DNA from: a virus
Reading direction: 5' to 3' (one strand)
Virus record (IMG/VR): IMGVR_UViG_3300042923_000801
Span: 1-24,266 of that record
Length of the DNA: 24,266 nucleotides
This document shows, piece after piece, positions 1 to 24,266 of the stretch; positions within the stretch are counted from its first letter, which is position 1; each line of letters begins with the position of its first letter. Position numbers and translations under genes: made by a program. The notes beneath the pieces were generated by a model. That model was not told the DNA's origin. It ran no database searches and was given only the letters and a program-made list of their open reading frames with translations.

Positions 1-1650
1 ACCTTTACCCTCATTAGAACCAGCAGAACGGGTTATATCGTTTGAATCGCTAATTTGATTTCCAATATCTTCTGATTTTGGTCTTCCGGCATTATCGGAA
101 CCTTTGCTTGACTGAGTAAATGACGTTTGTGGTGCTATTAATAAATCAGTTATTCCGCTAATTTTATTATCAATAAGCAAATTTTCATGCTGCCATGGTT
201 CTGAACCTAGAGCAGATAAAACTCTACCTATTTGACCGCCATGGTCTAATAATTTAAATGCATTAGTTATGTCCTCGTCCAATTTATAATTAGACCTCCG
301 AAGGAATCTAATCGCAAAGTTATATTTACCAGAAATTAGACCAAGCTGATAATTTATAAATCTTTCAAATTGATTATACATATGTTCAAACATAAGATAA
401 TCTGTATGTATACTATTTGTAATTCCAACAGCAGATTTAGTGGAATCTCCAAATATAGCAGGACTTAACCCAGAAGATTCATAAAATGTCTTTGCCCCTA
501 ATCCAATAATATTATTGAAGTTTTGAGAGTTATCAAATTTTACTTGTTCAAGGTGCATAGGAGAGGACATAATTCCAGTACCAGATGGAGCCTGACCTTG
601 AGCTATAGCTGTATAGTTAATAGCATCTTTAGCTAACATTGTTGGTTTACCATCTTTATCCTTTGGTATTTCAAGATATAATAACTGAAACGTTTGCAAC
701 TGAGCTTTTAACTTTAGCAAGTCTTGATAATCTTCAACTTCTAACGCATTCTTTAGTACTCCGCTGAATGGAGGAATCATTTCTGGTCTATTATCATCAA
801 ATTTAAATACAACCGAATCATCAATAGGCATTCTCTTATAAGGATTCATTTGATTGTCAAATTTTCCTTCAGGCGTAATAAAATCTGAATACCAATCATA
901 AAATTCGGGAGCAAACCCCCTAATAGAATCTGGGAATTGATAGAAGAAAGACATATTCATAGAATAAGTGTATCCTAAAGCGTCTGTTCTACCATTTATA
1001 TAAACATAATCATCTGGCATTGACTGCAAATAATCACTCGTGTCCCCATGTCTTAGGTAATAATATTTCCCACCAGATCTTGATACATCTATCATCACAT
1101 TTGACAATTGTTCTTTGATCCTAAATCTCCTTAACCATTCATTGTTCTTTGATTTTTGTTTTTTATATAAATCAATTTCTTTTTTATCAAATGTAGTTGG
1201 AGGATTGATTGGAATTAATTCATAGTCAAAATTCAATATGTTTGCTACATAATAAATCATTCTAGTATAAAATTCGCAAGCATCAGATAGCCAGTTTGAT
1301 GTTTGTTGCAATTGCTTTTCAAAATACCTTGGATTATTAAGCCAATTCATTACGTCTTTAATGGTTGGCTTACCAGAACTAGTATTAAACCGTTTCATTG
1401 CATTATTCGCATAAATAGGATTATAATAACCAGATCCACTCGACTGACTCATAATGCTTTCCATTACTTTTGCATAAGTAGTAACATATTGATTTGCAAA
1501 TCTTTCTGCTTCGGCATAGTAATTATATTCTGAAGAAAACGATGATTGTGGCTGTTCTGATTGCGGAGTCGGAGCAATTGGAACTTCATTTATTTGTGAA
1601 ACTATTTGTTTTGGCTTATTTTTTGAACCAATTGGTCTTGACATCTGAAT
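1..1650 (-). CDS. Phage portal protein, C-terminus beyond window edge
   Basis: The frame stays open from position 1650 to the window edge, giving about 550 residues; the 3' end is missing. Portal proteins form the dodecameric ring at the capsid vertex through which DNA is packaged. Support: it lies directly downstream of TerL on the same strand. It also has a portal-like core, with aromatic-rich helices, a segment KTFYESSGLSPAIFGDSTKS, and a following long helix region (FEHMYNQFERFINYQLG). The N-terminus is a Pro/Gln/Ser-rich disordered tail. Start choice: a strong AGGAGG at 1658-1663 lies 7 nt before an in-frame ATT (1650-1648) but 13 nt before the first ATG (1644-1642), so ATT fits better. 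ATG 1644 is the conservative alternative. An ATAAATATAACA promoter lies about 80 bp upstream. Portal assignment is by context and general resemblance, not a specific motif. Confidence 0.8.
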   Translation of the reverse strand, partial: MQMSRPIGSKNKPKQIVSQINEVPIAPTPQSEQPQSSFSSEYNYYAEAERFANQYVTTYAKVMESIMSQSSGSGYYNPIYANNAMKRFNTSSGKPTIKDVMNWLNNPRYFEKQLQQTSNWLSDACEFYTRMIYYVANILNFDYELIPINPPTTFDKKEIDLYKKQKSKNNEWLRRFRIKEQLSNVMIDVSRSGGKYYYLRHGDTSDYLQSMPDDYVYINGRTDALGYTYSMNMSFFYQFPDSIRGFAPEFYDWYSDFITPEGKFDNQMNPYKRMPIDDSVVFKFDDNRPEMIPPFSGVLKNALEVEDYQDLLKLKAQLQTFQLLYLEIPKDKDGKPTMLAKDAINYTAIAQGQAPSGTGIMSSPMHLEQVKFDNSQNFNNIIGLGAKTFYESSGLSPAIFGDSTKSAVGITNSIHTDYLMFEHMYNQFERFINYQLGLISGKYNFAIRFLRRSNYKLDEDITNAFKLLDHGGQIGRVLSALGSEPWQHENLLIDNKISGITDLLIAPQTSFTQSSKGSDNAGRPKSEDIGNQISDSNDITRSAGSNEGKG

Positions 1651-1731
1651 AAATCGACCTCCTTTCATATTATTTTTTTGTAATGTTTATTAAAATAAAA
1701 ATATATAAATTTATTTTAATTGATTTCCAAA

Positions 1732-1743
1732 TGTTATATTTAT
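1732..1743 (-). promoter_or_regulatory. Phage promoter motif ATAAATATAACA (portal)
   Basis: Exact copy of the 12-mer repeated through the window, between the TerL stop and the portal start, pointing into the portal gene. It lets the portal be transcribed separately from TerL. The rest of the 131-bp gap is very AT-rich with no other feature. Confidence 0.75.
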
Positions 1744-1781
1744 ATAGTAAATAAATTATTTTAAATTTATATAGATTTATT

Positions 1782-3653
1782 TTAATGCCTAAATAAGTTA
1801 CTAAATGCGTTAGTTGGAGTAGAGGAGTTTGATATACCTGTTGAGATAAAATAATCCGAATAGTCTGATACTACAGGTTTATACACCATTTGACCTCTTC
1901 TTAATGAGGCCAGATAAAAACAAAGTAAACCAAATACAAAGACATGATCATCATGCATTGTTTTCTTATCTGGTGGATAATCATATTTGATATTTCCTGC
2001 ATTTGTATATTTACACATAGTTATGATTTGTGTTTTCATTACTTCAATTTGAGCCAAAGACAATTCTTCTTCAGTAGTTAAAATATGTTTATGTTCATTT
2101 CCTTCATCGTCAATATTCAATATATATCCATTGTTATCATACTCCGCTGGAAACGTAACTACGCCAAGCTTTACCATTTTTTCTACCGCATCAAATATTT
2201 CGTTTCTATGTGCTCTAGGATCTACTAATTTCATTATATCTATTGCTTCTGGATATGAATCAATTGCCGTTTCATTAGCTTTATGAGACTTATCTATTAT
2301 TCCTTTATGCGTTTCTCCGTCTTTCCCTTCCCAATTTTCAAGCATATAATCAGCTACGCCACCAATCATTTGCCCACCAGCTCCAGAATCACAAATCACT
2401 GCCTTAATATTTTCATAATCAAGCCTCTGTTTATCATTTCCATTATAATCTAATAACATATCTTGAAATTTCTTTACCTGATCAGGAATTCTTAATGGGG
2501 TTTTCTTTTTTGTTGATATATCCACTAAACTAACCGCATTATGTAAATCCATACACCACCCCTTTTCAGGATCTTGAAAAAATTCCGCTATAGCTATAAC
2601 ACTATTATCATTTAATCTTGCTGAGTCCCAAGCTAAAGCAAATATTCTGTTTCCAGTATCATTACACAACAATGGGGGTCTGCGTTTTGTATGTTGCATT
2701 AAATCTCTTCTTGTTAAAATTTGACCTTCATGAGTATCGGCACTAAACTTATTATATAATTCTCTTAATGCTTTTTCTCTATTATCTCCCATAGCTTTAT
2801 CTACTTTATCTTGAGAAATAAGCGGTGGATAAATTTCGCCATTAAATTTTGCTTTCATAACTAAATCTATATTATAGTTACATACAAAATATTTTTGATC
2901 ACCCATTATCATTCTTTCCGAAAAATATTTGAATTTTTTATAAAATTCGGAAGAAGTATCACTTGCAGATGATGCATATAATAACTGCCTTGGAATTCCT
3001 TTAGGTTCTAATGTAATATCTATATTTCCACCCAATTTAAAATTTTCATCTTGGTTAACAAAGTTCTCCGCTTGAACAAAAAGTTCATCAGAAAACCAAC
3101 CTGCCTCATCAAAGCAAACTAAATTTGCTCTCTTACCTTTAATATTTGTTACATCTGAATTTAATGTATTAATTTCCGCACCATTAAATAAAGAGCAGGT
3201 AAACGAAGCTGGATTATGAACAAATCCATCAGAAGTAGCTCCATTCTTTTTTAATTCATTAAAAAATACATCTGTACTTCCAGTAAATGATTCTATTTCT
3301 TTTTTTGAAATCTTCTCAATTTTTTTAAAAACTTCTTTTGCTTGATCTCCGGTATTTCCTAAAAAGTATGTAACATGAAAAGGAAATAACATGCTTCTCA
3401 TCATTGTATAAATAGCTAATTTTGTAGTTTTACCAGCGTTTCTTGATTCAAGCCATAATACAAAGTCTTTAACCCATGAATTATACATTGCATATTTCTG
3501 CATATCCAATAATTCTATTCCCATAAATCTACTTGCAAATTCTATTGGATATTTTCTTCCCCATTGAATAACTGTCGTATATTTATCATAAGTCTCAAGT
3601 TTTCTCTGAGATATTTCTTTGTGCGAAGGTTTGTTTATAACGGTAATAGCCAT
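1782..3653 (-). CDS. terL: Terminase large subunit (ATPase/nuclease)
   Basis: This 623-aa protein is the packaging motor that cuts concatemeric DNA and pumps it through the portal. The N-terminal ATPase has a Walker A of the terminase type (ESRNAGKT, residues 69-76) and a Walker B (LVCFDEAGWF, acidic pair D182-E183). The C-terminal RNase H-like nuclease has spaced acidic residues: AWDSAR (D343), VICDSG (D422) and MHDDH (D568-D569). Its length is normal for the family. The ATG overlaps the upstream stop codon (TAATG), and GGAGG lies inside the end of the preceding gene, so the two are probably translationally coupled. The portal gene follows, the classic terminase-portal order. No truncation or missing catalytic residue is visible. 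Confidence 0.95.
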   Translation of the reverse strand: MAITVINKPSHKEISQRKLETYDKYTTVIQWGRKYPIEFASRFMGIELLDMQKYAMYNSWVKDFVLWLESRNAGKTTKLAIYTMMRSMLFPFHVTYFLGNTGDQAKEVFKKIEKISKKEIESFTGSTDVFFNELKKNGATSDGFVHNPASFTCSLFNGAEINTLNSDVTNIKGKRANLVCFDEAGWFSDELFVQAENFVNQDENFKLGGNIDITLEPKGIPRQLLYASSASDTSSEFYKKFKYFSERMIMGDQKYFVCNYNIDLVMKAKFNGEIYPPLISQDKVDKAMGDNREKALRELYNKFSADTHEGQILTRRDLMQHTKRRPPLLCNDTGNRIFALAWDSARLNDNSVIAIAEFFQDPEKGWCMDLHNAVSLVDISTKKKTPLRIPDQVKKFQDMLLDYNGNDKQRLDYENIKAVICDSGAGGQMIGGVADYMLENWEGKDGETHKGIIDKSHKANETAIDSYPEAIDIMKLVDPRAHRNEIFDAVEKMVKLGVVTFPAEYDNNGYILNIDDEGNEHKHILTTEEELSLAQIEVMKTQIITMCKYTNAGNIKYDYPPDKKTMHDDHVFVFGLLCFYLASLRRGQMVYKPVVSDYSDYFISTGISNSSTPTNAFSNLFRH

Positions 3654-4774
3654 TATTTACATCCCTCCAATTCTTGTCTTAATGCTTTATTAGATATTTT
3701 CAATAATCTGATTTCTTCTTCAAATTTTGTTATTTTGTTCTGGTAATCATCTATAATTTCGGCTTGATTAGCAACCATTCTAGCATAATCATCAGATGTG
3801 AAATTCAACTCTTCAAATAAAGCTTTTGCATTATCTTTAGCAATTTCTTTATACGATTCTGACATTTTAATTTCAACTACATTTACTTTTATTTCTTCAA
3901 ACCCATTTTCACTCATTTCTTTCATTATATTAGTAAGTGTATTGCTTCCCTTATTCCCTTTACCACTTGATTTTGCAGAAATACCATTTTCATTAGCCGA
4001 AGAATTTATTGTTCTTGATAATTTATCTTTTATATCCGTGAGAGACTTTATAAGCGAATTATCTGGAAGTTTTTGTTTAAACTCGCTATTGATTAATCTA
4101 TCTACATTATCTAATTGGAGCGTAGTTTTAACTAAGGCGATTACACATTGTAACTTATGAGGATCTTCTACAACATCATCTGTTAAATAATCTGCTAAAG
4201 TATTAAACAAAAATTTTCTATTTGAATCAGTATAATTTTCATCGTCAAAACAATCATAGCCTACCGTTTGAAGTACATATAATTTATTTTTTCTATCGGA
4301 TGCTTTCCATTTACTTTCTTCTTCGGATAAATTTGCATTATAGTCATCCTCTTGTTCAGTATTATCTCTTATTTTATTGACTAAATAAGTTGTAAAATTT
4401 TTTGCTTTATATTGTGTTCCGTTTAGTAATTTACTATAATTCCCATAAGAAAAATTTGCATTGTCTTTGATTTTATCATATAGCTCATCTGAAAAATACA
4501 CATCTAAATAATGACATAATATAATTAAGGCAATTTTTTCGTCTTTATATTTAATTTTCATGTCATCAAAAATTTCATTAGCGCAATCACAGCAAATGTG
4601 AGTATATAATTCGTTCGCCGTAAATAATGGACTTGTTTTCGACATAAAGAAAAAACTTTTAGGATCTGTTTTCGTTTTTCCACACCTAGTACATTTATAA
4701 ATTGAAGCAGATGCATCTGAGCTACTTACAATTCTTTTTGAATTAGGTGATTTTGGTTTAGTATTAGCCGTAAT
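3653..4774 (-). CDS. Zn-ribbon and coiled-coil protein, AUU start; possible small terminase
   Basis: 373 aa if started at ATT 4774-4772. The first ATG (4645) lies 43 codons downstream and would remove half of a zinc ribbon made of C28xxC31 and C61xxC64. No ATG, GTG or TTG occurs in the frame between the upstream TGA and that ATG, while AAAGGGG stands 6 nt before ATT. Initiation at AUU is therefore the best reading. The middle is helical and unrecognised; the last 40 residues are heptad-like (coiled coil). It overlaps TerL by one base and occupies the usual place of the small terminase subunit, which binds DNA and regulates TerL, so it may be that or another packaging DNA-binding protein. That role is inferred from position and zinc ribbon only. 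Confidence 0.85.
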   Translation of the reverse strand: MTANTKPKSPNSKRIVSSSDASASIYKCTRCGKTKTDPKSFFFMSKTSPLFTANELYTHICCDCANEIFDDMKIKYKDEKIALIILCHYLDVYFSDELYDKIKDNANFSYGNYSKLLNGTQYKAKNFTTYLVNKIRDNTEQEDDYNANLSEEESKWKASDRKNKLYVLQTVGYDCFDDENYTDSNRKFLFNTLADYLTDDVVEDPHKLQCVIALVKTTLQLDNVDRLINSEFKQKLPDNSLIKSLTDIKDKLSRTINSSANENGISAKSSGKGNKGSNTLTNIMKEMSENGFEEIKVNVVEIKMSESYKEIAKDNAKALFEELNFTSDDYARMVANQAEIIDDYQNKITKFEEEIRLLKISNKALRQELEGCK

Positions 4775-4800
4775 ACACAGCCCCTTTCATATAATAATCA

Positions 4801-4825
4801 GTACTACAAAATAGGAGAGTAGTAC
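4801..4825 (-). repeat. Hairpin containing a 16-nt element shared with the tRNA trailer
   Basis: GTACTAC (4801-4807) and GTAGTAC (4819-4825) form a perfect 7-bp stem around an 11-nt loop. On the minus strand the loop contains CUCCU, an anti-Shine-Dalgarno-like sequence. The 16 nt CAAAATAGGAGAGTAG (4807-4822, plus-strand reading) recur exactly at 10580-10595. Both copies lie just 5' of a leftward gene. Function unknown. Confidence 0.6.
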
Positions 4826-4832
4826 AAAATAA

Positions 4833-4858
4833 ATTCCGTAGCTGTGACACCACGGAAT
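4833..4858 (-). terminator. Intrinsic terminator after the antirepressor-like gene
   Basis: ATTCCGT/ACGGAAT 7-bp stem with a 12-nt loop. On the minus strand it is followed by a T-rich tail (TTTATTTTG), 9 nt after the stop codon of the 4867-5658 gene. Confidence 0.65.
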
Positions 4859-4866
4859 CCAATGTT

Positions 4867-5658
4867 TTATTTATTTGGTAATTGTTTTATATATTTGTTT
4901 TTAAGATGTTCTTCTATTTGTTTATATGTAAATCCCAATGCTATAAGAGCAGTAATAATAGTTTCAGCTTCTTCAATATTTTTTAATTCCTGTTCACTAA
5001 AACTATCTCTCAATGCGTCATTGGTTTTTACTTTTCTTTCTTCCTTTAATTGTTTTGCTTCTTTATTAAAAAGTATTCTATACAACATATTTGTGTATGT
5101 AGGATAAGCAAATTGTTTATGTTTTGTGTTTGGTATATATTTTGCAATAGCTGAAGTCATTCGCTTTCTTTCAATTATTCCTACTTCTCTTTGAATTGCC
5201 CATTGTTTTCTATCAAATTTAGCATCATTTTCAAGGTTAAGCAAATAATTTCTTACCTTTGTAGCCATTGCACTACCAGTCATAATCATTCCGATACGAA
5301 GTAATGCTCTTTTATTCATCAATGTTAAACTAGGCGTCCTATTATCAAACTCTCCCTCACCGTGAAGGAGAGTTACTTCTGACTTAAAAATTTTAAGTTC
5401 TTCGCCACGAATCACCCATACATCATCAAGAAATTCTTCTTTGTTTCTTGTAATAATCGTATCAACAGACTTTTTAGTAGATTCATAAAAATTAGATGCT
5501 TGATCCAAACTTAAAACCATATCATTTGTTAAATATGGAATTGCCTTCATTTTATCTAAAAAATCATATTCTATATTTTCGATAGTTTCATTTCTTAATG
5601 ATTTACTCTCGGTATAAATTAACGTTTTATTTGTCTCATTGTTTCCCATTTTATTCAT
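4867..5658 (-). CDS. Phage antirepressor-like DNA-binding protein
   Basis: 263 aa. The N-terminal half resembles the ORF6N/Rha-type module of phage regulators: a helix-turn-helix-like stretch (residues about 40-70, LSLDQASNFYESTKKSVDTI) and a TLMNKRALLRIGMIMTGS segment. The C-terminal half (YPTYTNMLYRILF, AKQLKEER, LRDSFSEQELKNIEEAE) resembles the C-terminal domain that follows KilA-N/ORF6N-type modules in antirepressors. Such proteins switch phage development or inactivate a repressor. GGGAGG lies 7 nt before the ATG. A near-exact phage promoter ends only 16 nt upstream of the start and a strong hairpin-plus-U-tract lies about 190 nt further up, so expression may be gated. A terminator follows. 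The family is recognised by resemblance only; the target is unknown. Confidence 0.7.
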   Translation of the reverse strand: MNKMGNNETNKTLIYTESKSLRNETIENIEYDFLDKMKAIPYLTNDMVLSLDQASNFYESTKKSVDTIITRNKEEFLDDVWVIRGEELKIFKSEVTLLHGEGEFDNRTPSLTLMNKRALLRIGMIMTGSAMATKVRNYLLNLENDAKFDRKQWAIQREVGIIERKRMTSAIAKYIPNTKHKQFAYPTYTNMLYRILFNKEAKQLKEERKVKTNDALRDSFSEQELKNIEEAETIITALIALGFTYKQIEEHLKNKYIKQLPNK

Positions 5659-5674
5659 GGCAAAACCTCCCTGA

Positions 5675-5686
5675 TTTTATATTTAT
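5675..5686 (-). promoter_or_regulatory. Near-exact phage promoter (11/12) before the antirepressor-like gene
   Basis: Minus strand ATAAATATAAAA matches the 12-mer at 11 positions. The ribosome binding site GGGAGG begins 5 nt after it and the ATG only 16 nt after it. The start of transcription must therefore lie at or just after the motif if this copy is used. The upstream 5690-5850 stretch holds hairpins (e.g. GGATTAA/TTAATCC at 5696-5712) but no gene. Confidence 0.55.
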
Positions 5687-5849
5687 AATTATCAAGGATT
5701 AACTTTTAATCCGTAGCATCTATCACTATTTAATAGACGGTAAAAGCGGTATTTTCTCATCTCTCCGCAAGTTTTCTCTGTTATTTGCGTTTTGGTAACC
5801 CGGACACGCTCCGATCAATATTTAGTTGTAGTAATGCATAAAATGCATC

Positions 5850-5881
5850 AAAAAAGACCTATAGCTACGACACTATAAGTC
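5850..5881 (-). terminator. Intrinsic terminator or attenuator, minus strand
   Basis: GACTTATAG/CTATAGGTC pairs over 9 bp (one G-U) with an 8-nt loop, followed by six T on the minus strand. It lies 40 nt after the stop of the acidic protein gene but also about 33 nt downstream of the promoter at 5914-5925. It can thus act as that gene's terminator or as an attenuator for the antirepressor-like gene. Confidence 0.75.
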
Positions 5882-5913
5882 ATTAAAAACACAATAAAAA
5901 CCTTAATTTATCG

Positions 5914-5925
5914 TGTTATATTTAT
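5914..5925 (-). promoter_or_regulatory. Phage promoter motif ATAAATATAACA overlapping a stop codon
   Basis: Exact 12-mer. Its first bases overlap the TAA of the upstream gene (5922-5924), the same arrangement as at 15017-15028. It points toward the antirepressor-like gene, through the hairpin at 5850-5881. Confidence 0.7.
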
Positions 5926-6383
5926 TCATTACTATCTAAATCGTAATCACACATAAAATATTCAACGTCTGTTTCATACATTACGGATGAAGCAATTATT
6001 TCTTCAGGACAATCAATATCTAAATATAATTTATCGCATTGCAGCATTGGATAATTATCATCTTCGTCTAAAGCTTTTTCAATATTGAAATGTATGTCAC
6101 CATCTTCAAAAACTAAAGAAGCAACATACACATCTTCATAATCAATTGAATCTAAATTTATAAAATCCATTACAAAATCAAATTCTTTTATTGATGACAA
6201 TAAGCATACTGCTTTAATTAATTCTTCCATAGTATCGGAGTATCCAACCAACGAGATAGTAGTGGTGTCTTCTCCGATTTTTACGTTTTCTCTATTCTTA
6301 TAATCCAATGCAGTAATCGCATCGTCAGCTAAACTCATAACAGAGTCGTAAGCTATTACATTACTTTCAAATTCTATATCCAT
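5922..6383 (-). CDS. Acidic hypothetical protein
   Basis: 153 aa from ATG 6383; a longer reading from a TTG at 6404 would lack a ribosome binding site. AAGGATGGTG lies upstream, with the GGTG part 6 nt before the ATG. The protein is very rich in Asp and Glu, has no membrane segment and no motif I recognise, and ends in an acidic tail (DYDLDSNE). Such acidity would suit a protein that binds a basic partner or mimics DNA, but nothing shows this directly. It follows the GIY-YIG gene by about 100 nt and precedes a promoter plus terminator. Confidence 0.75.
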   Translation of the reverse strand: MDIEFESNVIAYDSVMSLADDAITALDYKNRENVKIGEDTTTISLVGYSDTMEELIKAVCLLSSIKEFDFVMDFINLDSIDYEDVYVASLVFEDGDIHFNIEKALDEDDNYPMLQCDKLYLDIDCPEEIIASSVMYETDVEYFMCDYDLDSNE

Positions 6384-6480
6384 GGTTTTCACCATCCTTA
6401 ACAAATTTTAGTTTAGTACAAATGTGCGCTCGTCAGTTTTGTCTTTACCTTCTTCAAATATAATAAAAGAAGCAGTAGCA

Positions 6481-7464
6481 TCAAGAAGCATATTTAAATA
6501 TATACCCTTTAGTTTTATTTATTTTACCATTTAAACATAAACTAATTGATGCTACAGAAACTCCAGTTAATTTAGATGCTTCTTTTTGATCGTATGTACT
6601 AAATAAATAATCTAAGTTAATATTAAAGATTTTTATTGATTGTTTTTCTTTTATTTTGTCAATTATCTCAGATTTAACATGCCTTGAATAACTCCATATA
6701 AAACCTTTATGAAACAAACACTTCTCTTTGCAACACTTTATTACAGCAGATGGATCAAAGCCATATTTAGTAGTTTCGTTAGAACTATCCCATTCTTTTA
6801 TTAATTCTCCATCGAAATTAAATTGATATATCTTTTTTGCTTGTGTGTTTTGGTTAATATAATCATTTAAATTAAATTCTTCAATTTCAGATTCATATAA
6901 CCAGATATATCCTTTATATGTTTTTCTTGTTTTGTTTAAACAAGTCCAAATTACTGATTGAATTATATTTAATTCTTTGCCAGCTCTTCTTGCACTTGAC
7001 CATAATTTTACTATATTACCATTCAAGTCGATTTGATAAACTGGAATAGATTCAAATTCATGCGCTTTAATATTTGCTTTCATAATTTCATATTTTTCAT
7101 CAGCGGTTTTATTTAATCTCGCTTGACTTATTTTTTTACCAAAATCAGGAGAAACATCTTTATCTTTACTTCCACCTAAATCTCGATTATATCCATTTTT
7201 ATATGTATTATATTTTGCTATATAAAATTTTTCTCTTTCATCTATACACATATAGTCACAATTTTCTATAATATAAAAGTTAAAATTTTTATTACCATAT
7301 TTATTCCATGCTCTTTGCAACTGTATATTGTAATGTTTGTTATTATTTAATTCAGATTTATGAGTTCTCCATCTTTGATTAATATCAATGCTTTGACCAA
7401 TATATTTTTTATTATTTATTAAATTTTCAATACAATAAATTCCACAAATCTTATTTTTAGCCAT
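6481..7464 (-). CDS. Free-standing GIY-YIG homing endonuclease with NUMOD1-like repeats
   Basis: 327 aa. GIY (residues 8-10) and YIG (21-23) begin the catalytic domain, followed by QRWRTH with the usual arginine, IIENC, and YNRDLGG at about residue 95. The C-terminal half has three repeats ending in KGYIWLYE, KGFIWSYS and KGYIFKYA, each preceded by a V/I-Y-Q/F-D/N-L/F-x-G start. This is the NUMOD1 DNA-binding layout of phage Seg-like and intron-encoded nucleases. These enzymes cut a homologous intergenic site so that their gene is copied into it. It sits alone between a terminator and the acidic gene, has GGAAGG before its ATG and no phage promoter of its own. No intron borders are visible, so it is probably free-standing. 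Confidence 0.93.
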   Translation of the reverse strand: MAKNKICGIYCIENLINNKKYIGQSIDINQRWRTHKSELNNNKHYNIQLQRAWNKYGNKNFNFYIIENCDYMCIDEREKFYIAKYNTYKNGYNRDLGGSKDKDVSPDFGKKISQARLNKTADEKYEIMKANIKAHEFESIPVYQIDLNGNIVKLWSSARRAGKELNIIQSVIWTCLNKTRKTYKGYIWLYESEIEEFNLNDYINQNTQAKKIYQFNFDGELIKEWDSSNETTKYGFDPSAVIKCCKEKCLFHKGFIWSYSRHVKSEIIDKIKEKQSIKIFNINLDYLFSTYDQKEASKLTGVSVASISLCLNGKINKTKGYIFKYAS

Positions 7465-7483
7465 TTATCATCCTTCCTTTGCA

Positions 7484-7512
7484 TAATAAAAGAGCGTAGA
7501 ATTGCTACGCTC
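7484..7512 (-). terminator. Intrinsic terminator after the metallophosphoesterase gene
   Basis: GAGCGTAG/CTACGCTC 8-bp stem with a 5-nt loop (7492-7512), then CTTTTATTAT on the minus strand. A second small hairpin (GTGGG/CCCAC) lies about 20 nt upstream, between this and the stop codon. Confidence 0.75.
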
Positions 7513-7556
7513 AGTGGAAGGTGGTGGGTAATTATCCCACAAATCCTTTTAAATAT

Positions 7557-8759
7557 TTAATTTAATTCAACAACGTAATAGGCTTTTACACCTTTATCTG
7601 TACAAACACATACCATTTGACTTGGCTTGCCACTTAGTCTCTTTTCAACCGTATAGTCATCACCACTGCCAGCAAGAGATCCGCCTCGAATGATTTTAAT
7701 TCCACCAATTTCATCAACTGAACATGTATGCAGATGCCCATATGTAATTGCATAAGGTTTAATTCCGGTCATTAATACTAAGTTAGCAACACCACTTTTA
7801 TTAAATCCATCGAAATCACCATGAACCCCGAAGTACGTTAATCCACGTATGTTCATTGTAGAAATAGAAGAGTCTATCTTGTCCTCAATTAGTTTGAAAT
7901 TTTGAATATGTTCCAATTTAGCCTTAACATACCAATCTACTAAAGAGTCGAGTCTTTCGTCGTGCAAAGCATCTTCTTTACGATCAATGCGAGAGTGATT
8001 TCCGGTCACACTTGACATATAAACGTTATTAAAACGCTTACTTAATTCATATATAAAAGAAGTGACCATTTCACTAGCAAGTTTAATCTGTTCAATGACA
8101 TTTTCCCTATTTGTTATTGCAAGTGCTTTGTGAATACTGTTTGAAATCAGATCGCCTTGTAAAGAAACAAAGGCATTTTCAGAATTATGAGTTTCTTGAA
8201 TATTTAATATCTCATCTAGATATTTATTTATTCTGTCTTTTGCAATATCAGAATTATAAACACCAAAAGCAGAAGAGAAGCATTGTCCAATATGTAAGTC
8301 ACTTAATATAATAAGTAAGTCGTTATTAGATTTGATATTTACTAAATTAGTGATAGAGTAATCAATTCTACCTTGATATTTAATTTCTTCTTCAAGTTTA
8401 TTAAGTTTTTCTTCAACTCTGCCATCAATGAAATTCATTTTCTGCCAAGCATTACGTTCATCTCTAAACTTAATTTTCATTCGTTCAAGTTCACGAGTTT
8501 GTACTTGTAATTCTTTAAAGTATTCATCTTCTTTAAAAGCATCAAAAACACCTGCTTCATAGAAATCTCTAGCATATTTTACAGCCTTCCGATGTCCAGA
8601 TTCACCTTTTACATCTTCTTCATCAACTTGAGCGTTAACAATAGGAGTTATTTCCTCCCAATTTTTATATTTACCTTGACGAATTAAATTGTCCATTCTC
8701 CAAACATATTTATAATAATTCTCTCCTGGTAATCTATTTAAATCGTTAATATTCACCAT
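7557..8759 (-). CDS. Calcineurin-like metallophosphoesterase
   Basis: About 400 aa. The C-terminal two-thirds carries the full set of metal-binding motifs: SDLHIG (about residue 155), GDLIS, GNHSR, GVHGD and GHLHT. It is therefore probably active as a two-metal phosphoesterase or nuclease. The N-terminal 140 residues are helical and highly charged (RELERMKIKFRDERNAWQK), perhaps a coiled-coil oligomerisation or DNA-binding part. Such proteins are common in phages; substrate unknown, with DNA or RNA ends (SbcD/MRE11-like) one option. The start is unclear: AAGGGA (8760-8765) touches ATG 8759, is 3 nt from GTG 8756 and 9 nt from ATT 8750; TTG 8768 precedes it. I chose the ATG without certainty. 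A terminator follows. Confidence 0.9.
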   Translation of the reverse strand: MVNINDLNRLPGENYYKYVWRMDNLIRQGKYKNWEEITPIVNAQVDEEDVKGESGHRKAVKYARDFYEAGVFDAFKEDEYFKELQVQTRELERMKIKFRDERNAWQKMNFIDGRVEEKLNKLEEEIKYQGRIDYSITNLVNIKSNNDLLIILSDLHIGQCFSSAFGVYNSDIAKDRINKYLDEILNIQETHNSENAFVSLQGDLISNSIHKALAITNRENVIEQIKLASEMVTSFIYELSKRFNNVYMSSVTGNHSRIDRKEDALHDERLDSLVDWYVKAKLEHIQNFKLIEDKIDSSISTMNIRGLTYFGVHGDFDGFNKSGVANLVLMTGIKPYAITYGHLHTCSVDEIGGIKIIRGGSLAGSGDDYTVEKRLSGKPSQMVCVCTDKGVKAYYVVELN

Positions 8760-8843
8760 TCCCTTCAAATTTTATTTGACATTTGTCTGTGGTTGCAGTA
8801 TTATTAATATGGATAAATATAGGCAATAGAATGCAATAAAAAA

Positions 8844-10286
8844 TTATAAAGTTATTTTAGTACTTTTATTAACCGCAATAACTTTAGTAGTTTTACATTT
8901 ATTGCTTAATTCAGTTTCCAATTCTTTTTTAAATGAAATTTTTTCATCCTGATTTGAATGAACAAGATATATTTTTTCACAATTAATAGAAGAGTAGTAT
9001 TTCAATAAATCGTCATGCTGCATGTGGCTGCTGAATGAGTGTAAATCAACTATTGCCGCACGATTCTTTACTGCTTTACCATTTATAGAGATAGTTTTCT
9101 GTTCTTTGCCATTTTTTATTTTATATGCCAACGTATTCGTTGTGGCATATCCTATAAACAAAATACAATTATCTTGATTAGGCAAAATATGTTGTACCCA
9201 TTTTACACTTCTTCCAGCTTGGAGCATTCCGCTCGAAGATAATACGCACTTAGCTTTACCATCAGCCATAACGGATTTACTTTCTTCTGGTGTGTATGCA
9301 AATTTTACATTTTTCCAATTCATCATTAAGTCAAATTTATCTTTTGCATCTCCCTGTAATGATTCAGAATAGGCATTTAAAAGACGTATTGATAAAGGGC
9401 TATCTACGATAATTGGAATATTGAAATTTTCATCTTTCCCAAAAATAGAATACAAAAGCCATAACATATATGGAAGTCTGTCTAAGCTAAAAGTCGGTAT
9501 TACAACTATCTTTTTATTTTCAACACAAAACTGTGTTATTACTGTTTTTATTTTGTCTAAATCATTTTGTAAATCCTTTTTATTCATTGACCTAGAACTT
9601 GATGCATATGTAGCTTCACCAATCACTATATTGCTTTTTACTATTGGCGAAAACTTTTCTACAAATACTTTATTATTGTTTAATTTTGTATTCCCAATAT
9701 CGGAAGTAAATACAATTTTCTTAGTAGAGTTATTTAACGATATAAATAATTCCGTTTGTGCTGAAAACAATATATGTCCAGCATGAATAAATTTAAATTT
9801 CAAGAAATTATCCAATTCAAATATTTTATCAAATTCATATTCGTCTACATGATCTAATGCTAATTCGACTTCATTATCTGAATATAATGGTGTATATTCT
9901 TTTTCAAATTTATCAGAAAGATATTCGCAATCTCTTTGATTAATATAACTTGAATCATACCACATTTCTCTTAATATTCTAATACTTCCTTTTGGTACTA
10001 TTATTCTTGCATTAAAATCATATCTAAATAATGCCGGAATATTACCGATGTGATCCGCATGATTATGTCCAACAAATACATACTTTATTTCAGCCTTATT
10101 TTTTATATTACTTATAAGCTTTTTATTTAAATCATAATTCTCTTTAACAGTTTTGCCGTCTTGTATCGTTCCAACTTCAAATAGAGCCGTATTTCCGTTA
10201 TAATTTATTACTGAGCATGAGCCTGTTACAGACTCTGCATTGCCACCTATAATATCAATTGTTACTTTGTTATCTTTCTTGGCAAT
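8844..10286 (-). CDS. Beta-CASP metallo-beta-lactamase ribonuclease, AUU start
   Basis: 480 aa when started at ATT 10286-10284. Metallo-beta-lactamase motifs: HNHADH (74-79), HAGH (168-171) and TSDIG (D196). Beta-CASP motifs: PTFSLDR (264-270), SSGMLQAGR (about 351) and DLHSFSSH (H416, H421), with a final VHS at 443. This is the layout of RNase J/CPSF73-type RNA nucleases. The first ATG (9965) would delete the zinc-binding HxHxDH, so the true start must be upstream. The frame there holds no ATG, GTG or TTG back to TGA 10304-10302, but ATT lies 6 nt after AAGGAG. A TTG one base away is out of frame and stops after 7 codons. Likely role: processing or turnover of phage or host mRNA. Confidence 0.92.
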   Translation of the reverse strand: MAKKDNKVTIDIIGGNAESVTGSCSVINYNGNTALFEVGTIQDGKTVKENYDLNKKLISNIKNKAEIKYVFVGHNHADHIGNIPALFRYDFNARIIVPKGSIRILREMWYDSSYINQRDCEYLSDKFEKEYTPLYSDNEVELALDHVDEYEFDKIFELDNFLKFKFIHAGHILFSAQTELFISLNNSTKKIVFTSDIGNTKLNNNKVFVEKFSPIVKSNIVIGEATYASSSRSMNKKDLQNDLDKIKTVITQFCVENKKIVVIPTFSLDRLPYMLWLLYSIFGKDENFNIPIIVDSPLSIRLLNAYSESLQGDAKDKFDLMMNWKNVKFAYTPEESKSVMADGKAKCVLSSSGMLQAGRSVKWVQHILPNQDNCILFIGYATTNTLAYKIKNGKEQKTISINGKAVKNRAAIVDLHSFSSHMQHDDLLKYYSSINCEKIYLVHSNQDEKISFKKELETELSNKCKTTKVIAVNKSTKITL

Positions 10287-10308
10287 AATATTCTCCTTCT
10301 TTCATTAA

Positions 10309-10563
10309 TTATTTTAATTCTTTAGATATATCCACAAATCTATCTTCCATATATCTTTGACCACCTATAGTCTTATAATATCCAATATGTGACCTGTTAT
10401 ATTTTTCTTGCATTGGAATAAAGTTAGATTTATCATTTTCTACCTCATTCTTAAAACGAGATAGATCATAAAATCCTCCAGACGCATTTCCGACATATCC
10501 ATATTTAATTAAATTCTTAACTTCTCTTAAACTTATTTGTTTAATAACAACCGTTCCCTTCAT
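10309..10563 (-). CDS. Small hypothetical protein (84 aa)
   Basis: 84 aa with a basic N-terminus and a Gly/Tyr-rich middle (YGYVGNASGGFYD); no recognised family. GGAG lies 13 nt before ATG 10563 and 10 nt before an adjacent in-frame ATT. The ribosome binding site is part of a TCTCC/GGAGA hairpin (about 10568-10583), so translation may be damped until the hairpin opens. It lies just downstream of tRNA-Ser and ends 22 nt before the start of the beta-CASP gene, likely in one transcript. Confidence 0.7.
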   Translation of the reverse strand: MKGTVVIKQISLREVKNLIKYGYVGNASGGFYDLSRFKNEVENDKSNFIPMQEKYNRSHIGYYKTIGGQRYMEDRFVDISKELK

Positions 10564-10579
10564 AATATAATTTTATCTC

Positions 10580-10595
10580 CAAAATAGGAGAGTAG
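10580..10595 (-). repeat. Second copy of the 16-nt element, tRNA 3' trailer
   Basis: CAAAATAGGAGAGTAG (plus-strand reading) is identical to 4807-4822. On the minus strand it begins at the base after the tRNA discriminator and supplies one arm of the hairpin covering the ribosome binding site of the 84-aa gene. Confidence 0.6.
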
Positions 10596-10679
10596 CGGAA
10601 AGTGTAGGTTTCGATCCCACATACCCTTTTAGGTTCTCGTTTTCAAGACGAGCGCATTTGCCAATTCTGCCAACTTTCC
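10596..10679 (-). tRNA. tRNA-Ser (anticodon UGA)
   Basis: A complete cloverleaf folds on the minus strand. Acceptor stem GGAAAGT/ACTTTCC (7 bp). D-arm with GCA/TGC. Anticodon stem CTCGT/ACGAG with loop CTTGAAA giving UGA. Long variable arm (ACC/GGT core) typical of tRNA-Ser. T-stem GTGGG/CCTAC with loop ATCGAAA. Discriminator base G, as expected for Ser; CCA is not encoded. It would decode UCA, frequent in the AT-rich phage genes. A terminator-like hairpin lies just upstream and the 84-aa gene downstream. Confidence 0.93.
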
Positions 10680-10680
10680 A

Positions 10681-10711
10681 TAATAAAAGAGATCAGCTCT
10701 CGCCAATCTCT
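10681..10711 (-). terminator. Intrinsic terminator upstream of tRNA-Ser
   Basis: AGAGAT/ATCTCT 6-bp stem (10688-10711) followed by TTTTATTA on the minus strand, ending next to the tRNA. It would end a transcript begun at the promoter at 10874-10885 and so bounds a possible small RNA; read-through would give the tRNA. Confidence 0.55.
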
Positions 10712-10870
10712 AAGTGATGTTTCAAAATTTATTACAATCCTAAAACCTAAGCAATAGGATTTATTGATATAACTTAGAATGGCAGGAGAGCACGTAGCTA
10801 ATATCCGTACCCCTGCCGAAAGGAGAATGTGTATGAAAAACTCGAATGAGTGAGAAATACTTAATACAGT
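10712..10870 (-). ncRNA. Candidate structured small RNA between phage promoter and terminator
   Basis: No gene is visible on the minus strand. The stretch holds three stable helices: ACTC/GAGT, GGCAGG/CCTGCC enclosing 25 nt (10781-10817), and AATCCTA/TAGGATT (10736-10762). It is framed by an exact ATAAATATAACA promoter (10874-10885) and the terminator at 10681-10711, giving a predicted RNA of roughly 180 nt. I do not recognise the fold. A plus-strand 6-codon frame at 10834-10854 has a ribosome binding site but is probably incidental. Confidence 0.45.
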
Positions 10871-10873
10871 ATA

Positions 10874-10885
10874 TGTTATATTTAT
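10874..10885 (-). promoter_or_regulatory. Phage promoter motif ATAAATATAACA (small RNA and tRNA)
   Basis: Exact 12-mer, placed directly after the terminator hairpin of the RNA polymerase gene. It would restart transcription into the candidate small RNA, tRNA-Ser, the 84-aa gene and the beta-CASP nuclease gene. Confidence 0.75.
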
Positions 10886-10886
10886 T

Positions 10887-10960
10887 CTATAAAAATAAAA
10901 AAATAAAGGAGAATACCAGACTATCCGAATATATTTGTAGATTGGGGATAGTCTTTCTCC
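10887..10960 (-). terminator. Strong terminator after the RNA polymerase gene
   Basis: On the minus strand AGACTATCC and GGATAGTCT form a 9-bp stem extended outward by GGAGA/TCTCC (10908-10960). A long T-rich tail follows down to about 10887. The 158 nt between it and the polymerase stop codon (10961-11118) show only a small CCTTGT/ACAAGG hairpin near 11000 and no gene. Confidence 0.75.
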
Positions 10961-11118
10961 ATAGTAGAGGAGTTTGATTTATACAATAAATATTACTACA
11001 ATCCTTGTAAAACAAGGGTTTTCTTGTGTTTTATGACTAAAATTACAAAATATTCAAAATGCCATTTTAACTAGTAGAATCAACGCTTTATGGGTGTTTT
11101 AATTTCAAAAGCTTAACG

Positions 11119-13968
11119 TTACATTTCTTTATTATTTCTATATTTCTGAACTCTTAATCTTGTGTTTTCTTTGTCTTTGATTTTTTGACATTTCTTACAT
11201 CTAATTGTTTTCATGTCACACGCACTTGTTATTATATCACATCCGCAATCAATACACTTGATATTTTTTGTTTTTTTAGGAATGTATTTAGCACAATCAT
11301 TGCAGTATTTATGGTAATTTTGTTTCTTTTTAAATCTTTTACCACATTTACCACAGACACCATCTTTATCTCCTATGTTCCTTTTTAAATTTTCTACAAT
11401 AATTTTACCGTAACAAAACCATAAAGACTCTTTTGACTTACTATTCTTTTCATCGTACAAATATTTAACTAGCATATCACAAATTTCATATTCAGAATAT
11501 TTAAATTTACTTAATTCATCTCGAATTTCTAGTGCTATATAAGATATATTACCTTTGTTTTCATCTTCCATATTAATTTTAAAATGATATGTACGATTTA
11601 ACTCGTTATATTTATTTATTAATTCTTCTGATAATTTAATTTGACTGTTATTCATCAACATAGTATAGTTAAATTTCCCAAACTTATTAATAGAAAAATT
11701 CATTTTTTTATTAATAATAATATCATCTAACTTGTTTACTATACTATCATTTTTACTTTCAATTTGAGATAACTCTTTGTCTTTTGCATAAATAAAAAAA
11801 TATGGTACTTTTTTCTTTGTGTATTTTGTAATTATTTTTTTTATTTCTATAGGTCGTTTAGGCTTATACAAAGTCTTTGCATAATCAATTGTAAAGTTAT
11901 TTTCCATGCAAAGTAACTTTATGGCTTTCATCTTTTCATCAGTAATAATTCCACTATTCCATATTTTTGTGATATCATTACTTATTGCTCCTATATTTCC
12001 TCCAGTATATGCTGCATTCAAACCATTATATATCTGCTCGTTTGTTAATATAACAGGATCTGCCTTCCTCATATTGTAATACAACGGAACAATATCTCGC
12101 ATATTCCTCTCCGCTATTTGTACAATGCTTTTTTCTGCTACAACCAAACTACGATCCCCATCTACATCAAATTGAAGTATTTTAGAAATTAAGTCATGAC
12201 AACTCGTATAAATAGCGTCAGTTATAAACCATTTTGATTTTTCATCATCTATTACATTATTTCTTACCGCATGTTCTCTGTATAAGTGTGGAGATCTTAA
12301 GCAATCAAGTTTTTCAACTTTCTTATACAAGTTACAATATACTTCATTATTTTGTAATAATCCTACTGGCTCTTTTATTCCACAAAATAAATTTTCACAA
12401 AAAGCGTACATGTCAGGTATTAAGAAAGTGTACTTCCCATCAATTTCTAACTTTGCAGATTTATAATCTTTGATTAAACTTAATTTAATTTGCCTTAATA
12501 CATCCTTTGTGTAAATATCTCTTAATAACTCGGGGTATATTTCTAACGCTTGTTGTAAATATGTTTTATTTTTATTGTACTTTGTCACTCCAAAAGCATT
12601 TAGCATGGAATCTACTGTAGATGACAAATTTACTATTTTATTACTTGATTTGAAAGCAATATCAACTAATTCATCATCTGTCATATCTGTAAGAGTTTGA
12701 ATCATTTGATAATTTATTTTTGATTTTTTTATATTATCTTCCTCTAAATTACAAATTCCTGCTTGACACTTATTTTCACTGAAATATTTTTGATACTCAT
12801 TCCATGATTCATAATATTTATACATTTTAAATTGACTTTTAGTAAAAATTATTTTTATATCTTCTTCTAGAATATTATGTTCTTTGCCATATATGTCTTT
12901 TACCATTTCATGTTTTATTTCAGGATGTAATTCATTCTGTTCTAATATAAATTTTTTGAAATCAAAAGTAGCAAGTAAACCTTTTACCCAAGGTAGTCTA
13001 CACATAAAATTCTTTTTACTTATAGACGGGAGCATCATGCCAGATCCATCTGTATGTGTAATTGGAACAGGCATCGTTTTTCTTTCTATTGTATAAGTAA
13101 GATCATCAATCAAATCCACCTCTCCGGTAACATTCGTTTCAAAATCTTCAACTACTATGGTTTTATTAATATCAAAATCTTTCCATAAATCAGTCGCGCT
13201 ATTAGTTAAAGCTAAATATGCTAAATATTTATTAACATTTATTCCGCCTAATTCATTTATTTTTTCTATTGTTAAACCACATAATAAAGTTTTAATATGT
13301 CTGTTCCAAACGGATTCTTTAATAAAAACTGTCTTTTTTGTACGAATTTGACCAGCAGAAGAAGTAAAAAACCTATACTTTTCCCCATTATAAATAAATC
13401 CGTGTAAAATCATATCTTTTATAACATCAAAATAATACACTTGAACTACCATAATATCTGTTGAGAGATCATTAGTTTTTAATCCAACCGTACGAGTAAA
13501 TGTTGACTCAAAAACTGATATTATGTTTTTAATATTTAAACTTTTTTCTTTTAAAACTCTCATTTGATAGCTATGATTAAACTCTTTATTATAATATTGA
13601 TTATAATCACATCTATATTCTAAGATTTGTAATAATTTATCTTTAGAACTTTCAATTAACAACTTTTTATGTTCAAGATATCTTTCAATGTTGTCCTTTC
13701 TATTTAAAAGCTCAATAATATTATAGCCTATATACCTATATTCTTGATCTTCGGGTATAAATGAATAATCATTTTTATTTATCATTTCTTCAATTTCTTC
13801 ATTATATCCATAAAAATTCAGTTTTTCATTTATTGATTTCATTTCATTTTTCAATTTGTTACGTTCTGATTTTAATTTATAAATAATATTATGTAACTTT
13901 CTTTCATTTTTATAATAAAAATCTCCAGTGTCTAAACTATAGATATGTATTTGTTCAGAAAGTGCCAA
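11119..13968 (-). CDS. Single-chain two-barrel RNA polymerase (YonO/QDE-1-like) with two C-terminal zinc ribbons
   Basis: 949 aa. The catalytic signature DVDGD lies at residues 601-605 (FDVDGDRSLVV), the Mg-binding DxDGD of the double-psi-barrel polymerases that include SPbeta YonO and eukaryotic QDE-1-type enzymes. YonO is a single-chain DNA-dependent RNA polymerase for phage late genes. About 40 residues before it comes LDCLRSPHLYREHAVRNN, like the conserved RxPxLHxxD region. A Gln/Thr-rich core (SSAGQIRTKK, about 205) precedes. The N-terminus is coiled coil. The C-terminus carries two Cys4 ribbons: C872/C875/C889/C892 and C905/C908/C924/C927. Start is TTG, 9 nt after AGGAGG inside the preceding gene and 2 nt after its stop. 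Likely job: transcribing from the ATAAATATAACA promoters (inference). Confidence 0.87.
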   Translation of the reverse strand: MALSEQIHIYSLDTGDFYYKNERKLHNIIYKLKSERNKLKNEMKSINEKLNFYGYNEEIEEMINKNDYSFIPEDQEYRYIGYNIIELLNRKDNIERYLEHKKLLIESSKDKLLQILEYRCDYNQYYNKEFNHSYQMRVLKEKSLNIKNIISVFESTFTRTVGLKTNDLSTDIMVVQVYYFDVIKDMILHGFIYNGEKYRFFTSSAGQIRTKKTVFIKESVWNRHIKTLLCGLTIEKINELGGINVNKYLAYLALTNSATDLWKDFDINKTIVVEDFETNVTGEVDLIDDLTYTIERKTMPVPITHTDGSGMMLPSISKKNFMCRLPWVKGLLATFDFKKFILEQNELHPEIKHEMVKDIYGKEHNILEEDIKIIFTKSQFKMYKYYESWNEYQKYFSENKCQAGICNLEEDNIKKSKINYQMIQTLTDMTDDELVDIAFKSSNKIVNLSSTVDSMLNAFGVTKYNKNKTYLQQALEIYPELLRDIYTKDVLRQIKLSLIKDYKSAKLEIDGKYTFLIPDMYAFCENLFCGIKEPVGLLQNNEVYCNLYKKVEKLDCLRSPHLYREHAVRNNVIDDEKSKWFITDAIYTSCHDLISKILQFDVDGDRSLVVAEKSIVQIAERNMRDIVPLYYNMRKADPVILTNEQIYNGLNAAYTGGNIGAISNDITKIWNSGIITDEKMKAIKLLCMENNFTIDYAKTLYKPKRPIEIKKIITKYTKKKVPYFFIYAKDKELSQIESKNDSIVNKLDDIIINKKMNFSINKFGKFNYTMLMNNSQIKLSEELINKYNELNRTYHFKINMEDENKGNISYIALEIRDELSKFKYSEYEICDMLVKYLYDEKNSKSKESLWFCYGKIIVENLKRNIGDKDGVCGKCGKRFKKKQNYHKYCNDCAKYIPKKTKNIKCIDCGCDIITSACDMKTIRCKKCQKIKDKENTRLRVQKYRNNKEM

Positions 13969-13970
13969 TA

Positions 13971-14987
13971 CTATCTTCCTCCTTTGTCATTAGATAAAAC
14001 AAGATTAACAATACTTTTTAATTCAGTATTTATATATCTATAATAATCATCGTAAGCCCATTTTTTATTTTGTCTAAAAGGAACGTCCATCCGATATAAA
14101 TTAATATTATTATCTATACAATATTTGTTTTTCTGGTTGTCTCTTTCTCTTGCTATTAAACGTTTTTTACAATTATCGTGATTATCTCTGTGTTCTTCGT
14201 CATCAATTTCGATCAAGTAAATCAGTTCATTTTTGTTTGATAACAATGCAAAATCGAATTTTAATTTTTCATTATTCTTACCTTCCAACGAATCAAACTT
14301 ATATTGAATCTCAATATTTAAACCAAATGAATTTAAATAGTCCCACACAACTTTCTCTGAAAAAGGCATACTACAAATAGGACACCATCTCCCTTTCTTG
14401 ATATTATTAGGTAATATATCCCAATCATAATTATGAGTCTTACAACGAACCTTTATATATGTTCCCGCATTTATGTATTCAGATAATAATTCTCCGTTTT
14501 TTGATTGTACTATTTGCTCTATTTCATTTTCAAAATCTCCTCGCCTACCACAACAATATGGGCACCAATGATTTCCGCTATATAAAGAGTCTGCTGTAGT
14601 TCTAAATGGAGGATGGTTTGGATCATTACACTTAAATTCGTATATTGTCTTTGCAGTTTTCCATTCTTTAGACAGCAATATTCCATCATGATCTTCGCAA
14701 TATTGTTTTAATCTTTGATAATAATATTTTTTATCTTTCATATCATGTTTTTCTAATCCCTTTTTGCTTTTATTTTCTCGCTGACATTCTTTACATGGTA
14801 AAAAATAATTCTTACATATATTTTTAGCATTAATTGTAGTTGTTGTATCTCCATGTTTTTCACAATGATAAATTAATTCAATGGGATTTTCTGACCCATT
14901 ATATTCTCCTATAATATCTACCTTATCACCATGATATTTTCTAACTTTTTCTTTAAACCATTCTTGACTTTTGTTTATATGTCCCAT
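13971..14987 (-). CDS. Zn-ribbon homing-type endonuclease, Vsr-like/EDxHD fold
   Basis: 338 aa. Three treble-clef/zinc-ribbon repeats are visible: C42/H45/C65/C68, C120/C142/C145 and C182/H185/C202/C205, the last two ending in WCPYC and WCPIC. The C-terminal nuclease part has KFDFAL (D245), then LIEIDDEEHRD (E260, D262, H266), RERDNQKNKYC, and a final LYRMD strand. This matches the Vsr-like (PD-(D/E)XK superfamily) or EDxHD nucleases found as phage homing endonucleases with zinc-ribbon DNA readers. AAAGGAG precedes the ATG. A phage promoter starts 30 nt upstream, so it has its own control. Insertion just before the RNA polymerase gene, whose ribosome binding site lies inside its last codons, is typical of mobile intergenic endonucleases. 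Specific target unknown. Confidence 0.82.
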   Translation of the reverse strand: MGHINKSQEWFKEKVRKYHGDKVDIIGEYNGSENPIELIYHCEKHGDTTTTINAKNICKNYFLPCKECQRENKSKKGLEKHDMKDKKYYYQRLKQYCEDHDGILLSKEWKTAKTIYEFKCNDPNHPPFRTTADSLYSGNHWCPYCCGRRGDFENEIEQIVQSKNGELLSEYINAGTYIKVRCKTHNYDWDILPNNIKKGRWCPICSMPFSEKVVWDYLNSFGLNIEIQYKFDSLEGKNNEKLKFDFALLSNKNELIYLIEIDDEEHRDNHDNCKKRLIARERDNQKNKYCIDNNINLYRMDVPFRQNKKWAYDDYYRYINTELKSIVNLVLSNDKGGR

Positions 14988-15016
14988 TAACTTCTCCTTT
15001 CAAATGCATCATCACA

Positions 15017-15028
15017 TGTTATATTTAT
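15017..15028 (-). promoter_or_regulatory. Phage promoter motif ATAAATATAACA (endonuclease/RNA polymerase)
   Basis: Exact 12-mer, touching the TAA of the 129-aa gene (15028-15030) and 29 nt from the ATG of the endonuclease. It would feed both the endonuclease and, behind it, the RNA polymerase: possible positive feedback if that polymerase uses this motif. Confidence 0.78.
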
Positions 15029-15417
15029 TATTTACTAATCCAAACTTTCCAATATGTAACTTCTTTATGTACGATTTTTGTTACTAAATTAGATTCATAT
15101 TTCATTAACTCCTTTATATCATTAAAATAATATACATAATCAATCACAACTTTATTTTTGCATCGCCGGATATTTCTTAAAATATCTTTGATCCTATCGC
15201 AGTTTCGCTTATCTAATGTATCAACTCCATCGTATTTCCCGTCAGATAGCTGACAATATGATCTTACACAACGGTTATTCGCTGGCTTACGTGATGGGAG
15301 AGCAGCATATACTGGAATATTTTTCCTTAATTGAGCATAAGCAGATTGCCACTCCTCATTCGTCATATCTTTTACTATATCATCATTCAGTTTTTCATTT
15401 ACATCCGTAGTTATCAT
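15028..15417 (-). CDS. Hypothetical protein (129 aa)
   Basis: 129 aa, no family recognised. It has a charged N-terminus, a central basic Cys-containing stretch (NNRCVRSYCQ, then KRNCDR and RRCKNK) and a beta-rich C-terminus ending in YWKVWISK. GAGAGG lies 8 nt before the ATG. A phage promoter motif ends 19 nt upstream of the start and another overlaps its stop codon, so the gene forms its own transcription unit between helicase and endonuclease. Nothing shows its function. Confidence 0.8.
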   Translation of the reverse strand: MITTDVNEKLNDDIVKDMTNEEWQSAYAQLRKNIPVYAALPSRKPANNRCVRSYCQLSDGKYDGVDTLDKRNCDRIKDILRNIRRCKNKVVIDYVYYFNDIKELMKYESNLVTKIVHKEVTYWKVWISK

Positions 15418-15436
15418 TTTATTATCCTCTCTTATA

Positions 15437-15448
15437 TGTTATATTTAT
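15437..15448 (-). promoter_or_regulatory. Phage promoter motif ATAAATATAACA (129-aa gene)
   Basis: Exact 12-mer, 19 nt from the ATG, with the ribosome binding site beginning about 5 nt after it. The tight fit implies transcription starts within a few bases of the motif. The rest of the gap up to the helicase stop (15449-15556) holds a CTCCTA/TAGGAG hairpin and no gene. Confidence 0.78.
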
Positions 15449-15556
15449 TTTGTAGTAATCGTTTTAAGGCTATTTTAGGTTAAAGGTATATTAATTACCG
15501 TATAAGGTGTTTAAGTCGCTCCTAGAAATTTGTAGAAAGTGTAGGAGTATTGTAAA

Positions 15557-17452
15557 TTAGAATTTTTTCTTATTATATTTTCTTTTTTTAGGTTTAGTAA
15601 TATTGTTTATTAAAATAGTGTCTCCTAAATCTTTTATGAATGGACTTATTTCATAAACTTGATCATTGTACATACTTGAATGAGATAAAAACAATTCTTG
15701 TTCTGCCCTTGTTATTCCTACATAAAACAGTCTTTTTTCTTCATTAATATCCAGAGTTCTTCTATGTGGAAGCAATCCATCACTGCATCCAGATATAAAA
15801 ACAATTTTAAATTCAAGCCCTTTTGATTTATGTAATGTTAATAATTTAATTCCAGAATCTATATCTTTAATTCTTTCATTATTTTCTTTTAGTTCATTTA
15901 AATAAATATTTAATTCGTTTACAGTTTTAAATTGCTTACATAAATCCTCGAAACTATCCATATTTTCAATCTGAGGAGATAATCCATCTTCATCCATTTC
16001 TCCTTTGCTAACAAATGAATCAATGTCTAACCGCTTCCTAATATAAGATACCATACCCTTTACATTAGCAAATTTTTTATTTCTTAAATAATTGATTACC
16101 TTATATATTTCATCTATACCATTTTTATATCTCCAGTTTCTTCTTGCTATATTATCCATTCCGTTAAATAATGAATCTCCGGCTTTAATGGTATTTTCAA
16201 CTTCACTTAAAAACTTTTTATCTAGCCATCTATTAGGTTTATTATAAATTTCTCTGAATGCGTCATTATCATAAATATTATTTGATAATTTGAGATATCC
16301 AACAAGTAATTTAATTTCTTTTAAGTCTGTTATTATTTTTCCATCAACAACATCAAAAGGTATTCTATTATCGTGTAAGACTGATTCAAATTTTTGTAGT
16401 TGCGCATTAGTTCTTGCCAATATAGATATATCTTTATATGGAATTCCTGCCCCGTGCAGTTCCTTAATTTTATTTGATATTCCTTTGCATTCTTCATATG
16501 AATTTTCATATTCCGTAAAAATTGGTTTACTATATGGAGGGTTATTTGCCTTACTTTTTATATAATTTCTATGTTGGCTTTCTGGTATACTTTCAGCAAA
16601 TTTGTTTGCAGAATCAACAATGTCTTTGCTACACCTATAATTAATATCTAAATTGATAACATCTACATTATTCCATAAACAATCAAAATCAAGTAAGTAT
16701 TCACTTTTTCCACCAGAAAATCCATATATTGCTTGCATCATATCTCCAACGACAAATACATTATTATTTTTTCCCAGCATCGTAATTAGTTTTGCTTGAT
16801 TCATTGAAACATCTTGGTATTCGTCCGATAATATATATTTAAATCTATTCTGATATGACTTTAATATTTTATCGTCAGATTCTAATATTTCGCAAGCTAA
16901 ATTTAAAAAGTCATCAAACTCAATAAACGAATTTAACTCTTTGTATTCTTCATATTTTTTATATATTTTTATCATGTTCTCGTTGCTATAGGAATATGTC
17001 TTTTCAAATATTAATTTATCATTTGGTTTTAACATATTATTTTTTTGAATTTTAATAAATAAAAATATCTCATTAAAATCTATTTCAGGGTTGCAAGATA
17101 TCGGTTTAATTATGTCCGTAATTACTTTTTCTTTTTGCCATTGGATATCCCATAATTTAAATTTTGATCCATATTTACTACTTATTATCTTTAAAGCGAG
17201 AGAGTGGAAAGTCTCAGTATTAACAGATGAAAAAGAGTTTATCATTGTTTTTAATCTTGTATCCATATTCTCTTTTGCTTTTCTGCTAAAGGTAATTGCT
17301 AAAATATTTGCTGGATTTACATCATATTCTTCAATTAGTTTTACAATTCTATTTGTAAGTACAGATGTCTTTCCGCTTCCAGGAGCGGCAATGACAGCAG
17401 TATTACCATTTAGCTTATTTATTGCTTTAATCTGATTGTCGTTAAATTTCAA
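15557..17452 (-). CDS. UvrD/PcrA-type superfamily 1 DNA helicase
   Basis: 631 aa with the SF1A motif set in order: Walker A AAPGSGKT (22-29), ITFSRKAKENM (Ia), TFHSLALKI, DEYQD (210-214, motif II), GDMMQAIYGFSGG (236-248, III), NYRC (IV), LLTLHKSKGLEFKIVFISG (V) and FYVGITRAEQELFL (VI). It is slightly shorter than chromosomal PcrA and ends in a basic tail (KPKKRKYNKKK). Role: ATP-driven 3'-5' unwinding in phage replication, recombination or repair. The TTG start overlaps the upstream TGA (TTGA), with GGAGG 10 nt before it, indicating coupled translation. A phage promoter motif lies 35 nt upstream, inside the end of the preceding gene. Confidence 0.93.
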   Translation of the reverse strand: MKFNDNQIKAINKLNGNTAVIAAPGSGKTSVLTNRIVKLIEEYDVNPANILAITFSRKAKENMDTRLKTMINSFSSVNTETFHSLALKIISSKYGSKFKLWDIQWQKEKVITDIIKPISCNPEIDFNEIFLFIKIQKNNMLKPNDKLIFEKTYSYSNENMIKIYKKYEEYKELNSFIEFDDFLNLACEILESDDKILKSYQNRFKYILSDEYQDVSMNQAKLITMLGKNNNVFVVGDMMQAIYGFSGGKSEYLLDFDCLWNNVDVINLDINYRCSKDIVDSANKFAESIPESQHRNYIKSKANNPPYSKPIFTEYENSYEECKGISNKIKELHGAGIPYKDISILARTNAQLQKFESVLHDNRIPFDVVDGKIITDLKEIKLLVGYLKLSNNIYDNDAFREIYNKPNRWLDKKFLSEVENTIKAGDSLFNGMDNIARRNWRYKNGIDEIYKVINYLRNKKFANVKGMVSYIRKRLDIDSFVSKGEMDEDGLSPQIENMDSFEDLCKQFKTVNELNIYLNELKENNERIKDIDSGIKLLTLHKSKGLEFKIVFISGCSDGLLPHRRTLDINEEKRLFYVGITRAEQELFLSHSSMYNDQVYEISPFIKDLGDTILINNITKPKKRKYNKKKF

Positions 17453-18555
17453 TTTTTACTATCCTCCAATTTAAGTATTTGTTTTATGTTATATTTATCA
17501 TTTTCATGATTGATGGTTATATCACATAGATTTGTAAATATATCTAAATATTTTTCACTATATTTCAATATGACATTTTTTACATCCTTATCATATCTTG
17601 TATTTGCATTTCTCATAATTAAAGATTGGAATTCTATATTAAATTCTTTGATAAAATCATCAATACTTTTATTTATGTCAAATTCCTTCAATAAAGATTT
17701 ACACCAATCCAAATGTATAAAATATACTTCATAAGTTTTGTATATGTATTTTATATTCCTAGAATTCAATTCTCTTGCCAATGCCAACGAAAATATCTTT
17801 GATTCATCCCCATAATATCTTTTATTAGCTCTACCTTTTTCTATTCCGGCTTCGTTATCTGCAATTTCAACACATTTAGTATAAAATCCCATTTCCTCTT
17901 CAGAAGCAGTATGTTCCTCTGATTCATAATACAATTCATACTTAGGTTTCCCATTTTCATCGTAGCCTGACATTCTCTCTGCTGGAATTGAACTATGAAC
18001 GACATTTGCTTCCCGCCATATTATTGAACCAGTACTTTTTAAATAATCTAATGACATAACGAGATAAGATGATATCATATCGTCTACCTTTATAAAGAAA
18101 TCTTTAACATCATCACTTTCCCACTCATATATTCTGGCAACTTCACTTCTAGAGTATTTTACGGTATCATAATTTCTATTTATCATATGTATCTGTTTTG
18201 CCCACTTACTACTTGTTAAAGCAATACGATTGTTTTCGTCATGCCCCTCAATTAACTTTAATAATATAAGTGGAACAATGTACCTATACATACCATTCAT
18301 CATTTTTTCTACTTCTTTAGATTTTGGAACAGAATATACCTCCTTAATTTCATATTTTCTGTTCCCGAGATCTAACAACTTACAATATCTGTTTGCACTA
18401 TTTATAATCGTAGTCTTATTACTACTAATAAACTTCCCATTCTCGTAATACTTATTCTTTTGTTTATCCGTCCCAAATAATTCAATTAAATCTTCTTCAT
18501 TTATAATTCCAATTGGGATAACTGGTTTAATATATTGATTTTTCTTTTTTCTAAT
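17449..18555 (-). CDS. Hypothetical phage protein, AUU start (368 aa)
   Basis: The frame is open back to a TAA just above the ribosome binding site. Its first ATG/GTG/TTG is the TTG at 18378, but the 59 codons before that read as ordinary protein (basic N-terminus RKKKNQYIKP, then NEEDLIELFG). A perfect AAAGGAGG stands 7 nt before ATT 18555-18553, so AUU initiation is strongly indicated. No family recognised: mostly helical, charged and soluble, with WREANVVHSSIPAERM around residue 185. It is the first full gene behind the leftward sigma-A promoter and is coupled to the helicase, so a role in replication or early regulation is plausible but unproven. The last 50 bases hold a phage promoter motif. 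Confidence 0.83.
   Translation of the reverse strand: MRKKKNQYIKPVIPIGIINEEDLIELFGTDKQKNKYYENGKFISSNKTTIINSANRYCKLLDLGNRKYEIKEVYSVPKSKEVEKMMNGMYRYIVPLILLKLIEGHDENNRIALTSSKWAKQIHMINRNYDTVKYSRSEVARIYEWESDDVKDFFIKVDDMISSYLVMSLDYLKSTGSIIWREANVVHSSIPAERMSGYDENGKPKYELYYESEEHTASEEEMGFYTKCVEIADNEAGIEKGRANKRYYGDESKIFSLALARELNSRNIKYIYKTYEVYFIHLDWCKSLLKEFDINKSIDDFIKEFNIEFQSLIMRNANTRYDKDVKNVILKYSEKYLDIFTNLCDITINHENDKYNIKQILKLEDSKN
17487..17498 (-). promoter_or_regulatory. Phage promoter motif ATAAATATAACA (helicase), inside coding sequence
   Basis: Exact 12-mer inside the 3' end of the 368-aa gene (encoding ...DKYNIK...), 34 nt from the helicase TTG. The codons there are compatible with both uses. Confidence 0.7.
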
Positions 18556-18587
18556 ACGAATACCTCCTTTAAATTAAATTGTTTACA

Positions 18588-18639
18588 ATCCTATTTTTGG
18601 TACATATATATAATATATATTATGTACACATTTTAGGAT
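18588..18639 (-). other. Long AT-rich palindromic hairpin upstream of the AUU-start gene
   Basis: ATCCTA/TAGGAT (18588-18593 and 18634-18639) enclose GTACATA/TATGTAC with an alternating TA core. It lies 18 nt above the AGGAGG of the 368-aa gene, so it could influence that gene's translation in RNA or extrude as a DNA cruciform. Confidence 0.5.
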
Positions 18640-18650
18640 AGGTAAATAGA

Positions 18651-18662
18651 TGTTATATTTAT
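18651..18662 (-). promoter_or_regulatory. Phage promoter motif ATAAATATAACA (368-aa gene)
   Basis: Exact 12-mer about 95 nt upstream of the AUU start, between two hairpins. Possible later-phase promoter for the whole leftward block, separate from the sigma-A promoter. Confidence 0.72.
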
Positions 18663-18721
18663 CTTATGGATATAAATTTGCGTAAACAACGTACTTTGTT
18701 GTTGTAGCAATGGCAATAAGC

Positions 18722-18748
18722 TTATTCTTTTTTATAAGCGTTTGACAT
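18722..18748 (-). CDS. Possible 8-aa leader peptide
   Basis: ATG followed by seven codons and TAA (MSNAYKKE), with GAGAAAGGAG 12 nt upstream of the ATG and 9 nt upstream of an in-frame ATT. Its 3' half is one arm of a GCTTAT/ATAAGC hairpin (18720-18739). Such an arrangement can couple translation to attenuation, but the frame is so short that chance is possible. Confidence 0.35.
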   Translation of the reverse strand: MSNAYKKE

Positions 18749-18772
18749 AATTATTATTTTCTCCTTTCTCGG

Positions 18773-18784
18773 TGTTATATTTAT
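18773..18784 (-). promoter_or_regulatory. Phage promoter motif ATAAATATAACA (leader region)
   Basis: Exact 12-mer just upstream of the ribosome binding site of the possible leader peptide and about 50 nt downstream of the sigma-A promoter. Confidence 0.7.
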
Positions 18785-18836
18785 TTAGTAGTAATAACTT
18801 TGTAGTATTTATCGGTATAGTAACCCCTACACTTTA

Positions 18837-18865
18837 ATTATATCATAGGTGAAAAATTCTGTCAA
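18837..18865 (-). promoter_or_regulatory. Consensus sigma-A promoter, leftward
   Basis: Minus strand TTGACA (18865-18860), exactly 17 nt of spacer, then TATAAT (18842-18837). This is a perfect vegetative promoter for host RNA polymerase, starting near 18830. It would launch leftward transcription of the 368-aa protein, helicase, endonuclease and RNA polymerase genes before any phage polymerase exists. Confidence 0.88.
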
Positions 18866-18870
18866 GCAAA

Positions 18871-18882
18871 TGTTATATTTCT
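18871..18882 (-). promoter_or_regulatory. Near copy (11/12) of the phage promoter motif
   Basis: Plus-strand reading TGTTATATTTCT, one base off the complement of the 12-mer, directly upstream of the -35 box of the sigma-A promoter. The flanking TGTTnTATTTCTTTAnTAG also resembles the rightward promoter at 20193-20212. Confidence 0.4.
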
Positions 18883-18934
18883 TTATTAGTTTTTTGATAC
18901 TTCGGGAGCTGATCAGGTAGAAGAGTTATAACCC

Positions 18935-19060
18935 CAGTAATCATGCAGAACAGAGCGATTTTTGCCTTTAACAGATAAATCATATTTTAACCATTTTCTT
19001 AGATTTTTCAACTTTTCTCTATGATTTCGAAAAAAATCCAGTGTTTATGCATGATTACTG
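18935..19060. repeat. 13-bp perfect inverted repeat, arms 100 nt apart
   Basis: CAGTAATCATGCA (18935-18947) and TGCATGATTACTG (19048-19060) are exact reverse complements. The 100 nt between are pyrimidine-rich on the plus strand. This could close a structured RNA domain or be a pair of protein-binding sites brought together by looping. Confidence 0.7.
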
Positions 19061-19342
19061 TGATTTTCATGATATTTTTGATTATTCTATTTTATAGGTA
19101 AATATACTTTATACATTGGCATAAATGTAGTGTTTGTCAGCGTTGCAGCTATTTAACATTTATTTTATTGCATAAGTATGCATTCTTATTATGTAACACA
19201 TGAATTTGGCTTAATGGTTTATTTTACTGGATTCTACCGAAACGCCTATCGAAGAATAATGGGGTAAAATGTGAATATTGTTGCGGAATTGATGAATATT
19301 TGCTTCGATGTTTATTTTGAATTATGAGGTGTGGATTGAACA

Positions 19343-19397
19343 GATGGGGCATTCCGGTGAAAATAAATCCGGTCTGGATTTGTAAAATAGCCCCGTC
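19343..19397. ncRNA. Candidate structured RNA domain with GC-rich closing stem
   Basis: GATGGGGC (19343-19350) pairs with GCCCCGTC (19390-19397) over 8 bp including one G-U. Inside is an AAATCC/GGATTT hairpin with a 5-nt loop. A run of G/C pairs is exceptional in this AT-rich DNA. Strand and function unknown. Confidence 0.45.
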
Positions 19398-19589
19398 ATA
19401 TGGTATAGATACTGCATAATAGTATAGTATTATTCAGCGTTTTAGTAGTCAGTTTCATAAAAGATGATTTTAAGAATGTCATTTTAGCTGTAATACGGTG
19501 CATGAGATTGAAATAATGTAAAGTTAACTTGTCAATTGTAACTTTATTCGTTATTAGTGTACTAGTAAGATAGTACAGATAGACTATGA

Positions 19590-20000
19590 AAACGTTCGGA
19601 TTATTTCTGTTGCAAATGCAACAAACTAAAATTATAACGTTTACTGATATATCGTTTACCGTAATAATGCGTTTATATGTATCGTATGCCGATATAGTAT
19701 AGCCGTTGGTAGCTCAACGTTAACCAATAGAATGAATATAACTTCAAATTATATCAACGTGTATTATCATAACTATAACTTATAACATGTTAATCAACAA
19801 GAATTTATCGTAATACGATATATAATCCAATGTTATCACGACATCATTAACCATAACTAATACTTATACCATTAACGGCTAATCTAGTGCAATATATCAT
19901 GTGTTATATTTATCCACTAATCAATCCGCAACATGTTGATAAATAAATGCAACCTAACCATATACCATTGTAACCGCGTATAAGCTCCATGCAGCCATTA
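19590..20000. other. Possible replication origin (iteron- and DnaA-box-like words)
   Basis: CGTTTA occurs at 19639, 19653 and 19670 with related AACGTT words at 19592 and 19715. TTATCCACT (19909-19917) and TGTTGATAA (19934-19942, inverted) are each one base from the DnaA box TTATNCACA. An AT-rich stretch follows. Position at the divergence of the two gene blocks fits an origin, but the matches are imperfect and no initiator gene is recognised here. Confidence 0.3.
19902..19913 (-). promoter_or_regulatory. Phage promoter motif ATAAATATAACA in non-coding DNA
   Basis: Exact 12-mer with no gene within 1.3 kb downstream on the minus strand. It would transcribe leftward through the hairpin-rich region, perhaps making non-coding RNA or an origin primer. 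Confidence 0.6.
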
Positions 20001-20193
20001 ATCAAATCAGGCATAGGATAATACCTAAAATCAATTATAATTAATTCTATGTGGTACAATATATAGTGGTATAACTATGATTATATCAATAATAACCACA
20101 ATATATAGTATGAAATAAATAGTATTATATGATTCTGTTTTATAAAAATATCACGAAAACTTAATAAAAATCGTAAAAATAATAAATTATATG

Positions 20194-20222
20194 TTGTATT
20201 TCTTTAATAGATATGATATACT
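20194..20222 (+). promoter_or_regulatory. Probable sigma-A promoter, rightward
   Basis: TTGTAT, 17-nt spacer, TATACT, about 50 nt upstream of the first rightward gene. Four matches to TTGACA and five to TATAAT with ideal spacing; likely the early promoter of the rightward block. Confidence 0.6.
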
Positions 20223-20270
20223 TATATCAAGATAAGAAATAAATAAAACCTAAATATGGAGGATATAAAA

Positions 20271-20465
20271 ATGAAAAGAGAATATGTAATAGAAATTTGT
20301 GGGTATGGGAAAAAGGTTAGATATGCATTAAGAGAAAGAATAACTCCAACTATGTTAAATGCAGCAATTAAAGTTAGTAGGTCACTCGACAGTGTAAAGA
20401 CATATGCAATAGAAAATAATATCAAAGTTGTAGCTATTGGTGACATGTATCAAGTAATGGCATAA
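20271..20465 (+). CDS. Small hypothetical protein (64 aa), first rightward gene
   Basis: 64 aa. Start at ATG 20271 because GGAGG (20258-20262) lies 8 nt before it; the longer in-frame ATG at 20256 would contain that site. Basic, compact alpha/beta-looking sequence (YVIEICGYGKKVRYALRERI, then NNIKVVAIGDMYQVMA) with no recognised family. Its stop codon TAA shares a base with the hammerhead ribozyme, so its mRNA would be cut about 54 nt after the stop codon. Confidence 0.8.
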   Translation: MKREYVIEICGYGKKVRYALRERITPTMLNAAIKVSRSLDSVKTYAIENNIKVVAIGDMYQVMA

Positions 20466-20525
20466 TTACCCTGATGAGTCTTTGAAAATTAAGACGAAAC
20501 TAACCTTAAATGGTTAGTCGGTAAT
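20465..20525 (+). ncRNA. Type I hammerhead ribozyme
   Basis: All conserved parts are present and correctly joined. Stem I 5' strand ATTACC (20465-20470). Core CTGATGA (20471-20477). Stem II GTCTT/AAGAC with an 8-nt loop. Core GAAA (20495-20498). Stem III ACTAACC/GGTTAGT closed by TTAAAT. Unpaired C at 20519 as cleavage site, preceded by the required U. Stem I 3' strand GGTAAT (20520-20525). Stems II and III are capped and stem I is open, hence type I. Predicted self-cleavage is after C20519. It follows the stop codon of the 64-aa gene directly, so it would trim that gene's mRNA 3' end and give the downstream RNA a 5'-OH. Confidence 0.93.
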
Positions 20526-20529
20526 AGGT

Positions 20530-20603
20530 TAGTGTCACCGACTTATAGTCACCGCCTTCACCAGATCATTCCAATAGCGGTCATGTCTCGTGGAGCGACA
20601 CTA
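20530..20603 (+). ncRNA. Cloverleaf-like structured RNA after the hammerhead
   Basis: TAGTGTC/GACACTA (20530-20536 and 20597-20603) form a 7-bp outer stem enclosing three hairpins: GACT/AGTC (loop TAT), ACCGC/GCGGT (loop of 21 nt) and CTC/GAG (loop GTG). The outline resembles a tRNA, but there is no TTCGA-type T-loop, no 7-nt anticodon loop and no CCA, so it is not a functional tRNA by sequence. It starts 10 nt after the ribozyme cleavage site and may be the stabilised 5' end of the cleaved RNA. Confidence 0.5.
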
Positions 20604-21286
20604 CATCGGTTTATCAAAGCACAGAAAGCCTATTCTGGTTAAACAGTAAAGTAGTTAAACAGTAAGTAAACAGATTATGATTAAACATTCCGAATAACAA
20701 AAATATTTAAATCAATCTAAACAGGGCTATAATAAATAGTTATTACGTGCAAATCGTAAAATAGGTTATCAGTAAATGAAACATATCAATCATAAGTCCT
20801 TAAAGTCCTAACGGCACTTGAACAATGACAACTTAATCTAAGTCGGCTTTTCGTATAGACACGAAAGGAAGTTACTCATACAACTTACCCATAAGACATG
20901 AAACGGGATACATTGGAAAGTGTGAGACTGCCAGCATACAATAAGTAATGCATTGCAGTATAAATAACAAATCTAACAATTAACTGCTTACTGAATTCTA
21001 TCAGAATTAGCGGTTAAACAGAATTAATATAACAGTGTTTTTATATAATGCTAATAACCTGATTACCTGTATAAGTAATAGCATATGGCAATCACATAAA
21101 CAGTATATATCATATAAAGTGTATACACCAACGAAAACGAATTAATCAACAGAATGTAGCGTAAAACCGAAATTTGAGGTTGATTTAAGTAGTTGAATAT
21201 TAAAGGAATGAAACACAAAATAAATATGATTGAATGGATTTGGCAAGGTTATTAGCATGAATATTTACATTGCAACTCAATAACAA
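20604..21286 (+). other. Non-coding stretch with AAACAG repeats and hairpins
   Basis: About 680 nt without a credible gene. AAACAG occurs six times (twice as TTAAACAGTAA near 20640 and 20656; also near 20668, 20719, 21016 and 21108). Hairpins include TTTCGT/ACGAAA (about 20848-20866), AATTC/GAATT (about 20994-21008) and a nested ATGCT/AGCAT plus ATTAC/GTAAT (about 21048-21085). A plus-strand near copy of the phage promoter (ATTAATATAACA, 11/12) lies at 21023-21034. It could be a long 3' UTR, a non-coding RNA or an origin part. Confidence 0.45.
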
Positions 21287-21298
21287 ACAAATATAACA
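21287..21298 (+). promoter_or_regulatory. Near copy (11/12) of the phage promoter, rightward, abutting parS
   Basis: ACAAATATAACA differs from the 12-mer at one base and is on the plus strand, 32 nt before the next gene. The same bases also allow a weak sigma-A reading (TTGCAA, 16 nt, TATAAC). parS begins on its last base, so transcription would start inside the ParB site. Confidence 0.5.
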
Positions 21299-21314
21299 TG
21301 TTTCACGTGAAACA
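21299..21314. promoter_or_regulatory. Perfect parS site (ParB/Spo0J binding)
   Basis: TGTTTCACGTGAAACA is identical to the consensus 16-bp chromosomal parS bound by bacterial ParB (Spo0J in Bacillus), and the palindrome extends to 18 bp (ATGTTTCACGTGAAACAT). ParB loads at parS, spreads, and with ParA/Soj and SMC drives segregation. No ParA or ParB gene is visible in the window, so the site would use host ParB or a phage ParB encoded elsewhere. It lies in the leader of the 57-aa gene, between a promoter-like element and its ribosome binding site. Confidence 0.92.
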
Positions 21315-21330
21315 TTAAGAGGTAGCCATC

Positions 21331-21504
21331 ATGATAAAATTTGCGAAGGTAATCGTAACAAAAGACATTATTATTAAAGGAATCCTGATAGTAAAAGCCG
21401 GAACAAAAGGAATGATCTTAAGATTGACAGAAAGTAACCCATTTGTTAGATTTAGCACAGGGCGAATGATGAAAATACCAAAACATTTATTAATGGTATT
21501 GTGA
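21331..21504 (+). CDS. Small SH3-like hypothetical protein (57 aa)
   Basis: 57 aa. AGAGG lies 8 nt before the ATG. Beta-strand-rich with a GTKGMILRL turn and a final FSTGRMMKIPKHLL, reminiscent of the small SH3-like barrel proteins frequent in phages of Firmicutes (family resemblance only). It is the first gene after parS and 42 nt before the next; ParB spreading from parS could silence it. Function unknown. Confidence 0.75.
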   Translation: MIKFAKVIVTKDIIIKGILIVKAGTKGMILRLTESNPFVRFSTGRMMKIPKHLLMVL

Positions 21505-21546
21505 AACAAACTAACATTTTATAGTGAATAAGGAGGATATTAAACA

Positions 21547-21882
21547 ATGGATAATACACAAAAAGAAATTGAAAAAATAATGGTAGAAAGTCTTTTTACA
21601 AAAGGTGGTACAATTTCAGAAGCTGAAGCAAGGGAAATAGTAAATAACAAAAAACAATTACAAAAGGTTACTGTTAGAAATTCCACTGGGCATATTATTA
21701 CTGGCTATGGTGTGATTATAGGCGAAACAAAAACAATGATAAAAGTAAGATTAACAGAAGTAAAAGATTATTGGAATAAACTATCAATCAATGACATTAT
21801 AGGCTTTTCTAAACTTGATGGAGTAAGCAAAGATACAAGACATAAAAGACAATACAAACTAGATTTTTGTATAGAATACTAG
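21547..21882 (+). CDS. Hypothetical protein (111 aa)
   Basis: 111 aa, preceded by AAGGAGG 10 nt before the ATG. N-terminal 40 residues are helical and charged (EKIMVESLF, ISEAEAREIVNNKKQ). The C-terminal part is beta-rich (KVTVRNSTGHIITGYGVIIG) and could be a small barrel, ending in a basic stretch DTRHKRQYK. No family recognised. Member of the rightward small-gene operon. Confidence 0.78.
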   Translation: MDNTQKEIEKIMVESLFTKGGTISEAEAREIVNNKKQLQKVTVRNSTGHIITGYGVIIGETKTMIKVRLTEVKDYWNKLSINDIIGFSKLDGVSKDTRHKRQYKLDFCIEY

Positions 21883-21914
21883 CATAGAATTAAGATTTGG
21901 TAGTTTTAAGATAA

Positions 21915-21980
21915 CTCTCTTGCAGAGGATAGCGGATTTTATTCCGCTATAATGCACTAGCAGCCGTTCCAAGTCGGTGC
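21915..21980 (+). promoter_or_regulatory. Three-hairpin 5' leader before the 70-aa gene
   Basis: Consecutive hairpins: CTCT/AGAG (loop TGC), ATAGCGGA/TCCGCTAT (8 bp, loop TTTTAT, 21929-21950) and GCAGCCG/CGGTGC (one bulged G, 21960-21980). The ribosome binding site AGGAG follows after 9 nt. No T-tract follows, so this looks like a structured leader or processing signal rather than a terminator. Confidence 0.5.
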
Positions 21981-22003
21981 AAATATATAGGAGTGATAAA
22001 ACT

Positions 22004-22216
22004 ATGAAAAGAGAACGTAAAGACAAATGGGCAGTGTATGGAGAATATGGTGGACATTTTACCAATCTTATAGAAGCTAAGCAATGTGCTAAGGAAGCAT
22101 CTAAATTAATCGAAAACGAAGAAGTAAGCATATTGCTAATTGAAGATGGTATTTATTATATTGATTACTTAAACGGTAAATGTATTCGTGATGGATGGAC
22201 AATTAAAAAGAAATGA
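22004..22216 (+). CDS. Small hypothetical protein (70 aa)
   Basis: 70 aa from ATG 22004; AGGAG lies 10 nt upstream, inside a longer frame opened by a GTG at 21977, which is therefore not the start. The sequence suggests a short alpha/beta fold: WAVYGEYGGHFTNLIEAKQCAKEAS then ILLIEDGIYYIDYLNGKCIRDGW. It resembles small phage proteins that carry a strand-helix-strand unit, but no named family is recognised. A structured leader precedes it. Confidence 0.78.
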   Translation: MKRERKDKWAVYGEYGGHFTNLIEAKQCAKEASKLIENEEVSILLIEDGIYYIDYLNGKCIRDGWTIKKK

Positions 22217-22261
22217 AATCCTTGTTTGCTTTGGTCTTACAAGGTAGAAAGAAGGTAAACA

Positions 22262-22468
22262 ATGAGTAATAAGAATAAACTAAATATTGATATGTGGTAT
22301 GGGGATAATCAAAAAGAAGCTGATAGAATAGACGTTCTTTTTTATCCAAACGGTTGCGAATACAGAGGGAATATATATAAAGATGGAAAAACAATTGGAG
22401 ATTATTCTTGCAAGGATTCTGTATTATTAGAAAAAACATTTCCACAATTAACATTTAATTGGGGTTAA
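22262..22468 (+). CDS. Small hypothetical protein (68 aa)
   Basis: 68 aa. AGAAGG lies 6 nt before the ATG. Acidic, beta-rich: RIDVLFYPNGCEYRGNIYK, then a GKTIGDYSCKDSVLLEKTF segment of the kind seen repeatedly in small early proteins of Firmicute phages. No known function. The 45-nt spacer before it can form a CCTTGT/ACAAGG hairpin. Confidence 0.75.
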   Translation: MSNKNKLNIDMWYGDNQKEADRIDVLFYPNGCEYRGNIYKDGKTIGDYSCKDSVLLEKTFPQLTFNWG

Positions 22469-22525
22469 ATAACCAATTCAAACAATTATTTTATCGCTAT
22501 TAAATAGCAGAAAAGGGGTTAAATA

Positions 22526-22759
22526 ATGAATAAGTGTTATGTTAGTATATCAAGTATTCCAACAGAGAAAGCTATAGAACAGGATATATTATATATTTGT
22601 GCTGAATGTTTAAATAAAGAAGAAGCAGAACAAAACAAAAACTTTTTAGTTTCTGAATGGTTAGAAAAAGTAAATAAACAAAAAAAATATATTAAGCCAT
22701 CAAGTCTAGTATTTATTGCTATATTGGAGGCAGAAGGTGAACTAGAATTAACACGCTAA
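22526..22759 (+). CDS. Small hypothetical protein (77 aa)
   Basis: 77 aa with AAAAGGGG 7 nt before the ATG. Helical and charged in the middle (LNKEEAEQNKNFLVSEWLEKVNKQKK), strands at both ends (CYVSISSIP; SSLVFIAILEAEGELE). One CxxC pair (YICAECL) is present but no second pair, so a zinc site within one chain is unlikely. Unknown function; part of the rightward operon. Confidence 0.76.
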   Translation: MNKCYVSISSIPTEKAIEQDILYICAECLNKEEAEQNKNFLVSEWLEKVNKQKKYIKPSSLVFIAILEAEGELELTR

Positions 22760-22825
22760 AAGGATATTCCATTAGTCAAATAAAAGTCTGTTAAATATCA
22801 AATAAACGTAACAGGAGGGTTTTAC

Positions 22826-23086
22826 ATGGAAAATAGAAGAAAAGTATTGTTTACCTATGGAATGTCTAGCGATGCAATGATTATTATAACAAACGCACCA
22901 AGTCAGGCCATAGAACAATGGTGTAAACATTATAATGCACAAATAGAAAACGGTGGGCACTTTGAATTATTCGACACACTGAAAGCACAATACTATGTAA
23001 AATTATTGCACGATTCTGAAATTAATGATAGAGAAGACATTGAAATTATCGGATATGATGAACAATACAACCTAAACAATTATTAA
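22826..23086 (+). CDS. Small hypothetical protein (86 aa)
   Basis: 86 aa with AGGAGGG 7 nt before the ATG. Alpha/beta pattern: DAMIIITNAPSQAIEQWCKHYN, then FELFDTLKAQYYVKLLHDSE, with an acidic tail. No recognised family or catalytic motif. The short spacers before and after it share AAAAGGATATTC, and the one after folds as GGATAT/ATATCC. Confidence 0.76.
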   Translation: MENRRKVLFTYGMSSDAMIIITNAPSQAIEQWCKHYNAQIENGGHFELFDTLKAQYYVKLLHDSEINDREDIEIIGYDEQYNLNNY

Positions 23087-23127
23087 CTTATAAAAAGGAT
23101 ATTCTATATCCATAGGAGGGCGAAACA

Positions 23128-23364
23128 ATGACAGTAAAAGAAAAAGATTATTGTGTGGATTTATTACTTGAGGGGTTAAAGAATGCTAAACAGTCAAAAG
23201 AAGATTTTAAAAAATTAAACGATAGTAATTTGTCAGATACAGAAAGAAACATTGCAGAATTACAAGGACAAAATCATTTGGGTTATGCAGAAGGGATTTA
23301 TCATTCGTTAGTAACATTAAAATATAACCATGAACTTATGAAAGAATTGTCATCATTAATATAA
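23128..23364 (+). CDS. Small helical hypothetical protein (78 aa)
   Basis: 78 aa with AGGAGGG 8 nt before the ATG. Predicted almost entirely helical and charged (VDLLLEGLKNAKQSKEDFKKLN, then AELQGQNHLGYAEGIYHSLVTL), consistent with a small dimeric helical bundle. No family recognised. Part of the rightward operon. Confidence 0.76.
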   Translation: MTVKEKDYCVDLLLEGLKNAKQSKEDFKKLNDSNLSDTERNIAELQGQNHLGYAEGIYHSLVTLKYNHELMKELSSLI

Positions 23365-23400
23365 ACATAAAAATACAAATTCTATAAGGAGACAAAAAAC

Positions 23401-23574
23401 ATGTTAAAGAAATATGAGATAGTTGCAAAGGGAACTATTCAAAATGATATAAAGAAAAAAGTAATTAAAGCTTGTAATGATGTTAATGCAAAATCAAATG
23501 CTTATGACGAGTTCAAGAATGAGTTTATACTTGATAAGTTTACAATATTATCAGTTAAAGAAATTTCTGGATAA
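23401..23574 (+). CDS. Small hypothetical protein (57 aa)
   Basis: 57 aa read directly from the sequence: ATG at 23401 with AAGGAG 9 nt upstream, stop TAA at 23572-23574. Basic N-terminal half (AKGTIQNDIKKKVIKACNDV), helical, ending in DKFTILSVKEISG. No family recognised. Spacing and ribosome binding site match its neighbours, so it is very likely real. Confidence 0.72.
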   Translation: MLKKYEIVAKGTIQNDIKKKVIKACNDVNAKSNAYDEFKNEFILDKFTILSVKEISG

Positions 23575-23625
23575 AAAGTGCATTTTATGCATACTTTTAT
23601 TAAACAGTAAAGGAGATATTAAACA

Positions 23626-23850
23626 ATGAAAGATATGAAAGAGGCATTTAAGAAATATAAAGTAGAAGCTAACAGCATAGAAGACTTTTTAAAACGATAT
23701 ACAAAACCTAGCAGAAATGAACAAAGACCGATTGATTATCAAGAAGCAAGAATAAAATCACATACTGAAGACTTACAAAAGTATGGTTACACATTTATAA
23801 CACATCATGACAGTATAACGGGCGAATGTGTTAGTTATTATGGTAGATGA
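23626..23850 (+). CDS. Small hypothetical protein (74 aa)
   Basis: 74 aa with AAAGGAG before the ATG; the leader GATATTAAACAATG is shared word for word with the 111-aa gene. Charged helical N-terminus (KDMKEAFKKYKVEANSIEDFLKRY), a Pro/Arg-rich middle (KPSRNEQRPIDYQEAR) and a beta-like end (YTFITHHDSITGECVSYYG). Unknown function. The spacer before it forms an interrupted AAAAGT-GCAT/ATGC-ACTTTT hairpin. Confidence 0.74.
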   Translation: MKDMKEAFKKYKVEANSIEDFLKRYTKPSRNEQRPIDYQEARIKSHTEDLQKYGYTFITHHDSITGECVSYYGR

Positions 23851-23891
23851 AATGGGTATTTGATGAATGATAAAGAAATACAACAATAAAA

Positions 23892-23925
23892 TGAGCCTTA
23901 CCACCGACCAAAGTTATAAGGCTCA
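23892..23925 (-). terminator. 9-bp hairpin, terminator-like on the minus strand
   Basis: TGAGCCTTA/TAAGGCTCA perfect stem with a 16-nt loop. On the minus strand it is followed by TTTTATTG; on the plus strand no T-tract follows. It may stop antisense transcription or act as an RNA-stabilising hairpin in the rightward message. Confidence 0.5.
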
Positions 23926-23948
23926 AAGAAAATTAAATAACCAATTAC

Positions 23949-23982
23949 AGGCTATCGAGAATATTATACTTGATAGCCTTTT
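23949..23982 (+). terminator. Intrinsic terminator, rightward
   Basis: AGGCTATC/GATAGCCT 8-bp stem with a 15-nt loop followed by TTTTG. It lies about 100 nt after the 74-aa gene and 36 nt before the last gene. It could end part of the rightward transcripts, although its T-tract is short. Confidence 0.6.
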
Positions 23983-24018
23983 GTATTGTCAATTAAACAA
24001 TAACAGGAGGAAAATAAA

Positions 24019-24266
24019 ATGGATATGAAATATAGAGTAGAACAAAGAACAGAAAATACATGGTGGTATTATTTTGAAGAACCTAATAACAAAGGTGAAA
24101 CAATGATAATTGAATTATATAGATGTATTAATCCAGGTGGGAAAAATGCTTTGCCAGTATTATGGAAACAACATGGAATGATTGATAGAGTTTTGGAAAC
24201 ACATTGGAGTATATCAACATACGTAACAGATACAGAAGGAAATTGTTATGGAATATACAATCCACA
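24019..24266 (+). CDS. Hypothetical protein, cut by window edge
   Basis: ATG 24019 lies 8 nt after AGGAGG; the frame is open for 82 codons to the window end. Trp/Tyr-rich and probably beta-rich: ENTWWYYFEEPNNKGETMIIELYRC, then ALPVLWKQHGMIDRVLETHW and YVTDTEGNCYGIYNP. This is typical of small accessory phage proteins, but no family is recognised and the C-terminus is not seen. Confidence 0.75.
   Translation, partial: MDMKYRVEQRTENTWWYYFEEPNNKGETMIIELYRCINPGGKNALPVLWKQHGMIDRVLETHWSISTYVTDTEGNCYGIYNP

What the first reader, a model, noticed from the sequence alone, without database searches (positions are those of the whole stretch)
11119..13968. YonO-like single-chain RNA polymerase with two added zinc ribbons
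The DVDGD signature and surrounding regions place this protein with the two-barrel single-chain RNA polymerases such as SPbeta YonO. The C-terminal 80 residues add two Cys4 ribbons, which could read the ATAAATATAACA promoter or grip nascent RNA. The gene is itself behind copies of the motif, suggesting a feedback switch. A known enzyme family, its probable promoter and the consensus sigma-A start signal are all visible together here.
Basis: partly seen in the sequence, partly recalled or inferred. Interest (0 to 1): 0.85.

Follow-up and report, generated by a model that had tools for sequence, protein, structure and literature searches.

The report
YonO-type phage RNA polymerase, movable ribbon
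This phage gene encodes a known kind of one-chain RNA polymerase; its zinc-binding tail turns out to be a regular part of that family, sometimes made as a separate neighbouring protein, while the repeated DNA motif around it looks more like a repressor binding site than its promoter.

Summary
Window 11119-13968 (-) is a 949-aa ortholog of SPbeta YonO: 47% identity over 94% to SPBc2 YonO, DVDGD at residues 601-605, and a confident model (pLDDT 91) closest to QDE-1/RDR2 two-barrel polymerases. (1) The ribbons are not an addition peculiar to this enzyme. One C-terminal Cys4 ribbon is present in 48 of 48 aligned relatives and in SPBc2; their number (one or two) varies on the tree. In a divergent branch the polymerase has no ribbon, and an overlapping or adjacent next ORF carries it (17 of 18 loci with enough downstream DNA), which suggests an obligate module supplied in cis or in trans. 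I found no paper saying so in the library searched. (2) ATAAATATAACA (9 exact copies, all sense) is probably not the YonO promoter. It is absent from SPbeta. Relatives carry their own equally oriented motifs, as often before early as before late genes, and the blind scan that finds these also finds SPBRE, the SPbeta MrpR operator, in SPBc2. A repressor operator/stoperator fits better. The YonO promoter of this phage remains unknown. No binding or activity was tested.

The parts
11119..13968 (-). yonO: 949-aa single-chain two-barrel RNA polymerase (TTG start)
12154..12168 (-). catalytic DVDGD, residues 601-605
   Evidence: D601, D603, G604, D605 invariant in 48 of 48 rows
11293..11355 (-). ribbon 1, C872-C892
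   Evidence: columns invariant in 48 of 48 rows; the aligner places the ribbon of single-ribbon rows here
11188..11256 (-). ribbon 2, C905-C927, present in part of the family
10905..10961 (-). hairpin plus T-run after yonO, probable terminator
   Evidence: fold -18.5 kcal/mol, z -2.8; sequence
13971..14987 (-). HNH-type homing endonuclease gene between the motif and yonO
   Evidence: PHROG 559, 1.6e-36
1732..1743 (-). ATAAATATAACA exact copy, before the gene after the terminase (portal by position)
5914..5925 (-). ATAAATATAACA exact copy
10874..10885 (-). ATAAATATAACA exact copy just after the yonO terminator
15017..15028 (-). ATAAATATAACA exact copy, 29 nt before HNH start
15437..15448 (-). 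ATAAATATAACA exact copy, 19 nt before the 15028-15417 ORF
17487..17498 (-). ATAAATATAACA exact copy, 34 nt before helicase start
18651..18662 (-). ATAAATATAACA exact copy
18773..18784 (-). ATAAATATAACA exact copy downstream of the sigma-A promoter
19902..19913 (-). ATAAATATAACA exact copy
18871..18882 (-). one-mismatch copy AGAAATATAACA, 5 nt before the -35 of the promoter
18837..18865 (-). sigma-A promoter TTGACA-17-TATAAT (12/12), probable start of the operon leading to yonO
1782..3653 (-). terminase large subunit
   Evidence: PHROG 2, 1.3e-18
7557..8768 (-). YonJ-like exonuclease/phosphoesterase, late-module synteny
   Evidence: PHROG 284, 8.9e-55; tblastn to yonJ 8e-7

Best explanation
The gene is an ortholog of SPbeta YonO, a one-chain DNA-dependent RNA polymerase that transcribes late phage genes. 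Family and fold are shown here; late transcription is inferred from SPbeta and from the late-module setting. Its C-terminal Cys4 ribbon(s) with a basic tail are a standing module of the family, kept in cis in SPbeta-type enzymes and supplied by an overlapping or adjacent next gene in ribbonless ones. I infer that the module is a nucleic-acid-contacting subunit (upstream DNA, promoter or RNA), not an ornament of this phage. The most likely circuit: host sigma-A polymerase reads the promoter at 18865-18837 through helicase, HNH and yonO to the hairpin after yonO; in the prophage, a MrpR-like repressor holds this down by binding ATAAATATAACA copies beside the promoter (operator) and along the operon (stoperators). 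After induction YonO transcribes the genes beyond the terminator from a promoter that I could not identify.
For: Identity to SPBc2 YonO 46.8% over 94%; PHROG 8308, 2e-269; Pfam RdRP 2.6e-12. Model pLDDT 91.3; Foldseek RDR2/QDE-1 6e-19 to 5e-13; Z 28.9 with 613 residues and rmsd 5.2 to maize RDR2, and residues about 501-751 matching beta-prime chains. Cys positions invariant in 48 of 48 and, as the aligned ribbon, in 12 of 12 including SPBc2 and Perkons. The two-ribbon profile hits 73 of 14,235 ORFs: 71 YonO or YonO pieces and 2 genes directly after ribbonless YonO. Ribbon in trans: 15 of 19 rows, one more, one. Motif: oriented copies before early as well as late genes, late/early windows Perkons 7 of 31 and 24 of 102, G006 7 of 41 and 25 of 109, G015 16 of 60 and 24 of 90; the same scan returns SPBRE as the top word of SPBc2; promoter registers; MrpR homologs in the phages with strong motifs. 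In SPbeta the yonP promoter, just before yonO, is a MrpR peak (PMC10516654, passages).
Against: No MrpR homolog in the window, which is a 24-kb fragment. Only one of the window's 16 copies within one mismatch was seen beside a strong sigma-A promoter. Exact copies occur on the late strand only. In one search the window's own top word was another one (21 windows only), though one search returned the motif (6 hits in 17 late windows, 0.2 expected). L230 has a YonO-like ORF without DxDGD and without a ribbon gene. Nothing shows that the ribbons touch nucleic acid.
Confidence: 0.7

Rival explanations
1. ATAAATATAACA is the YonO promoter of this phage, used many times, with the RNA start just after the motif and short leaders.
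For: Sense-only, 9 exact copies, several 16-34 nt before start codons with the ribosome site between; most copies lack a sigma-A promoter nearby; the SPbeta YonO promoter was left undetermined in PMC5467207.
Against: No exact copy in SPBc2 nor in the loci of the 46 relatives; the mapped SPbeta late start (SPBc2 60451) has another sequence; equivalent motifs of relatives serve early genes equally, whereas YonO transcribes only late genes in SPbeta (PMC5467207).
Confidence: 0.2
2. The motif is an mRNA or other element (translation enhancer, another phage factor's site).
For: Always transcribed sense and often just before the ribosome site.
Against: Preferred registers inside or upstream of sigma-A promoters in several phages point to DNA; exact 12-base conservation.
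Confidence: 0.1
3. The C-terminal ribbons are a recent mobile add-on without a fixed role.
For: Their number changes at least 5 times on the tree.
Against: At least one is kept in 48 of 48; ribbonless enzymes have a ribbon gene next door in 17 of 18.
Confidence: 0.1

Closest known systems
SPbeta YonO (SPBc2 NP_046615.1)
   Same: About 47% identity over 94%, DxDGD, late-module place, C-terminal Cys4 ribbon
   Different: One ribbon instead of two; the SPbeta late operon starts from one mapped site whose sequence this window lacks
QDE-1 / plant RDR2 two-barrel RNA polymerases
   Same: Fold over residues about 4-866
   Different: Eukaryotic enzymes of RNA silencing; 14-16% identity; the ribbon part is not covered by these matches
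SPBRE / MrpR of SPbeta
   Same: Short asymmetric AT-rich element, oriented with transcription, at several sites, in or beside sigma-A promoters
   Different: Another sequence; the repressor of this phage has not been seen
Stoperators of mycobacteriophage L5 (PMC9283540, passages)
   Same: Many asymmetric sites in short intergenic spaces, oriented with transcription
   Different: Different sequence and repressor type; binding and blocking untested here

Membership tests
YonO-type single-chain RNA polymerase | DxDGD catalytic triad | tested here: met
   DVDGD 601-605; invariant in 48 of 48
YonO-type single-chain RNA polymerase | Homology to YonO along the chain | tested here: met
   46.8% over 94% to SPBc2; PHROG 8308
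YonO-type single-chain RNA polymerase | Both catalytic barrels in one chain | tested here: met
   pLDDT 91 model aligns with QDE-1/RDR2 over 4-866 and with beta-prime chains at about 501-751; the barrels were not dissected strand by strand
YonO-type single-chain RNA polymerase | DNA-dependent RNA synthesis, late-gene specificity | not testable with these tools
   Shown for SPbeta YonO in PMC5467207 (parts 1 and 2 of 5 of the text read)
SPBRE-type prophage operator/stoperator | Short asymmetric repeat, oriented with transcription | tested here: met
SPBRE-type prophage operator/stoperator | Sites on early and late genes | tested here: inconclusive
   Met in relatives; in the window only 2 one-mismatch copies on the early strand
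SPBRE-type prophage operator/stoperator | Position in or next to sigma-A promoters | tested here: inconclusive
   Met in relatives; window one site
SPBRE-type prophage operator/stoperator | Cognate MrpR-like repressor | tested here: inconclusive
   No hit in the window, but the record is a 24-kb fragment; homologs in 6 relatives and a partial one in G013
Promoter of YonO | Shared with the mapped SPbeta late start | tested here: not met
Promoter of YonO | Restricted to late genes | tested here: not met
   Tested on relatives' equivalent motifs, not on the motif itself

The most novel reading that the evidence does not exclude
The ribbon module is a basal initiation factor of YonO polymerases. 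In the ribbonless branch it is a separate subunit, a winged-helix-like domain plus C-terminal zinc ribbon encoded by the next gene (PHROG 30716, function unknown), laid out like archaeal TFE (recalled). In SPbeta-type enzymes, this one included, only its ribbon part survives, fused to the polymerase; the one-chain polymerase would then be a two-part promoter-reading machine.
Probability: 0.3. Interest if true: 0.85.

Novelty: new variant of a known kind. Interest (0 to 1): 0.6.

Why it matters
YonO is the model for a one-chain relative of multi-subunit RNA polymerase, and how it finds a promoter was left open in PMC5467207. A ribbon found in cis or in trans across the family names a concrete part to test. 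Moving ATAAATATAACA from promoter to operator stops a probable false lead and extends SPBRE-like control to several other phages.

Tried and rejected
Motif as YonO promoter: tested as described and rated 0.2. A CT-rich word (TACTCTCCTATTT) shared by late regions of several phages looked like a promoter element at first; in G007 and G014 it is the 3' arm of hairpins that look like terminators, and in the window it is not clearly so. The SPbeta late start carries a block (AGTCGGATAATAGTCATTTAT) kept at 20 of 21 positions in two Bacillus relatives, L212 and L213, and lying at the foot of what reads as a hairpin; it does not occur in the window within 5 mismatches, so it gave no promoter for this phage. 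The antisense score is no real control, since it scores reverse complements of the same words; only the antisense counts of the same word are used. The helicase scan found no relatives. The companion model is weak (3 sequences, pLDDT 64; best Z 7.7, under the level the tool calls safe), so 'winged helix' is a hint only. Searches behind 'not found in print': (YonO with RNA polymerase, promoter, double-psi; YonO with zinc ribbon) in the open PMC library. Papers: passages only of PMC8270828, PMC10516654, PMC7824862, PMC9283540, PMC11534266; parts 1-2 of 5 and passages of PMC5467207; all others seen as search listings. Rows dropped: one search used 48 sequences chosen from those I held; interrupted, truncated or very divergent genes (L049 among them, which lacks a cis ribbon) were left out. 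Starts of the companion ORFs are open-frame starts, so the overlaps given are of reading frames.

Full report
The gene. Window 11119-13968 (-) encodes 949 residues from a TTG start. It matches 35 phage records by tblastn, 23 of them over at least 80% of its length, all below 60% identity; SPBc2 YonO is 46.8% identical over 94% and Perkons 45.5% over 94%. PHROG 8308 fits at 2e-269, Pfam RdRP at 2.6e-12. A further 46 loci came from IMG/VR and 80 kept of 97 from bacterial and archaeal genome contigs. The window is a 24,266-base virus record.

Structure. AlphaFold2 on 48 sequences gave mean pLDDT 91.3 and pTM 0.83. Of Foldseek matches, 18 have E below 0.001, and all are plant RDR2 or fungal QDE-1 chains. 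VIA-align puts maize RDR2 at Z 28.9 (613 residues, rmsd 5.2), QDE-1 at about 25-26, the phage enzymes P74 gp62 and P32 gp64 at about 16, and aligns residues about 501-751 with beta-prime chains. The ribbons themselves lie outside these matches.

The ribbons. In A1 (12 sequences with SPBc2 and Perkons) and A2 (48 sequences) the Cys columns of a C-terminal ribbon are invariant. So SPbeta YonO has one too. The second ribbon is present in part of the family: 12 of 48 have four CxxC, 2 have three, 34 have two or fewer. The two-ribbon state needs 5 changes on the tree, and by eye the single-ribbon rows resemble sometimes ribbon 1, sometimes ribbon 2. 'Two added ribbons' is therefore better put as 'a family-wide ribbon, here in two copies'.

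Ribbon in trans. Terminase relatives of the window (13 loci) led to a divergent YonO branch (catalytic GADCDGD and the like), about 25-30% identical to this protein. There the polymerase ends without any CxxC, and the next open frame, overlapping by up to 124 bases or adjacent, has 262-321 residues and ends in one or two Cys4 ribbons and a basic tail. Of 19 loci examined, 15 show this; L258 was added after a wider look (355 residues, overlap about 200 bases); L257 and L262 end before a ribbon could be seen (L257 holds the start of the companion); L230 has neither DxDGD nor a ribbon gene. The more distant L049 (27% identity), also ribbonless, again has an overlapping ribbon gene. In all, 17 of 18 ribbonless loci with enough DNA. 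L226/L232 and L264/L265 are near-copies, and L250, L252 and L253 are the contigs of L227, L228 and G064. A two-ribbon profile searched against 14,235 ORFs of everything then held gave 73 hits, of which 71 are YonO or its intron-split ends (judged by motif, sequence and place) and 2 are these companions. A profile of the companions' other part, searched against 7,115 ORFs, found only companions (16 hits, one of them L224, whose upstream gene was not examined) and nothing in the window. Companions match PHROG 30716, function unknown. Their middle part looks like a winged helix, weakly.

The motif. ATAAATATAACA is far above chance and strictly sense. But SPBc2 has no exact copy, and neither do the loci of the 46 relatives and Perkons. 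Relatives have their own motifs: Perkons ATAATTAAGTT, G006 AATATAAAAGT, G015 TAATTAACTTA, G008 AATAACTAAAA. They occur at similar rates before early and late genes: Perkons 24 of 102 and 7 of 31 windows, G006 25 of 109 and 7 of 41, G015 24 of 90 and 16 of 60. The same scan on SPBc2 returns CAAAAAATATG, part of SPBRE as I read it from the ten promoter regions named in PMC10516654. Sites sit at preferred distances from sigma-A -35 boxes: SPBRE -9 and +22/+24, G006 +12 to +17, G015 -26 to -24 and +18 to +23, Perkons -24/-23 and -12 to -7. The window's site at 18871 is at +17 of a perfect promoter. Homologs of MrpR were found in Perkons, G008, G006, G015, G011 and G014, a partial one in G013, and none in the window, G001, G004, G005, G007, G009, G010; the window and several others are fragments. 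MrpR is a monomer with a tyrosine-recombinase fold (PMC10516654, passages); L5-type stoperators are also asymmetric and oriented (PMC9283540, passages). I therefore read the motif as an operator/stoperator, without a binding test.

The real YonO promoter. PMC5467207 (parts 1 and 2 of 5 read, plus passages) maps the SPbeta late start to 168 position 2225998 and leaves the promoter open. I placed it at SPBc2 60451 (-) through G053. The sequence there is not found in the window. In the window, late transcription probably starts between the hairpin after yonO (10905-10961) and the ORF that begins at 10563; this is inference.

Circuit proposed. Sigma-A promoter at 18865, repressor sites around it and along the operon, helicase, HNH, yonO, terminator; then YonO reads the exonuclease, terminase and following genes. 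It parallels SPbeta, where the yonP promoter ahead of yonO is a MrpR peak.

Noticed in passing
window 21921-21978 (+): Type-P5 twister ribozyme above the Rfam gathering score (43.8 against 37.6), between two small early ORFs.
   Followed up: no
window 10595-10679 (-): tRNA-Ser (TGA) just after the yonO terminator; several relatives have repeated tRNA-like words near yonO.
   Followed up: partly
window 8844-9965 (-): Beta-CASP/RMMBL metallo-RNase in the YonO late module; the reading frame continues upstream to about 10290, where an ATT start after a ribosome site is possible.
   Followed up: partly
L033, L035, L039-L043, L046; SPbetaL5, phi3T, SPR, Goe11: yonO is split by insertions, some with endonuclease-like ORFs; in L039 the break falls inside the FDxDGD motif, and genes of the divergent branch (L226, L252, L260) are split too.
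   Followed up: partly
SPBc2 59409-59474 (-): DUF3800-VIII RNA (Rfam, 1e-6) in the non-coding gap before yonK, downstream of the late start.
   Followed up: no
window 6481-7464 (-): GIY-YIG homing endonuclease with NUMOD domains, a second homing gene in the late module.
   Followed up: no
G004, G005, G010: Phages without a detectable MrpR have other oriented words, around TTAGCTAA and TAACTAAACAA, perhaps sites of another repressor.
   Followed up: no

Follow-up and report, generated by a model that had tools for sequence, protein, structure and literature searches.

The gene-free junction at positions 18556-20270 of the window, a 24,266-bp viral contig representing a fragment of an SPβ-like phage, contains a conserved, hairpin-bearing noncoding element which, as judged from its sequence, is undescribed so far, and which occupies the same junction in the same orientation upstream of a YonO-type polymerase block in at least ten phage lineages. 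The evidence is good for the existence of this element, for its conservation and for where it lies. That the gap constitutes an SPβ-like divergent control region, and that its conserved element acts in the leader of the block on the RNA polymerase side, is put by us at close to an even chance.

The divergent junction

The junction separates a leftward block coding for a portal, a terminase, a beta-CASP protein, a phrog_284 exonuclease and a YonO-type RNA polymerase from a rightward block of small genes with no assigned function. The single-chain polymerase (11119-13968, - strand), with 47% identity over 95% to SPβ-group YonO, places the window among the SPβ-like (YonO-encoding) phages. Scans of viral and genome contigs with P0001 and UvrD, together with DNA similarity searches, returned no relatives. 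Also present in the leftward block were homing-endonuclease-like genes of the HNH and GIY-YIG/NUMOD types (13971-14987 and 6481-7464, - strand).

The first-pass annotation of this DNA had described the 1.7-kb gap as free of genes, a description borne out under code 11, under code 4 and with TAG read as Q; a search of 18556-20270 for hidden genes, reassigned stops included, yielded no convincing candidate. The gap adjoins the first leftward gene (17449-18555, - strand; phrog_36702 family), which probably starts at ATT. Neither this gene nor its equivalent in the related locus L003 had an ATG, GTG or TTG near the ribosome site, the codons concerned being ATT at window 18555 and ATA at L003 2995, and non-canonical starts are possible in both.

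On the rightward side, a hammerhead core (CTGATGA..GAAAC..GTC, canonical and with three stems present, albeit below the Rfam gathering score) was located at 20464-20525 (+ strand), directly past the stop of the open reading frame 20271-20465, and a type-P5 twister ribozyme scoring above the gathering threshold at 21921-21978 (+ strand), 3' of the frame 21547-21882. The rightward block thus carries two self-cleaving ribozymes behind small genes, and hammerhead-like motifs with core changes were recorded 3' of small frames in two other YonO loci (L025 and L027).

The same annotation had drawn attention to the gap through a set of local features that fared unequally, and in sum it pointed to a real object for partly wrong reasons. 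The supposed density of hairpins was not upheld, perfect stems of at least 7 numbering 4 as against 5.8 ± 2.6 in dinucleotide shuffles, and 3-7 in 1.7-kb pieces taken elsewhere in the window. Fold z-scores across the gap were ordinary with the exception of 18575-18724, where the first leftward gene has a strong inverted-repeat segment in its leader (z -4.0 on the + strand; -2.8 for the leader RNA). The 13-bp inverted repeat was indeed present, with arms at 18935-18947 and 19048-19060, and the GC-rich closed domain (19343-19397) proved to fall within the conserved element. Three CGTTTA repeats do lie within 38 bp, though they are weak evidence because thousands of words could have caught attention in the same way.

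Anatomy and distribution of the conserved element

The element extends over approximately 19238-19448 in leftward orientation, possibly reaching to about 18896, and comprises in order a covarying hairpin, GGGG..TTTACA, CCCC-ATCTGTTCnATCCACAC and TTCG-N8-TTCG, the family consensus being the hairpin followed by GGGGGTA..TTTACATTTT, CCCTATCTGTTCNATCCACAC and TTCG-N8-TTCG. The modelled part, hairpin plus conserved boxes (19324-19448, - strand), scored 93.8 bits against covariance model R1, of which it is a training member. Hairpin P1 (19408-19441, - strand) has arms of 14 nt and the loop CTATAC, and is supported by covariation; its core TAATACTATACTATTA (19417-19432, - strand) is a 16-mer that recurs exactly in the junctions of L003 and L025. 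Alignment with relatives defined the boxes GGGGCTATTTTACA (19381-19394, - strand; GGGGGTA..TTTACATTT in the family) and TGCCCCATCTGTTCAATCCACACCTCA (19325-19351, - strand). The TTCG-N8-TTCG box (19238-19253, - strand), for which the background rate is 0.019 per kb, is shared by 12 of the 13 members, in which it follows the core start at a distance of 124-191 nt and the two TTCGs are always 12 nt apart. Beyond it, TTTTCGAAATC (19023-19033, - strand) and CCCGAAGTATC (18896-18906, - strand) were aligned respectively to the first and second CGAACTC boxes of relatives, and the TTCG box may pair with these CGAA boxes. A GGGG-CCCC stem was also considered, and is not claimed because several members do not keep it.

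When the gap was compared with YonO loci, the 16-mer TAATACTATACTATTA was found intact in two other gene-free junctions, those of L003 and L025, and in no further locus of 176, except for L001, which is window sequence. Scans of viral and genome contigs returned a background of chance matches plus a clear family with common flanks. The 13 founder members from which the covariance model was built were picked by the exact 16-mer, and the invariance of inner stem and loop is consequently in part an effect of that selection, which does not extend to the outer pairs or to members held out of the model. Five held-out loci were recovered by the model, namely L031 (63 bits), L015 (46), SPβ (31.5), Perkons (30) and L027 (29.5), every match lying at the same junction and in the same orientation as in the window.

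When 250 genomes from a single bacterial family were scanned blind, just three matches reached 1e-4, one of them a founder, and the background is therefore low. One of the new matches (L396) was accompanied, in order, by an initiator-like gene, a ParB-like gene and a YonO-like polymerase; the other (L397) was devoid of such gene context. Around the founder L317, the locus L399 presented the element, DUF3825 genes and a YonO-like polymerase. Within the SPβ group, conservation of the element region extends to 24 Bacillus phage records, in which the region is either unannotated or overlain by a small hypothetical frame; a hypothetical protein annotated in BUCT082 (L385 171-284) runs antisense on the element and is probably no gene. 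No Rfam family, ROOL and GOLLD included, matched the element at gathering score or in E-value scans.

The comparison with related phages for covariation, which the first-pass annotation had suggested, confirmed that the hairpin arms covary: 8 of 16 pairs had changed on both sides, giving a score of 0.265 as against 0.131 ± 0.022 for shuffles and no more than 0.077 when the hairpin was slid. Addition of the SPβ-group hairpins, sequences that had no part in finding it, raised these figures to 11 of 14 pairs and 0.487 (0.173 ± 0.026 for shuffles). Entire arms have been replaced without loss of pairing, in contrast to a fixed protein-binding palindrome. An attP, dif or lox site, prompted by the 11-6-11 palindrome, was rejected as the main reading because the arms covary and the site remains whole between phage genes in prophages. 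Beyond P1 no conserved fold was found, so that a single helix is supported.

Candidate leftward promoters and competing roles

A leftward phage promoter had been proposed at 19902, and this site (19902-19914, - strand), about 450 nt ahead of the element, proved to be one of 8 exact copies in the window of the 13-mer TGTTATATTTATY (leftward, RATAAATATAACA). This is the top-enriched 10-mer family of the window, the word occurring 15 times at no more than one mismatch (1.19 expected); all 8 exact copies face left, and of 10 copies inspected 5 fall in the 100 nt that precede the start of a leftward gene, such positions making up only 6% of the window. Further candidates of this kind occur on the same strand at 18871-18883 (one mismatch), 18773-18785 and 18651-18663, and a consensus sigma-70/A promoter, TTGACA-17-TATAAT with TG, also points left at 18837-18865 (- strand). 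From their enrichment and placing, the TGTTATATTTATY copies are candidate promoters of the YonO-type phage polymerase, the promoter sequence of YonO itself being not known as of 2017 (PMC5467207). The 13-mer is not reused in relatives; Perkons (L050) has a word of its own, TAATTAAGTT, at 1583, 1838, 4889, 5491 and 11308, ahead of polymerase-block genes, which is a candidate promoter word of another YonO phage. Between two of the window's candidate promoters lies an eight-codon frame with a good ribosome site (18773-18725, - strand), followed by a hairpin, and it may represent a leader peptide.

The promoter-like sites point through the element, which always precedes the YonO-type polymerase block in one position and one orientation. 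The covarying arms suggest that the element would act in single-stranded, folded form. Most likely it would belong to a long leader RNA governing transcription of the polymerase block, possibly by processive antitermination or by attenuation, either ahead of the switch to the phage polymerase or in the course of it. Such a role would account for the retention of the element despite changes in the first gene behind it (initiator-like, DUF3825 protein or yonP). Somewhat short of an even chance is what we give the fuller proposal, namely that the element represents a family of structured RNAs, not described before, that is found in SPβ-like phages, including the SPβ prophage of the B. subtilis laboratory strain, and controls expression of the YonO RNA polymerase block. 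Of the original suggestion of either an origin of replication or a cluster of structured RNAs, the second half survives in the narrower form of one covarying hairpin plus conserved boxes, and the first as weak context.

An origin at the junction is a rival reading, prompted by an initiator-like first leftward gene and by a skew flip at that point; the neighbouring gene would then be the initiator, and the element a part of the origin, as a DNA hairpin or as an RNA primer that the phage polymerase might synthesize. We consider this unlikely. The best VIA structural match of the first leftward gene product, obtained with a moderate AlphaFold model (pLDDT 66), was the replication initiator RepE54, though at a Z of 5.3, values below 8 being not specific; Foldseek gave no significant match. 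Winged-helix-like genes occupy the same place in L003, L015, L018 and L031, that of L003 having a weak replication-initiation match and a predicted structure too poor to use, and the L185 gene there has a weak match to Rep3_N (E 0.076); however, in the Lachnospiraceae members the first gene codes for a DUF3825 protein and no initiator. GC skew, another check that had been suggested, does switch beside the first leftward gene in the window as in L003, but it tracks gene direction and is confounded by it. In L003, moreover, an exact DnaA box, TGTGGATAA, occurs near 2923, and three AT-rich 14-mers immediately precede the gene at this place. DnaA-like boxes, two of which had been listed for the gap, on the other hand showed no enrichment in the window (40 as against 49 expected, none of them exact), the cluster of exact boxes that marks a DnaA-dependent bacterial-type origin was absent from the window, and iterons in the gap were not above chance. 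Noncoding DNA 1 kb rightward of the gap contains a perfect bacterial parS site (21299-21314; TGTTTCACGTGAAACA), which would suit an origin. Nearby, TAAACAG occurs six times on one strand (20640-21103, + strand) as against three times elsewhere in the window, and may constitute iterons; ParB-like genes were noted near the junction in L025 and L396. Origin and control-element roles could coexist.

Strand-specific evidence bears on a different possibility, that the element is a noncoding RNA of the rightward strand, either with the small early genes as its targets or antisense to the leader of the polymerase block. Read leftward, the hairpin cells include fewer G-U (9) than A-C (21) combinations, so that mismatches turn to G-U on the rightward strand (21 versus 9), and the leftward strand of the element is C-rich and G-poor, a composition which with the scarcity of G-U would better suit an opposite-strand RNA or a DNA role. 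The G-rich rightward strand also folds more stably (RNAalifold -9.9 versus -8.4), yet fold energies resembled those of shuffles on both strands with equal mean z; no conserved promoter facing that way was identified, and within the gap every exact copy of the 13-mer faces left, as does the consensus sigma-70 promoter. A rightward RNA accordingly seems to us distinctly improbable. It is very improbable indeed that the gap is a mere AT-rich divergent promoter spacer with hairpins and boxes by chance, a reading which the shuffle-like hairpin density would fit and which may hold for 19450-20270, but which for the element is contradicted by long-range conservation, covariation and blind recovery at the same locus in SPβ and prophages.

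Relation to SPβ and other phage RNAs

The closest parallel to the leader element proposed here is the yonP/yonR junction of SPβ (NC_001884 64110-65061), where the same element was found blind, in the same place and orientation ahead of the YonO operon, as a covariance-model match at 64512-64639. SPβ differs in its hairpin arms and loop, in having ATCG-N8-ATCG rather than TTCG-N8-TTCG, and in its shorter gap, and the element is unannotated in the record. A YonO-transcribed noncoding RNA has been described in SPβ upstream of yonK, in the yonN-yonK gap (PMC5467207). The likeness would be that of a long noncoding leader directed toward late genes in a YonO phage; that RNA lies in a different place from the junction element, and no relation between the two is implied.

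Phage antitermination leader RNAs such as HK022 put and EAR are cis-acting leaders that head long operons, and their likeness to the junction element would lie in the proposed role alone. ROOL and GOLLD, like the gap element, are phage noncoding sequences of several hundred nt without a reading frame. These large ornate RNAs, described in PMC12286853, differ in that the junction element has no Rfam match to either and one conserved helix was found in it. According to a review of 2021 (PMC8270828), the replication of SPβ had yet to be investigated. SPβ is a model temperate phage; now that its polymerase-operon junction has yielded a conserved element, and a relative a promoter word specific to that phage, the questions of replication and of the YonO promoter become directly testable in an ordinary laboratory strain.

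Follow-up and report, generated by a model that had tools for sequence, protein, structure and literature searches.

A chromosomal-type parS site in phage DNA as a candidate landing site for host ParB

Introduction

The DNA of phi29-family phages is reportedly handled by the host protein Spo0J (ParB), which sets a precedent for parS on a phage. The genome of phi29 contains no exact parS and four sites with one mismatch (TGTTTCACGTGGAACA). Three of them are located inside annotated genes of this 19-kb phage, whereas the last begins just 1 nt past gene 16. The locus presented here resembles that of phi29 in having a parS-type site with no ParB gene annotated. It differs in that the site is exact, precedes the start of a small gene, and is carried by a fragment of a probably large phage with its own RNA polymerase.

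Other phages carry a partition system of the P1 type. The mycobacterial phages RedRock and Miko likewise depend on a cis-acting centromere, but they encode both ParA and ParB, and the parS loci of RedRock are 8-bp direct repeats, unlike the chromosomal palindrome (PMC7157519). In the window analysed here, no parA and parB genes stand beside the site as they do in such a phage-encoded ParABS. The KorB operators of plasmid RK2 offer a further likeness, as a ParB-like clamp acts there on promoters. KorB is the plasmid's own protein, however, and is a model only for the alternative in which parS is an operator (PMC11790492).

The closest chromosomal counterpart is found in bacterium 1xD42-87 (G104), a Clostridia-type host to which NCBI gives no class. 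Its genome contains two copies of the identical 16-mer, at 1.6–3.4 kb from the genes for ParA and ParB, which adjoin each other, whereas the site described here is on a virus record, single, and without parAB alongside. A single parS was reported to suffice for ParB to form foci and for the chromosome to be segregated (PMC8299390), and the parS-contacting residues R173 and G201 are conserved in ParB (PMC7383237).

No survey of parS in phages was found in the literature searched, although an earlier mention in the parS survey of Livny et al. 2007 is possible. If host ParB loads on the genomes described below, unrelated virus groups exploit the bacterial centromere. This would bear on phage localisation, packaging, lysogen stability and early gene control, and phage genomes with parS would be simple natural templates for the study of ParB clamp biology. 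What a virus gains from parS without a spore is a testable question that reaches beyond the single case of phi29.

The parS site and its surroundings

The window spans all 24,266 bp of its virus record, and the genome that it comes from is probably larger. The window encodes a portal protein, a terminase, a UvrD-like helicase, a beta-CASP protein and an RNA polymerase. The polymerase belongs to the Pfam RdRP family and is taken to be YonO-like. Genes to the left of 18.4 kb run leftward and small genes to the right of 20.25 kb run rightward. Long stretches without convincing genes extend over about 18.56–20.25 kb and 20.47–21.33 kb. The parS site is located 7.3 kb 5' of the polymerase gene. The relevant features are:

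1782..3653, minus strand: terminase large subunit, used as a query for finding relatives
11119..13968, minus strand: phage RNA polymerase (Pfam RdRP, PF05183), used as a query for finding relatives
18871..18888, minus strand: inverted near-copy of the AT-rich element, adjoining the promoter match of the leftward genes
21270..21297, plus strand: weak promoter-like pair TTGCAA-16-TATAAC, found by eye, ending 1 nt before parS
21281..21298, plus strand: AT-rich element TAACAAACAAATATAACA before parS, matched at 16 of 18 positions by the inverted copy at 18871–18888
21298..21315, no strand: 18-bp perfect palindrome enclosing parS (A21298 and T21315 added to the 16-mer)
21299..21314, no strand: exact 16-bp parS, TGTTTCACGTGAAACA
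21331..21504, plus strand: 57-aa ORF, its ATG 16 nt after parS with AAGAGG in between
21547..21882, plus strand: 111-aa ORF, the next after the 57-aa ORF

In sequence, the 16-mer is an exact match to parS of the chromosomal type. It is the only parS in the window even when three mismatches are allowed, a loose setting at which 13 of 100 shuffles also yield a site. From the base composition, an exact parS is expected 7e-6 times in the window. The A before and the T after it are also the commonest flanks among 146 viral parS sites. A first-pass annotation of this DNA had described the match as identical to the bacterial site, extended to 18 bp and negligible by chance, and each of these points stands; the search that it proposed for further sites returned none in the window at up to three mismatches. 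Its statement that no parA or parB is in view also holds for the window, which is probably a fragment, as neither the ParB_N profile (PF02195) nor tblastn with one host ParA and ParB detected a relative in the 24,266 bp. This absence says little about the phage itself, since the window is probably incomplete and the largest terminase relatives reach 85–150 kb. The window contains no exact DnaA box, and nothing convincing was found near parS for Noc, Spo0A, CodY or Fur motifs.

The AT-rich element immediately before parS agrees with its inverted copy at 16 of 18 positions, as compared with 13–15 at best in 30 shuffles. The inverted copy is beside a 12/12 match to a sigma-70-type promoter for the leftward genes (18865–18837). 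The claim that parS follows a near-copy of the phage promoter is borne out only in part, by the 18-nt repeat. The promoter at parS is itself weak and putative: the pair TTGCAA-16-TATAAC is not listed by the promoter scan, which demands T as the last base of the −10 element. Fusion of a promoter to parS is plausible but unproven. As parS sits between the putative promoter and the ribosome-binding site of the small gene, a side effect on that gene is likely, and it is by its position that parS might be credited with gene control.

The 57-aa ORF has no match in Pfam or PHROGs, and no relatives of the 111-aa protein were found in viral contigs. The first leftward protein has no confirmed relatives and is absent from all 13 records with a related terminase. 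Neither the whole window nor the terminase matched the phage collection.

Relatives of the phage

The terminase query retrieved 13 records, none of which contains parS at two mismatches or fewer. The polymerase query retrieved 80 records totalling 4.99 Mb, in which about 0.002 exact parS are expected. Four of them have exact sites: G045 (two, plus two with one mismatch), G123, G162 and G179 (two, 47 bp apart). Two copies of a palindromic variant, TGTTCCACGTGGAACA, occur in G174, and one-mismatch sites in G108 and G146. A reversed-pattern control gave 2 of 80 records at two mismatches or fewer. Six of the seven site-bearing records are at least 86 kb long, and ParB_N was detected in none of the seven (four exact, one palindromic variant, two with one mismatch). 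Since the site is absent from all 13 terminase relatives and an exact copy is lacking in 76 of the 80 polymerase relatives, parS is no fixed part of this phage type. Loss from all close relatives had been proposed as a refutation of the ParB reading; such a loss is seen among the terminase relatives, and not among the polymerase relatives with their four exact cases.

In all four relatives with exact parS, the site is 5' of the polymerase gene, as in the window, at a distance of 3.4–17 kb. This shared placement is suggestive, with a chance of about 7e-4 if the four genomes are independent and with a limit that was chosen after seeing the data. An ATG is found 12–45 nt downstream of parS at five of nine sites (that of the window, three in G045 and one in G162), often with a ribosome-binding site in between. 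No comparably clear start follows the fourth site of G045, the site of G123 or the two sites of G179.

Motifs for other host proteins were observed close to some of these sites. In G123 (L254, reverse complement 9562–9737), five exact DnaA boxes are located 60–160 nt after parS; this is the only cluster of at least three boxes per 300 bp in the 1.5 Mb of polymerase-relative loci searched, and a candidate for an oriC-like, centromere-bearing phage origin. In G179 (L256, 13422–13595), two perfect and one near-perfect CIRCE elements, presumably HrcA operators, directly precede the two exact parS. In G108 (L258, 7098 and 7335), a perfect box, which we take to be of LexA type, is 237 nt from the one-mismatch parS. 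Judging from these motifs, the parS regions of relatives may bring together the sites of several host proteins: DnaA besides ParB in G123, and HrcA/CIRCE besides ParB in G179.

A dependence of parS on lifestyle, as read from the integrase type, was considered and not retained. Tyrosine recombinases were found in 32 of 32 relatives, and a large serine recombinase in 0 of 5 relatives with a parS palindrome (including the G174 variant) vs 6 of 27 without (p = 0.55).

parS across viral DNA

In viral contigs, a 16-mer scan located at least 120 stretches with an exact parS. The control palindrome TGATTCACGTGAATCA, which differs from parS by one symmetric change, was present in 2 stretches, and TGTCTTACGTAAGACA, a permuted palindrome of equal composition, in none. 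When positions 2 and 15 were left free, at least 120 stretches were again obtained, and 134 of the 146 sites listed were exact parS. As changes that keep the palindrome are nearly absent from viral contigs, recognition of the DNA is favoured over an RNA hairpin.

The sites favour intergenic positions. In the 120 listed stretches, 79 of 146 exact sites fall outside ORFs of at least 100 aa, which cover 84% of the DNA. A second gene model placed 66 of the 140 sites scored between genes, where 9.8% would be expected (p = 1.3e-29); the six remaining sites, at locus ends, were dropped. The orientation of the genes around parS did not differ from the control in the 120 listed loci. A single parS was counted in the fetched DNA of 103 of the 120 listed records, and five in each of L017 and L044. 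The idea that parS marks phage origins through DnaA boxes was unsupported, with 5 boxes near and 18 far in the 120 listed loci (rate ratio 2).

A 30-base query around the window site matched 465 records of the phage collection, and in 222 of these the matched piece was at least 99% identical. Non-exact matches are part of both numbers, some partly off parS (the Aeromonas row, for example), and among the 60 of 465 matches listed, the matched piece is often merely the 16–18 bp palindrome. The names most frequently encountered were Listeria, Pseudomonas, Microbacterium, Arthrobacter, Bacillus and Gordonia.

Direct counts in fetched DNA gave three exact parS in Butyrivibrio phage Bo-Finn, the annotation of which contains no ParA or ParB, and one in microvirus CA82. 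The inovirus bajarodino virus 6 (L262) has six in 5,910 bp, three of which start 1–2 nt past the last base of a gene. Hungatella phage CH17P1 (partial genome) has one, Bromius two in 6 kb, Gordonia phage Orchid two in 5.2 kb and Roseobacter phage DSS3P8 one in 5.9 kb. In Gordonia phage Luker (L268, ~181), the second parS centres a much longer palindrome. Its RNA would fold into a strong hairpin as well, so that a terminator may serve here as parS at the same time.

Selection on parS was also approached by aligning named phages. The Listeria phages and one Gordonia pair were too alike, and Luker and PatrickStar did not align at parS. One parS base differs in the alignment of Tempo and Wilca. 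Metamorphoo and Shotgun, in which parS is at positions unmatched by the alignment, were ambiguous.

ParB of the virus and of the host

The ParB_N profile (PF02195) was applied to 90 of the at least 120 parS-bearing viral records (L002–L051 and L082–L121), the other 30 listed being covered by tblastn only. It matched two of the 90 (0 of 40 and 2 of 50), one of them over the cut-off. With one host ParB and ParA as tblastn queries, ParB was found in one and ParA in none of the 120 fetched stretches. These numbers make contamination by host parAB loci unlikely, though possible. As there is usually no sign of a ParB of their own, the phages with parS probably borrow the reader protein of the host.

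Such a reader is available in the host of a relative. The genome of G104 includes a terminase 81% identical to that of the window, and its ParB has the domains ParB_N, HTH_ParB and ParB_C; together with its ParA and its two exact parS, this means that the host of a related phage has the identical centromere. The second terminase match, a Clostridia MAG, has no exact parS and one site at 1 mismatch.

Discussion

It is considered probable, though by no means settled, that the site in the window is a working parS for the chromosomal ParB (Spo0J) of the host, through which the phage DNA would be treated in the way of the host's own origin region. Binding of host ParB to the site is very likely. 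Once there, host ParB-CTP would load as a sliding clamp and spread across the neighbouring early region, and ParA and SMC would then position or segregate the phage DNA as they do host origin DNA. It is more doubtful that the phage gains chiefly by positioning or segregation, a proposition to which we lean somewhat less than to its contrary. Recruitment of host ParB, as the first-pass annotation had it, remains the most economical account of the palindrome controls, the ParB_N matches in 2 of 90 records, and the co-occurrence of ParB with identical parS in G104.

The particular uses that the same annotation envisaged fared less well. Entry into the forespore and plasmid-like segregation appear to be special cases, as exact parS is also carried by phages of Listeria, Gordonia and Ruegeria, by an inovirus and by a microvirus. 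Listeria, Gordonia and Ruegeria are not known to form endospores, so that spore entry, as reported for phi29, does not account for the phages annotated with these hosts and cannot be the general benefit. Nor does plasmid-like partition account for everything, as phi29 is virulent and so, we assume, are the listed Listeria phages. The suggestion that the phage senses the partition state of the host through ParB found no support.

The recurrence of the site invites a broader reading, which we hold tentatively and at slightly less than even weight: centromere mimicry would be widespread, the exact parS of the host being kept independently by tailed dsDNA phages, by microviruses and by inoviruses across many hosts, often at the starts or ends of genes. 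The ParB-CTP clamp would thereby load, mark the viral DNA as an origin and tune early genes besides.

The tuning could also be the main purpose. Host ParB, or a clamp locked in place, would then chiefly repress or time the small early gene 16 nt after parS, the centromere protein serving as a transcription factor. Of the nine sites in the window and the polymerase relatives, the five with an ATG 12–45 nt downstream are compatible with this, as are the four parS-like sites of G045, three of which precede three different small genes. In tandem gaps of the 120 listed loci, parS is at a median of 47 nt from the downstream start vs 89 nt for the control. Pseudomonas ParB represses promoters beside parS3 and parS4 (PMC5521831), and KorB acts both as a sliding clamp and as a co-repressor (PMC11790492). 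However, the distance preference is weak (p = 0.046), 74 of the 146 viral sites are inside ORFs, and the promoter before the window parS is weak and putative. An operator as the principal role is judged unlikely. More unlikely still is that multiplied phage genomes act as a sponge, pulling ParB off the host origin and stalling segregation or division. Multiple copies would suit such a role in the 5.9-kb inovirus with six, in Bo-Finn with three and in L017 and L044 with five each, but the window has one, like 103 of the 120 listed records in their fetched DNA, which is few for a sponge. Titration is the least likely benefit for phages with a single site.

Two further alternatives dispense with host ParB. 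The ParB, and possibly the ParA, that reads the site could be encoded in a missing part of the genome, as in phage-plasmids. The window is probably a fragment, G008, one of the terminase relatives, has a gene for a 324-aa protein that contains ParB_N and weakly matches HTH_ParB, and ParB_N is present in two of the 90 parS-bearing viral records tested. But G008 has no parS, none of the seven polymerase relatives with a site at two mismatches or fewer has ParB_N even though six are at least 86 kb long, and a private centromere would leave the identity with the host consensus unexplained; we regard this as improbable. The site might finally have no ParB role at all and be a palindrome that arose by chance, a hairpin in RNA or a piece of a terminator. 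Once transcribed, it can fold into a hairpin of 7 bp (−5.6 kcal/mol, z −2.5), and a parS of Luker centres a longer palindrome. Against this, the chance expectation is 7e-6, similar palindromes are nearly absent from viral contigs (2 and 0 stretches), and no terminator-like sites were found in 18300–24266, which leaves this possibility hardly credible. Host ParB acting at a working parS is retained as the preferred explanation.

Other elements of the window

At 18379–18560 (minus strand), the frame of the first leftward ORF stays open upstream of the TTG listed as its start. Inspection by eye showed that it reaches an AAGGAGG near 18560. This suggests a non-ATG start some 60 codons earlier.

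Two ribozyme-like motifs were observed on the plus strand. The segment 20465–20525 has the geometry of a hammerhead ribozyme (CUGAUGA, GAAA and GUC; stems of 6, 5 and 6 bp), with a cleavage predicted after 20519; its Hammerhead_3 and RAGATH-1 scores are under the Rfam gathering threshold. A type-P5 twister ribozyme at 21921–21978 scores 43.8 bits, over the Rfam cut-off. As the two motifs bracket the parS segment, the transcript between them may be released as a defined RNA.
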